DNA from: Nodosilinea sp. P-1105
GTDB lineage: Bacteria > Cyanobacteriota > Cyanobacteriia > Phormidesmidales > Phormidesmidaceae
DNA: 64,000 bases
Assembly (NCBI RefSeq): GCF_012911975.1
Contig: NZ_SMDQ01000021.1
Span: forward strand, 1 to 64,000
Reading direction: 5' to 3'
Below are positions 1 through 64,000 of this stretch, in pieces. The notes beneath the pieces were generated by a model. It did no database searches and was not told the origin of the DNA. It saw only the letters and a program-made list of their open reading frames with translations. A program made the position numbers and the translations under genes. Each line of letters begins with the position of its first letter. Position 1 is the stretch's first letter.

Positions 1-90
1 GTTCACCAGGTGGTCAACCTCACCGATGAGCGTCGCCATATCCTGCAATTCTTTGGAGCGCCCTGCCGGAAATACTATCTCCTCTACTGA
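1..90 (+). CDS. 3' end of an unidentified gene, cut by the window edge
   Basis: Reading from base 1 in frame 1, 29 sense codons lead to a TGA at 88-90. The peptide ends in GAPCRKYYLLY, so this looks like a genuine C-terminus rather than random sequence. The start and most of the protein lie outside the window and no domain can be recognised. A transposase C-terminus is conceivable but not supported. A 71-bp palindromic repeat follows about 50 bp downstream. Confidence 0.4.
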   Translation, partial: VHQVVNLTDERRHILQFFGAPCRKYYLLY

Positions 91-141
91 GGTCTCTGGT
101 TAATTCTCGCTGTGCCAGTTGAAAGTGCGGAATGTAGGCTA

Positions 142-212
142 TACCAAGTCCAGCTCGAAAACTGGTGCCTTCCCCTAGAGAGAACCTTAGTTCTAGACTG
201 GGGTTAGGTTTA
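142..212 (+). repeat. 71-bp palindromic repeat, family E, copy E1
   Basis: This 71-bp unit starts TACCAAGTCCAGCT and ends GGTTTA. It matches 7781-7851 in the same orientation and 50257-50327 in reverse, all exactly 71 bp. E1 is the most diverged copy: its inner stem has largely decayed. No coding potential. Confidence 0.7.
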
Positions 213-283
213 GTTAGCTGCAATCAGAGTGACCGAACTGGGCCTATAGTCACGCCCCAAGCCCCCAAGACCCTAAGAACACT

Positions 284-592
284 ATGGATACAATCGTACA
301 GCTGCTGGTGAAAAGCACCGTCGCGCTAACCCAGCTAATTCAGCCCATTTTGGTGCCGCTGTGCTTTGTGTTGGCCTGGTTATTGGTCGGTTTAGTGGCT
401 TGGAATCTGGTAGCAGCTATCCGTGATGGGGTCAATCGGGCCACGATGATGCATAAAATTCCCTGTGCCAACTGCCGTTATTTCACCAACAGCGCCTTTT
501 TGAAATGCCCACTGCATCCCAAGGTTGCCCTTTCAGAGGCCGCCATTGACTGCGCTGATTTTGAAACCAGTAACCTGATGGAGGGGCATTAG
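284..592 (+). CDS. Small Cys-rich membrane protein, conserved cyanobacterial type, unknown function
   Basis: This is a 102-residue protein. A hydrophobic stretch at about residues 20-47 should form one or two membrane segments. The C-terminal half is soluble and holds four cysteines, CANC at about 61-64, then FLKCP and IDCADF, a spacing that could bind a metal ion. The metal site is inference. The gene converges on the SLC12-like transporter with only 22 bp between stops. Function is not recognised. Confidence 0.6.
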   Translation: MDTIVQLLVKSTVALTQLIQPILVPLCFVLAWLLVGLVAWNLVAAIRDGVNRATMMHKIPCANCRYFTNSAFLKCPLHPKVALSEAAIDCADFETSNLMEGH

Positions 593-614
593 GGCCGTTT
601 TTTAAGGGGCGGTT

Positions 615-2825
615 TTAATGACTGGATTCTGTCTCCAGAACATCAACAAACGCAAAGTTAGGGGCAGCTAGGACAAGGACGGTGGAGGGTAGATCCGCAA
701 TACGCTCTTGTATGGCTCTGTAATAGTCACGAAAGTCGTCTTTGGGCTCAGCCAGTCCCATAATCACCATGTCGGCTTGTTGAGAGGACTGGTGCAAAAT
801 TTCGCTAAACGAACGATCCTGGGCAACCAGCACGTTCACTGTGGCATCGATCCGGAGGTTTTGTACCAGGGTCTTCAGGTTTGTTTTGGCGGTAGAAGCC
901 GCCTGTTCATCGGGCACCACCAGCTTCAGATGAATCTGGGCAGAGCGCCACTCGATGCCATCCCGCAGCAACTCGGCAAGAATTAACATCAGGGCACCAT
1001 TGGCATGTAACCCCCCCCACCACACATCGATGTGGCGACGGCGATTGACGACCTGTGATTCGCGATCGCAGTAGATAATCACATTTCGCTCTGACCGATA
1101 CAGCTGAGTGATCAGATGACAATAGCGATCGCGGTTGTCTGGGGTTTCATTATCCCCTAACAACACCGTATCAGGCACCAGTGGCCCCAACCCGTAGATT
1201 TCCACCAGGCGCTCTACCCCCTCAAAGGGGTCTGGGGCCGTCAGGACCCTGACCAGTGCCTGAATGCCCCGCTCCCGCAAATAGCGGCTAATGCTCAGTT
1301 CCATCTCCTGCTGTTGCATGATGTTGCGCGAGCCACTGGGCAAAATGCTGGTTACTGTAAACAGACCTCGGTTGTGGTTAAGGGCATTGGCCAGCTCAAT
1401 TAGGCCCCAGCGGCGCATAGGTGCTCCCGACAGCACCAACATGTTCGGCCGCCAATTTTTGGTATCAGGATAATGGCCTAGTTGAAACAAGCTGGTTCTC
1501 AGCAACATCATCCAGATGCCTCGTCGGGCATCCCCCCAGGTGCTCTGTAGCTCACGACGCTGAATCCACAAAAAGATCAGGGTGACAATTACCCCAGCCA
1601 CCACCGTAGCCACCGGATTGATCAAAAACATGACCGCCAGGCAACCGATGGCCCCCAGGGCCGACAGCGACCAGTGGACGGCAAACATAGGCCGAAAGGA
1701 CGGGCTGTTAAGAAACCCTTCTATCCCTGCCGCAATGTTTAACACCAGATAGGTGGTTAAAAAAAACATCGTCAGTACCGGGGCAATCAGGTTTAAGTCA
1801 CCGATGGTGACTGCAGCCACGACGATCCCCAGGGTGACGGTAGTTCCCAGGCGGGGCTCGTCGTTGCGACCGCTGCCGTGGCCCAAAAAGCTCAACCAGC
1901 GGGGCAAGACGCCATCTCTGGCCAGAGCCTGTAAGATTCGAGGGGCACCGAGAATACTGCCGAGCGCACTCGACAGGGTGGCCCCCCAGATGCCCAACAA
2001 AATCGCTGGCCCCCACAGGGCAATGCGTTGCATCACCAGCGGATCTTCCACCAGGGTGATGGCATCGGCCCGGGTGGCCAAAAACAGGGGCAGCACCATG
2101 TAAATGGCATAGCCGGTCCCCACCGCCGCCAAGGTACCTAGGGGGATTGAGCGGGTGGGTTCTTTCAAATCCCCAGACATATTCACCCCCGCCATAATCC
2201 CGGTTACCGCCGGAAAGAACACGGCAAAGACCTGCCAAAACGGCTCCCCATCGGCGGCTCCCCAGAGTTCTACCTGTGTTTCTTCCAGGGGTGACCCAAA
2301 GGCTAAGGATAAGAGGGACAGCACGATTAAGGCCATAATGATGTACTGCGCCTTAATGGCTACCTGAGCCGAGGTCAGGGCCAAGACCGCCACCAAAATC
2401 GTCACAATCAACGCTACATAGGTTTGGTTAAACCGGCCAAAGGCGCTGACCACGCTCTCGGCAAACCCAATGGTGTAAAGCGCCACCGATAAGGCCTGGG
2501 CAAAGTAGAGGGGAATGCCCACTGCCCCGCCAGTTTCAATGCCTAGGGAGCGGCTGATCATATTGTAGGCTCCGCCCACACGAACCACTCGATCCGTCGC
2601 GATCGCGCTAATGGACAGGGCGGTCAAGCCGGTAATGCTGACGGCCAACGTCACAATCAGGAACGACCCTAGCAACCCCACATTGCCGACGACCCAGCCA
2701 AAGCGGAGGTACATAATTACCCCCAAAATGGTCAGAATCGAAGGGGTAAAAACGCCTCCAAATGTACCTAGTCCAGCCGTCTTGGTAGGGCTCGAGACGG
2801 TCTTGGTTTCAGGTTGAGCTGGCAT
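615..2825 (-). CDS. SLC12-like cation/chloride cotransporter, APC superfamily permease
   Basis: The 736-residue protein begins with a short polar tail and then GLGTFGGVFTPSILTILGVI, the typical entry into TM1 of the SLC12/amino-acid-polyamine-cation superfamily. About twelve hydrophobic segments fill residues 25-480. The remaining 250 residues are soluble and resemble the cytosolic C-domain of SLC12 transporters, including a USP-like segment near VIMGLAEPKDD. The likely role is ion or amino-acid cotransport across the plasma membrane; the substrate cannot be read from sequence. It lies 20 bp downstream of the 7TM-HD gene on the same strand, so the two are probably cotranscribed. Confidence 0.85.
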   Translation of the reverse strand: MPAQPETKTVSSPTKTAGLGTFGGVFTPSILTILGVIMYLRFGWVVGNVGLLGSFLIVTLAVSITGLTALSISAIATDRVVRVGGAYNMISRSLGIETGGAVGIPLYFAQALSVALYTIGFAESVVSAFGRFNQTYVALIVTILVAVLALTSAQVAIKAQYIIMALIVLSLLSLAFGSPLEETQVELWGAADGEPFWQVFAVFFPAVTGIMAGVNMSGDLKEPTRSIPLGTLAAVGTGYAIYMVLPLFLATRADAITLVEDPLVMQRIALWGPAILLGIWGATLSSALGSILGAPRILQALARDGVLPRWLSFLGHGSGRNDEPRLGTTVTLGIVVAAVTIGDLNLIAPVLTMFFLTTYLVLNIAAGIEGFLNSPSFRPMFAVHWSLSALGAIGCLAVMFLINPVATVVAGVIVTLIFLWIQRRELQSTWGDARRGIWMMLLRTSLFQLGHYPDTKNWRPNMLVLSGAPMRRWGLIELANALNHNRGLFTVTSILPSGSRNIMQQQEMELSISRYLRERGIQALVRVLTAPDPFEGVERLVEIYGLGPLVPDTVLLGDNETPDNRDRYCHLITQLYRSERNVIIYCDRESQVVNRRRHIDVWWGGLHANGALMLILAELLRDGIEWRSAQIHLKLVVPDEQAASTAKTNLKTLVQNLRIDATVNVLVAQDRSFSEILHQSSQQADMVIMGLAEPKDDFRDYYRAIQERIADLPSTVLVLAAPNFAFVDVLETESSH

Positions 2826-2845
2826 AGATAGCTATTCTGCATGGT

Positions 2846-5443
2846 TTAGGCTCTAATCCGCGGGGTGAGGGCCGCTTTGGGATAGGCAATGCGCTTGTGG
2901 TTGTACTGCTGCCACACATGCACAAAAATATCAGCAATCACGGCCATGTGCTCGCGGGTGAGGCCCGAGTCAACCAATTGGTTATCTTTCCAGCGAGCGC
3001 GCATAATCCGATTGACCATGGCCAGGGCTTCGTCTGGGGTGGCATTGGTCAGCGATCGCAGGGCCGCCTCGCAGGAATCCGCCAGCATCACAATCCCGGT
3101 TTCTGGGGATTGGGGAATCGGCCCATCATAGCGGAAGTCGGACTCTTCCACCGCTAAACCAGGATCGTCCTTGGCTATTTCTTCTGCCTGGTGGTGAAAA
3201 TAGCTGATCAGCATCGTTCCCTGGTGCTCGGGGATAAAGGCCCGCAGGGCCTTTGGCAGGCGACACTTACGAGCCATGACTAATCCTTCGGTGACATGCT
3301 TTTTGATGATGGCCGCACTCACCCAGGGGTCATTTAGCTCGTCGTGTTTGTTCGGCCCTCCCATCTGGTTTTCAATAAACCCCTGGGGATCGTGCATCTT
3401 ACCAATGTCGTGGTAAAGCGTGCCAGCGCGCACCAACTCCACATTGCAGCCCAAGGCCCGAGCTGCCGCCTCCGCCAGACTAGCCACAAACAGCGTGTGC
3501 TGAAATGTACCCGGTGCTTCTGAAGCCAATCGCTTCAGCATGGGGCGGTTGGGATTAGAGAGTTCCGCCAGGCGAATTGGGGTGACCAAATCAAACAGGT
3601 GCTCTAGATAGGGACTAATGCCCAGGGCCAAAATACTCGACAGTACCCCGTAGACCCCCTGGAGGGCGGCCCCAGTCAAAATGGTGGCCCAGGCTGACAG
3701 CAGCGACACTGGGCTGACCACCAGGGTCAACAACACATAAACGACCCCCTGGGTTAAGCCTACGCCCCCCCCCAGCAGAGCCAGTTCTTCCCGCGATCGC
3801 ATCCGCCCCGCCAGAATACTGCACACCAAGGCCCCCGCCGCCCCCGCCGCAAAGGGAATACCACTGACCGTAGCGCCCACTGGCAATAACACCGCCAGGA
3901 GAACCACCACTGTCCCCCCCAGTACCGGCCCATAAAAGCTACCGGCTAACAAGCCTATGGCCGGTAGCCCATAGGCCACCACACTGACCATCTTCATCAC
4001 CCCAGCACTGACCACCATTGCGGTGATCAAGACATAGTCTTGCTGGCGTAGGCGTTGGGGCACCCACTGCTCGATCAACAGGAAAACCCCTACCCCAACT
4101 CCCACGAGGCCGCCAAACATGGCCAGACCCCAGTAGTTAAAGCGGCGCTGACTCAGGTTAAAGCTATCCAGCAGCACAAAGTCACTATGGGAAATCGTAT
4201 CCCCAGCCGCCACAATTAGCTCTCCTTGCTGTACCTCCACATAGACGGGCCTCACCGCTTCAGCGGCCATATCCGCCTGAATGCGAGTGCGGTCAGAGTC
4301 TTCCACCAAGTTAGGTTCTATTACTGACAGTAACAGGGGCTTAGAAACCCCCTCCATCGACCGGGGCACCGATCCCCGTAGCTGGGCTTCAGTGGCTTCG
4401 GTCAACACATCAGCGGGCAATCCAGGGGCAATTCCCTGGGCTAACATCCGTTCTGCCGCCCGGCGCAGGCCACTTTGGGTGTTGGCCCACTCTTGGGTAC
4501 TCACCTCAAACAGCTGCGGACTAGCGGTTAGTCCGTCCACCTGAGACGCAAGCAACGTCAGATTAGCCATGGCCTGCTGATAGGACTGGCGAGATTGCTC
4601 AACCCGATCGAGTAACTCTGCAAACGCTTGGGTGGAGGCTCGCTGGTTGTAGGACCATAACTCTTGCAGCGCCTTTTCTTGATCCGGGGTCAGGGTTTGG
4701 CCCCGGATTAGGGTTTCCAGTTCCACGGCGGAGCGCGGCCCAGCGTCTACATCGGCAGCAGGGGCTACTAGACTGCGTAACTTCAGCCAACTGGCATCGT
4801 CAGACTGGCGTAGATAGTACTGTACCTGGGTAGACAGATGGGCCGTAGAAACAAACGGCACCTGCCCGGCTTGACGCAGAACATCCCCTACCTGGCCGGT
4901 TAAATTTCCCAGGGAACGCAAAACGGCTTCATTGGTGGCATCGTCAATCCGCAGGACTCGCAATGCCCCGGTTCGGGCATCTCGCCGTCGTTCCTCCGTT
5001 GTCTCACGGTCTTCTACCCGGGCATCTGCGGGGGCCACTACCGTTTCAGGGGCAACACTACCCACCTGCAAGCTAGGTTGGTTATAAAAGCGCTGGCCCA
5101 GCACCGCTGTCAGACCGAGGATGGTAACCGTGAGGGCGAGTCTCGGATGACGCACACCGCGACGTCGTTTAGTGGGTCGACAGGTGGCAGGCCGGGAGGC
5201 GGGTGCCACCGGGGCCGCCGCCATACCAGTATCATCCGCCTTTCTGGGGGACATCTCAGCCCCGGCACCGGGTAGCCCCGTGGAGGAAGGGCCGATGGAG
5301 GACGACGACAGCGGCTTCAGTCCTGGTACCGGCTTACCGGCCCAGGACTGGCCTGTCAGTGGATTGGTCTTGGGGTTAATCGAGGGCGGGCTGCCTGACC
5401 ACCATCGCTCAACCGTTGCCACTAAATCCTGAATCGCCTTCAT
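2846..5443 (-). CDS. 7TM-HD phosphohydrolase, PgpH-like (probable c-di-AMP phosphodiesterase)
   Basis: The 865-residue protein has a Pro/Ser-rich cytosolic N-terminus (about 1-95) and one TM. An extracytoplasmic 7TMR-HDED region follows (about 120-400), then a cluster of TM segments (about 410-610) and a C-terminal HD domain. The HD metal motif appears as HTLFVASLAEAAA followed by LYHDIGKMHDP, with later conserved HVTEG and PEHQGT. This is the PgpH architecture, known elsewhere to hydrolyse c-di-AMP. The function here is family-based inference. The N-terminal Pro-rich extension is longer than in Firmicute PgpH. It is probably the first gene of an operon with the SLC12-like transporter. c-di-AMP control of ion transport is known in bacteria, which makes the pairing suggestive. 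Confidence 0.87.
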   Translation of the reverse strand: MKAIQDLVATVERWWSGSPPSINPKTNPLTGQSWAGKPVPGLKPLSSSSIGPSSTGLPGAGAEMSPRKADDTGMAAAPVAPASRPATCRPTKRRRGVRHPRLALTVTILGLTAVLGQRFYNQPSLQVGSVAPETVVAPADARVEDRETTEERRRDARTGALRVLRIDDATNEAVLRSLGNLTGQVGDVLRQAGQVPFVSTAHLSTQVQYYLRQSDDASWLKLRSLVAPAADVDAGPRSAVELETLIRGQTLTPDQEKALQELWSYNQRASTQAFAELLDRVEQSRQSYQQAMANLTLLASQVDGLTASPQLFEVSTQEWANTQSGLRRAAERMLAQGIAPGLPADVLTEATEAQLRGSVPRSMEGVSKPLLLSVIEPNLVEDSDRTRIQADMAAEAVRPVYVEVQQGELIVAAGDTISHSDFVLLDSFNLSQRRFNYWGLAMFGGLVGVGVGVFLLIEQWVPQRLRQQDYVLITAMVVSAGVMKMVSVVAYGLPAIGLLAGSFYGPVLGGTVVVLLAVLLPVGATVSGIPFAAGAAGALVCSILAGRMRSREELALLGGGVGLTQGVVYVLLTLVVSPVSLLSAWATILTGAALQGVYGVLSSILALGISPYLEHLFDLVTPIRLAELSNPNRPMLKRLASEAPGTFQHTLFVASLAEAAARALGCNVELVRAGTLYHDIGKMHDPQGFIENQMGGPNKHDELNDPWVSAAIIKKHVTEGLVMARKCRLPKALRAFIPEHQGTMLISYFHHQAEEIAKDDPGLAVEESDFRYDGPIPQSPETGIVMLADSCEAALRSLTNATPDEALAMVNRIMRARWKDNQLVDSGLTREHMAVIADIFVHVWQQYNHKRIAYPKAALTPRIRA

Positions 5444-5614
5444 AGGTTAAAGGTTAGGAACGTTAACGAACTCTGCCCATGTAGCAACAGTAGACCGATG
5501 ACCACGCCTTACACATAGGTTAAATCAACCCTCAAGGCTAGAGCACTGCTTCAGCTATTATAAGCGTCCCTTTTTGAGTCGCAGTGGTGGCTGTAGACAG
5601 TTCTTCTCAGCCTC

Positions 5615-6412
5615 CTACGCCTCAATCGGTGGCGGTGCCAGCCCCTGACCCAGGGCTTGGCCATGACCTGCGGCCCAAGTGGCATAGAGGGTTTGAGCCA
5701 AGGTTTCTAAGTTGGGGTAGGAGGCACCCCAGGCCAAGGCCTGGGAACCCATGGGATAGCTTAACCGCAACGGTACAGTCCCTGTTTGCCAGGCGACGAG
5801 ACCGCCCACGAGGCCGATCATGGCTGTTGACCAGCCCATCCGATCGGCCAGCTCTAGAGCTAGGGTAAATTGCTGTTGACTTTGCTGGATTAGGACTTGG
5901 GCCAGCCCATAGCCCGATGACGGGTTAGACGTTGGCCGTCCATGGCGCTGTTCCAGATGCCATGGTTCTAGGGAGTGGCTGCCCTGGGACTGGTTTTGAC
6001 TCAATGAGTTACAAATGATTGAGTCACAAATGATTACAAACCCTTGGTCTAAGGCTATCTGATCTGGTACTTGAAGCCCCAGGGATTCAGCCCACAGCTG
6101 CATGGCCCGACGGCGGTGACCATAGCCATCGGCATTCACCAGCAATACTGGTAAGGCCGCCAGCAGCAGCGCCCCTGGTTGTCCCTGGGCCTGGGTTTGG
6201 AAATACTGGCCCCAGCGGTCGGCGGGGGGCAACGGTGTGCTTGTACAGGCCTGGGCCACCGCTAAGCCACCGGCAAACCAGGGGTCTGCTGGTTGGGCCG
6301 ATCTGCCGGGGCGATCGCCAAAATTGACCGCTTGCAACCAGCGATCGCAGGCCAGCAAACTGGTCACAACGGCCCAAAACCGCTGTCGGGTAGACACGAA
6401 ACTAACACTCAC
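5615..6412 (-). CDS. Degenerate ADP-ribosylglycohydrolase-like protein
   Basis: The 265-residue protein starts at a GTG. The helical segments (AMIGLVGGLVAWQTGTVPL, near the C-terminus) recall ADP-ribosylglycohydrolase (DraG/ARH) proteins common in cyanobacteria. The metal-binding aspartates expected in an active ARH (GDxxG and the late DD pair) are not visible, so catalysis is doubtful. An in-frame 15-bp duplication at 6006-6035 gives a repeated IICDS/IICNS segment, probably in a variable loop. Family assignment is tentative; an unknown conserved protein is the alternative. It is divergent from the peptidoglycan-binding gene at 6495. Confidence 0.5.
   Translation of the reverse strand: MSVSFVSTRQRFWAVVTSLLACDRWLQAVNFGDRPGRSAQPADPWFAGGLAVAQACTSTPLPPADRWGQYFQTQAQGQPGALLLAALPVLLVNADGYGHRRRAMQLWAESLGLQVPDQIALDQGFVIICDSIICNSLSQNQSQGSHSLEPWHLEQRHGRPTSNPSSGYGLAQVLIQQSQQQFTLALELADRMGWSTAMIGLVGGLVAWQTGTVPLRLSYPMGSQALAWGASYPNLETLAQTLYATWAAGHGQALGQGLAPPPIEA
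6006..6035 (+). repeat. 15-bp tandem duplication inside a coding gene
   Basis: Two 15-bp units, 6006-6020 and 6021-6035, differ by one base (GAGTTACAAATGATT and GAGTCACAAATGATT). The length keeps the reading frame of the minus-strand gene and adds five residues. Confidence 0.85.
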
Positions 6413-6494
6413 AAGCTATGGTTATAGCCTTAGCCTTTACGGATTAACTAACGACTATATAATGCTTTCGTCTGTCCTGCTGGAGATGGTGACC

Positions 6495-7235
6495 ATGATC
6501 CCCTTAGCCCCTGCCTCGCCAACCCTTTGCTTGCTTCGGCTGAACTACCGCCAGTGGTGCAGTGGCCTAGCCAGCGGTGTGGTGTTGGCCGGGCTAGCCG
6601 CCGGAGCAGCCCTAGGACAGGTGCCTAATCTGGGTGCTCCCTCTACGGTGGACACCAATGCGGCTCCTACGGTCACGGGGGGGCGCATTGTGCGGCCCAC
6701 ATTACGGCCTGGTAGCCAGGGAGATGCGGTCAAAGAACTCCAGTCGATGTTAGTGCTGCTGGGCTATCACTCTGGCCCCGTGTCTGGGGTCTATCAAGAG
6801 GATACCGAGGCCGCTGTGAAGCAGTTTCAGGCGGCGGCGGGAATTACCGCTGATGGCATTGTGGGGCCAGCCACCTGGAGCCAGTTGTTTCCCACCCCAC
6901 CGGCTGAGGCTAGCCCTCCTACCGCTACCATCCCCCAGGCGGAAACCCCCAGCAATACCCCTGGCCCCACCCAAACCACGCCCTCGGCCTCTACCCCTCC
7001 GGCTTCTACACCCCCAGCCACCTCCCCAACGGCCCGCCCGGTTTTGCGTCCAGGCATGGAAGGGGACGCCGTGCGACAGCTGCAACAGGCCCTGACCAGT
7101 AATGGGGTCTACAGTGGGCCAATCACGGGGTTCTTTGGCCCGCTCACTGAGGAGGCGGTACGGCGTTTGCAGACGGACAATAACCTGGAGGTGGATGGCA
7201 TTGTTGGCCCCGCCACCTGGGGGGTGTTGGATTAA
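6495..7235 (+). CDS. Secreted protein with two peptidoglycan-binding domains
   Basis: The chosen ATG at 6495 has GGAG nine bases upstream; in-frame ATGs at 6462 and 6486 are alternatives. The 246-residue product has a hydrophobic N-terminal segment (VVLAGLAAGAALG) that looks like a signal peptide or anchor. Two PG_binding_1 domains follow, each with the LQxxL...F...TxxAVxxFQ and DGIVGPATW signatures (about residues 60-125 and 180-245). They are separated by a 50-residue Pro/Thr/Ser linker. The likely role is cell-wall binding in the periplasm. No catalytic domain is present, so it may target a partner or act in wall architecture. It is followed 24 bp later by a co-oriented gene. Confidence 0.85.
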   Translation: MIPLAPASPTLCLLRLNYRQWCSGLASGVVLAGLAAGAALGQVPNLGAPSTVDTNAAPTVTGGRIVRPTLRPGSQGDAVKELQSMLVLLGYHSGPVSGVYQEDTEAAVKQFQAAAGITADGIVGPATWSQLFPTPPAEASPPTATIPQAETPSNTPGPTQTTPSASTPPASTPPATSPTARPVLRPGMEGDAVRQLQQALTSNGVYSGPITGFFGPLTEEAVRRLQTDNNLEVDGIVGPATWGVLD

Positions 7236-7259
7236 GTTGTTACATTCCCAATTGCCCCT

Positions 7260-7706
7260 GTGATTGACGAACAAAAGCTGATCCAAAAGCTCCAGAGCAT
7301 CGAACGGCTCCACTCGGGGGCCACCACCCCCGGCGAAAAAGAAGCCTCTGCCCAGGCGATCGCCCGCATTCGCCAACGCCTAGAGGCGGCCCGGCAGGCT
7401 GATCCGCCTGTGGAGTATCGGTTCACCCTCCACGATATATGGTCGCGCAAGCTGTTTGTGGCTCTGCTGCGTCGCTACGGCATTCAGCCCTATCGCTACT
7501 ATCGCCAGCGTTACACCACCGTCATGGCCAGGGTGCCCCAAACCTTTGTGGACGAAACCCTGTGGCCTGAGTTTCAAGAGCTGGACGCAACCTTGCGCAG
7601 CTACCTGGAAGAGGTGACCAACCGTGTGGTCTCCGAAAGTGTGTTTGCCGACAGTTCAGAGGCAACCGTGGTAAAAGACCCCAAGGCGCTACCCCCCGAT
7701 CGTTAA
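7260..7706 (+). CDS. Conserved hypothetical protein
   Basis: The 148-residue protein starts at GTG 7260 without a clear Shine-Dalgarno site. It begins with a helical, charged segment (about residues 1-47). A basic aromatic core follows, with HDIWSRKLFVALLRRYGI and YRYYRQRYTTVM (about 59-95), then an acidic C-terminus. No enzyme motif is visible. It lies 24 bp after the peptidoglycan-binding gene and is probably in the same transcript. Its TAA stop (7704-7706) is inside the first unit of a 14-bp tandem repeat. Confidence 0.7.
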   Translation: MIDEQKLIQKLQSIERLHSGATTPGEKEASAQAIARIRQRLEAARQADPPVEYRFTLHDIWSRKLFVALLRRYGIQPYRYYRQRYTTVMARVPQTFVDETLWPEFQELDATLRSYLEEVTNRVVSESVFADSSEATVVKDPKALPPDR

Positions 7707-7756
7707 TCAGGGACCATTAATCAAGGGCCGTTAATCAGGGGCCGTTAATCAGGGGC
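7701..7756 (+). repeat. Four tandem 14-bp units
   Basis: Four 14-bp units run without gaps: CGTTAATCAGGGAC, CATTAATCAAGGGC, then CGTTAATCAGGGGC twice. The first unit contains the stop codon of the preceding gene. Each unit carries TTAA. No function is evident. Confidence 0.85.
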
Positions 7757-7780
7757 AGCATCCACAGGTAGCGCCTACTC

Positions 7781-7851
7781 TACCAAGTCCAGCTCGGGAT
7801 CTGGAGTTTTCCCACAGGCAGAACTCCAGGCCTGGACTTGGATCTGGTTTA
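7781..7851 (+). repeat. 71-bp palindromic repeat, family E, copy E2
   Basis: This copy has two nested inverted repeats: an outer ACCAAGTCCAG paired with CTGGACTTGG, and an inner CTGGAGTT paired with AACTCCAG. It ends one base before the putA stop codon (7852-7854 on the minus strand). It would therefore fold at the very 3' end of the putA mRNA and may act as a terminator or stabiliser. Confidence 0.8.
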
Positions 7852-10800
7852 TTAATCCATCCCTTCGATCGGGGCAAAGCCCTGGCGCTGCACGTTTTCG
7901 CTGACATGGCGGGGCTCTAGAAATTGCAGCAGGTAGTCGGGGCCACCGGCTTTTGAGCCCACCCCCGACATTTTGAAACCGCCAAACGGCTGGCGCGACA
8001 CGATCGCCCCAGCAATCCCCCGGTTGATGTACAGGTTACCCACGGCAAACTCCGTCTGTACCCGGTCGATGTGGGATGGGGTGCGGGAGTAGAGCCCGCC
8101 GGTTAAGCCATAGTCGGTGTCGTTGGCGATCGCCAGGGCCTGGTCAAAGTCTTGGGCTTTAATCACTGCCAGCACCGGGCCAAAGATTTCTTCCTGGGCA
8201 ATCACGGCGTCAGGGGCCACATCGGTAAATACCGTAGGGCCGACAAAGTAGCCCGTATCGGGGGCGGGCATCTCCAGGGCCAGGGTGGCCTCGGCTTTAC
8301 CTTTAGCGATGTAGTCTTTAATCTTCGCCTGGGCGTTGGCGTCAATTACTGGTCCTACCTTGGTGCTGGGCTGGGCCGCATCCCCCACATGGAGGGAGCG
8401 GGTGGCCTCGATCAGGCGGCGCACAAAGGTGTCGTACACCGACGCCACCACAATTGTCCGGGAGCAAGCGGAACATTTCTGGCCACTGTAGCCAAAGGCG
8501 GAGTAAACCACCCCCTGCACCGCCTGGTCCAAATCAGCACTTTCGTCGATGATGATCGCATTTTTGCCGCCCATTTCCGCCACCACCCGCTTCAGGTGCC
8601 GCTGACCCGGTCGCCACTGGGCGGCGTCGGCGTAGATGCGGCAGCCCACTTCGCGGGAACCGGTGAAGGCGATCATATGCACATCTGGGTGCTGGACCAG
8701 GTGCGCCCCCACGGTGGACCCCCTGGCGGGCAAGTATTGGAATACGCCAGGGGGCATGCCAGCTTCTATCAAGATTTCGGCGATCTTAGCGGCGATCACC
8801 GCCGAGTTCTCTGCTGGTTTGAGGATGGTGCAGTTCCCGGTAACCAGGGCAGCGACGGTCATCCCCGTGGCGATCGCCAGCGGAAAGTTCCAGGGGGAAA
8901 TCACCACCGCAATGCCCCGGGGGAAGTAGCGGTAGCGGTTAGTTTCGCCGGGGTAATCGTAGGCATAGCCCGCATCCAGCCGCTCCATCTCGTCGGCGTA
9001 GTAACGGCAAAAGTCAATGGCTTCCGAGACCTCTGGGTCCGCCTGGCCCAGGGGTTTGCCCACCTCATACACCATCCAGGCGTTCAGCTCGTGGCGGCGG
9101 GCGGTCATGATGTCGGCGGCCCGGCGCAGAATTGCTCCCCGGTCTTTGGCTGGGGTGGCGGCCCAGGCGGGGAAGGCGGCTTTGGCAGCGGCGATCGCGG
9201 CATCGGCCTGATCTTGACTGGCCAGGCCCAGGGTGCCAACTAACGCTGTCGGCTTCGATGGGTTAACCGAATCGGCTGTGGCCTCGGTATCTACCGCTTC
9301 CCCGTTGATAATTGGGTTATAGTGCTGGCCCAGTTGGCTGTGGACGGCCTTGAGGGCGGCGGCGGCTTCGGTACGCTGGGTGGCGATGGCAAAGTCGGTG
9401 TCGGGGGCGTTGGGAAAGGGGGGCGGGGGGGATGGGGGCGTCCCATGGTCGTCTAGCTCATCCTCGGGGGCAAAGGCGGGCACGGCTAGCAGCTGCTCCA
9501 CCGGTACCTCGTCCTGGTTCTGGCGCAGGAAGGAGCTATTGGCGGTGTTCTCCAGGAGACGACGAATCAAGTAAGACATGCCGGGGATCAACTCCCCAAA
9601 GGGGGTATAGACCCGCACCCGGTAGCCTTTATTGGCCATCACTTTGGCCAGTTTATCGGCCATGCCATACAGCACCTGAAATTCGATGTGACGCCGCGGG
9701 ATAGCCAGGTCTTCGGCAACGGCCATGGCGTGGGCCTGCGATCGCACATTATGACTACCAATTGCCCCATAGAGGTACAGGTGGTTCTCTAGCAGCAGCC
9801 GGGTCATGCGCTCGAAGTTGGCATCGGTGGACACTTTCTGGCTGTAAACCGGACTAGGCCAACCGTTTTGGCGGGCGATGATCGTTTCTTGATCCCAATA
9901 GGCCCCTTTCACCAGGCGCACTGTGACTGGGGTGCCCCGGTTCTTGGCCCACAGCACCAGGTCCTTCAGATCGTTGTAGCTATCCCGCAGATAGGCTTGC
10001 AGGGTGACGCCAATGTCATCCCGTTGGCGAAATTCGGCCTCCATTAACAAATCCTTCAGAATCGCCAAAGTGAGGGTTTTGTAGCGGTACTGCTCCATGT
10101 CAAAGTGGACCGCCACCCCCAGTTCCTGGGCGCGGCGCAGCAGGGTGCGAATGTGTGCGCTCACTTTGGCCCGACTCCCCTGGGCATCGAGGGGATCAAA
10201 CTGGGAGTAAAACGCCGTTAGCTTCACAGACACCTGCACCTTGGGCAGCGGCTTACCGTCAGCCGTATCGATCGCCTCTACGGGCTTCCAGGTTTTTGCC
10301 GCCTGGGACAGTTGCTCCATCAGATCCAGATACCGTTGCAGGTAAGCTTCGGCTTCCGCCTCGGTAATCACCGCCTCCCCCAGCAGATCCATGGTGAAGG
10401 CTAGCTTGTCTTTCCGCATCCGTTCGATCGCCTTGATCGCCTTGTCGATGGATTCGCCTGAAATGTAGCGATAGGCCAGGGTTTCCACCGCTGGGGCCAC
10501 TGTGGTCGCCGCTATCTGCCCTGGTACCGAGTCCGGGTTCGTAAAGTTCAGCAGTCCCTTGAGGGCACCGGGCAACTCAACTTCCTCAGCCGAGAGGTAC
10601 TCTTGCAGGTGGCGGGCGATTTCTGGCTTGCTGCGCAGGGCTGGTAAGGCATCAATAAAACGAAACAGCTGCACCTTTAGCCCCGGATTGCCCATGGCAA
10701 AGTCCATAATCTTGTCGTCCCAGCGCATTTGGTCGCGCATTTGGGCCAACAAATTCTTCTTCTCCTGGGTGGCTGCTAGCAGGTCACGGGCTAGGGCTTG

Positions 10801-10857
10801 GGTCTGGCTTTCGTAGGGCAGGGCGCTGGTCTGAGGGGTTTGGGTAGGGGCTACCAC
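7852..10857 (-). CDS. putA: Bifunctional proline dehydrogenase / delta-1-pyrroline-5-carboxylate dehydrogenase
   Basis: The 1001-residue protein joins a proline dehydrogenase TIM barrel (about 90-470; VRLVKGAYWDQE, FQVLYGMAD, RRLLENTANSSF) to an aldehyde dehydrogenase (about 510-990). The dehydrogenase half holds the catalytic Cys in GYSGQKCSACSR (near residue 790) and the conserved Glu in VAEMGGKN. The reaction is oxidation of proline to glutamate via P5C, using FAD and then NAD. No N-terminal ribbon-helix-helix DNA-binding domain is seen, so it should be purely enzymatic, unlike E. coli PutA. The GTG start at 10855-10857 is supported by AAGGAG nine bases upstream. That ribosome site abuts a tandem 16-mer in the leader. 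It is monocistronic. Confidence 0.95.
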   Translation of the reverse strand: MVAPTQTPQTSALPYESQTQALARDLLAATQEKKNLLAQMRDQMRWDDKIMDFAMGNPGLKVQLFRFIDALPALRSKPEIARHLQEYLSAEEVELPGALKGLLNFTNPDSVPGQIAATTVAPAVETLAYRYISGESIDKAIKAIERMRKDKLAFTMDLLGEAVITEAEAEAYLQRYLDLMEQLSQAAKTWKPVEAIDTADGKPLPKVQVSVKLTAFYSQFDPLDAQGSRAKVSAHIRTLLRRAQELGVAVHFDMEQYRYKTLTLAILKDLLMEAEFRQRDDIGVTLQAYLRDSYNDLKDLVLWAKNRGTPVTVRLVKGAYWDQETIIARQNGWPSPVYSQKVSTDANFERMTRLLLENHLYLYGAIGSHNVRSQAHAMAVAEDLAIPRRHIEFQVLYGMADKLAKVMANKGYRVRVYTPFGELIPGMSYLIRRLLENTANSSFLRQNQDEVPVEQLLAVPAFAPEDELDDHGTPPSPPPPFPNAPDTDFAIATQRTEAAAALKAVHSQLGQHYNPIINGEAVDTEATADSVNPSKPTALVGTLGLASQDQADAAIAAAKAAFPAWAATPAKDRGAILRRAADIMTARRHELNAWMVYEVGKPLGQADPEVSEAIDFCRYYADEMERLDAGYAYDYPGETNRYRYFPRGIAVVISPWNFPLAIATGMTVAALVTGNCTILKPAENSAVIAAKIAEILIEAGMPPGVFQYLPARGSTVGAHLVQHPDVHMIAFTGSREVGCRIYADAAQWRPGQRHLKRVVAEMGGKNAIIIDESADLDQAVQGVVYSAFGYSGQKCSACSRTIVVASVYDTFVRRLIEATRSLHVGDAAQPSTKVGPVIDANAQAKIKDYIAKGKAEATLALEMPAPDTGYFVGPTVFTDVAPDAVIAQEEIFGPVLAVIKAQDFDQALAIANDTDYGLTGGLYSRTPSHIDRVQTEFAVGNLYINRGIAGAIVSRQPFGGFKMSGVGSKAGGPDYLLQFLEPRHVSENVQRQGFAPIEGMD

Positions 10858-11215
10858 GGCGATGTTCTCCTTGATTCCCGAGTATCTTGATTCCCGAATA
10901 TATAGTTAGCTACGGCCATGACTGGACTCATATAGCTCCAGGCTGGCCAGCTACCTGGCTAGCAATCGCCCTGGGACGATCATCGGTCCAGAGACATGGC
11001 TAGATCCTAAGGGGAGATTGCTATTCTTATCTTGAGGGATGGAGCGGCGATTGGGAGGGGTACGTCATGATTTGATGTATGCCATGGTAGCTATGGCTTG
11101 CCCTAAACCATGAACGGGACATTGGCCTTGGCCAACATCCCTCTGGAAAGTGTCGATCGTGTTGTTGTCGTGCTGTCGTCAACGATGGGTATGACGTGCA
11201 TCTGTGCCGATCAAT
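10858..11215. other. Intergenic: putA leader and downstream flank of the Psb35 gene
   Basis: The only structure seen is the tandem 16-mer at 10870-10901 and a short palindrome GCCAT...ATGGC near 11081-11097. No open frame with a ribosome site, tRNA or clear terminator was recognised. The putA promoter must lie here, reading leftward. Confidence 0.4.
10870..10901. repeat. Tandem 16-bp duplication in the putA 5' leader
   Basis: Two adjacent 16-mers, 10870-10885 and 10886-10901, differ at one base (CTTGATTCCCGAGTAT and CTTGATTCCCGAATAT). In putA sense the proximal unit ends next to the AAGGAG ribosome site. It could be a direct-repeat operator or a slippage product. Confidence 0.8.
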
Positions 11216-11407
11216 TTATTTCTTGACCTCAGGCACGATGTCAGGACGCTCCTTGTCCTCCCAGCCGGCGGGCCGCTTCGAGTTATACCAGGCTATGGAG
11301 CCGATAATTACAGCCGCAACAAAGCCCAGACCACCCAACAGGAGCAGCGTAGACAAATAGGGAGCGCCTTCTGTGGCTTGGAGTAGAAGCATCATGGCTA
11401 ATACCAT
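11216..11407 (-). CDS. psb35: Photosystem II assembly protein Psb35-like
   Basis: The 63-residue protein has one TM (about 17-40, LSTLLLLGGLGFVAAVIIGS). The C-terminal stroma-side segment reads IAWYNSKRPAGWEDKERPDI, which I recognise as characteristic of Psb35 (Ssl2148 in Synechocystis). That family is a small thylakoid protein associated with the CP47 module during photosystem II assembly. Identification rests on this short motif and the single TM. It stands alone, with no PSII genes beside it. Confidence 0.72.
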   Translation of the reverse strand: MVLAMMLLLQATEGAPYLSTLLLLGGLGFVAAVIIGSIAWYNSKRPAGWEDKERPDIVPEVKK

Positions 11408-11535
11408 CCTTTAAAACAATGACCTTCACAGTAGCGGCCAGGCTCGGTAGTGGCATCTACTGTGATATAGATTATGGTCTGCTGCGGGCTCTATCTTCCG
11501 ATAGAGGGTTCCGGTAGAAGGGGACGATAGAAAGC

Positions 11536-11658
11536 TTAAGTGACTTCTAGGACATGTTCTGCTGAGACATGTTCTGCTGAGTGGTGGGCATTGCCCACCC
11601 TACGAAAGCTACGATCGCTGACAACAAGCGGGATTGTCTTTCTCAGAAATCTCCTTAA
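11536..11658 (+). repeat. Palindromic repeat family B, copy B1 (about 123 bp)
   Basis: The unit opens TTAAGTGACTTCTAGG and closes with CAGAAATCTCCTTAA, giving TTAA-bordered imperfect terminal repeats. The centre contains GGTGGGCATTGCCCACC. A 16-bp-scale internal duplication (ACATGTTCTGCTGAG-like) lengthens this copy relative to B2 at 45051-45158. Confidence 0.7.
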
Positions 11659-11669
11659 TAGGACGAGGG

Positions 11670-12128
11670 TCAGGCCCCAGATTGGGACTTGAAAGCCAAG
11701 GCTGTTTCTGGCTTCAGGGTGTCGAAGGTATCCCCCAGGGCGGCCGTCAAACTTTGGCGAGTTTGGGCATGGGCCGCTCGCTCCGCCTGGAGTTGCTCGC
11801 TCAATTGGTGACAGCGGCTGACCAGTGCTTCCAGTTGCCCCTGGACCGTATCGAGGCTGTCTGCTGCTGTGATCGAGTCTAGTAGCGTTTGTGGCGAGGG
11901 GTGAGTGTTGGCTTGGTGTTGTACCTGCTGTTGGAGGACGTGCAACTGCGATCGCAGCTCTGCGGCTTCTTCCCGACGCTGGCGGGCTTCGATTTCGTAG
12001 AGGCGTCGCCAGTTGGCTGTACTGTTATAGGCCTGGTCCCGTTCCTGACGAGCCTCCGCCAGTTTTTGTTGGAGGGTGCGCACCTCTGTAATCCACTGGG
12101 TTAGTTCTGGGGTGATATCTGAGGACAT
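11670..12128 (-). CDS. Coiled-coil protein, conserved in cyanobacteria, unknown function
   Basis: The 152-residue protein is almost wholly helical. From about residue 12 to 80 it is rich in Gln, Glu, Arg and Leu with heptad spacing (TLQQKLAEARQERDQA, ELRSQLHVLQQQVQ), and a second coiled coil covers about 98-140. It has no signal peptide and no TM. No catalytic motif is visible. It lies downstream of the site-2 protease on the same strand, but a 140-bp palindromic element separates them. Confidence 0.6.
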   Translation of the reverse strand: MSSDITPELTQWITEVRTLQQKLAEARQERDQAYNSTANWRRLYEIEARQRREEAAELRSQLHVLQQQVQHQANTHPSPQTLLDSITAADSLDTVQGQLEALVSRCHQLSEQLQAERAAHAQTRQSLTAALGDTFDTLKPETALAFKSQSGA

Positions 12129-12156
12129 AGGGATAAGGCCTTAATCTGATAGACCA

Positions 12157-12303
12157 ATAGTATTGAGTCAACAAAATAATGACGGGAAATGTGACTTAGG
12201 GTTCACACAGCCTACGGTAAGCGGTCTACGGCTCGCCTTAAACCGCTTACCGTGAACCGCAGACCCTGCTAACCCGTCACGTCTAGCTTGACAGACTGCT
12301 AAT
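12157..12303 (+). repeat. Palindromic MITE-like element family C, copy C1
   Basis: The left end (TAGTATTGAGTCAACA... TGACGGG) and right end (CCCGTCAC...CTTGACAGACTGC) form imperfect inverted repeats of about 30 bp that meet at TGACGGG/CCCGTCA. The interior folds again (CGGTAAGCGGT with ACCGCTTACCG). The second copy is at 29381-29517. The stop codon of the site-2 protease gene (12299-12301) lies inside the right terminal repeat. Confidence 0.78.
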
Positions 12304-13771
12304 ACAACAACTGGGTCAAAAAGCCCGGTGATGGCAACACAATCATAACTAACAGTGTCAAGGCCAGTAGCCCCAACATATCGCGGCGATCGTCTAGCTC
12401 ACTCACGTCATTTAAGGCTGGATCATCTGCTGCCGGAATAAAGAACAGCAATATGGCCCAAAGCAGCAACTCGGAATGGATCAGGGCCAGGAGTAACACC
12501 AACAGTCGAGCAATTTGCCCCACGGCCTGCCCCATCCGTTGACCATACATGGCGTGGACAATATGCCCCCCATCCAACTGACCCACCGGCATCAGGTTCA
12601 GGGCGGTCACCACTAGCCCCAAGCAACCAGCGATCGCCACTGGGTGCAGATGAATGGCTTGATCGATCCCAATGGCCGACCCCAGCATCAGCTTAGCTAG
12701 CAGGGTCAACATTAACGACGCTGTGGGATCTAAAGCCTCAAAACTCAATAGGCTAGACCCCGATTCGGGAATCGGCACCACCTCTGAATGGCCTAGTCCC
12801 CACAGCAGCAGCGGCAGAGCCACCACCAAACCGGCTAAAGGTCCAGCAATGCCCACATCAAACAGGGCGCGCCGATTGGGCACTGGGGATTTGAGCTGAA
12901 TAAAAGCCCCAAAGGTACCTAAGAAAAACGGCACTGGAATGAAGTAGGGCAGGGTTGCTTTCATCCGATAGCGGCGGGCCATCAGGTAGTGGCCCATTTC
13001 ATGGCAGCCCAAAATCACCATCAGGGATAGGGCGTAGGGTACCCCTTGCAGAATCAGCCCTGGCGCCTCTTGGAGTTGGTCATCAGTCACCCCAGCCATA
13101 TAAGCTCCCGCCGCCGTGGTGGTGAACAGGGTCACTAACAGTAGCCCCAGGGCCAATCCAGGCCGGGTTAACCGCTGGGAATTGATTGGGGATTCAGTCT
13201 GGGCCTGGGGATTCGGCACCAGGGCAAACACGGGTTTGCCTTGCAAGCCCTCTTGAAAGACGACTAAAAAGCGATCGCCAAAGTGACGGCCAATGTTTTC
13301 CTTAACGGTTTCATAGGCCACCGTCGGGGAAGCCCGCAACTGCCCCCGGCAAATCATGGCTTGAGGTCGATATTCTATATTTTGCAGGTAGTACACCGAC
13401 CAGGGAAAACAACCTTGCAAAGCCGCCTCTTCCTCTTTATCGATGGGGCGGAGTTGGGGCTTGGTAGGTTGAGGCACCAAAGGCTCCGGTGTGGCTCCTG
13501 ACTCTGAAGGGGCTGTTTTAGGAGTAGGGTTGCGCCCCCACTGGATCAAAATCCAGTACAACATCGGGCAAACAATAAACAACGTCAGCAGCAACCCTGC
13601 TGGGGCTGGCTCATCGGTGCCATGCACAACCACCCAACCGGCCAAAATAAAGGCAGGCAGCATCATTACAAACCACAACAACCAGATAGGGGTGCGGGTA
13701 ATGGTGCTGACACTTCGCCGCACCACGACAAAGGTAAAGACACCCAACAACAATAGCCAAAAAAGCAACAT
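12299..13771 (-). CDS. Site-2 protease (M50) family membrane metalloprotease
   Basis: The 490-residue membrane protein has two N-terminal TMs, a soluble insert (about 95-195), and then the M50 core. The zinc motif is HEMGH in LGCHEMGHYLMARRYRM (about 255), and the third ligand lies in NLMPVGQLDGGH (about 390). The GTFGAFIQLKSPVPNRRALFD and AGPLAGL segments match cyanobacterial/plastid EGY-type site-2 proteases. The likely role is intramembrane cleavage of a membrane-bound substrate, possibly an anti-sigma factor; the substrate is not known. Its stop codon lies within palindromic element C1, so the last residues may have been set by that insertion. Confidence 0.9.
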   Translation of the reverse strand: MLLFWLLLLGVFTFVVVRRSVSTITRTPIWLLWFVMMLPAFILAGWVVVHGTDEPAPAGLLLTLFIVCPMLYWILIQWGRNPTPKTAPSESGATPEPLVPQPTKPQLRPIDKEEEAALQGCFPWSVYYLQNIEYRPQAMICRGQLRASPTVAYETVKENIGRHFGDRFLVVFQEGLQGKPVFALVPNPQAQTESPINSQRLTRPGLALGLLLVTLFTTTAAGAYMAGVTDDQLQEAPGLILQGVPYALSLMVILGCHEMGHYLMARRYRMKATLPYFIPVPFFLGTFGAFIQLKSPVPNRRALFDVGIAGPLAGLVVALPLLLWGLGHSEVVPIPESGSSLLSFEALDPTASLMLTLLAKLMLGSAIGIDQAIHLHPVAIAGCLGLVVTALNLMPVGQLDGGHIVHAMYGQRMGQAVGQIARLLVLLLALIHSELLLWAILLFFIPAADDPALNDVSELDDRRDMLGLLALTLLVMIVLPSPGFLTQLLY

Positions 13772-13922
13772 TTAAATCTCTAAGCCAATGGGCCAACCGG
13801 CCGTTATCACAGCTAAAAACGCAACCTATAAACACGCAGCCTAGCGCAGGCAAGATGTACTGTTAGTATAAGCATTCCACCCCGTTTCACTGGCCTCTGC
13901 ACAGGATATTGTCACTGTCGCG

Positions 13923-14600
13923 ATGTTAACGATGAAGCCGCCACGACAGATTTTCGAGACCATCTACGCCTTTGCCCCCAATCGCGACACGTTGGGCGCT
14001 ACCGCTTATCTTATTGTAGATGCGCAGTCAGATGGCACTCCAGCCAATATTTTAGTGGATGCCCCCCCGTGGGATGACACTATCCAGCAATTTCTGGCAG
14101 ATCAGGGAGGCGTACGCTGGTGGCTGATCACCCATCGCACTAGCTTAGGTCAGGCCGCTACCCTGCAAGGACGGCTCGACTGTGAACTGGTGATTCAGGA
14201 ACAGGAAGCCTATTTGCTGCCCACCTGTCCAAAAACCGCGTTTCAGGATTTTTTTAGATTTACCCCCCGTTCTGAGGCTTTTTGGACCCCAGGCTATTCC
14301 CCAGGCTCAACCTGTCTGTACCACAGTGCCTATGGGGGGGTGTTGTTTACTGGGCGACACCTGTTGCCCAACCGCCAGGGGCAACCAGAACCGTTGCGCT
14401 TTGCCAAAACCTTTCACTGGCCCCGTCAACTGCGACAGGTGGAGGCGCTCAAGTCCCGCTATAGCCCCGACACCCTGGCCCACATCTGCCCGGGTGCTAA
14501 TACCGGCTTTTTGCGCGGGCAGAGCAGTATCGACCAGGCCTACGCCAAACTTCAAGCCCTAGATTTAGAACGCTACCAGTCGGCTCAGCCAGGGCTATAG
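13923..14600 (+). CDS. Metallo-beta-lactamase-fold protein lacking the metal motif
   Basis: The 225-residue protein (alternative ATG at 13932) shows the fold signatures GATAYLIVD, ILVDAPPW, GYSPGSTCLYH and GVLFTGRHLLP in the right order. The HxHxDH metal motif, expected after WWLITH, reads THRTSLGQ. LFTGD has become LFTGR and GHSPGS has become GYSPGS. It therefore looks like a catalytically dead or repurposed MBL-fold protein, which is inference. The 3' end overlaps the convergent HD-domain gene by 16 bp. Confidence 0.75.
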   Translation: MLTMKPPRQIFETIYAFAPNRDTLGATAYLIVDAQSDGTPANILVDAPPWDDTIQQFLADQGGVRWWLITHRTSLGQAATLQGRLDCELVIQEQEAYLLPTCPKTAFQDFFRFTPRSEAFWTPGYSPGSTCLYHSAYGGVLFTGRHLLPNRQGQPEPLRFAKTFHWPRQLRQVEALKSRYSPDTLAHICPGANTGFLRGQSSIDQAYAKLQALDLERYQSAQPGL

Positions 14601-15850
14601 CCTTGCCAGACCGCTTGCAACCAGGGCTGAATGCAGCGGGGGTAGAGTAGCCAAGTGCGCTCGTAGGGCTGACTGAGGGTTTGTACTAGGGGGGAGATGC
14701 CATTGATATCGACAAAGGTGTTGTCAATGTGCATATAAATGCCCTGTTGGTAGAGGGTGTAGCCCCGACTCAAAATCGGCCGTAACGTACTGTAGATTTC
14801 TCCCTGATAGCCCTGTTGCCCCAGGTGGTGGCGCACCTTGGTCAACAATTCGGTTTGGGCCTCTGCCGGGACCCGGGTGACGTCTAAGGTTTTCAACAGG
14901 TCTCGGTCTAAAAAGCGGCGGCAGAGGTCGGTTAGTAAGCGATCGCCGCTGTGCCGCCAACGCTGTAGGTGGTAGATAATCACAATATCGTCTGCCGCCA
15001 GGTAGGTGTCTAAATCGAGAGGTTGGTGGGAGGCCTGTAGCCAGGCTTGAACCACGGCGTCAGCCTCTAGCTGGCCCTGCTGCTGCAGGATACGGGCGCG
15101 CTCAAAGGCTTGTTCGAGCAGCCAGGTGACAGAAATGTTCTTGGCATGGTTGTACACCTGAGCATACATAAAGTGGCGCACCACCAGGTAATGCTCGATC
15201 GCTGCCAATCCCTTGTGGGCCACCACCAACTGACCACTGGTGGGCTCAAATTCCAGGGCCATGAGCAGGCGGTCTAGATCCAACTGGCCATAGCTGGCCC
15301 CAGTGAAATAACTGTCCCGCAGCAAATAGTCAATGCGATCGCAGTCCAGTTGGCTCGATATCAACTGCCACGCCAGCGGTAGGGGATGCTGGTGGCTATA
15401 AACCTGGTCAATGGCGGTGCCTAAATCTGGGCTGTGGTCGGCCAAGATTTGGTGAATCGTGGCATCCTGCTGGATGATTTGGCGGGTCCAAGCTTCGTGG
15501 TGTAGCCCAAAGATTTCTTCGGCAGTATGGCTAAAGGGGCCATGGCCAATGTCATGGAGCAGGGCCGCACAGAGGACTGTGGCCCGGTGGGGTTGCAACA
15601 CCGGGTAGCGCCGTTGCAGTTGATCGAAGGCCCGGCGGGCGATCGCCAGTACCCCCAGGGAATGGGTAAAGCGCGAGCTTTCGGCCCCGTGAAAGGTGAG
15701 ACTGGCCGGCCCTAACTGGCGAATTCGCCGCAACCGTTGAAAGGCTGGGGTGTCAATCAGCCGAATCAGCAGCGCCTCCACCGGATCACTGGCATGGAGG
15801 GTAATGGCACCGTGGAGGGGGTCGTGGTATGAGCGTGTGGCTTTAGCCAA
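14585..15850 (-). CDS. HD-domain phosphohydrolase, dGTPase-like
   Basis: The 421-residue protein contains DPLHGAITL, RLRRIRQLGPASLTF and FTHSLGVLAIAR, then the HD motif in LLHDIGHGPFSHTAEE (about 97-112) and a later SSQLDCDRIDYLLRDS. These are the signatures of HD-domain proteins related to dNTP triphosphohydrolases (SamHD1/YdhJ type). The substrate is unknown. The start is a TTG at 15848-15850: AGGAGG at 15855-15860 sits just upstream and overlaps the stop codon of the ctpA gene, and no early ATG exists. This indicates translational coupling to ctpA. Confidence 0.85.
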   Translation of the reverse strand: MAKATRSYHDPLHGAITLHASDPVEALLIRLIDTPAFQRLRRIRQLGPASLTFHGAESSRFTHSLGVLAIARRAFDQLQRRYPVLQPHRATVLCAALLHDIGHGPFSHTAEEIFGLHHEAWTRQIIQQDATIHQILADHSPDLGTAIDQVYSHQHPLPLAWQLISSQLDCDRIDYLLRDSYFTGASYGQLDLDRLLMALEFEPTSGQLVVAHKGLAAIEHYLVVRHFMYAQVYNHAKNISVTWLLEQAFERARILQQQGQLEADAVVQAWLQASHQPLDLDTYLAADDIVIIYHLQRWRHSGDRLLTDLCRRFLDRDLLKTLDVTRVPAEAQTELLTKVRHHLGQQGYQGEIYSTLRPILSRGYTLYQQGIYMHIDNTFVDINGISPLVQTLSQPYERTWLLYPRCIQPWLQAVWQGYSPG

Positions 15851-15858
15851 TCCCCCTC

Positions 15859-17106
15859 CTAGGGTATACCGGCAATCACAGTGGCTTGCCCCAACACCTC
15901 TAGGGCGGCCTGGTACTGGGGATCTGCTTCGGTAGCCACAGTGTCGCGGCTGAGGGGTTGGCTGGACACCAGGCGATCGGGGGTGATGCCCAGGCGATTG
16001 ATATTGTGGTGGGCCGGGGTCTCATAGCGAGCTACAGTCACCGCCAGTCCTGATCCATCGGACAGATCAAACAACGACTGAATCAACCCTTTGCCAAAGG
16101 TGGTGCTGCCCACTAGGGTGGCTCGGCCATTGTCTTGCAAGGCTCCGGCTAAAATCTCGCTGGCACTGGCGGTGCCCTCGTTCACCAACACCACCAGCGG
16201 GGCATCGGTGATGGCCGGTCCTAATGCCTCGAAGCTATCTAAAATACCCTGGCGATTGACGGTGTAGACAATGGTGCCGTGGGGCAACCAGAGGCGGGCA
16301 ATTTCAATCCCCGCCTGGAGCAGCCCCCCAGGATTGTTGCGCAAGTCAAGAATATAGCCCTCCACCCCTTGGGCCGCCTGGTCACGGATGGCCTGGGCTA
16401 AACTGTCAGCGGCATTGCCGTTAAACTGGCTCAGGCGCAGATACCCCAAGGGGCGATCGCCCACGGTTTTAACATCGGCATACACCGGATTAAGGGTAAT
16501 CACATCTCGGGTTAACGACACCTGGTGGGGAGTGGTCTCGTCTCCCTGGCGTAATTCCAGGGTAACGTTGGTGCCCCGCTGCCCGCGCATCCGGGCCGCA
16601 GCTTCATCTAGAGATAACTCAGTGGTGGCCACCCCATCAATGGTCAGCACGATATCTTTCGGTTGAATGCCTGCCGCTTCTGCTGGCGAGCCGTGAATCG
16701 GTGCAATCACCCGCAACCAACCCGGCTTTTCCTCATCTTTGGTAATCTGCAACCCCACCCCAGTGAGCTCGCCGGACGTGCTGGTTTGCAAACTCTGATA
16801 CTGGTCTGGGGGCAGTAACCGGGTGTAGGGATCTTCCAAGTTGGCCAGCATGTCTTCGATCGCCTGGTATGTCTCTGAGCGGCTGGCCAGGGGGCGATCT
16901 AACATGCGCTGGCGCACAAACCACCAATTGTGGTGGTTAAAGCTCTCATCCACATAAGCCCGGTTGACAATCCGCCATACCTCTGCGACCAGGGCCTGTT
17001 CTTCATTCAACGCCAGTGCCGGAGCAGACCCGGCCAGCGCCATAGAGCCAATCCATACCCCCAACACCAGCAGACGTAACAAGGCTTTGATCATAGTGGT
17101 AGTCAT
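15859..17106 (-). CDS. ctpA: Carboxyl-terminal processing protease (S41), CtpA-type
   Basis: The 415-residue form starts at the ATG of MTTTMIKALLRLL; an upstream in-frame extension to 17220 lacks support, and 17094 is an alternative. A signal peptide (LLVLGVWIGSMALAGSAPALA) directs it to the lumen or periplasm. A PDZ domain follows (about 100-185, GVGLQITKDEEKPGWLRV). The S41 catalytic domain has Ser in NEGTASASEILAG and Lys in TTFGKGLIQ. The family includes CtpA, which removes the C-terminal extension of D1 during photosystem II assembly. CtpB or CtpC cannot be excluded. It is divergent from petBD, an arrangement I recall from other cyanobacteria, and is followed by the coupled HD gene. Confidence 0.85.
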   Translation of the reverse strand: MTTTMIKALLRLLVLGVWIGSMALAGSAPALALNEEQALVAEVWRIVNRAYVDESFNHHNWWFVRQRMLDRPLASRSETYQAIEDMLANLEDPYTRLLPPDQYQSLQTSTSGELTGVGLQITKDEEKPGWLRVIAPIHGSPAEAAGIQPKDIVLTIDGVATTELSLDEAAARMRGQRGTNVTLELRQGDETTPHQVSLTRDVITLNPVYADVKTVGDRPLGYLRLSQFNGNAADSLAQAIRDQAAQGVEGYILDLRNNPGGLLQAGIEIARLWLPHGTIVYTVNRQGILDSFEALGPAITDAPLVVLVNEGTASASEILAGALQDNGRATLVGSTTFGKGLIQSLFDLSDGSGLAVTVARYETPAHHNINRLGITPDRLVSSQPLSRDTVATEADPQYQAALEVLGQATVIAGIP

Positions 17107-17437
17107 CCCAGGGCAGATAGCAACAATTTTACCTAAGGCCTCTCGGAAGCGCGATCGCAGATAACCGTGCCCTTCAATCCTAGGTTTCCGCATGCGAAAA
17201 CCTGCCAAATCAGCGCTCATGTAACATTATGTTACAGATTGGCAGGCTCGCTCTCATCTGATTTTTCGTCCTTCTGGGGGCAGCAAGAAACTCTCAAGGG
17301 TATAACTCCTAGGGGTTTGTTCGCCATTAAGGAACCAGAGGGCGGTAGAATTGAGCCAGTGAAATGCGGCTAGGCCATGAAGGCTATGTTACATTTTTCA
17401 TTGATGGCAATTATTGATATGTAGAGCTTTCCGCTTC
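17107..17437. other. Divergent promoter region between ctpA and petB
   Basis: This 331-bp gap must hold promoters for both genes. It contains the perfect palindrome at 17220-17236 and a further half-site, TGTTACA, at about 17389-17395. A run of A/T sits before petB. No other gene was recognised. Confidence 0.5.
17220..17236. promoter_or_regulatory. Perfect 8+1+8 palindrome, candidate operator
   Basis: TGTAACATTATGTTACA is a perfect palindrome around a single central base, between ctpA and petB. The form resembles a dimeric-regulator site. It is not a canonical NtcA site, because the GTA-TAC spacing is nine rather than eight. Confidence 0.5.
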
Positions 17438-18106
17438 ATGTTTACCAAGCAAGTTACCGACTCTAAGGCCTATCAGTGGTTTAACGAGCGGCTGGAAATT
17501 CAGGCTCTGGCCGATGATATTTCCAGCAAGTATGTGCCTCCCCACGTCAACATTTTTTACTGCCTGGGTGGAATCACCCTCACCTGCTTCCTGATCCAGT
17601 TCGCCACTGGGTTTGCCATGACCTTTTACTACAAACCCACGGTCACTGAAGCGTTTAGCTCTGTGCAGTACCTGATGACCGAGGTCAACTTTGGTTGGTT
17701 GATTCGGTCGATCCACCGCTGGTCCGCCAGCATGATGGTGCTGATGATGATTCTCCATGTATTTCGGGTTTATCTCACTGGGGGCTTCAAAAAGCCCCGA
17801 GAGCTTACCTGGGTAACCGGTGTAGTGCTGGCGGTGATTACGGTCACCTTTGGTGTAACCGGTTACTCTCTCCCCTGGGACCAGGTTGGATACTGGGCGG
17901 TGAAGATCGTTTCTGGTGTTCCTGGGGCTATTCCTGTGGTGGGAACTACCGTGGTGGAACTTATGCGTGGTGGCGAAGCGGTTGGTCAGGCGACCCTAAC
18001 CCGGTTCTATAGCCTGCACACGTTTGTCCTACCCTGGGCGATCGCGGTGTTTATGCTGCTGCACTTCCTGATGATTCGCAAGCAGGGTATCTCTGGTCCC
18101 TTGTAA
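17438..18106 (+). CDS. petB: Cytochrome b6
   Basis: The 222-residue protein starts at [20 protein letters not shown], the standard N-terminus; an upstream ATG at 17414 would add eight atypical residues. It has four TM helices. The heme-ligand histidines are in the [12 protein letters not shown] / LHVFRVY and [10 protein letters not shown] / [11 protein letters not shown] segments. Cys35 of the covalent heme c-n is in [12 protein letters not shown]. It is the b-heme subunit of the cytochrome b6f complex, moving electrons from plastoquinol to plastocyanin in thylakoids. petD follows after 129 bp on the same strand, so petBD is the usual dicistron. Confidence 0.98.
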
Positions 18107-18235
18107 GTTGACCCAACCTAGGTTGAGTTGAAGGTGCTGATGTAAGAAAGCCTGCTAGCCCTAGGGCCAATGGTTTTCTTAGGTTTGATAATTATTGGGC
18201 CTAGCCCAAGCTGGCTGTAACAGGAGAATTTTTGA

Positions 18236-18718
18236 ATGGCGACCCTTAAGAAGCCGGATCTCAGCGATCCTAAGTTAAGAGAAATGCTCAAGCAGGGTAT
18301 GGGGCATAACTACTACGGTGAGCCCGCCTGGCCCAACGATCTGCTATACATCTTCCCCGTGGTAATTTTGGGTACGATTGCTTGCTGCGTGGCCCTGGCG
18401 GTACTTGATCCCGCGATGGTGGGTGAGCCCGCTGACCCCTTTGCCACGCCGCTGGAAATTTTGCCGGAGTGGTATTTATACCCCACCTTCCAGATTCTGC
18501 GCATTGTGCCCAATAAGTTGCTGGGCATTGGCGCGATGACGGCCATTCCCCTGGGGCTAATGTTGGTTCCCTTCATTGAGAACATCAACAAGTTCCAGAA
18601 TCCTTTCCGCCGTCCTGTGGCCACTAGTGTGTTTTTGTTTGGCACAGCAGTAACCCTGTGGTTGGGCATTGGGGCTACCTTCCCGATTGACAAGTCCCTG
18701 ACTCTGGGTCTGTTTTAG
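18236..18718 (+). CDS. petD: Cytochrome b6f subunit IV
   Basis: The 160-residue protein has the standard start [15 protein letters not shown], preceded by AGGAGA. The quinol-site PEWY motif is in [17 protein letters not shown]. Three TM helices follow. It completes the cytochrome b core split between PetB and PetD. A strong Rho-independent terminator begins 23 bp after the stop, closing the petBD unit. Confidence 0.98.
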
Positions 18719-18741
18719 GACGAGCTGTTATTGTCATTGTC

Positions 18742-18780
18742 AGCCTGTGTAGATCGGCAACGGTTTACACAGGCTTTTTC
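18742..18780 (+). terminator. Rho-independent terminator of petBD
   Basis: A 10-bp perfect stem, AGCCTGTGTA with TACACAGGCT (18742-18751 and 18766-18775), is followed by TTTT. It lies just after petD. Confidence 0.9.
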
Positions 18781-19028
18781 GTGGGCAATTTTTTCGATAA
18801 GCTGAAGTTAGAGTATGCAATTTTCCGGTAATCTGACCCCTAAGGGTGTTTGTCTGCCGCAAGCCCGATTCACAGGGTTGAGTCGAGTTGGGTGTTTTGT
18901 TACCGATTGCCAACGGCCGTTATTTTGCCAGCCTAGGTATTTGAACCAGCCTATAAGCGTGTTCTAGCAATGATCCAGGGGATTGGCTAGACTCACGCCT
19001 TTGGCTGAGTTCAGCATTTACACTGCGG

Positions 19029-19514
19029 ATGTTGCTTAGATCAAAGACTCTAAAGCCCAAGGGCCAAGCCATGAGAGGCAACCCCAAACGACATGAGCAT
19101 CTACAGGTGGCCAGTCGTCTAGATGTGGTCGGTCAAGTGCAGAGTTGGTTTAAGGAGGTATGCCGTTCCCTGGATGAGGATTCAGCCTGGGTGGCTCACC
19201 ATAGCGATCGCTTGACCTTAGCCCTAACGGAAGGCTTTACCAACGCTGTGCGCCACGCCCATGCCCACCTGCCTCCCGACACCGATATCGACATTGATTT
19301 GGCCCTGTGCTGTGATCATCTAGAAATTCGCATTTGGGACCATGGGGATCCCTTTAACCCTGAAACGCTGCCGGAACCCCAGCCTGGGGAGTTATTAGAC
19401 AGCGGCTATGGTTGGTTTCTGTTGCGTCGCCTGGCCGATAAGGTCACCTATCGACGCTTGCAGGATGGGCGCAACTGCCTGTCGATCGTGACGTATGGGA
19501 AATGCACGGCCTAG
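19029..19514 (+). CDS. RsbW-like anti-sigma factor / histidine-kinase-type ATPase
   Basis: The 161-residue protein (shorter start at ATG 19071 possible) is a stand-alone GHKL ATPase domain. The N box is ALTEGFTNAVRHAHA (about 64-78), the G1 box IWDHGDPFNPE, and the G2 region GYGWFLLRRLADKV. Proteins of this HATPase_c_2 type are serine kinases that act in partner-switching on anti-anti-sigma factors. No STAS partner or PP2C phosphatase is adjacent. Its TAG stop forms part of the CTAG at the left edge of a heptamer-rich repeat. Confidence 0.85.
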   Translation: MLLRSKTLKPKGQAMRGNPKRHEHLQVASRLDVVGQVQSWFKEVCRSLDEDSAWVAHHSDRLTLALTEGFTNAVRHAHAHLPPDTDIDIDLALCCDHLEIRIWDHGDPFNPETLPEPQPGELLDSGYGWFLLRRLADKVTYRRLQDGRNCLSIVTYGKCTA

Positions 19515-19670
19515 ACTGTCTGGCAAAATATGACAACCGTTGCTGAGGGTGATAGGTAACAGGTGATAGGTAGCAGGTGTTCGGTGTCAGGTGCCAGGTG
19601 TCAGGCAGTAGACACTAACCCTTACACAGAGCGGGATTCCCTTTCTGCCTTCTGCCTTCTGCCTTTCTGG
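19511..19670 (+). repeat. Heptamer-rich repeat family F, copy F1
   Basis: The unit opens CTAGACTGTCTGGCA..ATGACAACC and TGCTGAGG. Eight heptamers of the type GGTGTCA/GGTGATA follow (19548-19603), then GTAGACAC, and three TTCTGCC heptamers (19643-19663). The matching copy is at 34654-34864. The left CTAG includes the stop codon of the upstream gene. Confidence 0.75.
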
Positions 19671-19689
19671 ACGAGGACAAGGTTTAGCT

Positions 19690-20940
19690 GTGCTTGTATC
19701 CAAGACCTCCACCTATGGCTTTGTGTTCCTGGAAGTGTTCTCCAGTGAGGGGGGGATTCAGTCCTATGTCAGGGATGTCCTACAGGCTTACCTGGCTCAG
19801 GCCGAGGCTCCCCCGGCGGATGTCTTTGTGCTGCGGGATTCTCCCACAGTGGAAAACCCCTATGACTGGGAGGATGGACCGTTCACCTTCCACTACTGCG
19901 CTACCTCCTGGGCGATGTGGGGCCGCCTGCGACTGGCCTTCACCCTGACCCGATATCTGATTCAGCAGCGCCCTCAACGTATCATCTGTGGCCACCAGCG
20001 GCTGTTAGGGCTGGTCAGCCTGTTGTGTACTGGGGCCAACATTCCCTACAGCGCCATCACCTATGGCAAGGAGGTATGGTCGCCCCTGCCCTGGTGGGAC
20101 CAGCGAGCCTTACGCCAGGCTGATCAAATTTGGGCCATTAGTCGCTACAGTCGCGATCGCGCTTGTCTGGCCAATCATCTGGACCCTCAGCGGGTGCAGC
20201 TGCTGCCCTGTGTGGTTGATGGAAATCGGTTTTGCCCGGGGCCAGCCAACCCAGCGTTAGTGGACGCCTATCACCTCAGGGATAGCCGGGTGATCATGAC
20301 GGTGGCCCGGCTTTGGTCAGGGGACAGGTATAAGGGGGTAGATGTCACCCTGCGGGCCTTACCGGCGATCGCCGAGGTGATTCCTAATATCAAATATCTG
20401 GTGATTGGCCGTGGGGATGACCAACCCCGCCTGGAGGCGTTGGCCCAGGGTCTAGGGATAGCTGACCGGGTGATCTTTGCGGGGTTTGTCCCCAACGCTG
20501 CCCTCCCCGCCCATTATCGCCTGGCCCAGGCCTATGTGATGCCCTCCCAGGAGGGGTTTGGCATTGTCTATCTAGAAGCACTCGCCTGCGGCATTCCGGT
20601 GCTTGCCGGGGACCAAGACGGCTCAGCAGACCCACTGCAAGACGGTCGCCTGGGCTGGCGCGTCCCTTACCAAGATGTCAACGCCGTTGCCACCGCATGC
20701 CTGGCCATGCTGTCCGGTCGTGATCGGCGCTGCGAGGGGGCTTGGCTACGGCAGGAAACCCTGGCGGTCTTTAGTCCCCCGGCGTTAGCCCACCGGCTGA
20801 GCCAAGCCTTGGCCCTGACGCCAGCGGTGAGCCACCCAATTCCTGGGGCCACAACCCTGGACGCTACAATAAGATGTCGTCAGCATCATTTGACTACAGA
20901 CTATCCCCAGCACAAGGGAGAGGGAGAGGACCCACCGTGA
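19690..20940 (+). CDS. Glycosyltransferase family 4
   Basis: The 416-residue protein starts at GTG 19690 with AGGACAAGG upstream. It shows the GT-B fold: an N-terminal domain with GGIQSYVRDVL and a C-terminal nucleotide-sugar domain with VARLW...KGVD, YLVIGRGDD and the E-x7-E motif SQEGFGIVYLEALACG. It would transfer a sugar from an activated donor to a polysaccharide or lipid; donor and acceptor are unknown. The stop overlaps the next start (GTGA at 20937-20940), implying translational coupling to a zinc-ribbon membrane protein. A heptamer repeat lies directly upstream and may contain or replace the native promoter. Confidence 0.88.
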   Translation: MLVSKTSTYGFVFLEVFSSEGGIQSYVRDVLQAYLAQAEAPPADVFVLRDSPTVENPYDWEDGPFTFHYCATSWAMWGRLRLAFTLTRYLIQQRPQRIICGHQRLLGLVSLLCTGANIPYSAITYGKEVWSPLPWWDQRALRQADQIWAISRYSRDRACLANHLDPQRVQLLPCVVDGNRFCPGPANPALVDAYHLRDSRVIMTVARLWSGDRYKGVDVTLRALPAIAEVIPNIKYLVIGRGDDQPRLEALAQGLGIADRVIFAGFVPNAALPAHYRLAQAYVMPSQEGFGIVYLEALACGIPVLAGDQDGSADPLQDGRLGWRVPYQDVNAVATACLAMLSGRDRRCEGAWLRQETLAVFSPPALAHRLSQALALTPAVSHPIPGATTLDATIRCRQHHLTTDYPQHKGEGEDPP

Positions 20941-21338
20941 ATCAAAATGGCTTTAAACAGATGCAGATTAATCTGTCAGGGCTTGGCTGCTGGATTGCGT
21001 TTTTTGGCGTGATCTGGCTGTTGGGTGCGGTGGGCCTAGGGTGGTTGGTCAGGTCCCTAGCGGTGTTGGTGCTGTTGATTATGCTGGCCCCGGTGTTGCT
21101 GTTTCTAGGGTTCCGGTTTTGGCTCAAGCGCAGCCTGGTCCAGGCCGACTGTCCGGTGTGTACCACGACCTTGACTGGCATTAAGGGTACCCAAACCCAG
21201 TGCCCCAACTGTGGCACCCTGCTCAAGGCCGACGGCGAAGGATTCCACCGTCTCCAAGAGGAGGGCACCATTGATGTGACGGCCGTAGATGTGACCCCCG
21301 ATCCCCCCTCAAGCCTCCCTGAAGGGGAACAACGTTAG
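20937..21338 (+). CDS. Membrane protein with C-terminal zinc ribbon
   Basis: The GTG start at 20937 overlaps the glycosyltransferase stop and has an AGGGAGAGGA ribosome site. The 133-residue product has two close TM segments (about 15-60) and then a soluble tail with CPVC and CPNC, 16 residues apart, a classic zinc ribbon. The acidic C-terminus carries no motif. Function is unknown; coupling suggests a link to the glycosyltransferase. The stop shares the tetranucleotide TTAG with the convergent gene. Confidence 0.7.
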   Translation: MNQNGFKQMQINLSGLGCWIAFFGVIWLLGAVGLGWLVRSLAVLVLLIMLAPVLLFLGFRFWLKRSLVQADCPVCTTTLTGIKGTQTQCPNCGTLLKADGEGFHRLQEEGTIDVTAVDVTPDPPSSLPEGEQR

Positions 21339-21742
21339 TCTTCGCTAATGGTCAGGGTGTAGTTTGTGGTGGTCTGGTTAGCGTTGCCGATAAAGAAGGA
21401 ATAGCTCCCTTGATTTAACAGCCCTGGGGCTCTAATCGCCCCGTTGCTATCGCTCGTGGTGTGGCACTCGCTAAAGCCCCCAGGCCCTTCAATCAGTAGG
21501 GTGAGGCCACTGTCCCCAGTGGCATTGACATGGACCGAGGCAAAATCTTGGGTGACTTGCAAAATTTGGGTGGGGTCGTTGGCTAAAAAGCCACAGCTGG
21601 ATGCCTGAGTCGGGGTAATCGAACCACTGGCTTGAACGGGTTGGTCTAGGGGGGTTTGAGCTACAGGTTGGGCCAGAGCTGCACCGCCCATCACCAACAT
21701 GGCTGTGGTGGATAGGGTTAGAAACGGCTTTAACACCTTCAT
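21335..21742 (-). CDS. Secreted protein of unknown function
   Basis: The 135-residue protein has a clear signal peptide (residues 1-24, TTAMLVMGGAALA then Q). The mature part has a Cys in SSCGFLANDP and one in FSECHTT, perhaps a disulfide. The C-terminal beta-rich pattern (GLTLLIEGPGGF, GSYSFFIGN, NYTLTISED) resembles pre-peptidase C-terminal-like domains. The likely location is periplasm or exterior. Function is not recognised. Confidence 0.65.
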   Translation of the reverse strand: MKVLKPFLTLSTTAMLVMGGAALAQPVAQTPLDQPVQASGSITPTQASSCGFLANDPTQILQVTQDFASVHVNATGDSGLTLLIEGPGGFSECHTTSDSNGAIRAPGLLNQGSYSFFIGNANQTTTNYTLTISED

Positions 21743-22085
21743 GGTTTAACCTCCTGAAACGCGGGCGGGTGGGATTGCGGCTAATGGCTAAGCTGCTCTG
21801 CCTGATTTAACCTAATCCTAGCCAGTCAGCCAGGTAACTGTGACAGTGGATGGACCAGTTTTAAAAATGCCACGGTTAATTGTTAGCAATGGTTACACTC
21901 TATCGGAAGATTTTGTGCTTTCCTGACTAACCTGGCAGAAAGCGTGCCCATAACCTGAATTGAGTGGTACAACAGGAGCTATATTTAGCCCCTTTTTCCT
22001 TAGTGCTCAGTTTAGGACTTGAGTGGGCTTGACCCTGTTGCTGTGGCATAGGCAGCGATGGTAATGAAGTTGTGAATCGTTGATT
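21743..22085. other. Intergenic between divergent genes, no feature recognised
   Basis: This 343-bp gap separates the secreted-protein gene and the RDD/pentapeptide gene, which read outward. It should hold both promoters. No repeat family, hairpin with T tract or small open frame with a ribosome site was seen. Confidence 0.4.
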
Positions 22086-24311
22086 ATGGCTCAGACCTCC
22101 CAACGGCAGCCTATTTCGGCCCAGGCATCCACCTCGACGGTCAAAGGCTGGCTTTCTGACCAGCGGAGCTTGGCCCTGCGACGGGTGTTGGCTTGGGGGT
22201 TGGAGGCCAGTTTGCTGGTCGGCAGTGTGGCCTTGCCCTGGGCTTTGGGGGAGGCGGTACGCCAGCGGTCTGACGCTGATGTGGTGCCCCTTAATCCTGC
22301 TGCTAGTCTGGTTCAGGGAGCGATCGCCCGGACTGTGGGCTGGTCTCGCCCAATGCTGATCACTGAAGTGCCACCTCTGACCAATTTACTTTGGTTGGGC
22401 GCTTTGGGGCTACCGGTGGTGCTGGCCGGTAGCCAAATTCACAGCTTAAGTAAAACCGGTAAAACCTGGCCCAAAGTCTGGCTGGGGCTGCAAGTGACTA
22501 CCCCAGACAGCCCGATGCCAGGGTACGGGACGACCATTAAGCGTGAGCTGAGCCGCTGGGGATTACCGACGGTGGTGGCCTATGGGCTGTGGGTCGGCAG
22601 TGGTGCTTTTCCTGCGCTCCCCTGGCTGGGGGGATTGGTTGTGGTCTGCACCCTAGCTCAAGGCATGACAGCCCTGACCAGTCGCAGTCGGCGATCGCTC
22701 CATGATCACCTGGCGGGCACTCGGGTGGTGCTGTTACGGGGAGGGCAAATCCCCCTGAAGTATCGACCTGAGCCGTCGGATTCCCCTGGCATGAATGGGG
22801 CGTCGGCCTATGGATTTGGGCCGAATGGATTTGTCACCTCCAGGGGCATGCCCCTGGTTCCCCGATCGCTGCTAACAATAACCGAAGAATATGGTGGCCT
22901 GCGGGCGATTGTGCTGGCCCCACCCGATCCAGCCTTAGGGGCGACCCAGTCCCAGGGTTGGCGACGGTATCTGAGCCTACCTGTGGTAGGAGGAACCGCC
23001 GGGGTGCTGGCCTTGGTGGCGGTGGGGGGGCTATGGTTATCCCGCGATCGCGCCCCCCAGTCCATGGCCCAGCAGCCGGACGATTTATTTTTGGCCCTGG
23101 TCGAAAACCTGAGCCAAAATGCCACCTCCTTTAGCGATCGCCAGGCGGCCGCCCTGGCCCTGGCCAGCACCCAAGATCCCCGAGCCATTACCCTGCTGGT
23201 GGATATGCTGGCCCAAACCGGTGACCCGGCCCTGCTGGATACGCTGCAACAGGCTCTGGTGACCATGGGCCTACCCGCCATCCCCCCCTTGCAGCGGCTG
23301 AACCTAGCCCTGGCCAATGATATTGTGTCCCTGCCGCCGGAACAGCAAATGATTCCCCGGTTGCGGCAGCGGACGATTAAGCGCACCCTGGCCAAAATTT
23401 TGGTGCTGCACAGCGGCAACCTGCAGGATGTGGATTTGAGCGGTACCCAATTGGGCTATGTGGTCGATAGCCCCGACGCCTTTACCCTGGTCTTAGAACA
23501 ACAGAATCTGGCTGGAGTCAGTTGGCGCAATGCCCTACTGGCGGGGGCACGGTTGCGCAAGGCTATCTTTTTTGACCCTGGACCGGATGGCCGCAAAGAC
23601 ACCTTCGACGACTGGATTACCGACTTCAGTGGTTCGGACCTGACCGAGGCTAGCCTGGTGGCGGCGGAGCTGCGGCACACCCTGTTTCGCAATACCAGCC
23701 TGTTGCGGGCTAACCTTAGCAATGCCCAGGCGGCCTATGCCAATTTTTCTGGGGCCAATGCCAGCAGCACCCGCTTTATAGCGGCAGATGTCAGTCACGG
23801 CCAATTTAAGGACACCAGTTTAGTGGGAGCTGACCTGACTAAAGCCAGGTTGGACCAGGCCAGTTTTGTTGACGCTCGCCTGCGGGAAGCGACGTTGGCC
23901 TGGGCTAGCCTCAGCAAGGCTGACCTGAGTCGTGCTGACCTGACGGATACCAACCTGATGGGGGCTCGTTTGCCAGGGGCGCGATTGGTACAGGCTGACC
24001 TCAGCTATAGCCTGCTCCAGGGGGCTGATTTAACTAACGCCAATCTCGAAAACGCTAACCTGCAAAACACAAACCTGGAAGGAGTCGTCCTCACGGGGGC
24101 TAATCTAGCTGGAGCCAACTTTGACGGGGCTCAGTTTGTTACCCCGGAACGCCCTCAGGCTGATAGTTTCATCACGACGTCTAGGGAGCCAGAGCAAGGG
24201 GAGGCCCTGACTGGGGTTGACTTCTCCCAGGTCCGCAACCTGCGGGGCGATCAGTTAACGTATATCTGCCTGCAAGGGGGGCTACATCCGTCCTGTGGTG
24301 CAGGGTTTTAG
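22086..24311 (+). CDS. RDD-domain membrane protein fused to pentapeptide repeats
   Basis: The ATG at 22086 is chosen over an in-frame TTG two codons earlier. The 741-residue protein has an RDD-type membrane domain (about 20-215, with RRSLHDHLAGTRVV), a TM near 300, and a HEAT-like helical block (about 335-420). A long run of pentapeptide repeats follows (about 440-690), with units such as ADLSR, ADLTD, ANLEN, ANLQN, LQGAD. The C-terminus reads GVDFSQVRNLRGDQLTYICLQ. RDD proteins are membrane proteins of varied transport-related roles; pentapeptide solenoids bind partners. The combined role is unknown. Confidence 0.82.
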   Translation: MAQTSQRQPISAQASTSTVKGWLSDQRSLALRRVLAWGLEASLLVGSVALPWALGEAVRQRSDADVVPLNPAASLVQGAIARTVGWSRPMLITEVPPLTNLLWLGALGLPVVLAGSQIHSLSKTGKTWPKVWLGLQVTTPDSPMPGYGTTIKRELSRWGLPTVVAYGLWVGSGAFPALPWLGGLVVVCTLAQGMTALTSRSRRSLHDHLAGTRVVLLRGGQIPLKYRPEPSDSPGMNGASAYGFGPNGFVTSRGMPLVPRSLLTITEEYGGLRAIVLAPPDPALGATQSQGWRRYLSLPVVGGTAGVLALVAVGGLWLSRDRAPQSMAQQPDDLFLALVENLSQNATSFSDRQAAALALASTQDPRAITLLVDMLAQTGDPALLDTLQQALVTMGLPAIPPLQRLNLALANDIVSLPPEQQMIPRLRQRTIKRTLAKILVLHSGNLQDVDLSGTQLGYVVDSPDAFTLVLEQQNLAGVSWRNALLAGARLRKAIFFDPGPDGRKDTFDDWITDFSGSDLTEASLVAAELRHTLFRNTSLLRANLSNAQAAYANFSGANASSTRFIAADVSHGQFKDTSLVGADLTKARLDQASFVDARLREATLAWASLSKADLSRADLTDTNLMGARLPGARLVQADLSYSLLQGADLTNANLENANLQNTNLEGVVLTGANLAGANFDGAQFVTPERPQADSFITTSREPEQGEALTGVDFSQVRNLRGDQLTYICLQGGLHPSCGAGF

Positions 24312-24345
24312 GGGTGAAGGGGTGGATGGGTGGATGAGAATGCAG

Positions 24346-24367
24346 GGGCAGACCCGTGTGTCTGCCC
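24346..24367. repeat. Short hairpin after the RDD/pentapeptide gene
   Basis: An 8-bp perfect stem, GGGCAGAC with GTCTGCCC, encloses a 6-nt loop. It lies 35 bp after the stop codon but lacks a T tract. Similar GGGCAGAC palindromes are common in cyanobacterial intergenic DNA. Confidence 0.5.
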
Positions 24368-24448
24368 TGTGTGTCTGTCCTGCACCGAAGAATGGGTAGA
24401 TGGGAGCTGATATCCTGAAGCAGAAACCAGCCTAATAGGTAACGGCCT

Positions 24449-24802
24449 ATGCAACGTACTCGACTTAGCACCTTAATTGATGATCTGGGTGATCAGCTTA
24501 GGCTATGGCTGATTAACCCCTGGCGCAGGATTTCCCTGGTGTTGATTAGTCTGCTGCTGGGCTACTATTTTGCGGTGGCGATCGCCGCGATCGCAGGCCA
24601 AGCGGCGGCCCAAGATGTGGTCATTTCCCTCTTTCTGGTGATTGCGGCAGAGTTTGTCAACTGGCTGGTCTATAGCCGTCGTTGGCGCGATCCTGAACTG
24701 TTGAAAAAAGTGCCCAAACCCCTGTGGGTTGACTGCATCAATAGCTTTAAGCTAGGAGCCGTCTACGCCCTGGCCGTAGAAGCCTTCAAACTAGGCAGCT
24801 AA
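24449..24802 (+). CDS. Ycf20 family protein (DUF565)
   Basis: The 117-residue protein starts QRTRLSTLIDDLGDQ and continues with PWRRISLVLISLLLGYYFA, the Ycf20/DUF565 signature. Two or three TM segments span about 28-90, followed by WVDCINSFKLGAVYALAVEAFKLG. The family is conserved in cyanobacteria and plastids; an algal relative affects non-photochemical quenching. The molecular role is unknown. Location should be the thylakoid or plasma membrane. Confidence 0.85.
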   Translation: MQRTRLSTLIDDLGDQLRLWLINPWRRISLVLISLLLGYYFAVAIAAIAGQAAAQDVVISLFLVIAAEFVNWLVYSRRWRDPELLKKVPKPLWVDCINSFKLGAVYALAVEAFKLGS

Positions 24803-24865
24803 CGTAACTTCAGTTCAGGCTCAGACAATTCTTTTTATCTAGACACATCCCTCTTCTCTCTTCCC

Positions 24866-26398
24866 CTACAGCCCCTGCTGAATGTACTGCAAAATTCCCC
24901 GGGCGATCGCCTGGGCCATCGTACTACGCCAGGCCGGGTCAGCTAGGCGGGGAGCATCCTGGGCACCGGTAACAAAGCCCACCTCCACCAGGGCGGCTGG
25001 CATGGTGGTATGGCGCAGTACATAAAACCGGGCCTGCTTGACACCGCGATCGTTCATGCCGGTGGCCGCCAACATACTGGATTGGAGGGCCGTTGCCAGC
25101 CGCCGCCCCGATTCAGAGGCAAAATAAGTTTCAACCCCGTTCACATCTGGCCTGGACATACTGATGGCGTTGGCATGGATGCTAACAAATAAATGGGCAT
25201 TGGCCTGGTTGGCAATCCGAGTGCGGGTTTGTAAATCGAGGGTGCGATCGTCCCGGCGGGTCATCACCACTGTAATCCCTTGGCTTTCCAAAATTTCCGC
25301 CACTTGCAGGGAAATGGGATTGACCACTTGCTTTTCTTGCAGGCCACTAATTCCTACGGCCCCTGGATCACGCCCCCCATGGCCAGGGTCGATAGCTACC
25401 ACCACCCGGCCATTGGGCACCTGCGGCATGGTCACAGGACCACTGGGGGGTGGGGCAGGCTCAGCGAGGGGCGGTGTAGCCGGGGTTGGGGTGGCCGGAG
25501 CTGGGGTCGCCGCCGTTGGAGGGGCTTGCGCCGCCGCTGGCGCGGCAGGTGCAGCTTGGGGGGGCGGCGGCTCGTCTTGCACGCTGCTGATGGGGACTCC
25601 GCTAGGGGGCAAGACCACCACCCCGCTATTGTTTCGCAGGGCGCGCCAGTCAGGGCTGGTGGGTCCCAATTTCAGGGCAATGCGTGTGGAGGGGGGATTG
25701 GTGTCCTGCTGGGTAATGTCCCAGGTGAGAATGCTGTAGCGGTAATTGGGCAGATCTTCAGGACGCAAGGACTCGGATACAACCGTATTGGGTAGATCGA
25801 TCACCGCCATTCGATCCTCTAGCCCCTCCCCGGTGATTTGCACTGAGGGGGTCGGTGACTCGCCCCTCACCCGAATCAAAAACCCATCGCCAGTGGTGAC
25901 GACGCCCGTCAAGGTGGCGGCCGCCTCAGCGCCGGTATGGCCCTGCACCCGGTTAGCACTGGCACTAGGCGTAGGAATCGCCCCTGCCGGTGCAGCTCCA
26001 GTGCTGGAGGGAGTCGGTAGCTGCACCACCCATTGGTTAGGCCGTACTCCCTGAACTCTGACCTCCTGAGGAGCCACGGCATAGCCCTCAGATAGTTCAA
26101 TCACTAGGCGAGCGGTTCGGCTATCGAACTGCCCAGCCCGCACTTCCCGTACCGCCCCTCCTACCGCCTGGCGGGTATTGTTGCCCCCCAGCCGGGTGTC
26201 GGGCAAATCAACCACGATGCGAGTGGGGTTTGACAGCATCTGGGCCGTAGGCTGCACTCCGCTATCTGTGGTAAACACCAGTTGATTCGCCTCGGCGTCA
26301 AACCACCAGGACTGGAGGGTAGCTGCCCTGACGGGGACAGTTATGACTAAAGCACTGATGGGAGCTAGTGCGCCAGCGATGAGCCATCTCGACTCCAT
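24866..26398 (-). CDS. N-acetylmuramoyl-L-alanine amidase with AMIN domains
   Basis: The ATG at 26398 is preferred over an in-frame TTG at 26410. The 510-residue protein has a signal peptide (LVITVPVRA), two AMIN-type beta domains (about 25-120 and 160-260), and an Ala/Pro linker (about 275-330). The C-terminal Amidase_3 domain has zinc ligands in VVAIDPGHGGRDPGA, the middle Glu region QEKQV, HANA and the catalytic Glu in ALVEVGF. It cleaves the lactyl amide between MurNAc and the peptide stem in the periplasm, for septal splitting or, in filamentous forms, septal pores. AmiC is the likely subfamily. Confidence 0.92.
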   Translation of the reverse strand: MESRWLIAGALAPISALVITVPVRAATLQSWWFDAEANQLVFTTDSGVQPTAQMLSNPTRIVVDLPDTRLGGNNTRQAVGGAVREVRAGQFDSRTARLVIELSEGYAVAPQEVRVQGVRPNQWVVQLPTPSSTGAAPAGAIPTPSASANRVQGHTGAEAAATLTGVVTTGDGFLIRVRGESPTPSVQITGEGLEDRMAVIDLPNTVVSESLRPEDLPNYRYSILTWDITQQDTNPPSTRIALKLGPTSPDWRALRNNSGVVVLPPSGVPISSVQDEPPPPQAAPAAPAAAQAPPTAATPAPATPTPATPPLAEPAPPPSGPVTMPQVPNGRVVVAIDPGHGGRDPGAVGISGLQEKQVVNPISLQVAEILESQGITVVMTRRDDRTLDLQTRTRIANQANAHLFVSIHANAISMSRPDVNGVETYFASESGRRLATALQSSMLAATGMNDRGVKQARFYVLRHTTMPAALVEVGFVTGAQDAPRLADPAWRSTMAQAIARGILQYIQQGL

Positions 26399-26469
26399 AA
26401 GCACGACCAAAAAATGACCAACCGACAGTATAGCGACGGCTGGCCATTTGGTGTCATCGGTAGGGCATA

Positions 26470-26515
26470 ACTCAATCGCATCAGGCTCGCTATGGCGAGC
26501 CTGATGCGATTGAGT
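26470..26515. repeat. Perfect 21-bp inverted repeat with 4-nt loop
   Basis: The left arm 26470-26490 begins ACTCAATCGCATC; the right arm 26495-26515 is its exact reverse complement. The loop is TATG. No T tract follows on either strand, so a simple Rho-independent terminator is unlikely. Confidence 0.9.
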
Positions 26516-26522
26516 GATTGCG

Positions 26523-26791
26523 CTTAGAACGCCGGTACAGAAACCCGATTTCTTGGCTAGACAGCAGATTATGTCGTGGGTACCAACGCAAGGCGGGAAG
26601 CATACACACTGATCGCTCTGTGTATCAGTCTTAGACGATGCCCTTCGACAGGCTCAGGGCGAACGGTTTCAGCGCACTCGGGCTGAGCTTGTCGTTCACG
26701 AAGTGGCTCCCAGAGGGAGCAAGCCCATTACTGACGCAACCTGTCCCGGCTTAAGTTGATACCCTTTAGCCATACTGAACCGATGCTTTAG
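26523..26791 (+). repeat. Diverged family A element with extra sequence inside (A5)
   Basis: The left end TAGAACGCCGGTACAGA and right end CCATACTGAACCGATGCTTTAG match the ends of the 107-bp family A elements. The interior is different. It includes a palindromic repeat at about 26639-26702 with GACAGGCTCAG and CTGAGCTTGTC arms. It is therefore a decayed or invaded copy. Confidence 0.55.
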
Positions 26792-26801
26792 GCCCCAGCG
26801 G

Positions 26802-28103
26802 CTAGAGGGTGACGAACACATCGCGGGCAGCGGCAAGGGTGTTCTCAATATCCTCGTCAGTGTGGGCCAGGGAGGTAAACCCAGCCTCGAACTGGGATGG
26901 GGCCAGATAGACCCCCCGTTCTAGCATGGCCCGGTGGAAGCGGCTGAACTTCTCCAGGTCAGACTGCTTCGCATCTTCGTACCGATGTACCGGCCCTGGA
27001 TGGAAGAACAGGCCGAACATAGCGCTGATGTGGCCGCCATAGACCTCATGGCCTGCATCCCGAGCGGCCTCTAGCAGGCCCTGGCTAAGCTTAGCGGTAA
27101 TGCGGTCGAGTTCGTCGTAGGTACCGGGGCGCTGCAAAAGCTCCAGGGTTTTGATTCCAGCGGTCATAGCCAGGGGGTTGCCGGATAGGGTACCGGCCTG
27201 GTACACCGGCCCTGCGGGGGCAACCATCTCCATAATCTCCCGCCGACCGCCATAGGCCCCGACCGGTAGGCCACCGCCGATCACCTTACCTAGGGTGGTC
27301 AGGTCTGGGGTGACGTTGAACTTGGCCTGGGCCCCGCCATAGGCAATGCGGAAGCCCGTCATCACCTCGTCAAACACCAGCAGGGCATCGTTTTCTTGGG
27401 TGATTTCCCGCAGCCCTTCTAGGAAGCCACCATCGGGGGTAATGAACCCAGAGTTGCCTACCACTGGCTCCAGAATCACCCCGGCAATTTCCCCAGGGTT
27501 TTGGATAAACAGCTGCTTCACCGCCTCCAGGTCGTTGTAGGGGGCCGTCAGGGTGTCACTGGTTGAAGACTTGGGTACCCCAGGGGAGTCAGGTAGTCCC
27601 AGGGTGGCAACCCCAGACCCAGCCTGGACTAAAAACATGTCGGCATGGCCGTGGTAACAGCCTGAGAACTTAATGATTTTATTCCGCTGGGTGTAGGCCC
27701 GCATCAGCCGCAGTACCGACATACAGGCTTCGGTGCCCGAGTTCACGAAGCGCACCATTTCGATGCTGGGCACCGCCTGGATCACCATTTCGGCCAACAC
27801 ATTCTCGAGGTAACAGGGAGCCCCAAAGCTGGTCCCCTTCTCCAGGGCGGCGGACAGAGCTTGGAGCACCTCAGGATGGGCGTGGCCGCAGATGGCAGGC
27901 CCCCAGGTCCCGACATAGTCAATATATTGGTTGCCGTCTACATCCCAGACATAGGCACCTTTGACATGGTCAAACACGATGGGTTGACCGCCGACAGACT
28001 TAAACGCCCGCACTGGTGAGCTAACGCCGCCAGGCATGAGGTTTTGGGCGGCGTTAAAAATTTCTTCTGATTTTGCGGTTTTTAATGGAGCTGCACTGAC
28101 CAA
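26802..28103 (-). CDS. hemL: Glutamate-1-semialdehyde 2,1-aminomutase
   Basis: The 433-residue protein matches the family length. Visible signatures include [17 protein letters not shown] at the N-terminus, the substrate-site YVGTWGPAI, and the aspartate in [12 protein letters not shown]-like [13 protein letters not shown]. The PLP lysine lies in [19 protein letters not shown]. It converts glutamate-1-semialdehyde to 5-aminolevulinate, the first committed step of heme and chlorophyll synthesis in cyanobacteria. It stands alone, and upstream sequence to 28334 contains no obvious riboswitch. Confidence 0.97.
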
Positions 28104-28334
28104 AGCACTTTCCTCTCAGATACCTAATTCAATGGCCTAATTTAACGACAGGGGCAATCAGCGGCCACAGACCAAAAGCCACGAGAGTGTTCCCTGAATG
28201 TCAACGCATCAGGTGACCAAAAATTGCCCTGGCCAACCAACGGTAAGCCAGGAACACTGTCGCCTGAAAATTGACTCTGATCATTATCCTATTGATTTGA
28301 TCAGCGCAGGCGCAGGATGTTAAGGAATGTAGCG

Positions 28335-29189
28335 TTAGCGTCGCAACTGATGCAAACGACCCTGCTTCAGTTGCACCACTGGATGGTTAGAAATGCGCAC
28401 CAAATGCTCGTCGTGGGTGGTGACGAGCACTGTGATGCCAATGGAATTTAGCTTTTTCAGGATCTTGATCACCTGTAGGGAGTTGTCGGCGTCCAGGTTG
28501 CCGGTGGGTTCATCGGCTAGCAAGAGGGGCGGGGTATTGACCACGGCCCGGGCAATGCTGACCCGCTGTTGCTCACCCCCAGACAGCTCGTCAGGGAAGC
28601 AGTGGGCTTTGGCCTGGAGACCCACCATTTTCAGGGTGGGCCAGAGGCGACGGTGAATTTCTTTGCGGGTAAAGCCCTGGGCCCACAGCACAAAGGCCAC
28701 GTTTTCGGCCACGGTGCGCTTGGGGATCAGCTTGTAGTCTTGAAACACCACCCCGATGCGGCGACGCATTCTGGCGAGGCGATCGCCCCGCAGGTCAGAA
28801 ATCGGCTCATCTGCCACCAAAATTTTGCCGCTGGTGGGCCGCTCGTAGCCATAGAGTAACTTCAGCAGGGTGGACTTACCAGACCCAGACGGACCGGTAA
28901 CAAACAAAAAATCACCGGGGTTAACAGAGAGGTTAACCCCGGCTAAAGCCTTACTGCCATTGGCATAAACTTTTTCGACCTGGTCTAGGCAGACAATGGG
29001 GCGAACCGCAGGGTCGCTAGGGCGGTCAGGGGTGACGGTCTGACTGGAGGTCATAGTTGGATCATCAGATGATGAGAGGCCCTTGGCTGGCACTACAAGT
29101 TTGAAGCGGTCTTGCAGCCGAGCCCTAACCTCTTCTGGCAGGCTGGCCAACTTAGGGTCTGCAGTGGAGCGAGAAAGAACAGAGGTCAT
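28335..29189 (-). CDS. FtsE-like ABC transporter ATP-binding protein
   Basis: The 284-residue protein has a 65-residue polar N-terminal extension and then an ABC ATPase. Walker A is GPSGSGKST (about 99-107), the Q-loop [10 protein letters not shown], the signature LSGGEQQR and Walker B LLLADEPT. The [12 protein letters not shown] segment and overall length after the extension fit FtsE, the ATPase partner of FtsX that activates wall hydrolases at division. No ftsX is adjacent, so the partner must lie elsewhere. An in-frame ATG (TMTSSQ) at residue 46 would give a more usual length. The long extension is unusual. Confidence 0.85.
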
Positions 29190-29380
29190 GGAGCGTCCTA
29201 ACTGAAATGACAGAGATTAGCCTGGGTGACTTGGCCTAGACCAAACATCACACCAGCCGGGGCATTAATCTGTTCGCGCGGCTTTTGGGAGGCTATTGTA
29301 CTGGAAAGTATGGGTATGGCAAAAGAGGTTTTTGGTTTTTCAATAATCTTTATGTTTCGTGGGTGAGCCTGGAGATGGCC

Positions 29381-29517
29381 CTAGTGTTCAGTCAAAACAA
29401 TAATGACGGGAGATGTGACTTAGGGTACACGGTTCACGGTAAGCGGTTTAAGGCGAGCCGTGTACCGTGTACCGCAGACCCGGTTGACCCGTCACTTCTG
29501 GCTTGACAAACCACTAG
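29381..29517 (+). repeat. Palindromic MITE-like element family C, copy C2
   Basis: The 137-bp unit is bounded by CTAG on both sides. The terminal inverted repeats, CTAGTGTTCAGTCAA and TTGACAAACCACTAG, extend to TGACGGG/CCCGTCA. The 32-nt core at 29430-29461 is the exact reverse complement of 12228-12259 in copy C1. No coding capacity. Confidence 0.82.
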
Positions 29518-29636
29518 CCTAGAGCACCGCCGGTTACACCATGGCGTGAAAATACCGACTCATTCCATGGCTTGAGCAGGGAACCTTAAGGGACAGATGT
29601 TACGAGCGGTTCTCGTTATGGGCCGCGACCCAAGTC

Positions 29637-30068
29637 ATGATTAATTACACAGCTGCTGTCCTGTTGGCCACTGGACTCATCCTGCACACTCTGGGGGGCG
29701 CCCATTCCCTGCTGGCTGCAACCGGCATGTTGTGCGCTATGGCGTTTTTCTCGCTGATGTATCTGCAATACCCGGTGCTATTTGTTGGCCCTGCCCGCTA
29801 CCCCTGGGCCAGGCGGCATTTTCCCATCATTCGCTGGGCTATTTTGGGGATTTATGTTGCCGATTTTTCGACTACGGTAACTGGTTATTTGGGTGGCCCC
29901 CAGTGGGCTGTGTCCATTCACCTGTACAGTATTTGGGCAGGCATTTATCTGGTGGTCTACAGCCTGGCTGTTTTGACTGGGCCACCCAAGCGACGGCGGC
30001 GCAAGAGAAAGCTCCAGCGCCACGGGCAGCGACGTTGGAGCGGCCAGCTTGCTCCCATCCCGGCCTAA
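29637..30068 (+). CDS. Four-TM membrane protein, conserved hypothetical
   Basis: The 143-residue protein has four hydrophobic helices (about 5-22, 28-50, 66-86, 92-115) and a very basic C-terminal tail (PPKRRRRKRKLQRHG) that should face the cytoplasm. The gene begins about 120 bp after repeat C2. No family signature is recognised. Confidence 0.6.
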   Translation: MINYTAAVLLATGLILHTLGGAHSLLAATGMLCAMAFFSLMYLQYPVLFVGPARYPWARRHFPIIRWAILGIYVADFSTTVTGYLGGPQWAVSIHLYSIWAGIYLVVYSLAVLTGPPKRRRRKRKLQRHGQRRWSGQLAPIPA

Positions 30069-30180
30069 TGGCCTAGGGCAGCCGATGTAGGGGGTGCAGG
30101 GGGTGATTAACCACCTGCATCTGGTGCAGTACGCCGAGCGGCTAGAGTAGAGCAGATTGTTTACAATTCCAGCGTCCCAA

Positions 30181-30213
30181 AGGGACCGGGTGCTTCTAAG
30201 GCACCCGGTCCCT
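30181..30213. repeat. REP-like palindrome on the left of the RAYT gene
   Basis: A perfect 13-bp stem, AGGGACCGGGTGC with GCACCCGGTCCCT, encloses a 7-nt loop (TTCTAAG). A closely related palindrome lies on the other side of the transposase gene. Confidence 0.9.
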
Positions 30214-30278
30214 AGATTGAGGAGTTTTTTGCCGCTGTTGGGGAACTCTACAGCCTATGGCACTCAGCAGGTAGCCCT

Positions 30279-30848
30279 ATGCCACGACGTTCAAGAAGCC
30301 TAGAGCCTGGGAATTACTACCATCTCTACAATCGTGGAAACAACCGCCAGAATATCTTTTTTGAGAGAGACAACTATCTGTATTTTCTCAAGCAATTTCG
30401 TTACTACATTGCCGAAGGGACAGCCCATGTCATTGCCTACTGCTTGATGCCAAATCACTATCACATCCTGATTTATCTACGGGATGATTCTCTATCAGTA
30501 GCAATGCATCGGTTCACAATGTCCTATACCAATGCCATAAATCGTCGTTATCAAAGGTGCGGATCTTTATTTCAGGGCAGATTTCAAACCCTTCACGTTG
30601 ATAGCGACAACTATCTTCTGCATCTGACCCGCTATATCCATCTCAACCCAGTTACCGCTGGTTTTGTAAAGAAGCCCGAGGACTGGGAGTTCTCTAGCTA
30701 TCACGAGTATGTGGGAATTCGACGAGGTACTCTGCCAAAGCTGGAGTATGTATCTGAGCAAATCGGCATACATGCTGAATATCACCAATTTGTGACATTG
30801 CCAGATACAATCCCTCTCCACTCAATTCAACATCTTCTTTTTGAGTAA
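30279..30848 (+). CDS. REP-associated tyrosine transposase (RAYT, Y1_Tnp)
   Basis: The 189-residue protein belongs to the IS200/IS605-like Y1 transposase superfamily. It shows NYYHLYNRGNNRQNIFF and the HUH motif within MPNHYHILI (about 68-76). The catalytic Tyr lies in the helix around LTRYIHLNPVTAG. Lengths near 190 residues are normal. It cuts and rejoins single-stranded DNA at REP hairpins and is usually single-copy and domesticated rather than self-mobile. Matching 13-14-bp palindromes flank it at 30181-30213 and 30852-30884, the second only 3 bp after the stop. The gene appears intact. Confidence 0.92.
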   Translation: MPRRSRSLEPGNYYHLYNRGNNRQNIFFERDNYLYFLKQFRYYIAEGTAHVIAYCLMPNHYHILIYLRDDSLSVAMHRFTMSYTNAINRRYQRCGSLFQGRFQTLHVDSDNYLLHLTRYIHLNPVTAGFVKKPEDWEFSSYHEYVGIRRGTLPKLEYVSEQIGIHAEYHQFVTLPDTIPLHSIQHLLFE

Positions 30849-30851
30849 GTC

Positions 30852-30884
30852 AGGGACCAGGTGCCTTCAAGGCACCTGGTCCCT
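30852..30884. repeat. REP-like palindrome on the right of the RAYT gene
   Basis: A perfect 14-bp stem, AGGGACCAGGTGCC with GGCACCTGGTCCCT, encloses TTCAA. It differs from the left palindrome by compensatory changes: C to A in one arm and G to T in the other. Confidence 0.9.
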
Positions 30885-30888
30885 AAAG

Positions 30889-31032
30889 TTGAAGCGGGTG
30901 CCTGCTGATGCTTGTGACAACTGCGGCGAATGTTATCTCAGTGATGATGTAACTGGGGAATTGCTGGAACGGGCGGAAGATGCAATGGCCCAAAGGACCA
31001 GTCTGAACCAACGCCAGCGGTGCCGAGGTTAA
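30889..31032 (+). pseudogene. Fragment of a YgiT-type zinc-finger protein
   Basis: Immediately right of the REP palindrome the reading frame gives VPADACDNCGECYLSDDVTG and ERAEDAM. This matches the second half of YgiT/MqsA-type zinc-finger domains, which have two CxxC pairs. The first CxxC half and start codon are absent; the REP/RAYT unit occupies their place. These proteins are often antitoxins. It is most likely a truncated remnant and the true end is uncertain. Confidence 0.6.
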
Positions 31033-31045
31033 GATTCGTCTGTTT

Positions 31046-31639
31046 ATGGATGAGACTCAACTTGCTGTGTTGGTATTCAACCCTCAACAAGAAAACCCAT
31101 TTGAAGGGTTGGGGCAATGGGACAGTGATCTAGAAAAAGCTTCCCGTCGCGCATTCAATAAATTATTGGTTGCAGGTCGCTGTGACCGGGGCAGCTTGAT
31201 GGTCAGCAAACAGAGTATCGAAGAATTCCAGACGGAGCGAGGATTTTCGGCTTATCTAGAAACCAGTGCCCAGACAGGTGCCGGTTGTGACGACCTGCGT
31301 CAGGTCATTATCGAAAACATTGACTGGGATTCAATTCGCTGGACAGCAACCACCCAAACCTTCAAAACCCTCAAAGAAGAAATTATCAAGCTGCGAGATG
31401 AAGGTAAAGTACTCCTCCGTATGGTGGAACTCAAGCAGCAGCTTGAACTTCGCCTAACCGACGAAACATTCACTATGGAAGAGCTACGGGCTGTAGTGGG
31501 CTTGTTGTCTGGGCCTGGGCTGGTGTGGAAACTAGAATTTGGTGATTTTATGCTGCTCCAACCGGAGCGCATTAACGCCTACTCCTCTGCACTCATCCGC
31601 AAGGGCGCGAGCAGCGTTGAACTTGGTGCGCATGCGTGA
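31046..31639 (+). pseudogene. Fragment of a Roc-COR type GTPase protein
   Basis: The 197-codon frame begins inside a Ras-like G domain: FNKLLVAGRCDRGSL is the equivalent of the guanine-specificity region, and AYLETSAQTGAGCDDLR is the ETSA motif. It continues into a COR-like region (LKEEIIKLRDEGKVLLRMVELK, FGDFMLLQPERINAYS). The P-loop and switch regions are missing, and the frame ends early in ELGAHA. Full-length relatives are large proteins, often with leucine-rich or WD repeats. It is probably a pseudogene fragment, although it is open over its whole length. Confidence 0.65.
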
Positions 31640-31676
31640 TCGCTTGTTGGTGTAGATAGGCAGTGATTACCAGATA

Positions 31677-33185
31677 CTAGGGCAGCCAAAAGCTCGGCAG
31701 CCCCTGTAACCCTTCTCTTACCCAGCGATTAGCGGCTCGCATCACCTGAATATGCGGCTCATCCGGAATCACGGGCAAAATCTCCGCAGGCTGCCCCTGG
31801 CCCAAGGTCGCAATTACCCGGTTGGCGGCCTCCAGCCCGGTGACATAGGCCTTCTCCTGGGACCAGGACCCATGGCGGCTAACAATCCAGTCTCCGGCCA
31901 TAAACAAATTATCAAAGCTGGTGGTGGCGGGCAGCAGGTAGCGGTAGCTGCCGGGGGCAAAGTGGGTCACCCCCTGGGGAATGCGCACCATGCTGTGGTC
32001 AATAATCTGGGCCTCACCAAAGGCGGGGATGCACCCGGCGAGATCTTGCTGCACCTGCTGGAGAACCTGGTCATCCTCCAGGGGCAGCAGTTGGTTGGCG
32101 TGGTAGTAGTCGGCCTCCACCACGGTGCCCGGTTCGTCCCGGTACTCGTCGTGCAGGGCATTCAGGTCAAAGAAGGTCCAGCCAGTGGTGGGGTGGAAGC
32201 CAAAGCAAGCATTGGACGGACGGGGAATCGAAATTTTGCGATCGAGCCAGAGGCGGGTGGCCAGCACATCGATCGCCCCCAGGTTGCGGATGTCTCGGAA
32301 CTCCTGGCGGTCTTTTAAGGCGCGGGATTGTTCCACAATTTTTTTCAGGCCGCTGATACCCACAGCAAACACCACGGCATCGGCCTCAAACACCTGGTCG
32401 CCGCAGACCACCGCCGTCACTTGGTTATGCTCGACCTTGACGTCACTGACCCGGTGATTGGCCAAAATTTTGCCCCCCGCCTGCTCGATCGACTGGGTCC
32501 AGGGCCGAAAGATCTGCGCCCCCACGGTGCCCCGACACCAGCGCACGTCAAAGTCGGGCTGGTGGGCCAGGATGAAGTAGTAGAGCATGCCCAGGGCCGC
32601 CGCCGCCGAACACTGCTCGCCGGGGGCAAATAGCCCCACCAGCAACATCGGCTCAAAGGATTCGTGGTAGAGCCGGGCCGAGACCCCATATTGGCGAAAC
32701 AGTTCGCGGGCGGTGATGCGATCGTATTTTTGCCAGGCCTGATCAGAGTTGTCGAAGTCGATCAGGGCTTGCAGCAGGGGTAGGGCTGAGAGGCGATCGC
32801 CCAGGGGCAGCCGTTTGAAATCGGTGTAGAGAAACGTGCCCAGGGGCGTGGGCAGGTAGGGCTGAGCCTGGAACAGGGGGGACTCTACCTCTAAACCCTG
32901 GGGGGAATACTGGGCCGAGCGGGTCCAGGGGGTAAAGGGCTGAATGCCGAGCTGGTCGGTGAGGGCAAAAATATTGCGATAGGGGTACCAAAACCCATGG
33001 ATACCCGCCTCCACCGCCCGACCCTGGGGCGTTTGCCACCCCGCCACCAGGCCGCCGGGGTAGGAGCCGGCCTCTAGCAGGGTGACAGCATAGCCCTGCT
33101 GGGCCAGGTGGTGGGCTGTGCCTAGACCGGCCCACCCGGCACCGACGACGATCACCTGTTTGGGTTGGGTGTCTGCTGCTGCCAT
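31677..33185 (-). CDS. FAD-dependent oxidoreductase related to carotenoid desaturases
   Basis: The 502-residue protein starts with an FAD dinucleotide fold, VIVVGAGWAGLGTAHHLA (about 10-27), and GGLVAGW. The C-terminus has the second FAD motif NLFMAGDWI followed by KAYVTGLEAANRV. This pattern places it in the phytoene/zeta-carotene desaturase branch of amine-oxidase-like flavoproteins. Known CrtP and CrtQ sequences are similar in length, but I cannot assign this one to either. It could act on a carotenoid or another isoprenoid. It is followed by the GTPase fragment on the opposite strand. Confidence 0.8.
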   Translation of the reverse strand: MAAADTQPKQVIVVGAGWAGLGTAHHLAQQGYAVTLLEAGSYPGGLVAGWQTPQGRAVEAGIHGFWYPYRNIFALTDQLGIQPFTPWTRSAQYSPQGLEVESPLFQAQPYLPTPLGTFLYTDFKRLPLGDRLSALPLLQALIDFDNSDQAWQKYDRITARELFRQYGVSARLYHESFEPMLLVGLFAPGEQCSAAAALGMLYYFILAHQPDFDVRWCRGTVGAQIFRPWTQSIEQAGGKILANHRVSDVKVEHNQVTAVVCGDQVFEADAVVFAVGISGLKKIVEQSRALKDRQEFRDIRNLGAIDVLATRLWLDRKISIPRPSNACFGFHPTTGWTFFDLNALHDEYRDEPGTVVEADYYHANQLLPLEDDQVLQQVQQDLAGCIPAFGEAQIIDHSMVRIPQGVTHFAPGSYRYLLPATTSFDNLFMAGDWIVSRHGSWSQEKAYVTGLEAANRVIATLGQGQPAEILPVIPDEPHIQVMRAANRWVREGLQGLPSFWLP

Positions 33186-33494
33186 GGCCTTGGGTCTCCG
33201 TAACTTTTCTTCATATTATCGTCCCACACCCCCATCCCCTCCCGGACATATTCCATGCCGCGTCTATGTTTCCCAGCCGTGGGTTACGGCGGCCCTTGAG
33301 TGACCTGGCCATCGCCCTTTCCCCGACCGCCTAACCCACGCTACAAAACTCCCTAACCTTCCTCATCCTCTCCATCTTCCTCACCCTCCCCATCACCCCA
33401 TCACCCCCCTACCCTGCGGGAAGCCGCTTAAGTGCGCTGCACACGCTTCGCGTTCCATGTCGCTTGCGAAACGCGTCTACACCCATCCACCCCA
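33186..33494. repeat. Pyrimidine-rich low-complexity region
   Basis: This gap is dominated by CCTCACC, CCCATCACCC and CCACCC runs on the plus strand, continuing to about 33562 inside the neighbouring kinase gene. A short palindromic segment around 33420-33483 (CGCTTCGCGTTCC and GCGAAACGCG) resembles common cyanobacterial intergenic repeats. No gene was recognised. Confidence 0.6.
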
Positions 33495-34502
33495 TCACCC
33501 ATCCACTCCCAATCTCCCCACCTCCCCACCCTCCCTATCCCCTCCACCCCTCCACCCCTCCACCTCCACCGCCGTCGGCTGCGCCGCGATCGCCCCTGGC
33601 TTGAGCGTCGTTAACGCCCCGACAACGCTGGCGTAGCGGAGGATTTCTGCTAGGGCATCCGGCTGGTGCAGGCTGGGCCATCCCCGTTGGCCCAATTGGT
33701 GAATCACCCCAGCCAGAAAGGCATCTCCGGCCCCGGTGGTATCAATGCTGTCCACCTGAAAGGCGGGACGGGTGACGCAGTGGTGTTGGGTGGCACAGGT
33801 GCTGCCGTTGGCCCCGTCGGTGAGGAGGACGGCGGCGCAGTGGGGGAACTGCTGAACAATGGCAGTGGCGTCGTCAGTGCCCAGCAGCCAGAGGGCTTCG
33901 TCGCGGGAAAGTTTGATCAAGTCGGCGATCGCCAGGAGGTCGCGAATTTTGGCGGCGGCCAGGGTCTGATCGGGCCAGAAGACCGGCCGCCAGTTCACAT
34001 CAATCACCCGTTTGGTGCCAGCCTGGTGGGCCAGGTCCAGGGCGCGGGCCATGGCGCGGGCGGTGGAGTCATAGGCCAGGCCCAGAGTGCCCATGACCAG
34101 GTAGGACACGCCGCTAAAGTCTACGGTATTGACCCAGTCGGGGCTGAGGTGGGCATCGGCAAAGGCGGCTGGATCGGGGGTGCTGAAGCCGATAAATTGG
34201 CGATCGCCGGTCTCATCCCGCTGCACCAGCACCGTACGGGTCGGGGCACCGGCTACTCGCTGAATCTGGCCTGCTACCCCCTGCTGGTCTAAAATTTGTA
34301 GCAGCCAGTCACCCAGGGGATCTTGGCCCAAGGCACTGACCAGGCAACTGGGAGTACCCAGCTTAGCCAGGGCGGTGGCCACATTGGCGGGCGCTCCACC
34401 GGGGTAGTCGGTCCAGTTTTCACCCGATGCCTGGGGCGGCTCATCCCCCTCAAACAGGCGATCGACCAGATACTCTCCCAGGCAAATGACGGGGGCAGCC
34501 AT
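33495..34502 (-). CDS. PfkB-family carbohydrate kinase, fructokinase-like
   Basis: The 335-residue protein has the PfkB N-terminal motif YPGGAPANVATALAKLG (about 33-49) and the C-terminal signature DTTGAGDAFLAGV (about 250-262) with the catalytic Asp. Substrate is probably fructose or a related sugar, by similarity to bacterial fructokinases. The catalytic fold seems complete by about residue 310. The last 25 residues (GWRGGGDREGGEVGRLGVDG) are encoded by the pyrimidine-rich repeat tract and look like an accidental extension. Confidence 0.88.
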   Translation of the reverse strand: MAAPVICLGEYLVDRLFEGDEPPQASGENWTDYPGGAPANVATALAKLGTPSCLVSALGQDPLGDWLLQILDQQGVAGQIQRVAGAPTRTVLVQRDETGDRQFIGFSTPDPAAFADAHLSPDWVNTVDFSGVSYLVMGTLGLAYDSTARAMARALDLAHQAGTKRVIDVNWRPVFWPDQTLAAAKIRDLLAIADLIKLSRDEALWLLGTDDATAIVQQFPHCAAVLLTDGANGSTCATQHHCVTRPAFQVDSIDTTGAGDAFLAGVIHQLGQRGWPSLHQPDALAEILRYASVVGALTTLKPGAIAAQPTAVEVEGWRGGGDREGGEVGRLGVDG

Positions 34503-34550
34503 CGGTTGTCTCCTCCGAACTAACGTAAACCTATAAGATCAAGATTCAGC

Positions 34551-34657
34551 CTAGGACGCCGGTACAGATCCCAGGGTTCTATCCTTGGATGGCCCAAAAT
34601 TCGTTGCCCATCAGCCCAAGAACCCTGGGATCTTGCCATACTGTACCGATGCTCTAG
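34551..34657 (+). repeat. 107-bp palindromic element family A, copy A1
   Basis: The element begins and ends at CTAG. An outer pair CGGTACAG/CTGTACCG and an inner 14-bp perfect pair GATCCCAGGGTTCT/AGAACCCTGGGATC make it a long hairpin. It is the same length as A3 and A4. Its right CTAG is also the left edge of repeat F2. Confidence 0.88.
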
Positions 34658-34864
34658 TACTGCCTGCCAGAACCATGACTACCGCTGCTGAGGGTGTCAG
34701 GTGTTAGGTGTTAGGTGTTAGGTAACAGGTGTCAGGAGGTAGACATAAACCCTGACATAGAGCTGGATCCCCTTTCTGCCTTCCGCCCTCCGCCCTCCGC
34801 CCTCCGCCCTCCGCCCTCCGCCCTCCGCCCTCCGCCCTCTGTCCTCTGTCCTCTGTCCTCTGCC
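34654..34864 (+). repeat. Heptamer-rich repeat family F, copy F2
   Basis: After CTAG and a conserved opening (ATGACTACCGCTGCTGAGG), six GGTGTTA-type heptamers run 34693-34734. Then GTAGACAT follows, seven exact CTCCGCC units (34788-34836), three CTCTGTC (34837-34857) and one CTCTGCC. The TspO-like gene starts 19 bp later, as the glycosyltransferase does after F1. Confidence 0.82.
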
Positions 34865-34882
34865 TTCCCTATTATTTGCCCC

Positions 34883-35638
34883 ATGAGCCAAAACAATTTT
34901 GTCAAAAGCAGCGTTAATACCGTGATGGGGGTTAAAGACCCCAGCCACGACACCACCGTCCAGACCGATTTGGCTAACCCCCGCTGGGACAAGGCCGCCA
35001 CTCTCACCTACCTGGGGGCCACCCTGGCCCAGGTGGCGGCCATGACCGGCCTGTTGTGGGTGATGGATTTGGCCCTGGGCTACCTGGATACCGCTGCCCT
35101 GCCCCAGGGAGCTATGACGGCGATTGCCTGTGGATTTTTTGCGGTGGTCACCCTGCGATCGCGCTTCTTTTCCCTGCTCGACAACACCCGCAATAGCGGT
35201 CGCTACCAGTCGCTGCAGCGGCCGGGCTGGGCACCGCCGCCCTTGGCCTTCCCCATCGTCTGGATGAGCATTGCCGTGCTGCGAGTAGTCTCGGCCTATT
35301 TGGTGTGGTCGGCCCTGGGGCAAACCTTTTTCAGCTGGCCCCTGGTGCTGTATGTGATTCACCTGAGTTTAGGCGATACCTGGAATACGATTTTCACCGT
35401 GGAAGGCCGCCTGGGGGCGGCGGTACCTATGGTGATTGTAGGGCCGCTGCTGTCGGTGGTGGTGCTGACGATGGGCTACTTTCGGGTTGTGCCCCTGGCG
35501 GGGTGGGTGATTTTGCCGTCCCTGGTGTGGCTGGCGATCGCCACCGCCCTCTGCATCAGCCTCTGGCGCTTGAATGGCCAGGAACCGCTATATCCAGTGA
35601 TATCCGCCGTAGAAGCGACGAATGATAACATTTTGTGA
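34883..35638 (+). CDS. TspO/MBR-related membrane protein
   Basis: The 251-residue form starts at ATG 34883 (MSQNNFVKSS). An open frame extends upstream to 34715 but runs through heptamer repeats and is rejected. After a 40-residue polar N-terminus, about six TM segments follow. The TspO-like signature RPGWAPPPLAFPIVWMSIAV appears at about 115-134, and LSLGDTWNTIF corresponds to the family's LNxxWSxxFF. TspO proteins bind tetrapyrroles and related ligands. This protein is longer than classical 5-TM TspO (about 160 residues), so it is a divergent relative. Confidence 0.72.
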   Translation: MSQNNFVKSSVNTVMGVKDPSHDTTVQTDLANPRWDKAATLTYLGATLAQVAAMTGLLWVMDLALGYLDTAALPQGAMTAIACGFFAVVTLRSRFFSLLDNTRNSGRYQSLQRPGWAPPPLAFPIVWMSIAVLRVVSAYLVWSALGQTFFSWPLVLYVIHLSLGDTWNTIFTVEGRLGAAVPMVIVGPLLSVVVLTMGYFRVVPLAGWVILPSLVWLAIATALCISLWRLNGQEPLYPVISAVEATNDNIL

Positions 35639-35755
35639 ATAACCCTACGGCATCTCAGTGTTTAGGGCGATCGAAAACCACCTGAGGACATCAGCCTGCT
35701 GATCATCTTGCTAAGCTAGCGGTGTCTGGACAACAGCTCGGTACCTTGCTGGCCG

Positions 35756-36640
35756 ATGGTTGCGCACAGAGAGCCATTTACTGTAACAGAATCCAGCCTA
35801 CCCACCTGGGAACACGCGATAGGCAAACCGCCCCCTGCCTTGCAGGGCATCGTCGGTAATTACAGCGGTTACTACCAAAACCTAAAGCAGCCCGTCTCTC
35901 GCCTACATGTGCCGATGGCTCGGGTAATGCTGATTTTGGCCGTGGGCGATGGCCTGAGCGCTCGTCCGGTCAGGCATGGGGCGACCACTCAAACCTATCA
36001 ATCTTTTGTCCTCGGTATCGATGCCCAACCCTATGTCTCAGAACACTGCGGTGAGCGATACTGCATTGCGGTGCCGCTGATGCCTGGGGTTGCCCAGCGA
36101 CTATTTAAGGGGGGCGCGCCTAAGTTTGCCCGTATAACCGTTGCCCTAGACGATCTCTGGGGTAAAGATGCCCGTCATTTAGAGTCGCAGTTGGGTGAGT
36201 TGCCCAGCTGGGCAGAACGGTTTGCCCTCGTTGATCGAGTGCTTACGGCAAAAATTGCGGCCTCCCAACCCACCCTGCGCCCAGAAATTTGCTGGGCCTG
36301 GCAACAGATAGAGGCCCACGGCGGCTGCATCGCAATGGGAGAGCTGGCCCGCCAGATTGGCTGGAGTGATCGCCACTTTATCCACCAATTTCACCAGCAC
36401 ATTGGCACCACCCCCAAAGCTGCGGCTCGGCAGATTCGCTTTGCCCATGCCTACCAGCTTCTCAGCACTGCCCAAGACCAAGCCCTCAGCGATATTGCCT
36501 TGGCCTGTGGCTACAGCGACCAGAGCCACTTCACCCGCGAGTTTCACGCGTTCTCGGGTTGCTCTCCCGACACCTATCAAAATGCTAAAGCCAAGGGCTT
36601 TCCAGGTATTCCCGCAGAAATTGTTGAGGGTAACACCTAA
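35756..36640 (+). CDS. AraC-family transcriptional regulator
   Basis: The 294-residue protein has an N-terminal ligand-type domain (about 20-180) and a C-terminal pair of helix-turn-helix motifs. These are GELARQIGWSDRHFIHQFHQ (about 205-224) and LSDIALACGYSDQSHFTREF (about 252-271). The second is the AraC signature. The N-terminal half resembles DUF6597-type sensors rather than a cupin. Targets are unknown; no divergent metabolic gene lies beside it. The TspO-like gene upstream is on the same strand, 117 bp away. Confidence 0.87.
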   Translation: MVAHREPFTVTESSLPTWEHAIGKPPPALQGIVGNYSGYYQNLKQPVSRLHVPMARVMLILAVGDGLSARPVRHGATTQTYQSFVLGIDAQPYVSEHCGERYCIAVPLMPGVAQRLFKGGAPKFARITVALDDLWGKDARHLESQLGELPSWAERFALVDRVLTAKIAASQPTLRPEICWAWQQIEAHGGCIAMGELARQIGWSDRHFIHQFHQHIGTTPKAAARQIRFAHAYQLLSTAQDQALSDIALACGYSDQSHFTREFHAFSGCSPDTYQNAKAKGFPGIPAEIVEGNT

Positions 36641-36959
36641 GGCGGGAAAATTTGTGCCCATAACGTTCCTGTCCTGTTCTCGTTCCATGCTCTGCGTGGG
36701 AACGCTTGCCGGAGGCTCTGCCTCCTCTATCGCCGACTCCGGACAGCTCTTGGTGTTTCGGCTTAAGTTGATAGCCGCTTATGAGCGCAAAGCGCCATGA
36801 GCGGAGCATTCACGGACAACAGTACCAGGCTAGGCAAACGGCACCAGATTTCTTCATTGAAAAAGTGCTTGGGTTTATTCTGGCTAAGTAGGGTAGGTTA
36901 GCCTTAATAGAGGCTAGCGATGCCGAGCATCTTATTCTTCTCGACTGGTGAGTGCACCC
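36641..36959. other. Intergenic with cyanobacterial REP-like palindromes
   Basis: The gap holds the palindromic repeat at 36679-36725 and, near 36762-36775, a GGCTTAAGTTGATA segment that also occurs near 26747-26760. No gene was recognised. Confidence 0.5.
36679..36725. repeat. Double palindrome typical of cyanobacterial intergenic repeats
   Basis: CGTTCC pairs with GGAACG (36681-36686 and 36699-36704), and GGAGGC pairs with GCCTCC (36711-36716 and 36720-36725). The motif combination is familiar from many cyanobacterial genomes. Confidence 0.6.
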
Positions 36960-37607
36960 ATGGTTACCCTTGAGCTAAGCCAAATTGATGTACCCCTGGG
37001 CAAAAGCCTGGTGCTGCGCGACGTGAGCTGGGCCGAGTTCGAAGCCATTTTGTCCGAGTTGGGGAACCACCGCAGCACCCGCATCGCCTACGACGATGGC
37101 TTTTTAGAAATTATGGCCCCCCTGCCAGAGCATGAGTATTTTAAGCAGACGATTAGCACTGCCATTGAGGATATGGCTGAGGTATTGCAGCAAGATTACG
37201 AATGCTACGGCTCCACGACCTGGCGGCGCAAGGCTAAGCAGGCGGGCATTGAACCCGACAACTGCTTTTACTTCCAAAACGAGGCGCTAGTGCGGGGCAA
37301 GCTAGAGTTTGACCTAGAGCGCGACCCGCCCCCGGATCTGGCCCTCGAAGTTGACCTCACCAGCAAATCCCTCGATCGCTTTCCGATCTATGCCCGCCTG
37401 GGCGTACCCGAAATCTGGTGCTACGACAGCGGTGTGCTGACGATTTATTTGCTGCAAGGCGATCGCTATGGGGTGTCAGACCAAAGCCAGGTGTTTCCGA
37501 TGCTGGATATTCGCGCCCTGCCCCAGTTGATTGAATCGCAGCGATCGGCTGGAAGGTTGGCCCTGCGGCGATCGGTGAGGGAGTGGGTGAAGAGGCAGGG
37601 GATGTAG
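36960..37607 (+). CDS. Uma2-family (DUF820) putative restriction-endonuclease-fold protein
   Basis: The 215-residue protein starts at ATG 36960; a GTG at 36948 would add four residues. The Uma2 core is visible: DDGFLEIMAPLPEHEY (about 44-59), PDNCFYFQNE, and PDLALEVDLTSKSLDRFPIY followed by GVPEIWCYD. These proteins have a PD-(D/E)xK nuclease fold and are hugely expanded in cyanobacteria. Activity and targets are unproven. Confidence 0.88.
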   Translation: MVTLELSQIDVPLGKSLVLRDVSWAEFEAILSELGNHRSTRIAYDDGFLEIMAPLPEHEYFKQTISTAIEDMAEVLQQDYECYGSTTWRRKAKQAGIEPDNCFYFQNEALVRGKLEFDLERDPPPDLALEVDLTSKSLDRFPIYARLGVPEIWCYDSGVLTIYLLQGDRYGVSDQSQVFPMLDIRALPQLIESQRSAGRLALRRSVREWVKRQGM

Positions 37608-37646
37608 GCTTCCTATATTTTTATATATTTTGATGGCCTACTCTTC

Positions 37647-38777
37647 TCAGAGTAGGTGTTGCTTTAAATAATTAGCAGTTGGAATATCGTTAGGCACAAA
37701 GGTTTTCAGATCTTGTTCAGAAGGGTTAGGCAAAGCGATTAATCGGCTGCATTGTAGGGCCAAACAGCGATCGAAAATGTTTCTCACAAAGCGACCATTG
37801 CCAAGGCTACCAATATTGTCTGAAAACTGATTTAACAGCACTTCTAAAGACTGCGAGGTACCATCTGCCAAGGCATAATCATGCTTTTCACAGATCACTT
37901 TAAAGATTTCCACAAGTTCAGAAGCGGAATAATCTTCAAAATGGATTTTTCTGCCAAAGCGAGACTTTAGGCCAGGGTTTGAGGCAATAAATCGAGCCAT
38001 CTCATCTTGGTAGCCAGCCACAATGACTACCAAGTCTTCCCGATGATCTTCCATCATCTTCAAGAGGGTGTTGATCGCCTCTTGGCCGTACACATCACTT
38101 CGTCCCTCCGGTACTAGGGAATAGGCTTCATCAATAAACAGAATGCCCCCTAGGGCAGATTGCACTGCCTTGGTGGTTTTCGGTGCCGTTTGGCCCAGAT
38201 ACTCAGCCACTAGATCGGCCCGGTCCACTTCCACAAAATGCCCCTTAGATAAGACCCCAAACTGGCTATAGATCTCACCCAGAATTCTAGCGACGGTTGT
38301 TTTGCCAGTGCCAGGGTTGCCGGTAAAAACCAGATGCCTAGTCAGAGGAGGCCGCTGCATCCCCTTTTCTGCCCTCAATTTATACACCTGGGCAATGTTA
38401 GCCAATTCTTGAACTGTCGCTTTGACAGCATCAAGTCCAATCAGTGACGTCAAGTGATCAGAAATATTAATTATATCCGTAGGTTGAATGGATCCCTCAT
38501 AACTATCAGTTATAAGTATGTCACCATAAATGGCCTTTGCAACTTCTTGAGCTAAACTACTATCTGCTTGTTTCGTGTAGGAACCCAAAAGCTTTCGAGC
38601 CACTTGAATAGCTTTATCTTTAGATGGTGACTCAGCGTAAATATAGCAATCTAGTATCGCGTTCTTATCTGGCTTTTTCAGAAAAGCTTTTGCTTGTTCA
38701 GGACTTTTCCAGGCAGCCCATAGCCAATTGCCATCACCCAGGGGACAAACACTGAAAATAGAATAAATAGTTGACAT
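37647..38777 (-). CDS. CbxX/CfqX-type AAA+ ATPase with unassigned N-terminal domain
   Basis: The 376-residue protein has a 105-residue N-terminal domain with no recognised family. An AAA+ module of the CbbX/CfqX type follows: Walker A GNPGTGKT (153-160), Walker B ILFIDEAY, and the sensor/arginine-finger region SNPGLKSRFGRKIHFEDY. CbbX remodels red-type Rubisco, but this branch includes many other ATPases of unknown function, and the N-terminal addition argues against a Rubisco activase. The gene is more AT-rich than its neighbours and sits beside HigBA, which suggests acquisition by transfer. Confidence 0.82.
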   Translation of the reverse strand: MSTIYSIFSVCPLGDGNWLWAAWKSPEQAKAFLKKPDKNAILDCYIYAESPSKDKAIQVARKLLGSYTKQADSSLAQEVAKAIYGDILITDSYEGSIQPTDIINISDHLTSLIGLDAVKATVQELANIAQVYKLRAEKGMQRPPLTRHLVFTGNPGTGKTTVARILGEIYSQFGVLSKGHFVEVDRADLVAEYLGQTAPKTTKAVQSALGGILFIDEAYSLVPEGRSDVYGQEAINTLLKMMEDHREDLVVIVAGYQDEMARFIASNPGLKSRFGRKIHFEDYSASELVEIFKVICEKHDYALADGTSQSLEVLLNQFSDNIGSLGNGRFVRNIFDRCLALQCSRLIALPNPSEQDLKTFVPNDIPTANYLKQHLL

Positions 38778-38913
38778 ATATATTCCGCTCTTTGCTATTT
38801 TTTTAACCTAATTATAATATTTCCTACACAGTTCACTTTTCACACGTCCTTTAGGGATTATTCCGAAAAAGCAAGTATAACAATATCCCCTGATTGCAGT
38901 ACTCGTTCCGTGA

Positions 38914-39315
38914 TTAAGCAATAAATAGACTGGGTGAAACTTTGAAGCGATCAGATAAAATTTTTGCTTCTGCCTCATTAATGGCTCTTGTGCCATTCAC
39001 AATCTCTGCCACGACACTGCTAGAACCAATCAAACCCACTAGATCAGCAGGCTTAGTATCGCTAGCTTCTAAAATATGGTTGAGAACATCTATTGGCGAC
39101 GCCTCCGAAATGGGGTAGTATTCTGCCTCATAAGCTTCCACTAGCAGAACCAGTAGTTTGTACAGTGCTGTTTGTTCAGGCGTTCTATTTTGGTTGAAAG
39201 CCAACAACTCTACGATGGCTAAGGTTTGCTCATATTCTGCTTCAGTCTCAATAACTTTTGGAGTGACCTGTGAGAGCAAATCAGTATAGACAGATCGATC
39301 AAAAGTAAGGGTCAT
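38914..39315 (-). CDS. higA: HigA-type antitoxin
   Basis: The 133-residue protein has a helical N-terminus and a C-terminal XRE-like helix-turn-helix (about 85-130; KPADLVGLIGSSSVVAEIVNG, EAKILSDRFKVSPSLF). The length and LxxYEAEYYPI segment fit HigA antitoxins that pair with short HigB toxins. It begins 17 bp before the end of the toxin gene, so the two are translationally coupled in the toxin-first order typical of higBA. HigA normally represses its own operon. Confidence 0.9.
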   Translation of the reverse strand: MTLTFDRSVYTDLLSQVTPKVIETEAEYEQTLAIVELLAFNQNRTPEQTALYKLLVLLVEAYEAEYYPISEASPIDVLNHILEASDTKPADLVGLIGSSSVVAEIVNGTRAINEAEAKILSDRFKVSPSLFIA

Positions 39316-39598
39316 TTTTCCACTTATCCTTATCGTAATCAGCGTGGGTTAAGAAGTATTTATAGAAAATAGTTTGGTTGCTATAGTCAATTCCGACAAT
39401 TAAGCGATATTTGTTTCCTTTAATGTTGAAGACAGTGAAATTACCAACAGCTTCAGCGTCTCGGTAGATTTTCCTAACATCTTCCAGATTTTCCCAGCGG
39501 GCCTTCTTAGCTACGCTATACCAGGCTTCGATCACTTGCTTTACGTCAGGATATTTAGCTACATCATTCCGCAGCTTACGAATCGAGATTAAGTGCAT
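39299..39598 (-). CDS. higB: HigB-type toxin, ribosome-dependent mRNA interferase
   Basis: The ATG at 39598 gives 99 residues; an adjacent TTG adds one. It reads MHLISIRKLRNDVAKYP, KKARWENLEDVRKIY, FNIKGNKYRLIVGIDY and FLTHADYDKDKWK, the HigB family pattern of RelE-fold toxins. The basic and aromatic residues near the C-terminus are those expected for mRNA cleavage. The toxin and antitoxin are both intact. Confidence 0.9.
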   Translation of the reverse strand: MHLISIRKLRNDVAKYPDVKQVIEAWYSVAKKARWENLEDVRKIYRDAEAVGNFTVFNIKGNKYRLIVGIDYSNQTIFYKYFLTHADYDKDKWKNDPYF

Positions 39599-39667
39599 CA
39601 ATATTGCCTAGAGGCATGCTCTTAACTATCATAGCCTTGCCAAGAGTTGGATTGAGTGCGTACCACA

Positions 39668-39710
39668 ATATAAAACAAACCTCCTCGGTGGAGACCACCA
39701 AGGAGGTTTG
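39668..39710 (-). terminator. Rho-independent terminator of psaAB
   Basis: In the psaB direction, a 16-bp stem (CAAACCTCCTTGGTGG with CCACCGAGGAGGTTTG, one wobble pair) has a 3-nt loop. It is followed by TTTTATAT. It starts 25 bp after the psaB stop. Confidence 0.92.
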
Positions 39711-39735
39711 AAGGATTTACCTAACTAGCAGAGCC

Positions 39736-41937
39736 TTAGCCAAAGCGGCTTGACGTCGAGGCTATCAGGAAGGCCGCGTAGGTGAGGATGTAACCCACAG
39801 TGAAGTGAGCTAGACCCACCAGGCGAGCCTGCACAATCGACAGGGCAACGGGCTTGTCCTTCCAGCGAACCAGGTTCGCCAGGGGAGTGCGCTCGTGGGC
39901 CCACACGATGGTTTCGATCAGCTCTTGCCAGTAACCCCGCCAGGAGATCAAGAACATGAAGCCGGTGGCCCAAACCAGGTGTCCGAATAGGAACATCCAG
40001 GCCCAGACGGCTAGGTTGTTCATGCCGTAGGGGTTGTAGCCGTTGATCAGCTGAGAGCTGTTGAGCCACAGGTAATCGCGCAGCCAGCCCATCAGGTAGT
40101 TGGAGTTTTCGTTGAACTGGGCAACGTTACCACTCCAAATGCTCAGATGCTTCCAGTGCCAGTAGAAGGTGACCCAACCAATGGTGTTGAGCATCCAGAA
40201 CATCGCCAGGTAGAAGGAATCCCAGGCGGAGATGTCGCAGGTGCCGCCACGGCCGGGGCCGTCGCAGGGGAAGCTGTAGCCGAAGTCCTTCTTGTCGGGC
40301 ATCAGCTTGGAGCCGCGAGCATCCAGAGCACCCTTGACCAGAATCAGGGTGGTGGTGTGCAGACCCAGAGCGATCGCATGGTGAACCAGGAAGTCGCCAG
40401 GGCCAATGGTCAGAAACAGCGAGTTAGCGTTGCTGTTGATCGCCTCAAACCAGCCGGGTAGCCACACAGCATTGGCGGTTTGGGTAACGCTATCGGGGTT
40501 CGACAGCAGGGTGTCGAAGCCGTAGAGCATTTTCCCAGAGGCGGCCTGTACCCATTGGGCAAAGACGGGCTCAACCAGGATTTGCTTTTCGGGGGTGCCA
40601 AAGGCAACCACCACATCGTTGTGCACGTACAGACCCAGGGTGTGGAAGCCCAGGAACAGAGACACCCAGCTCAGGTGAGAAATGATCGCTTCTTTGTGCT
40701 GAAGCACGCGATCGAGCACGTTGTTCTTATTGGCCGCCGGATCGTAGTCGCGGATCAAGAAGATGGCACCGTGGGCAAAGGCCCCCACCATGATGAAACC
40801 AGCGATGTACTGGTGGTGGGTATACAGGGCCGCCGTGGTGGTGTAATCCTTAGCCATAAAGGCGTAAGGGGGCAGCGCGTACATGTGCTGCGCTACCAGG
40901 GAGGTGACCACACCCAGGGAAGCCAGGGCCAGCGCTAGCTGGAAGTGCAGGGAGTTGTTCAGGGTGTCATAGAGACCCTTGTGACCTTCACCTAGACCGC
41001 CAGCGGGGGGCTTGTGAGCATTCAGGATTTCCTTAATGCTGTGGCCAATGCCGAAGTTGGTGCGGTACATGTGCCCAGCGACGATGAAGATCACCGCGAT
41101 CGCCAGGTGGTGGTGAGCCATATCGGTCAACCACAGAGACTCGGTCTGGGGATGGAACCCACCCAGGAAGGTGAGAATCGCCGAACCAGCGCCCGTAGCC
41201 GTGCCAAACACATGGCTAGAGGTATCGGGGTTCTGGGCATACACACCCCAGTTACCGGTGAAGAAAGGCATCAAGCCTTCGGGGTGGGGCTTCATGGACA
41301 GGAAGTTATCCCAACCCACATGCACACCGCGAGACTCGGGGATAGCCACGTGTACCAGGTGACCGGTCCAAGCTAGAGAGCTAACGCCAAACAGACCAGC
41401 CAGGTGGTGGTTGAGGCGAGACTCAGCATTTTTGAACCAGGACAGACTGGGACGGAACTTAGGCTGAAGGTGCAGCCAGCCCGCGAACAGGAAGACCGCC
41501 GACAGAATCAGCAGAAAGACAGCACCAGTGTACAGGTCGTTGTTGGTGCGCATACCGATGGTGTACCACCAGTGATACACCCCGGAGAAAGCAACGTTAA
41601 CCGGGCTTGAGGCACCGGCCTGGGAGAAGGCATCTACCGCAGGCTGGCCAAAGTGGGGATCCCAAATCGCGTGAGCGATGGGCTTAATGTTGAGCGGATC
41701 TTTAATCCACTGCTCGAAGTTACCTTGCCAGGCGACGTGGAACAGGTTGCCCGAGGTCCACAGAAAAATGATTGCCAGGTGGCCAAAGTGGGAGGCGAAA
41801 ATCTTCTGGTAAAGATTTTCCTCCGTCATGCCGTCGTGGCTTTCAAAGTCGTGGGCAGTGGCAATCCCGTACCAGATCCGCCTTGTGGTCGGATCGGCAG
41901 CCAGGTCCTGGCTAAATTTTGGGAATTTAGTTGCCAT
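39736..41937 (-). CDS. psaB: Photosystem I P700 apoprotein A2
   Basis: The 733-residue protein is full length. It has eleven TM helices, the FX iron-sulfur loop [20 protein letters not shown] (about 555-575) whose cysteines bind [4Fe-4S] FX with PsaA, and many His ligands for chlorophyll. The start is [13 protein letters not shown]. It follows psaA by 115 bp on the same strand and ends at a strong terminator, so psaAB is one transcript. Confidence 0.99.
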
Positions 41938-42000
41938 GAATCAAAACGGATTTAGTACGACATTTGAGTCATGAATTCGGGTGGTAGGGGCGGTGTCGGG

Positions 42001-42016
42001 GCGCACTGCGGTGCGC
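42001..42016. repeat. Hairpin between psaA and psaB
   Basis: GCGCAC pairs with GTGCGC around TGCG in the 115-bp intercistronic gap. It could serve as an RNA processing or stability site. It lacks a T tract. Confidence 0.5.
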
Positions 42017-42052
42017 TCCAACTCGCCCCCAGGAGATTCCATGACGGGAAAC

Positions 42053-44317
42053 CTATCCCACCGCAATAATGCGGGCCAAGAAGAAGGCCCAGGTGGTGGC
42101 AATTCCTCCGAGGAGGTAATGGGCTACACCCACAGCCCGACCCTGAGTAATGCTGAGCGCACGGGGCTGGATGGCTGGGGCCACTTTCAGCTTGTTGTGA
42201 GCCCAGACAATGGACTCGATCAGTTCTTGCCAGTAGCCGCGACCACTAAACAGGAACATCAGGCTAAAGGCCCAAACAAAGTGAGCGCCCAAGAAGAGCA
42301 AGCCGTAGGCCGATAGAGCCGAACCATAAGACCCAATCACCTGGGAGGCCTGAGCCCACAGGAAGTCCCGTAGCCAGCCGTTGATGGTGATGGCGCTGTT
42401 GGCAAAGTTGCCAGCAGTAATGTGAGACACCGTGCCATCGGGGCTCACCGTACCCCAAATGTCGGACTGCATCTTCCAGCTGAAGTGGAAGATCACGATG
42501 GATAGGGAGTTGTACATCCAGAACAGGCCCAGGAACACATGGTCCCAACCGGAAACCTGACAGGTGCCGCCCCGACCAGGCCCGTCGCAGGGGAACCGGA
42601 AGCCCAGTTCGCCTTTGTCCGGGATCAGGCGGGAGCTACGAGCGTACAGCACCCCTTTGAGCAGAATCAGTGCGGTTACGTGAATGGTGAAGGCATGGAT
42701 GTGGTGCACCATGAAGTCGGCGGTACCGAGGGTCATGGGCATCATCGCTACTTTGCCAGCCACAGCCACCACATCGCCACCGAACACGGGGCTAACCCCA
42801 GCTAGGGCGTTGGGGGCGGTGGAGCCAGCCGCTGCTGTATGTAGACCTTGTACCCACTGGGCAAAGATCGGCTGCAGTTGAATAGCGGAGTCAGAGAACA
42901 TGTCCTGGGGACGGCCCAATGCCCGCATGGTGTCGTTATGGATGTACAGACCAAAGCTATGGAAGCCGAGGAAAATACACACCCAGTTGAGGTGGGAAAT
43001 GATCGCATCCCGGGAGCGGATCATCCGATCCAGGGCGTTGTCCATATTCACCGCTGGATCGTAGTCACGCACCATGAAAATGGCGGCGTGAGCACCAGCC
43101 CCTACAATCAGGAAGCCGCCAATCCACATGTGGTGGGTAAACAGCGACAACTGAGTGGGATAGTCCGTCGCAATGTACGGATAGGGTGGCATGGCGTACA
43201 TGTGGTGCGCCACGATGATGGTCAAGGAACCTAGGATGGCCAGGTTAACCGCCAGCTGAGCATGCCAGGAGGTGGTCAGGTTCTCGTACAGGCCATCGTG
43301 GCCTTTGCCACCGAACAGCAGTGGATCACCTTTATGACCTTCCAAAATTTCCTTCATGCTGTGGCCAATGCCCCAGTTGGTGCGGTACATGTGACCAGCA
43401 ACAATAAATAGGACAGCCAGAGCCAGGTGGTGGTGAGCCGTATCCGACAGCCAGAGGCCACCGGTTACGGGATTCAAACCACCCTTGAAGGTGAGGAAGT
43501 CGGCGTAAACGCCCCAGTTAAGGGTAAAGAATGGCTTCAAACCCTCAGCGAAGCTGGGGTATAGATCTGCCATCAAGCTTTTATTCAGGATGAACTCGTG
43601 GGGCAGGGGAATATCCTGCGGAGCCACGCCAGCATCCAGCATTTTGTTAATGGGCAGAGAGACGTGGATTTGGTGACCCGCCCAGCTGAGGCAGCCTAAA
43701 CCGAGCAAACCTGCCAGGTGGTGGTTCATCATCGATTCCACGTTCTGGAACCACTCCAGCTTGGGGGCAGCCTTGTGGTAATGGAACCAACCGGCAAACA
43801 GCATCAGGCCAGCCATGACTAGACCACCGATGGCGGTGCAGTAGAGCTGGTAGCTGTTGGTGAAGCCGGAAGCCCGCCACAGCTGGAACAGCCCAGAGGT
43901 AATTTGAATGCCCTGGAAACCACCGCCAACATCAGCATTCAGAATTTCCTGACCAAAGATTGGCCAGACCACCTGAGCACTGGGTTTAATTCCGGCGGGG
44001 TTGGTCATCCAGGCTTCATAGTTGGAAAACTTAGCGCCATGGAAGTACATGCCGCTGAGCCAGATAAAGATGACGGCTAAGTGACCGAAGTGCGCACTAA
44101 AGATCTTGCGCGAGATGTCTTCTAGATCACTGGTGTGACTATCGAAATCGTGAGCGTCAGCGTGGAGGTTCCAAATCCAAGTGGTGGTTTTGGGACCTTT
44201 AGCCAAAGTCCGATCAAAGTGTCCTGGCTTAGCCCACTTCTCAAAAGAAGTAGGAACCGGATCCTTATCTACGGTGACTTTGGCCTTCGCCTCCCGCTCG
44301 CGCGGGGTAGTTGTCAT
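42053..44317 (-). CDS. psaA: Photosystem I P700 apoprotein A1
   Basis: The 754-residue form starts at [17 protein letters not shown] (44317), preceded by a GAGAGGAGAG ribosome site; an in-frame extension upstream is not needed. Eleven TM helices and the FX loop [18 protein letters not shown] (about 575-592) are present. It is the partner of PsaB in the reaction-centre heterodimer that carries P700, A0, A1 and FX. It is the first gene of the psaAB operon. Confidence 0.99.
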
Positions 44318-44841
44318 GGAGACTCTCCTCTCTCTAGACAAAGCAAAACAAGAATCAATCGTCTTTGGTCAGAACTATACCTTTGACTGTGGGAGTCTAC
44401 AGGTACAACCGTTACTTAGACGGTGACTGCTCATGTGCATTATAGTCTCGTGGTTTGACCGTTTTTGACTTAGGTTAACAATAATTCAAGCTACGAAACC
44501 CCTTGATCCACGGGCTTTCTGGAATTACTCTGATCAGAAAATTGAACTCTGCCATGGCTTTCATTAACAAAACTCAATAAGAAACGGTGTTTTTTGCTGG
44601 CAAGGCCTGAATGGCCAAGAATTTAGTTAATAAATGTTAACTATTAAGTTGCTCCATTGAGATTTCCTAGACTTTGGACTGTTGCTAAGGCACGCATGCG
44701 GCCATGCTGAGCCTGGTTGGCCGATCGCGCCTATCAAGACGATCCGGGGTTACTGCCAAAGGGGATCCGTTAGTGGCCTGACACCTTGCACCTTGCACCT
44801 TGCACCTGGCCTCTGACATCTTAATCAGCGGTGATCAGAGT
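44318..44841. other. psaA upstream region
   Basis: About 520 bp lie upstream of psaA. The first 330 bp are AT-rich and should contain the psaAB promoter and light-responsive elements; I cannot place -10 or -35 boxes with confidence. ACCTTGC heptamers occur at 44783-44810. No small gene was recognised. Confidence 0.45.
44783..44810 (+). repeat. Heptamer tandem repeat
   Basis: Three ACCTTGC units and one ACCTGGC unit run without gaps. This is typical of cyanobacterial short tandem heptamers. Confidence 0.8.
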
Positions 44842-44855
44842 TCTACCAAGCCGAG

Positions 44856-45196
44856 CTAAAACGCCGGTACAGATCCCAGCGGTTGACTAACGTGACTAAC
44901 GGCGGTGCCCTTCGATGGAGTAGGAGGAAACCTTGTAAGGGCGTTTCCTGGGGCTGGTGGGCAAAGCCCACCCTACGATCGGACGATCGGAGCACTGTTT
45001 CCTTAGGAGGGTTCTGCCCTAGGACGCCCCAAAACTCAGGGCTAATCAGCTTAAGGTGACTTCTAGGCAACTTTCTGCCGAGTGGTGAGCAATGCCCACC
45101 CTACGAAAATCACGATCGCTGACAACAAGCGGGATTGTCTTTCTCAGAAATCTCCTAAGAACCCTAGGACCTTGACATACTGCACTGATGCTCTAG
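44856..45196 (+). repeat. Family A element A2, enlarged by two internal insertions
   Basis: The ends match the 107-bp family A (CTAAAACGCCGGTACAGATCCCAG at left, given in part; CATACTGCACTGATGCTCTAG-like at right). The first extra segment is about 44880-45008 and the second is 45051-45158, which is a family B repeat. The right CTAG supplies the stop codon of the PAS sensor gene on the minus strand (45193-45195). Confidence 0.75.
45051..45158 (+). repeat. Palindromic repeat family B, copy B2, nested in A2
   Basis: The copy starts TTAAGGTGACTTCTAGG and ends CAGAAATCTCCTAAG. It is nearly identical to B1 over its right half, including ACAACAAGCGGGATTG. It interrupts the family A sequence just before the AAGAACCCT arm. 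Confidence 0.75.
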
Positions 45197-47361
45197 CTCC
45201 AAAACTCGTCTAGATTAACGTCAGCGATTTCCTGCTGCACTTCTTGGAAGTAGTTGCTCTCGGTTAGCATGGCGACTTCTCGCTCTCGCTTGGCCTGGTC
45301 AATTTCAATTTGTAAGTCTTCGAGTTGCTTCCTGAGATCTGCCTCTTGTCGCTTGCGATCGCTGATGTCCTGCACAATTCCTTCGTAATAGAGCACCTTG
45401 CCGCTGTTATCTTTCACCACCCGAGCGTCGATCTCAGTCCAGACAATGCTGCCATCCTTGCAATAGCAGCGGTATTCAAAGTTTTTGACGGCGTCCTGCT
45501 GTTCTATCAAACACTTAAACTCAGCTCGCTTTTCTGGATCGACATATAGTTGATCGCCAATGTTAGTCACACTGGCGATCAGTTCGGCGGGGGAATCGTA
45601 GCCGTAAATGTTGGCCAGGGCGGGGTTGGCATTGATGAACGCTCCCTGGGGGGAGGATTGGAAGATCCCTTCCAGGGCATTTTCAAAGATGCTGCGGTAG
45701 TTCTCTTCGGCAATGCGTAGGGCTTCTTCGGCCCGCTTGCGTTTAGTGATATCCCGCACCATGATCAAGACCTCATCCTCCCCCAGCACCAGAATACGCA
45801 CCTCTTCGTCCTGGGGTTGATCGCCCAGGCTAATCCGCTGTTCGTAGACCTGTAATTCCCCGGTGTCCAGGGCTTTTTGGATGTGGTGCATACGCAGGTC
45901 AGCCAGATCCGCAGGCAGGGATTCGTAGACCGTGTTGCCCGGGCTAAAGTTTTGCACCCCATGCACTCCCTGGAGGCGATCGCTGCCCACAATATCCAGA
46001 TAGGTGCCATCCCGTTTGGCTCGAATCAATAGGTCAGGAATGGCGGTCACAATGGCCCGGTTGGTGGCTTCGCTGTGGCGGAGGGCCTCAAAGGATGCCT
46101 GTAATTGGCCTGCCATCCGATTAAACGATCCAGCCAGGGTATCGACTTCAAGAATGGGGCTGGGGTCTACCTGTTGATCGAGATCCCCCTGGGCCACCTG
46201 ATTCGAGGTTTGAGCTACCCGCAGCAGCGGACGGGTCACCCAGCGGGAGGTGAGAACACCAATCCCAGTGACCCCCACTAGGGCCGCCAGGATGAGTCCC
46301 AGGGTTTGGCGCTGGCTGGCCTGGATTTGGGCCATAAAGTCAGACTCTGGGATGGTGAGCACCACCAGCCAATCGAGGTTGTTGTCTCGGAAAGGGACCA
46401 CCTGCACATATTGCCGGGTGCCGTTGAACTGAACGTCCAGCTGTTGAACTGATTGAATGGCTTCCCAGTCGCCAAACTGGCTGGCCAGGGCTGTGGCCGT
46501 GGCCCGAATGGTGTCATCCTGACTGGCGGTGGCCAGAATCCGTTCGCTGCTGTCGCCCCTGTCATCTACGGTGGGCGCTGTGGTTGAGGTGGCAATCAAT
46601 TGCCCCGATCGCTCCAGGATAAAGGCTGTACCCGTTTTGCCGATCTCCAGCTGGTTGAGGAAACTATTCACTTCCCGGGGCAAGAAAAAGTCGGCGGCAC
46701 AAACTCCGATCAGAGCCTCATCCTGGCGATTAAAAACGGGGCGACTGGCGGTAATCGTGGGAAATCCGGAGGCAAAGGCAATGTACACCTCGCTCCACAC
46801 ATCTTCACCACTGCGCTCAGCTGCCCCATACCACGGGCGCTCCCGGGGATCGTAGGGAGTATCCAGGGTACCGATCTGTTCGGTGCGATCGCCCCACTGA
46901 TCAAAGCTATAGTCTTGACGGATGAAGTTAGTTGAGGGGTTGCTAAAGTGCATCATCACCTCAGAGCCGTCGGCCCCAGCCGATCGACTGGCCCCAAAGA
47001 AGGCACCAGTTTCATCCCCACAGTAGACATAGCTGAGGGTGGGATAGATCTGCATTTGCTGCCAGAACTGATACTCCCCCCTGGGGTTACCGACATCAAT
47101 ATCCCCCTGGGCCATGGCACTGGCATTGAGCTGGTTGATGATCTTGGGTGCCTCGGTGTAATTGGCCAAGGTTTCGGTGATTCGATTGGTCAGTTCTGTG
47201 CGCAACTGGCTGGCCACATCGTTCACGGCCCGTTGGCCACTGCGATAGGCCAAAAACCCCACCAGCCCCACGGCGGCCATAATTTGCAAAATAAACGGTA
47301 CCACCAGGGTGGTGCGCAGGGGAAACTTATAGGGCCGCTGACCGCCGGGTCTACCAGTCAT
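45193..47361 (-). CDS. Membrane sensor with Cache, HAMP and two PAS domains, no output domain
   Basis: The 722-residue protein has a TM at about 20-40 and a large extracytoplasmic dCache-type domain (about 45-345, with [11 protein letters not shown] and [22 protein letters not shown]). A second TM (about 355-377) and HAMP (about 378-430) follow, then PAS (about 440-550) and PAS-PAC (about 560-685, ending [14 protein letters not shown]). A C-terminal coiled coil contains [20 protein letters not shown]. No kinase, cyclase or GGDEF domain follows, so it must signal through a partner. It overlaps the glutaminase gene by 11 bp. Its stop codon lies in the CTAG end of repeat A2. Confidence 0.87.
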
Positions 47362-48382
47362 TCAGGTCGTTGCCTCCAGCAATCCACTCGTTTATATCCC
47401 GTTCTGGTTTGGCAGCATTGAACACATGCAAGCCAAAATCCTTAGCTAAGTCTTCGCAGACTTTGATGCCTCGATAACTATTGCCCTTGGCATCCAGGGG
47501 TGGAGAAAACGTACCAATCCCCAACTGGCCAGGTACGACCGCCGTAATTCCGCCCCCCACCCCACTCTTGGCTGGCATGCCGACGCGATAGCACCATTCC
47601 CCAGAGGCATCGTACATGCCGCAGGTCAGCATGACGCTGATCACATCCTGGACATGGTGTTCGTCGATCGCCCGCTCTTGGGTGACTGGGTTGACCCCGC
47701 CGTTGGCCAGGGTGGCCGACAGCATGGCCAGGTCCCTGGCATTAACCATGATCGAACATTGTTGGAAGTAGAGATCCAGGGTTTCATCGATCCGATCGCT
47801 GATCATGCCAAAGTTGAGCATCAGATAGGCCATGGCCCGATTGCGAAAGCCGGTCGCTTTTTCAGATAAAAAGACGGGCACATTGATGTCATGCTCTCGG
47901 CCGGTGTAGCGCTGAAACATGGCCAGCACGCGCTTGAGGCGTTCGGTGGAGCTATGGCCTTTAATTAAGTCCGCTGTGGCGATCGCCCCGGCATTCACCA
48001 TCGGGTTATAGGGCCGATTAGTCACCTCATCCAGCACAATGGCATTAAACGCCTCCCCGGTGGGTTCAACGCTGACCTTGCTATTCACATAGTCCCGACC
48101 ATGGTCTTCCAGGGCCAAGCCAAACACAAATGCCTTGGAAATGGACTGAATGGTAAACAGTTGGTCGCAGTTTCCCACTTCAAACACCTGGCCCTCGGCG
48201 GTTACCACACAAATGCCAAACCACTCTGGTTTGGCCAGGGCCAACTCAGGGATATAGTCTGCTACCGCTCCATCATTGAGGCTCTGGTACTTGGCATGCA
48301 AATCATTGAGATAATTGCGAAAGGGGGAGGTGACCGCGGTGATTGAACTGGTGAGAGATTGCAAATCGCCTAAATCTGCCAT
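47351..48382 (-). CDS. glsA: Glutaminase A
   Basis: The 343-residue form starts at [13 protein letters not shown] (48382). The serine-dependent glutaminase motif [16 protein letters not shown] (about 76-91) carries the catalytic Ser-x-x-Lys pair. [24 protein letters not shown] and [14 protein letters not shown] also match the family. It converts glutamine to glutamate and ammonia. It lies 10 bp after the ParA-like gene and overlaps the sensor gene, so the three are one operon and probably translationally coupled. Confidence 0.95.
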
Positions 48383-48392
48383 GATGCTGCTC

Positions 48393-49145
48393 TTATAGAA
48401 TTTGTTGTGCAACGTTGCGAAATTCTTGACTGACCGGATGCTCTGGGTATTTAACGCAAAACACCCCTTCGCTAGCCAGTTGCACAATGTCTTCTGACAG
48501 TGGAAACACCCCGGCCACGGTCTCCCCGTAGGTGGCCTCGACTTTTTGTTTTAAGGCCTCTAGGTTGAGTTTGCTGTGCGCTTTGTTAATGGTCAGTAGC
48601 ATTTTGCGGACGTTCAGCTGGCGGGCTACATCCATGGTCACAGCGGTGCCCTGGTAATCTTGTTTGTCGGGGCGCAAGATTAACACCAGCACATGGGAAA
48701 TGGCAATGGATAGAAACGTTTCCTTCGATAGCCCCGGATGCGTATCAATGAAGAGGTATTCCAGCTCCAACCCTTTCACCAGGGAGCGGAAGCCATCGTT
48801 CATCAGCTTGACGTCGTAGCCGTCCTTCAAAATTCGGGCAATGTCATCGGCTTTCACACTGGAGGGAACCAGAAAAAGCCGCCCAGACTCGTCTAAACCA
48901 ATATTGGCACTGATATCGTACGCCGCATCCTGAATCGGACTTTCCCCCCAGAGATAGTTATTCAGGGTGATTCCCATCTGCTCGGGTTCGAGGCAAAACA
49001 AGTTGTGAATGCCTGGGGACGGCACATCGGTATCTATCACCCCAACCCGATGGCCTAAAGCAGCCACAGTGGCCGCTAAGTTGGCCGTAAAGTTCGACTT
49101 GCCTGTGCCCCCTCGGTAGGAGTGAATGGAAATCACCTTCGGCAT
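48393..49145 (-). CDS. ParA/MinD-family ATPase with variant Walker A
   Basis: The 250-residue protein begins [20 protein letters not shown]. This is a deviant Walker A in which the usual KGGxGKT reads RGGTGKS, so the signature lysine that contacts the partner subunit's phosphates is an arginine. Other ParA features remain: [36 protein letters not shown] and [11 protein letters not shown]. It is probably a cytoplasmic ATP-dependent positioning switch. No parB or partition site is nearby, and the operon partners are glutaminase and a sensor, so plasmid-type partition is unlikely. Confidence 0.85.
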
Positions 49146-49232
49146 GATGCTTTAACACCGCTGACAACATGAGCTAGCTTCTTGTACATCAACACAAAGT
49201 TATAAAGCAAGCATAAGCAAGCAGTCGAAAGG

Positions 49233-49339
49233 CTAGAACGCCGGTTCAGATCCCAGGGTTCTATCCCTGGATGCCCCAAAAATCGTGGCTAATCAGCCCA
49301 AGAACCCTGGGATCTTGACATACTGTACCGATGCTCTAG
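49233..49339 (+). repeat. 107-bp palindromic element family A, copy A3
   Basis: CTAG to CTAG, exactly 107 bp, with the same 14-bp inner stem as A1 (GATCCCAGGGTTCT). The outer stem shows one change (CGGTTCAG). Confidence 0.88.
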
Positions 49340-49395
49340 AGTATTGAATCGCTTGATAAAGAAGTCATCGAACTGTGACATAGGGCGGCGTTGGG

Positions 49396-49502
49396 CTAGA
49401 ACGCCGTTACAGATCCCAGGGTTCTGCCCTCGGATACCCCAAAATCCCTGGCTAACCAGCCCAAGAACCCTGGGATCTTGGCATACTGTACCGGTGCTCT
49501 AG
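49396..49502 (+). repeat. 107-bp palindromic element family A, copy A4
   Basis: CTAG to CTAG, 107 bp, 57 bp right of A3 and in the same orientation. The inner stem is intact. Confidence 0.88.
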
Positions 49503-49521
49503 GCTATGGTTGCTGGCTGAC

Positions 49522-49552
49522 AAAAAATCCCCATGTCATCTAGGGCATGGGG
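49522..49552 (-). terminator. Rho-independent terminator with no intact gene upstream
   Basis: In the minus direction CCCCATG pairs with CATGGGG around a 10-nt loop, followed by ATTTTTT. It implies a leftward transcript from the 49560-50300 region, where only a gene remnant is seen. Confidence 0.75.
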
Positions 49553-49699
49553 GAGATCTGATGAGTCGGCAGGTTTGAATCGGTTAGGTGCTTAGGAGTA
49601 CGCCTTAATCAGGAGGTACTGCTTGAAGCGGTTATCCCAGCGTCGATTCCCGCTTGCGAGGACCTGAGGTTAGGACTTGATTGGCTGGGGAGTCCCTTA

Positions 49700-49893
49700 T
49701 TAGCCAGTGAGTCCTTTGGCGGCTTGTTCAACCGATTGCTTCACTTGATCTATGGCGGAGGTGGTCTGGATTGAATGTCAACGATGTTTGACAGGCTTTG
49801 GGCAAGACATCGCGATCGCAACCGTGACTCTGCCCGGTTTGCTTGGGTCAGACTCAATCGTTCTATCAATTCAGCAGACCTAGCCAAATCAAG
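49700..49893 (-). pseudogene. Remnant of a small helical protein with a frameshift
   Basis: On the minus strand one frame reads LARSAELIERLSLTQANRAE and continues to SLSNIVDIQ. A second frame then reads TTSAIDQVKQSVEQAAKGLT, ending at TAA 49700-49702. The two join into one helical protein if a single frameshift near 49770 is assumed. No start codon is visible. The family is not known. Confidence 0.35.
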
Positions 49894-49982
49894 CTAAGGA
49901 CATAGAACCAGGACATAGATTTTGGGACCCCCTCCGCCGCAGGCCCCTGCCCCCAGATAGCTACTAAGTACACACATCTTGG

Positions 49983-50079
49983 CCCTCTCCCCAAACCCCT
50001 CTCCCAGAAGGGCGAGGGGCTTTGAAAGCTCTACTCCCCTTTCTCCCATTTTGGGAGGAAGGGGCTGGGGGATGGAGGG
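49983..50079. repeat. Cyanobacterial CCCTCTCCC-type palindromic repeat
   Basis: The segment contains CCCCTCTCCC and CCCCTTTCTCCC...GGGAGGAAGGGG palindromes joined by GCTTTGAAAGCTC. This pattern is widespread in cyanobacterial intergenic regions. Confidence 0.75.
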
Positions 50080-50256
50080 AAAGCCCTGCCCACAAGGGTC
50101 TCACAGGACTTATGTGGACTTAGTAGCCCCAGATAGAGAGCATCCCGGTCGGTGCTTACTCATGTAAGTTATCTGGCCAGCGCTATCAGTTCCAGACTGG
50201 ATTCAGCTACCAGTGCTGAGCCTGTCGAAGCCCTGATTCTTGTCTTGACGCTGGAC

Positions 50257-50327
50257 TAAACCAAATCCAAATCTAGACCTGGAGTTCTGCCTGTGGGAAA
50301 ACTCCAGATCCCAAGCTGGACTTGGTA
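50257..50327 (-). repeat. 71-bp palindromic repeat, family E, copy E3
   Basis: This copy is in reverse orientation to E1 and E2. The inner GGAGTT/AACTCC stem is intact. It ends 5 bp from the ftsH stop codon, just as E2 abuts the putA stop. Confidence 0.8.
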
Positions 50328-50332
50328 TGGGT

Positions 50333-52225
50333 CTACTTACCTGCTTTCACCAGAAACTTCTCAGGAATTTCGGTGTACTCACCAACGATCTGCCGAAACT
50401 CTTCCCCATCAATGGTTTCCCGTTCCAGAAGTAGGTCCACCAGGTGATCCATCAGGGGGCGATTGTCCCGCAGAATCTGGCGAGCTCGGCTCAGGCAGGT
50501 GAGGGCAATGGTGCGCACCTGGTCGTCAATTTTGCTGGCCATTTCTTCAGAGACCTCACTGCGGGGCATGAGGTTGCGCCCTAGGAAGACCTGATTATCC
50601 ATACTTTCCAGGGCCACTGGCCCCAGGTCTGACATGCCGTAGAGGGTCACCATTTGCCGGGCCAGGTTGGTCACCTGCTGAATGTCACCGCTGGCTCCGG
50701 TGGAGGTTTCGTCGTCGCCAAAGACTTCGGCTTCGGCGGCAAAGCCCCCCAGGGCCACGGTAATTCGATCCACGATCCAGTTGCGGGTGTAAAGGCCGCT
50801 GTCGATGATGTCTTCGTTGGGCAGAGACTGGGTGAAGCCTTCGATGCCCCCCGATCGCGGAATAATGGTGACCTTGTTCAACTCATCGGAATGGGTGAGC
50901 AGGGTAGTTAACAGGGCGTGACCCACCTCGTGGTAAGCGGTCATGCGCTTGCGGCTGCTGTCTAGCAAGGGGGTGAGGCTGAGGCCAATGGTGATGCGAT
51001 CGATCGCATCTTCAATTTCTGGCATGCCCATGGCCTCTTTGCGGCGCCGGGCGGTGAGAATGGCGGCTTCGTTCAGTAGATTAGCCAGCTCAGCCCCTGA
51101 AAAACCTGGGGTGCGACGGGCCACGGCTTCTAAGGACACATCGGGCTCAATTTTTTTGTTGCGGGCATGGACTTCTAAAATGGATAGTCGCCCTTTGTAG
51201 GTGGGTAGATCAACAATCACCTGGCGGTCAAACCGGCCTGGGCGCAGCAGGGCCAGATCCAGCACATCTACCCGGTTGGTGGCGGCGATCACAATGATGC
51301 CGCTATTGCCCTCAAACCCATCCATCTCGGTGAGCAGCTGGTTGAGGGTTTGCTCCCGCTCGTCGTTGCCGCCGCCAATGCCAGCCCCTCGCTGGCGGCC
51401 TACAGCGTCGATCTCATCAATAAAGACAATGCAGGGGGCGCTTTCTTTCGCCTTACGGAACAGGTCACGCACCCGAGAAGCCCCAACCCCTACAAACATT
51501 TCTACAAATTCTGACCCGGAAATGCTAAAGAAAGGAACGCTGGCCTCACCGGCGATCGCTTTGGCTAGCAGGGTCTTACCGGTCCCCGGCTGACCAATCA
51601 GCAGCACCCCTTTGGGAATCCGGGCCCCAATGGCTGTGAACTTCTCTGGACTCTTGAGGAATGAGACCACCTCTTGCAATTCTTCTTTGGCCTCTTCGAT
51701 TCCGGCGACATCGTCAAAGACAACACCAGTCTTGGCCTCCATTTGAAAGCGGGCTTTCGACTTGCCAAAGCTCATGGCATTCCCGGCCCCAGAGGCCGAT
51801 CGCCGCAGCAACATCAGCAGCCCAAACACCAAAATTAGCGCCAGCAACGAATTTGTCGCCAGCCAGGTGAGGGCGCCATTGCCAGCCGAATCACGAATCT
51901 CTACATCTACCTGGTTATTGCGTAGCCGCCGAATCAGTTCTGGATTACGCTCCCCAGCAAACAGCACCACCTGATGGGGGGCATCTTCCTCGCTATCCCC
52001 CTCTAGCCGGACATAGGCCACCCCCCGGTCTTCGTCTAAATCCACCTGCTCCACTTGGCCCTGGTCGATTTTTTCGAGGAACTGGCCGTAGGTGAGCTCC
52101 TCGGGGTCAGCATCGGCTAAGGCTGGGGGTAGGGGCATCAGGGTTTGTAATAAAACCCAGCCGATGGTCACCAAGCCAGTGGCGGTGGAGGAACGGCGCA
52201 GCTTACCAAGGGAAGGCATAGTCAT
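50333..52225 (-). CDS. ftsH: ATP-dependent zinc metalloprotease FtsH
   Basis: The 630-residue protein has an N-terminal TM/signal region (about 15-38), a luminal domain, a second TM (about 120-140), and the AAA+ module. Walker A reads GQPGTGKT (near residue 210), Walker [16 protein letters not shown], and the [24 protein letters not shown]-type segment follows. The zinc motif HEVGH is near residue 430. Cyanobacteria have four FtsH proteins that degrade damaged D1 and regulate other membrane proteins; which one this is cannot be fixed from sequence alone. Confidence 0.96.
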
Positions 52226-52461
52226 AGGGGATCTGGATCTAAATGGAATCTAATGGAAAAACCAGAGTGTTCGAGCCCGGTATCTTCAAATACCTGATGG
52301 GCTGTCCTCTAGTCTAACCTTCTGGTTTTGAATTGACTGCTCTGCCTTTTTATTCCCCGCCCCTCAGTCCCAATCGATCATTCCGTTCATCCAGAAACTC
52401 GCTAAACTTGCGGTGTTCGGCATGGCAGCCGACGTCTTAGCTGACCAAGGAGACACGGAAC

Positions 52462-53772
52462 ATGGCCAGGGTGCCTTTGCCCGGTTTAGAGCTGATTAAA
52501 ACCTTTGAAGGGCTTCGTCTAGAAGCCTACCCAGACCCCAAGACCGGGGCTGAACCAATTACCATTGGCTGGGGATCCACCCGCCGCCAAGATGGTCGCC
52601 CGTTTCGGCTGGGGGAGCGCATCACCCGGGCCGAGGCCGATGACCTGCTCATGGGGCAGACTGAGCAGAGCTTTCTACCTCCCCTAACCCGCATTCCAGG
52701 CTGGGGCAACCTGAATGACAATCAACAGGGGGCGATTTTGAGCTTCGCCTACAACCTGGGGGCTCATTTTTACGGCAACCGGGGATTTGAAACCATTTCC
52801 CGCGTGTTACGCCAGCAAGCCTGGCAGGATATTGAGGCGGCCCTGATTCTGTACCGTAACCCCGGCAGCAATGTGGAAGAAGGGCTGCTGCGACGACGCC
52901 TGGCGGAGGCCAATGTATTTTTGGCCGATACCCCTGGTATATCCTTAAGTTCGGCCGGTCAGCGCTATTTGTCGGGGGGACGCACCCCGGTGGCTGGGTC
53001 CAACCTCAGCCGAGAAGCCCAGGCTTACTTGGCAGTTCGGCCCCAGGTGGGCACAGGGGCTGAGTCAACCACTCCCCCCGGCGATCGCCTGTTAATGCTG
53101 AGGACGCCGTTTATGCGTGGGGCCGATGTCCAGGCATTGCAGGCGGAACTCCGACGCCGGGGGGCCACCATTACCGCCGATGGGGTGTTTGGCCCGGCCA
53201 CCCGAACTGCGGTGGAACAGTTTCAGCGGCAACAAGGGATAGCGGTAGACGGCATTGTCGGTCCCCAAACCTGGGGCAGGTTGAGGTCTGGCCCGTCCCC
53301 AACCCCGCCCAGCCCCCCACCCCCTAGCGGGCAGCGCTTGCTGCTGCTGACGAACCCGATGATGCGGGGTGATGATGTCCGGACGTTGCAAGAGGCCCTG
53401 CGCCGTCAGGGGGCCACCATTACCGTAGATGGCGTCTTTGGCCCGGCGACTAGGGCGGCGGTGGAACAGTTTCAGCGGCAACAAGGGCTAGCGGTGGATG
53501 GCATTGTCGGTCCCCAGACCTGGGCCAGGCTGCAGCAGTCGCCCACATCCCCTCCGGCTTCGGCCCGGATGTTGCGCCTGGCCAGTCCCTTGATGGTGGG
53601 GGACGATGTGCGAGCCTTGCAGCGAGCCCTGACCCAGGCCGGGTTTCCCCTGGTTGTGGATGGGGCATTTGGCCCTGCCACAGACCGGGCGGTGCGGCAA
53701 TATCAAACTAGCCGAGGACTGGTGTCTGACGGCATTGTCGGACCACAGACGCGATCGCGTTTAGGCCTTTAG
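52462..53772 (+). CDS. GH24 lysozyme with three peptidoglycan-binding domains
   Basis: The 436-residue protein begins with a T4-type lysozyme domain (about 1-155): the catalytic Glu region KTFEGLRLEAYPDP, TIGWGST, NDNQQGAILSFAYNLG and EGLLRRRLAEA. Three PG_binding_1 repeats follow (about 210-275, 290-355, 365-435), each with DGVFGPATRxAVEQFQ or close and DGIVGPQTW. No signal peptide is visible, so export would need another route. A phage or autolysin origin is possible. It converges on rodA with a 4-bp overlap. Confidence 0.93.
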   Translation: MARVPLPGLELIKTFEGLRLEAYPDPKTGAEPITIGWGSTRRQDGRPFRLGERITRAEADDLLMGQTEQSFLPPLTRIPGWGNLNDNQQGAILSFAYNLGAHFYGNRGFETISRVLRQQAWQDIEAALILYRNPGSNVEEGLLRRRLAEANVFLADTPGISLSSAGQRYLSGGRTPVAGSNLSREAQAYLAVRPQVGTGAESTTPPGDRLLMLRTPFMRGADVQALQAELRRRGATITADGVFGPATRTAVEQFQRQQGIAVDGIVGPQTWGRLRSGPSPTPPSPPPPSGQRLLLLTNPMMRGDDVRTLQEALRRQGATITVDGVFGPATRAAVEQFQRQQGLAVDGIVGPQTWARLQQSPTSPPASARMLRLASPLMVGDDVRALQRALTQAGFPLVVDGAFGPATDRAVRQYQTSRGLVSDGIVGPQTRSRLGL

Positions 53773-55037
53773 TTATCGGTAAACTTCAGTCGGTGGCGGA
53801 AGTTGGCCACCGACTGCACTACCCCCAAGGCCAGAAAGTTAGTGAGTAATGCCGATCGCCCATAGCTCAGCCAGGGGAGGGGAATCCCCGTTACCGGGGC
53901 CAGGCCGATGGTCATGCCAATGTTGATCACCACCTGAAACACAACCATTGAAAGCACCCCCACCGCCAGCAGCGAACCAAAGTCGTCCTTGGCGTTTTGG
54001 GCAATAATCACCAGCCGATAACAGATAAACCAGTAAGCCACAATCACCGCTATGGCGCCCACAAAGCCCCACTCCTCGCCAATGGCGGAGAAGATAAAGT
54101 CGGTGTGCTGCTCGGGAATAAAGCTGAGCTGGGTTTGGGAGCCTTCCCCCCACCCCTGGCCCCAGAGCTTCCCAGCCCCGATGGCAATGCGGGACTGAAT
54201 CAAGTGATAGCCGCCCCCCAGGGGATCTTTGTGGGGATCTAAGAACAGGATCAGCCGATCTTTTTGGTAGTCCTGCAACAGGCCCCAAAAGACGCTGCCC
54301 AATTTGCCAGAAATTAAATTAATCGCCGTCACCAGTACGGTGCTGAACCAGCGCCAGGGCAGGGTAAACCAGGCGATCGCCCCCATGCCCAGGCTCCAGC
54401 CTAGCCAGATGGGTAAATTCAGGTGAAACAAGATCGCTGCCGCCAGCGGGGAGATAAAAATCACCAGCCAACCCGGGTTGCAGTTGGCCCAGTAGAGCAT
54501 GCCCAGGGTAATCGCCCCAAACACCAGCGACGTGCCCAGGTCAGGTTGAATGAACACCAGCGCCCAGGGGGGCAAAATAATTGCCACCGCCGTTACCACG
54601 CCCCACAGGCTAGAGGCATCTCGCCGGCTCAGCATGGCCGCCAGGGTAATGATGATCGCCAGCTTGGCAAACTCAGAAGGCTGAAAGTTAAAGCCCAAGA
54701 TGGTGATCCAACGCTGGGCTCCCAACCCCACGGTGCCAATGAAAATCACTGCCACCAAGGACAGATTGGCTAAGCCGTAGATAATCCAGCGCCACCCCAT
54801 TAGGGTTTCGTAGCGGCTGCGAGAAATCCACAGGGCCAAGCCCAAACCAATCACCCCGACAAACAAGTGATTTAAGCCGTATGCGGTCTCTGCATGGTTC
54901 CGAACACTATGGATGACCACTGCCCCAAACGCAGTGAGGACAATGGGCAGGGTCATGAGTAGCCAGTCGACTTCCTGCCAGCCACCCGCAAACAGACGCC
55001 ATTGTTTTTGCCACCGTGTATCTAGCCTATCTAGCAT
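53769..55037 (-). CDS. rodA: Rod-shape-determining glycosyltransferase RodA
   Basis: The 422-residue protein has about ten TM segments. SEDS-family motifs include QRWITILGFNFQPSEFAKLA, the conserved FIQPDLGTSLVF, and the C-terminal GIPLPWLSYGRSALL. It polymerises lipid II for lateral wall synthesis. The mrp gene ends 13 bp upstream on the same strand, so they are likely cotranscribed. FtsW is the alternative, but the length and no-divisome context favour RodA. Confidence 0.92.
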   Translation of the reverse strand: MLDRLDTRWQKQWRLFAGGWQEVDWLLMTLPIVLTAFGAVVIHSVRNHAETAYGLNHLFVGVIGLGLALWISRSRYETLMGWRWIIYGLANLSLVAVIFIGTVGLGAQRWITILGFNFQPSEFAKLAIIITLAAMLSRRDASSLWGVVTAVAIILPPWALVFIQPDLGTSLVFGAITLGMLYWANCNPGWLVIFISPLAAAILFHLNLPIWLGWSLGMGAIAWFTLPWRWFSTVLVTAINLISGKLGSVFWGLLQDYQKDRLILFLDPHKDPLGGGYHLIQSRIAIGAGKLWGQGWGEGSQTQLSFIPEQHTDFIFSAIGEEWGFVGAIAVIVAYWFICYRLVIIAQNAKDDFGSLLAVGVLSMVVFQVVINIGMTIGLAPVTGIPLPWLSYGRSALLTNFLALGVVQSVANFRHRLKFTDN

Positions 55038-55050
55038 GGTGATTCCTCAG

Positions 55051-56124
55051 TTAAGAGGCCAGGGCGGCGATAGAGACTTTGGCGGCCACCTGTTGGGCGA
55101 TCGCCCACAGCGCCTTAGCCGAGGCCGATTCAGGATACTGCACCACAATCGGCACCCCCTGGTCGCCCCCCTGGCGCACGGTCATTTCTAGGGGAATGGT
55201 GCCCAGCAGGGGCACCCCCAGTTCGGCGGAAATTTTTTCGCCGCCCCCAGAGCCAAAAATGTCGTAGCGCTGATCGGGGGCATCGGGGGGAATAAACACA
55301 CTCATGTTTTCCACCACCCCCAGCACCGGCACCTGGAGCTGCTGGAACATTTTGAGGCCCCGGCGGGCATCGGCGATCGCCACGTTTTGCGGGGTCGACA
55401 CAATCACTGCCCCGGCCATGGGTACCGCCTGGGCCAGGGTCAACTGAGCATCGCCGGTACCGGGGGGCATATCCACAATTAAATAGTCCAGTTCGCCCCA
55501 CTGCACCTGGTACAGGAATTGGCGAATCACCCCGTTCAGCATCGGCCCGCGCCAAATCACCGGCTGGTCGGGGTCAATCAAAAAGCCCATGGATACCATC
55601 TTCACCCCGTGGTTAAAGGCGGGCTCCAGCACTTCCCCCTGGGGACCCTGACGGACTTTGACGTTAGCATCGCTCAACCCCATCATCATCGGGGCATTGG
55701 GGCCATAGATATCAGCATCAATCAGCCCCACCTTGGCCCCCGCCTGGGCCAGGGATACGGCCAGGTTCACGGCCACAGTGCTTTTGCCTACCCCCCCTTT
55801 ACCACTGGACACTGCCAGGATGTTGTTCACCCCTTCAATCCCAGTGCGATCGGGCAATGACTTCTGTTGCGGGGTTTCGGCGGTTACTTCAACGCTGACA
55901 TTAGCCACCCCCGGCAGCGTGCGCACCGCTTTCTCGCAGTCCTCCACAATGAATTCTCGCAAGGGGCAGGCGGGGGTGGTCAGCACTAGGGTAAAGCTGA
56001 CATTTCCCTCCTCCACTGCGACGTTGCGAATCATGTTGAGTTCCACCAGGCTCTTTTGTAATTCAGGATCCTGGACGGGACGCAGCACCTCCAATACGGA
56101 GTTGGAATCTAAAGTTAGGGTCAT
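55051..56124 (-). CDS. Mrp/NBP35 family Fe-S cluster carrier ATPase
   Basis: The 357-residue protein has an N-terminal FeS-assembly P (DUF59) domain (about 1-90) and a P-loop NTPase. Its deviant Walker A is SSGKGGVGKSTVAVNLA (about 106-122), with GLIDADIYGPNAPMM and IVDMPPGTGD. The CxxC pair that holds the bridging Fe-S cluster in many Mrp proteins is replaced: VENMSVFIPPDAPDQRYDIF has no cysteine there. Such a variant may use other ligands, which is inference. The role is probably delivery of Fe-S clusters, for example to photosystem I or other apo-proteins. Confidence 0.92.
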   Translation of the reverse strand: MTLTLDSNSVLEVLRPVQDPELQKSLVELNMIRNVAVEEGNVSFTLVLTTPACPLREFIVEDCEKAVRTLPGVANVSVEVTAETPQQKSLPDRTGIEGVNNILAVSSGKGGVGKSTVAVNLAVSLAQAGAKVGLIDADIYGPNAPMMMGLSDANVKVRQGPQGEVLEPAFNHGVKMVSMGFLIDPDQPVIWRGPMLNGVIRQFLYQVQWGELDYLIVDMPPGTGDAQLTLAQAVPMAGAVIVSTPQNVAIADARRGLKMFQQLQVPVLGVVENMSVFIPPDAPDQRYDIFGSGGGEKISAELGVPLLGTIPLEMTVRQGGDQGVPIVVQYPESASAKALWAIAQQVAAKVSIAALAS

Positions 56125-56409
56125 GGGGTTGCAGTCAGTGGGCTGAGGTGACAGTTACAATTAAGACATTAACTAATTAACGACTATCCCTCATCTTAAA
56201 GGGCACTGACCCCGATTGAGCAAATCTGCTCAGGTGATCTCTAGGAAAGATTTTCCCTTTACGTAGGATGGGCAAAGGGCCGTGCCCGTGCCCATCAGGG
56301 CTATTAATCGGTGGCCACGAAAACTTTGCCCACCTTACAGGAGGATTTTGTGATCCAGAAGCCCCCTCAAAGTACCCCAGTTAATCTGACCAGCTAGGGC
56401 CACAGGGAT

Positions 56410-56787
56410 CTAAATTAAGCTCTGGCAGGCCTGGGATAACTCAGGGGACAGGGGCCAAAAGAGATGATGGCCAGCGATGCCAAGGGCATGGATATTCCCC
56501 TCGGGTAGCTCAGTTCTATAGACCGTAAATAAGAGGTAGTTCCTGGGGGCTGGGGTATAGAAGTTGAGCACCTGCCTGACCATTTGCCTGGCCAGTGGCC
56601 TAAAGCTGCCGCATGTTAAGGAGGGCTGGGCGCGATCGCAGACCAACGCTACAGCCCCTTGACGGCAGCAGGTTTCCTGGACCAGGGTAGTCGCCGCATC
56701 AAGATAACCGGATTTTTGACTGGGATTGGTTTGAACTAGCAGGGCGCTGGCTAAGCACAGCACCGAAAACAGCGGTAATCTAGTCAT
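56410..56787 (-). CDS. Secreted DUF4359-like protein
   Basis: The start ATG at 56787 overlaps the stop of the preceding gene (ATGA), giving 125 residues. A signal peptide precedes QTNPSQKSGYLDAATTLVQE, which resembles the TNPS-x-Y-A pattern of DUF4359. Four cysteines (ETCC, LVCD, LTCG) and the later NYLLFTVYRTELP fit that family. Location should be periplasmic or membrane-anchored; function is unknown. Confidence 0.65.
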   Translation of the reverse strand: MTRLPLFSVLCLASALLVQTNPSQKSGYLDAATTLVQETCCRQGAVALVCDRAQPSLTCGSFRPLARQMVRQVLNFYTPAPRNYLLFTVYRTELPEGNIHALGIAGHHLFWPLSPELSQACQSLI

Positions 56788-57104
56788 GCTGAAAACCTCC
56801 AAGCTGCCTCATGGCGACGCATGGTGGTGATCTCTGCGGGAGACACATAGCGCCAATAGGTATCGATGTACTGGTCCCACAGCAAGCAATGGTGCGGAAT
56901 CACCAACAGCACATGGCCTTCCTTGGCGACAACCAGCACTGGCTGATGTCGCAGTAGCCGGGTTTGACAGTTAAGGTCATACAGTTTGGCCCGCCACCGT
57001 TGGCCGTAGACCTTGACCAAGCCGGGCTCGTAGACGGCAATCTCCTCCTCCACAACGGCTTCTATGCCCTGGGGTAAAAACTCAAGCTCAGGAACTGTAA
57101 ACAT
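56784..57104 (-). CDS. NfeD C-terminal-like OB-fold protein
   Basis: The ATG at 57104 (MFTVPELEFLP) gives 106 residues. The stretch EEEIAVYEPGLVKVYGQRWRAKLYD, given in part, then LLRHQPVLVVAKEGHVLLVIP resembles the soluble OB-fold of NfeD proteins, which act with stomatin-like proteins. The C-terminal third carries no motif. It is translationally coupled to the DUF4359-like gene through ATGA. Confidence 0.6.
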   Translation of the reverse strand: MFTVPELEFLPQGIEAVVEEEIAVYEPGLVKVYGQRWRAKLYDLNCQTRLLRHQPVLVVAKEGHVLLVIPHHCLLWDQYIDTYWRYVSPAEITTMRRHEAAWRFSA

Positions 57105-57291
57105 GACAGGAATGCCTCGCTTAAAACGCTTGAAACACAAAAAAGACTGATGGGTGACTCAGTCACCGCACCAGCCTTGTTGTTAGTAACTAACCTTTAA
57201 GACCAGTTCTATGGATCGAGGCGTAGATGGTTCTGTCGTCTTTGACAAAGTGCCCATCTAGCCTTGAGATGATGGATGGGAAGAGGTGCAA

Positions 57292-57717
57292 CTAGGGCAT
57301 CTCTGGCGGTGACAGGGGCCACCGATAGGAAAAGGTGACTCGGCCAACCACAAAGGCCTTGCCCCGACGTCGGGGTTCAAACTCTAAGCAGACGGTGCCG
57401 TGGCCGGTGGTGGTTAACACCTGGAAGAGACTGCGTTCCAGAAAGCTAAAGGGGGTATCTACCTCAGCCTGTCCCAAGGCGAGATCCTGTTGATGTCGGT
57501 AGGCGTCTAATTGCTGGCGAGAGACCTGGCTGGGGGGCTGGGGGGCACCACAGAGCGAAACTTTATACGATGGCACTGGCTGGACAGAGACTCGCTTGCA
57601 CTCCACCATCAGCTTGCCCTCGCAGGCTTGCTGATAGCTGCTGAGCACAAGTTCAGCCGTGGCAAAAAAGTTGCTCAGGGGTTGGGAGGTTGGGGGCTGT
57701 GTGGGAGAGAATGCCAT
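57292..57717 (-). CDS. Hypothetical protein
   Basis: The 141-residue protein has no signal peptide and no TM. It holds a Tyr/Ser/Cys-rich middle (SSYQQACEGKLMVECKRVSV), a Gln-rich helix (SRQQLDAYRHQQDLALGQA) and a beta-rich end (GHGTVCLEFEPRRRGKAFVV). I do not recognise a family. It is the leftward gene opposite the STAND gene; the palindromes at 57826-58071 lie between them and could control both. Confidence 0.55.
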   Translation of the reverse strand: MAFSPTQPPTSQPLSNFFATAELVLSSYQQACEGKLMVECKRVSVQPVPSYKVSLCGAPQPPSQVSRQQLDAYRHQQDLALGQAEVDTPFSFLERSLFQVLTTTGHGTVCLEFEPRRRGKAFVVGRVTFSYRWPLSPPEMP

Positions 57718-57825
57718 GATTTGGCCCTCAGTACGGAGCTAAGACAGCGAACTAACGTCAAAACATCTGGCCGAACGGCCACTGGCCTGGTTCGATCCTT
57801 GATTTGACTCGACCATCTACAGGAG

Positions 57826-57844
57826 TTTTATCAAAACGATAAAA
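57826..57844. promoter_or_regulatory. Operator-like palindrome 1
   Basis: TTTTATCAAAACGATAAAA is a perfect 7-bp inverted repeat around a 5-nt spacer. Confidence 0.5.
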
Positions 57845-57859
57845 TGACTTGGGTCGATG

Positions 57860-57879
57860 TTATCAATACCTATTGATAA
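57860..57879. promoter_or_regulatory. Operator-like palindrome 2
   Basis: TTATCAATACCTATTGATAA is a perfect 9-bp inverted repeat around CC, sharing the TTATCAA/TTGATAA half-sites with the other two. Confidence 0.55.
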
Positions 57880-58054
57880 TTGTCAAGGTCGCTGCCAAAA
57901 GTTAGACCCCGATCATGCGGTTTGATGGGCAGGGGTGCCAATCGTCTAAGGGGCTAAGTGCCTTTGTTGCAGGCCTATACAGCTCATGCGGTCGATATCC
58001 CAGCGATTAACAATGGTGATTACCCTAGGACCTGGAGTGAACTTTGATAGCTAA

Positions 58055-58071
58055 GTTATCAAGTTGATAAC
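58055..58071. promoter_or_regulatory. Operator-like palindrome 3
   Basis: GTTATCAAGTTGATAAC is a perfect 8-bp inverted repeat around one G. It lies about 300 bp upstream of the STAND gene start. Confidence 0.55.
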
Positions 58072-58373
58072 TCCTGCGCTACGATGATTGATATCGAGGT
58101 CGGTATAGCGCGTTGGTCGCAGGGGATCTCAGGGGATCTAGATAGCCTCAAAGTCCCTATCCTTTTCCTGGAGAGTAATAGCGAGCTAGGGCAAAAACGT
58201 TAACGGGGTGCCATTGGCCCGCCCGATTGTGATTAAATCCCCATGAAGTCTGACATTAGACCCTTGTAACCACCCGAAATTACCGATAGGATGGCTAGAA
58301 TTCGATTTACAGTATTGATAACTCTAAGTGTAAACCCTTAGTGTATTCCCTGGGCCGGAGGCCACCGAGTTCT

Positions 58374-61300
58374 ATGGCTGAAACTTCTGACGGGCTGGTT
58401 GACGATGAGACTTTTCTGCAAACGGTGGCCCAACAGCACCAGGTGTCTAAGGCAGAGCTAACCACTCTGAGGTTAGCGCTCCAAAAGCAAACCGCCGAAA
58501 CCATTGCTGATCAGTTAGGTATTAGCGCCGCCGCTGTGCGCAAGCGACTGGGGGCGGTTTATCAGAAGTTTGGCATTGTGGGTACTACCCCAGGCAAGTT
58601 AGAGGCGTTGCGAGGACTGTTAGCTGAGCACCTGGCGGCGTACCGTGGCCAGCGAGGGGATGCCATCTCCCCATCCTCCTCCCCAGCTCAAATAGATTGG
58701 GGTGAAGCCATTAGTGCCATCGTCTTTTACGATCGCAAACCAGAACTAGCCCAACTGCGACAGATCATTACCGGCGATCGCTGTCGACTGGTGGCGATTC
58801 TAGGCATTGGCGGAGTGGGCAAAACCACCCTAGCGGTGAAAGCGACAGACCAGGTCAGTGCCGACTTTGAGTATGTGATCTGGCGCAGCCTCAGGGAAGC
58901 CCCGACCCTCGATCAAATCCTGGAGGACTGGTTTCAGCGTTTGCCCGGACGTCCAGAAAAACCCCTGGATACCCCAGGTCAAAAAATCACCTACTTACTG
59001 GACCGGCTGAAGGCGGTGCGGTGCTTACTGGTGCTTGACAACTTTGAATCAATCTTGCAGCGGCAAACTCGGGCGGGAGAGTACCGGGATGGTTACGCCA
59101 ATTATGGTGAGCTCTTGCGCCGCATTGGCGAGTCTGACCATCAGAGTTGCCTGGTGCTCACCAGTCGCGAAAAACCCCTGGAAGTCACAGCCCTAGAGAG
59201 CGACCTGCAACGGACTCGGGCCTTGCAGCTCAATGGCTCTCAGGTGGCGGCCGAAAAGATCTTAGCGGATAAGGGGTTGATTGGGCCTGAGTCTGCTCGC
59301 CAGGAACTGACCCAACGTTACGACGGTAACCCCCTGGCGATCAAAATTGTGGCTACGGCCATCAACGACTTGTTTGATGGCCAAATTACTGAATTTCTCA
59401 AGCAAAATCAGCCAACCGATGAGGCCGACAGTGTTGCCCCGACGGTGGTTGTGAGCAATTTGCGGCGGTTACTCGACGAACAGTTTGATCGCCTCTCAGC
59501 CCTAGAGAAGGGAATTTTGTACTGGCTGGCCCTGAGTCGCGAACCCTTGACCTTGACAACGCTGCGGCAGGATCTATTGATATCTAGCCCCCCCGCCCAA
59601 ATTTTAGGGGCATTGGAAGATCTGCGGCGGCGATCGCTGATTGAAAAGTTTGATGGGGCCTTTACCCTGCAAAACGTGGTGATGGAATACGTCACCGATA
59701 CCCTGATTGAAACCCTGTGCCAGGAAATCGCCACCAACCAGTTCCAGGTATTTAACAGCCATGCCCTGCTCAATACCAGTACGAGCGACTACATCCAAGA
59801 CCTGCAACGGCGGCTGATTCTGCAGCCGATTGTGGCCAACCTCGGCATGCTAGTCGGCAGTGCTAATCTGCGCACCTGGGTCCAACAGACCCTGGTCCAC
59901 CTGCGGCAAGACGCCAAGCTAACCCGGGGCTACGCCGCTGGCAATTTACTGAATCTGTTGGTTGCCCTCAAACACCCCTTAGGGCATTACGATTTCTCTG
60001 GGTTGACCATTCGCCATGCTGACTTGCGCTGGGCCAATTTAAACCACATCAACTTTGCTAAGGCCCAATTTAGCCATTGCTACTTTAGCGAAACCTTTGG
60101 CAGTATTCTCAGCATTGCCTTCAGCCCTGATAGCAATTACTTGGCGGCTGGGGCGGCCAACAGTGAAATTCGGCTTTGGCAGATTAGCGACCAACAGCCC
60201 GTGCACAACCTGACCGGCCATTTAGACTGGGTCTGGGCTCTGGCCTTTGCCAGCGACCATGCCTGGTTAGCCAGTGGTAGCGCCGATGGCGAAGTCCGCC
60301 TATGGAACACTAAAACTGGTAGTGCCATCCGCACGTTTCCTCGCCATAATGCCCGCATCTGGCATGTGTCCTTCCACCACCAGGACCAATGGTTAGTCAG
60401 CGGCAGCGACGACGGTGAAGTCCGTCTCTGGGCGATCAACAGCCATCACGCCACGGGCATCACCACCGAGCAGCCCGTGGTTGTGATTCAAAACCAGGGC
60501 ACTAAAGTGCGGTCCTTAGGCATTAGCCCCAATAGTCGCACTATCGCCATCGGCAAATACGATGGCACCATTGATATTTGGGCGGTTGATTTGCAGCATC
60601 CCCAACGACCGGCCCCTCACCAACACCAACTGGCTGGGCACCAGGGGCGAGTCTTAGCCATCAGCTTTAGCCCCCAAGGGAATCTGATGGCCAGCACCGA
60701 TGAAGCTGGCATCATCCAGATTTGGGATACCCACCACTGGACTCTACTAAATAGATTTCCCAGGAATTCCCACCGGATTAGAACGGCGGCCTTTAGCCCC
60801 GATGGCACTACCCTAGTCAGCGGCAGCGACAAGGGCCACATGGGCATCTGGCATCGGGTAAATGAGCTTGATCAAGGCACAGGACCCACAACCCTAAGTG
60901 GGCACACCAACTGGATTTGGTCCGTGGCCTTTAGTCCCAATGGCAGACAACTGGCCAGTGGCAGCGAAGACCAGTCGATCAAACTATGGAGTGCGGCAAC
61001 CGGTAAATGCCTGGCCACCCTACAGGGCCGCAATAACCGCATTTTAAGCCTGGCTGTGCATCCGCAGCAGGATATCCTGGCCAGCGGCAGCGAAGACCAT
61101 GCCATCTGGCTATGGCGCAGCCAAGACCAACACCCCTATGCCCAGTTATGTGGCCATCAAAACCGGGTGCGGGCGGTGGCCTTTAGCCCCACAGGGGACT
61201 ATCTGGCCAGCAGTGGGGATGATCAATTGGTCAAGGTCTGGGCGGTCACTCTGAGGGAATGTGTCCAGACCTTTACGGCTCATCAAGACTGGGTGCGCAC

Positions 61301-62039
61301 GGTGGCCTTTAGCCCCGATGGCAAAATTCTCGCTAGCGGTAGCGATGATCAAACCATTCGCCTGTGGAGTCTGCCGGATGGCCAATGGTTGACTACCCTC
61401 AAGGGGCATAGGGCCGGGGTGTTGTCGGTGGCCTTTAGCCCCGACTCCACCCACCTGGCCAGCGCCAGTGAAGACAAGACCGTCAAACTTTGGCATATTC
61501 ACACCGAACGCTGTGTAGAGACTCTCCGCCAACATGCCAGCGAGGTGCTGTCCGTGGCCTTTAGCCCCGATGGCGCCTACCTGGCCAGCGGCGGGGCAGA
61601 CAAGCAAATTTATGTCTGGGATGTGGCCAGTTTCAGCTTGGTCCATACCCTATCCAAGCATACGGCTCCGGTTCGAGCCGTCGCCTTTGACCCCCAGGGC
61701 CAGTACTTGGCCAGCGGTAGCGACGACAAAACGGTAATACTCTGGGATTTGGCCTCGGGACAACCCAGCCTACCCTTGACCGGGCACACCCGCTATGTGT
61801 CAGCGGTGGCGTTTGGCTCCCAAGGCCGTGACCTATACAGCAGCGGCAACCAATCTATTTGCCATTGGGATAGCCAGACCAAAACAAGATTAGGGACTGT
61901 TTCCCTAGATAAACCCTACGAAGGGGTGAATATTGCCGGGGCAACAGGGCTCTCTTCGGCGCAGGTGATTAATCTGAAAGTCTTGGGCGCGACAGATGCT
62001 GCCATTGACCCACTAGCTCCCACACGCCGATCACCCTAG
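58374..62039 (+). CDS. STAND NTPase (NB-ARC) with N-terminal HTH and 14 WD40 repeats
   Basis: ATG 58374, with GGAGG upstream, is chosen over GTG 58341, giving 1221 residues. An N-terminal helix-turn-helix (about 26-69; TAETIADQLGISAAAVRKRL) precedes an NB-ARC NTPase with P-loop GIGGVGKTT (about 143-151), Walker B CLLVLDNFES and the GNPLAIKIVA motif. A helical arm and a short pentapeptide-like stretch (DFSGLTIRHADLRWANL) lead into 14 WD40 repeats, enough for two seven-bladed propellers. The end reads PYEGVNIAGATGLSSAQV. STAND proteins oligomerise on ligand sensing. Here the HTH would be the effector, so a transcription regulator is likely; antiviral sensing is an alternative. Confidence 0.88.
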   Translation: MAETSDGLVDDETFLQTVAQQHQVSKAELTTLRLALQKQTAETIADQLGISAAAVRKRLGAVYQKFGIVGTTPGKLEALRGLLAEHLAAYRGQRGDAISPSSSPAQIDWGEAISAIVFYDRKPELAQLRQIITGDRCRLVAILGIGGVGKTTLAVKATDQVSADFEYVIWRSLREAPTLDQILEDWFQRLPGRPEKPLDTPGQKITYLLDRLKAVRCLLVLDNFESILQRQTRAGEYRDGYANYGELLRRIGESDHQSCLVLTSREKPLEVTALESDLQRTRALQLNGSQVAAEKILADKGLIGPESARQELTQRYDGNPLAIKIVATAINDLFDGQITEFLKQNQPTDEADSVAPTVVVSNLRRLLDEQFDRLSALEKGILYWLALSREPLTLTTLRQDLLISSPPAQILGALEDLRRRSLIEKFDGAFTLQNVVMEYVTDTLIETLCQEIATNQFQVFNSHALLNTSTSDYIQDLQRRLILQPIVANLGMLVGSANLRTWVQQTLVHLRQDAKLTRGYAAGNLLNLLVALKHPLGHYDFSGLTIRHADLRWANLNHINFAKAQFSHCYFSETFGSILSIAFSPDSNYLAAGAANSEIRLWQISDQQPVHNLTGHLDWVWALAFASDHAWLASGSADGEVRLWNTKTGSAIRTFPRHNARIWHVSFHHQDQWLVSGSDDGEVRLWAINSHHATGITTEQPVVVIQNQGTKVRSLGISPNSRTIAIGKYDGTIDIWAVDLQHPQRPAPHQHQLAGHQGRVLAISFSPQGNLMASTDEAGIIQIWDTHHWTLLNRFPRNSHRIRTAAFSPDGTTLVSGSDKGHMGIWHRVNELDQGTGPTTLSGHTNWIWSVAFSPNGRQLASGSEDQSIKLWSAATGKCLATLQGRNNRILSLAVHPQQDILASGSEDHAIWLWRSQDQHPYAQLCGHQNRVRAVAFSPTGDYLASSGDDQLVKVWAVTLRECVQTFTAHQDWVRTVAFSPDGKILASGSDDQTIRLWSLPDGQWLTTLKGHRAGVLSVAFSPDSTHLASASEDKTVKLWHIHTERCVETLRQHASEVLSVAFSPDGAYLASGGADKQIYVWDVASFSLVHTLSKHTAPVRAVAFDPQGQYLASGSDDKTVILWDLASGQPSLPLTGHTRYVSAVAFGSQGRDLYSSGNQSICHWDSQTKTRLGTVSLDKPYEGVNIAGATGLSSAQVINLKVLGATDAAIDPLAPTRRSP

Positions 62040-62206
62040 TACTGGGTGGGAGACGATGACCACGAGGGCGTCGGCATCCCTTCTTGGGGGGGATGCGGGT
62101 GTCGGGTCTCGGGGGCCGGGTGTCGGGTATCAGGGGGCGGGTATCAGGAATGGTTTGCCGACCGATCCCGCAGAGTCGTCGTGCTGCTGGCCAGGGACCG
62201 ATCGCG

Positions 62207-62737
62207 TCACCACAATTGAAATCGAGGATTCTGGCCATTCAAGGCACTGGGATGCTCTGCCGCTTCTGCCAGGGCGGAGGCCACTTTGGCGGCGTAGGGC
62301 CGCATCAGCGACCAGGCCAACGGCGATAACCAGCCCTGCAGGGTAATGGAATAGGCAATTTGAGTCCCCCCTAGGGTGGACTTAAAGTGATACGTGACTC
62401 GTTCTTCCAACCCAGGAACTGGGAACACCCGGATACTAATCAACTCTCGCGGCTGGACGCGCTCGACAAAAATATTCACCGGTAAGGGCAACAACCGGGT
62501 AAACGCCTGGTAAATCAGACCTGGTTTGGGTCGTAACCCCTGGGGGGCATTGGTGCTACTGAGCAGGGGATGCCAGGAGACATCCGCCAGGTTCATCATG
62601 GTTTGCCAGAGGGTATCGACGGAGGCCGTACTGACGGCTAGATAGGACTTTTCTAACCGCTGTTGTACCTGCACCCAGTGTTTGACCAGTTGCAAAAACG
62701 ATAAAAAAGGACGAGGAAAGGTGCGCTCACGAAACAT
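62207..62737 (-). CDS. SRPBCC-fold protein, polyketide cyclase/START-like
   Basis: The ATG at 62737 (MFRERTFPRPFLSF) gives 176 residues; upstream in-frame starts are less likely. The SRPBCC pattern is visible: an N-terminal helix (HWVQVQQRLEKSYLAVSTA), WQTMMNLADVSWHPLLSS, LISIRVFPVPGLEERVTYHF, and a long C-terminal helix (WSLMRPYAAKVASALAEAAE). These folds bind lipids or other hydrophobic ligands. The ligand is unknown. It converges on the STAND gene. Confidence 0.75.
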   Translation of the reverse strand: MFRERTFPRPFLSFLQLVKHWVQVQQRLEKSYLAVSTASVDTLWQTMMNLADVSWHPLLSSTNAPQGLRPKPGLIYQAFTRLLPLPVNIFVERVQPRELISIRVFPVPGLEERVTYHFKSTLGGTQIAYSITLQGWLSPLAWSLMRPYAAKVASALAEAAEHPSALNGQNPRFQLW

Positions 62738-63003
62738 CACAGCCCTCCTGCTGACGATCAGCATCGCCCACTGCGATCGCAAAAACGGTGATCATGATGT
62801 GCTGCACAGCCATTTTGCTCATCTTTTTAGTAAATCCCCTGGGGATCAAGGGCAGGGAGCATTCATAATGTGTTGCCTTAAAACGTTAGGTTTTGCAACA
62901 TAAATGCTCAATATTTGTTTACTCACTTTTCTTCGGTTCGGGTTTCAAGGTAGCGTGGATAAGCTGTTCACGGCACTGTCCCTAGACAGATTCACACCAC
63001 TCT

Positions 63004-64000
63004 ATGACTACTTCTTCTGCACCTAATCCCACTGCCCAGGGGCAAACGGCCCCTCCTCCCGCTGATTCCCGCGATCGCATCAGCGCCATGCTGAAACAGC
63101 TCCAGGACAGCATTTGCCAGCGTCTGGAAACCCTCGATGGTGGTGCCCAATTCCAGGAAGATTCTTGGCAGCGTCCGGAGGGCGGCGGTGGTCGCTCGCG
63201 GGTGATTAAGCAGGGGAACGTCTTTGAGCAGGGGGGCGTTAACTTTTCTGAGGTGTGGGGTGACCACCTGCCCCCGTCGATTTTGGTGCAGCGGCCCGAG
63301 GCGGCTGGTCATCGCTTCTACGCCACCGGCACCTCGATGGTGCTACACCCCCGCAACCCCTACGTACCAACGGTGCACCTCAACTATCGGTATTTCGAGG
63401 CGGGCCCGGTGTGGTGGTTTGGTGGCGGCATTGACCTCACCCCCTACTACCCCTTCGAGGAAGACGTGGTGCATTTCCACCGCACCATGAAGGACACCTG
63501 CGATCGCCATGATCCCAATTACTACAAAGTGTTTAAGCCCTGGTGTGACGAATATTTCTACCTGAAGCATCGCCAGGAAACCCGGGGGGTGGGCGGCATC
63601 TTCTTTGACTATCAAGATGGGCGCGGCCACCTGTATCGGGGGCCAGACCAGGGCAAAACCGCCGACCAAACCAGCCAGGGGATCGGTGAGCTGCCCCAGC
63701 GCTCCTGGGACCAATTGTTCGCCTTCTCCAAAGACTGCGGCAACGCCTTTCTGCCCGCCTACGAACCGATTGTGCAAAAGCGCCATGGCACCGAGTACGG
63801 CGATCGCCAGCGCCAGTTTCAGCTGTATCGCCGGGGCCGCTATGTGGAGTTCAACCTGGTGTATGACCGGGGCACCATTTTTGGCCTGCAAACCAATGGT
63901 CGTACCGAGTCAATTTTGATGTCCCTGCCGCCCCTGGTGCGGTGGGAATATGGCTACACCCCCGAACCTGGCAGTCCCGAGACCCGCCTGTATGACATTT
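63004..64000 (+). CDS. hemF: Coproporphyrinogen III oxidase, aerobic (3' end outside window)
   Basis: The first 332 codons are present. HemF features include the N-terminal helix [39 protein letters not shown] (about 60-79), [19 protein letters not shown] and the active-site [34 protein letters not shown]-like [20 protein letters not shown] and [15 protein letters not shown] follow. It decarboxylates coproporphyrinogen III to protoporphyrinogen IX with oxygen, in the heme/chlorophyll pathway also served by hemL at 26802. The missing C-terminus is probably short. Confidence 0.97.

Follow-up and report, generated by a model that had tools for sequence, protein, structure and literature searches.

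Three genes lie on the minus strand of the window, the whole stretch of 64,000 nucleotides of Nodosilinea sp. P-1105 that was analysed, and encode a MinD/ParA-like ATPase, a glutaminase and a membrane sensor. Their features are as follows, each with the evidence on which it was assigned.

48393..49145, (-): MinD/ParA-like ATPase, 250 aa (Pfam, structure prediction, MinD 1hyq match)
49095..49115, (-): RGGTGKS P-loop, ATPase residues 11-17 (alignment of 116 relatives)
48723..48725, (-): codon of ATPase K141, a clade-specific residue (residue/tail charge comparison)
47351..48382, (-): glutaminase of the GlsA type, 343 aa counted from the ATG (Pfam/TIGR profiles, SISK at residue 80)
47354..47419, (-): glutaminase C-terminal extension, residues 322-343, ending ...NDW, a proposed docking motif (linked/unlinked comparison)
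45193..47361, (-): membrane sensor, 722 aa, with dCache_1, HAMP, PAS, PAS and tail (Pfam and AlphaFold2)
46357..47229, (-): dCache_1 domain, sensor residues 45-335 (Pfam and motif residues)
46096..46251, (-): HAMP domain, sensor residues 371-422 (Pfam)
45733..46047, (-): first PAS domain, sensor residues 439-543 (Pfam)
45334..45708, (-): second PAS domain, sensor residues 552-676 (Pfam and TIGR00229)
45196..45360, (-): conserved C-terminal tail, last 55 sensor residues, core starting IEID, a proposed ATPase docking tag (tail models, AlphaFold2, charge comparison)

The coordinates of the open reading frames leave 10 bp between the ATPase stop and the glutaminase start, and the sensor gene overlaps the glutaminase stop by 11 bp, which confirms the tight operon described in the initial annotation. 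Because the spacing is so tight, we infer that the three proteins are made together.

A divergent relative of ParA and MinD

The ATPase matches the ParA, CbiA and AAA_31 families of Pfam, and both fold and sequence homology place it with MinD and ParA: MinD 1hyq is a sequence match (E=2.6e-18) and also the best PDB match (TM 0.81/0.87) of an AlphaFold2 model with a pLDDT of 89.7, Cyanothece McdA 6non being another of the structure matches. The presence of RGGTGKS instead of KGGxGKT, already noticed in the initial annotation, proved to be family-wide and no oddity of one genome, the first P-loop residue being R in 114 of the 116 aligned relatives, with the exact octamer RGGTGKSN in 105 and the second P-loop lysine retained in 114. 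The deviant Walker A motif KGGxGK[T/S], with its signature lysine, is not found in the ATPase and, because an arginine replaces that lysine, its sequence identifies it as a divergent relative of the ParA/MinD family rather than a canonical member. Several narrower identities were rejected. Scores fell below the cut-offs for canonical MinD (43.4 bits on NCBIfam minD_bact, cut-off 212.9), for archaeal MinD (82.5 bits, cut-off 201.75) and for the KGGVGR-motif variant AAA ATPases (NF047398; 64.5 bits, cut-off 90), where the Walker lysine is moreover kept, the arginine expected at that position being a criterion taken from the family name. An anti-phage defence system was rejected as well, as PADLOC matched the ATPase only weakly and in part, at its P-loop, and gave nothing for the glutaminase or the sensor.

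The sensor and its C-terminal tail

As first described, the sensor has Cache, HAMP and two PAS domains, and Pfam (E<=0.01) detects in it no kinase, cyclase, GGDEF, EAL or MCP signalling domain. The six residues of the published dCache_1AA amino-acid motif (PctA Y121, R126, W128, Y129, Y144 and D173, according to the excerpts of PMC11245519 and PMC10104139) all have counterparts in the sensor, assigned by pattern and spacing and not by structure superposition (Y170, R175, W177, Y178, Y193 and the D of GVCAAD), and it is predicted to be an amino-acid sensor. The motif overlaps residues that are frequent in dCache_1 domains generally. Sensors at the same locus position in L050, L052 and L104 do not show it.

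No other part of the sensor is shared as widely as its tail: the last ~55 residues form the conserved ending of many other proteins, mostly sensory; against PDB sequences the tail gave no real match (best E 0.28). In the AlphaFold2 model a helix (667-701) and a break are followed by two more helices, one at 703-714 and a short one at 717-721, with a pLDDT of ~60-80 that is lower at the last two residues. The coiled coil that had been proposed as the end of the protein is thus an incomplete description, which missed the break, the two shorter helices and the conserved tail. The sensor is also probably not output-less, the tail being its likely output.

Tails are attached to very different input domains, of about ten kinds. 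In 75 tail proteins, a set that includes weak tails (E up to 0.2), the domains matched are mostly sensory and varied, some of them soluble (GAF, cNMP-binding); among the matches listed, HisKA with a response regulator, a protein kinase and cNMP_binding were each found in 3/75. Some genomes have 4-7 tails, and among the ATPase neighbourhoods listed no frame was labelled as both ATPase and tail. The real output could instead be cyclic-nucleotide signalling, with the tail, the ATPase and neighbouring cyclases or cNMP-binding proteins forming a cAMP pathway to which the ATPase would be merely accessory. Such proteins do lie near several ATPases or bear the tail, and in one related locus (L066) the sensor slot is occupied by a dCache-HAMP-PAS-cyclase without tail, but the window operon contains no cyclase or cNMP-binding domain and few tail proteins have one, as the above count indicates, and we consider this pathway improbable.

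Co-occurrence and covariation of tail and ATPase

In a cyanobacterial set of 386 genomes, all 46 genomes with a tail according to model A1 fall within the 54 that have the ATPase, and the tail is found in 0/332 ATPase-less genomes. The tails used to build A1 came from ATPase loci, yet the model recovers unlinked ones too. A broader model, A3, detects the tail in 53 genomes, of which 52 have the ATPase and the last has only a 33-aa frame with a stop; a match in G192 was dropped as spurious. Because A3 includes degenerate tails picked for adjoining an ATPase (L158-L160, L167), the A1 result is the cleaner one for cyanobacteria. Since A3 has no Chloroflexota sequence, it provides an independent test in a second set of 201 genomes, presumably Chloroflexota, where 26 genomes have the tail, 26 the ATPase and 25 both. 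There remain three genomes with the ATPase only (G087, G360, G578) and one with the tail only (G509, a partial match). In seven genera with both ATPase-positive and ATPase-negative genomes (g8, g9, g18, g23, g36, g47, g61) the tail tracks the ATPase in each; in three more mixed genera (g16, g45, g55) the tails of ATPase genomes are seen with A3 only, which contains some of these very tails, because A1 finds no tail in eight of the ATPase genomes.

Operon inheritance alone fails to explain this pattern, because over 40% of the tails are unlinked to an ATPase: for 33/72 in the first set the nearest ATPase is more than 10 kb away or on a different contig (39/72 within 10 kb), and likewise for 21/51 in a further count. 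The p-values for co-occurrence and for charge ignore phylogeny, and the ATPase region of G360 and a weak second one of G170 were left out of the locus set. As judged from these genome comparisons, the pairing of tail and ATPase is the wide and general association, more than the link to glutaminase.

Tail and ATPase sequences also change together. Where residue 141 of the ATPase is K, adjacent tails are acidic (mean charge -3.75, n=32), and where it is E they are basic (mean +3.2, n=41), charge being scored on 14 tail residues (12 for the window pair, which has a charge of -4 either way), in a swap whose main support is a single split in the ATPase tree, with a few intermediates besides. Poor fits are L167 (E, tail -2), L110 and L127 (E, 0) and L056 (K, 0). 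Most other ATPases have E at this position, K being clade-specific. Tails of the "DEFW" type are found in 6/6 genomes with an ATPase at least 65% identical (the glutaminase type) and in 0/45 others, in a comparison covering 51 of the 52 genomes with a tail (all but G342). The DEFW pattern, like the 65% cut and the test of residue 141, was picked after viewing the data. One could regard the tail as a dimerisation or signalling helix unrelated to the ATPase, with co-occurrence coming from joint transfer or a shared genome preference, as it follows PAS and HAMP domains like the usual signalling helices and many of the pairs are neighbours. However, its absence from ATPase-less genomes, replicated in Chloroflexota, the large proportion of unlinked tails, and a tail charge that tracks ATPase residue 141 make this very improbable.

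The glutaminase and its C-terminal extension

The second gene encodes a full-length glutaminase (PF04960, E=5e-123, 410 bits against a cut-off of 27; TIGR03814, 369 bits against 255) with SISK intact at residue 80, SxxK being the catalytic motif of these enzymes. Conservation of the trio, which the initial annotation had proposed to check in cyanobacterial genomes, was surveyed in 28 related loci (ATPase at least 65% identical, at least 4.5 kb of downstream sequence). A glutaminase gene lies downstream in 25 of them (fragments only in L039) and is absent from L041, L054 and L068; a tail protein is found in 26, the locus of L105 having none, and the unit is kept, with both, in 23. Over all ATPases the picture is different, since linked glutaminases occur in just 6/54 ATPase genomes, of a single ATPase clade, for which reason we rejected the trio as the core unit; a glutaminase of any kind is present in 113/386 genomes. 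The co-occurrence expected of the three genes therefore holds for the sensor-ATPase pair, and for the trio within its clade, but not for glutaminase across ATPases. The single signalling or localisation module first suggested is plausible, the trio being conserved, but the emphasis was misplaced, as the general link is between tail and ATPase. Neighbours of other ATPase clades look mixed (DNA ligase, ABC transporter, 4-alpha-glucanotransferase, CHAT, outer-membrane efflux). A frame in G111 (L164) that joins ATPase residues 29-172 to glutaminase residues 45-286 was rejected as a fusion and taken as a deletion remnant, because the P-loop is missing from its ATPase part.

A C-terminal extension ending in Trp, mostly preceded by an acidic residue, is found in 28/30 ATPase-linked glutaminases and in 0/21 unlinked ones in a first comparison; of 11 further unlinked sequences, one (L301) ends AFWM and satisfied the loose rule of a Trp in the last two residues that was applied alongside the glutaminase tree. 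In this comparison one gene appears as both L289 and L292, and another as both L291 and L305. Seven ATPase-less genomes have glutaminases that are 75-81% identical and do not have the Trp ending, and these group with the linked sequences at two separate positions of the tree (which omits L164 and L290 and has its midpoint root beside the long branch L108). Only two independent losses support the link of this ending to the ATPase. The L201 glutaminase is also without it.

The glutaminase could be a mere co-transcribed metabolic neighbour, serving nitrogen or glutamate supply without contacting the ATPase, while sensor and ATPase are the actual partners. The confinement of linked glutaminases to one ATPase clade and their ordinary catalytic motif would agree with this, but the Trp-ending extension is specific to linked enzymes and altered in two lineages without the ATPase, and we think it rather unlikely that the enzyme is a bystander.

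Discussion

Our results lead us to favour, with modest confidence, the idea that the operon represents one branch, the one linked to glutaminase, of a system in which receptors dock on an ATPase, which here would couple the predicted amino-acid sensor to glutaminase. In the wider system, receptors that mostly have no classical output would dock by their C-terminal tail, modelled as a coiled-coil helix, a break and a short helix, on their cognate ATPase, a MinD-fold member of the RGGTGKS subfamily. In the glutaminase branch, the extracellular dCache domain would bind an amino acid, and the ligand-induced change would travel via HAMP and PAS to the tail, whose acidic DEFW type may physically engage a single basic patch of the ATPase (K141, H151, K161 and R180). 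The ATPase would also bind glutaminase through the Trp-ending extension and either recruit it to the receptor or alter its activity, so that glutamine breakdown would be tied to an amino-acid signal from outside.

A broader formulation, which we offer tentatively, is that of a separate class of bacterial transmembrane signalling found in two phyla or more, in which a shared tail would switch a dedicated MinD-like ATPase hub that acts on a branch-specific effector, with specificity given by tail charge and residue 141. The effector in this formulation is glutaminase here and other neighbours elsewhere, and the inputs are of about ten kinds. Alternatively, the system could serve positioning and not signalling: the ATPase would be a spatial organiser of the ParA/MinD type and the tail an address tag that clusters or distributes receptors, here with glutaminase too, while the sensors signal by other means or act as anchors. 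The MinD fold, the sharing of one tag by many different proteins and the fact that a few of these proteins have kinase outputs of their own are all consistent with this possibility, as is the way in which known partners of ParA/MinD ATPases bind them, by a short, charged terminal segment on which cargo specificity depends (PMC10241942, in excerpt). However, the domains of tail proteins are mostly sensory, varied and partly soluble, because of which a common hub input fits better than a common cargo, and some genomes have several tails; we consider positioning the less likely reading.

We found no description of a tail-ATPase system in the open-access literature searched, including the excerpts of PMC1592074, the tail being unsearchable by meaning, and the association suggests that signals enter the cell by a route not described so far. 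Many bacterial sensors are annotated as output-less, and a large group of proteins, mostly of this kind and in two phyla, shares a tail that almost perfectly predicts one ATPase subfamily; its presence thereby offers a concrete and cheaply testable proposal for their partner. If the docking system is real, MinD-type ATPases would act as a response element of membrane receptors, beyond the placement of cargo, and the glutaminase branch would connect a receptor for amino acids to an enzyme that degrades glutamine, with no kinase or transcription factor in between.

The closest known systems are the ParA/MinD (A/D) ATPases and their partners, such as ParB, MinE, McdB and ParC/ParP, which belong to the same fold and P-loop family and in which, according to the excerpts of PMC10241942, a short charged terminal segment is recognised and separates paralogues in one cell, much as we propose for the tail. 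Here, in contrast, the segment is C-terminal and found on many different receptors, one proposed partner is a metabolic enzyme, and an arginine replaces the signature P-loop lysine throughout the family. The McdAB system that positions carboxysomes in cyanobacteria shares the MinD/ParA fold, its beta-McdA type 1 likewise has no signature lysine, and a Trp is invariant at the C-terminus of McdB proteins (both from excerpts of PMC8262871). This Trp is needed for association with the carboxysome, the cargo (PMC11321042), which counts against taking a C-terminal Trp, such as that of the glutaminase, as a mark of ATPase binding. We rejected McdAB as the identity of the operon, since the gene downstream of the ATPase encodes glutaminase and no McdB-like protein is present, and an ATPase of 250 aa is too short to contain the large mid-protein extension that beta-McdA type 1 has.

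ParC-ParP and PpfA-TlpT are systems in which ParA-like ATPases position chemoreceptor arrays. The likeness lies in a ParA-like ATPase tied to sensory proteins (ParC and PpfA are named in the excerpts of PMC10241942), whereas the window sensor has no MCP signalling domain and most tail proteins have no known output. Finally, GlsA-type glutaminases share the full-length PF04960 domain and the SxxK motif with the window enzyme, but the ATPase-linked copies add to these a conserved C-terminal extension that ends in Trp.

A conserved operon

The operon comprises three minus-strand genes, in the order and at the positions first annotated, with the 10-bp gap and then the 11-bp overlap also as described:

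48393-49145, minus strand: MinD/ParA-like ATPase
47351-48382, minus strand: glutaminase, GlsA-type over its full length
45193-47361, minus strand: sensor, dCache_1-HAMP-PAS-PAS

These assignments come from domain searches, which found no known output domain in the sensor, in agreement with the initial annotation that it lacks a kinase or cyclase. The same genome (G000) encodes another, unlinked glutaminase, and the relatives of its contig C110, which holds the operon, are cyanobacteria. On either side of the operon lies a dispersed intergenic repeat (45008-45196, 49231-49344 and 49394-49507; at most 114 nt long, its pieces sharing 79-92% identity), with a further piece at 44855-44879, and the stretch downstream contains a short direct repeat (44955-44978 and 45083-45106).

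The trio, which had been proposed to form one module, proved to be conserved. In a sample of 37 loci with named records plus regions from further genomes, 35 loci had an ATPase at least 65% identical to that of the window, 28 of them with at least 4.5 kb of downstream sequence. Among these 28, a glutaminase gene came next in 25 (locus L039 has fragments only), a protein sharing the C-terminal tail of the sensor was present in 26, and both were found in 23. One clade of 34 ATPases holds all 30 glutaminase-linked ones (FastTree, SH-like support 100), and no glutaminase was seen next to an ATPase below 65% identity among the neighbourhoods listed. A glutaminase as such was found in 113 of the 386 genomes surveyed, so it is one ATPase clade that is characterised by the linkage. 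At L164 (G111:C112:87276-88418) part of an ATPase, its P-loop missing, and part of a glutaminase share a single open frame, which we interpret as what a deletion left behind; beside it is a convergent tail protein ending in LDQFWS plus one residue.

A tail shared by diverse receptors

The upstream domains of third-position sensors vary greatly, the second PAS is kept in most, and the last ~55 residues (the tail) in nearly all; the same tail also terminates other proteins adjoining the ATPase (e.g., at loci L068, L046 and L054). No Pfam model matched the tail of the window sensor at E<=0.01, and its predicted structure, of moderate confidence, is a helix (667-701), a break, a second helix (703-714) and a short one (717-721). 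Among 75 tail proteins, weak tails included, the domains were HAMP (33), CHASE2 (17), dCache_1 (16), PAS_9 (16) and Tll0287-like (9), the last a c-type-heme Cache domain according to excerpts of PMC12889525, with two or three proteins each for FHA, cNMP-binding, GAF, protein kinase, HisKA and response regulator (counts from the 25 commonest of 33 families). Eight scanned tail proteins of Chloroflexota include GAF, cNMP-binding, CHASE3-HAMP and PrsW-cNMP carriers. The spread of carriers has the pattern of many inputs to one hub, although a few of them possess an output domain themselves.

A second HAMP tail protein of G000 (contig C122, L170:5011-6162, plus strand, 383 aa, ending LQVDEFWQ) lies between a large Ig-like-domain protein and a large WD40-repeat protein, on a contig with no ATPase match. 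On contig C181 a PAS protein near the contig end (L200:51-1538, minus strand), its tail recognisable only for profile positions 1-24, is probably a broken copy.

Excerpts of PMC11245519 and PMC10104139 give Y121, R126, W128, Y129, Y144 and D173 of PctA as residues of amino-acid-binding dCache domains. The window sensor matches these, spacing included, with Y170, R175, W177, Y178, Y193 and the aspartate in GVCAAD, so that its dCache ligand is somewhat likely to be an amino acid, which would fit a glutaminase partner. The full motif is present in nine other tail proteins of glutaminase loci (L038, L040, L044, L046, L047, L055, L065, L067, L103); in L033 the first Y is replaced by F, L036 and L051 lack the D by the pattern used, and the motif was not seen in the tail proteins of L050, L052 and L104.

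Tail and ATPase occur together

With a profile of 30 tails (A1) and an ATPase threshold of E<=1e-20, tails were detected in 46 of 386 genomes and the ATPase in 54, all 46 falling within the 54 (Fisher P about 1e-51, uncorrected for phylogeny). A broader profile of 72 rows (A3) found tails in 53 genomes, 52 of them with the ATPase; the 53rd, G192, has a 33-aa frame with a stop, and the ATPase without an A3 tail occurs in G087 and G360, both with divergent ATPases. Of 72 tails located in the 386 genomes, 33 lie on another contig than any ATPase or more than 10 kb away. In tables giving part of the ATPase-negative genomes, the tail follows the ATPase within seven genera of mixed ATPase status (g8, g9, g18, g23, g36, g47, g61), and within three more (g16, g45, g55) only under A3. 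The related locus L058 comes from a Chloroflexi bacterium MAG (G386) with two tails, each adjoining another ATPase copy. Across 201 genomes of that phylum, A3 tails and the ATPase were each found in 26 and together in 25, the exceptions being G509 (partial tail match only) and G578 (ATPase only); 21 of 51 tails are again on another contig or more than 10 kb away.

Matching ends

Acidic tails with an (L/I/V)DEFW ending, or one closely similar, were found in 6/6 genomes with an ATPase of at least 65% identity and in 0/45 others, the pattern and the cut having been picked after inspecting the data; genomes G143, G011 and G368 have both kinds of ATPase and both kinds of tail. Comparison of 33 glutaminase-clade ATPases with 73 others gave 14 clade-specific positions, including 140 S/N, 141 K/E, 144 F/L, 151 H/D, 161 K/Q and 180 R/P. 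Residues 140-151 come after the Walker B motif, in a region that we take to be near the partner-binding face of MinD. Over the last 14 tail residues of 76 adjacent tail-ATPase pairs, mean charge is -3.75 with K141 (n=32, range -6 to 0) and +3.2 with E141 (n=41, range -2 to 6); two R141 cases have -1 and 0, and one F141 case +4. At L109, where the ATPase has K141 yet does not belong to the glutaminase clade, the tails score 0 and -1. Such a pattern would be expected of a charge-complementary contact, although it stems from few independent evolutionary events.

Linked glutaminases share a conserved C-terminal extension, typically FNVAKPERDLxxWIAGGDGINDW. It ends in Trp in 28 of 30, one with one more residue after it; L050 lacks the Trp ending and L067 ends in DF. 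None of 21 unlinked glutaminases in the same comparison ends in Trp, and among 11 further ones L301 ends in FWM. Glutaminases 75-81% identical to that of the window, from ATPase-less genomes (six of genus g31, and G145), retain part of the extension and miss the terminal Trp; these two lineages are placed among linked sequences (branch supports 83/74 and 98/84), and the unlinked state needs three changes on the tree. The sensor end LDEFWS resembles the enzyme end NDW, and both go with the ATPase having basic substitutions.

Neighbourhoods of other ATPases

In 13 loci a protein of ~100-130 aa (e.g., L118:6549-6896, L254:5358-5696, L058:1154-1507), often ending near IWDKL or IWSALDEKL, is encoded no more than 4 kb from the ATPase. 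By profile it occurs in about 22 loci (L037 and the duplicate locus L253 excluded), all of them lacking a linked glutaminase. A Pfam scan of one such protein gave no match; by eye it looks like a winged helix, and it may serve the same hub as a further effector. The sensor slot of L066 (Geitlerinema; 8252-10669) encodes dCache-HAMP-PAS plus a class III cyclase domain without the tail; a tail protein is encoded elsewhere in that genome, beyond the locus examined. In L059-L064 (Nostocaceae and relatives) a CHAT-domain protein adjoins the ATPase (one scanned, five alike by clustering); L059, L060 and L064 also have a DUF928 gene nearby and a CHASE2-cluster protein with degenerate repeated tails. 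In L256 and L257 (Chloroflexota) tail-ending cNMP-binding proteins adjoin ATPases; PrsW-family protease domains are found in the same proteins or beside them, and L257 also has a cyclase-domain gene nearby, which hints at cyclic-nucleotide input to the same hub. Tandem ATPases, 54-57% and 40-41% identical to that of the window, occur in G427, G436, G463, G471, G495 and G503 and possibly form heterodimers.

Discussion

We favour a relay linking receptor, ATPase and glutaminase, in which the signal may run from the first to the last. Its most secure step is docking of the tail on the ATPase, which we consider likely; that the glutaminase is a docked partner is less secure, and we lean only slightly towards it. 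The main rival is that the ATPase positions receptors and enzyme, and it would use the same docking.

Systems that pair a ParA/MinD ATPase with partner peptides are already known. To our knowledge, there is no description of such a tail shared across a family of receptors that are mostly output-less, together with an enzyme with a matching end, and no account of a receptor-tail/ATPase/glutaminase system was found in the open-access literature searched. The ATPase groups with MinD by sequence and by fold. In partners of ParA/MinD proteins, as excerpts of PMC10241942 describe them, a short charged N-terminal stretch binds the ATPase; the tail described here would be its C-terminal counterpart.
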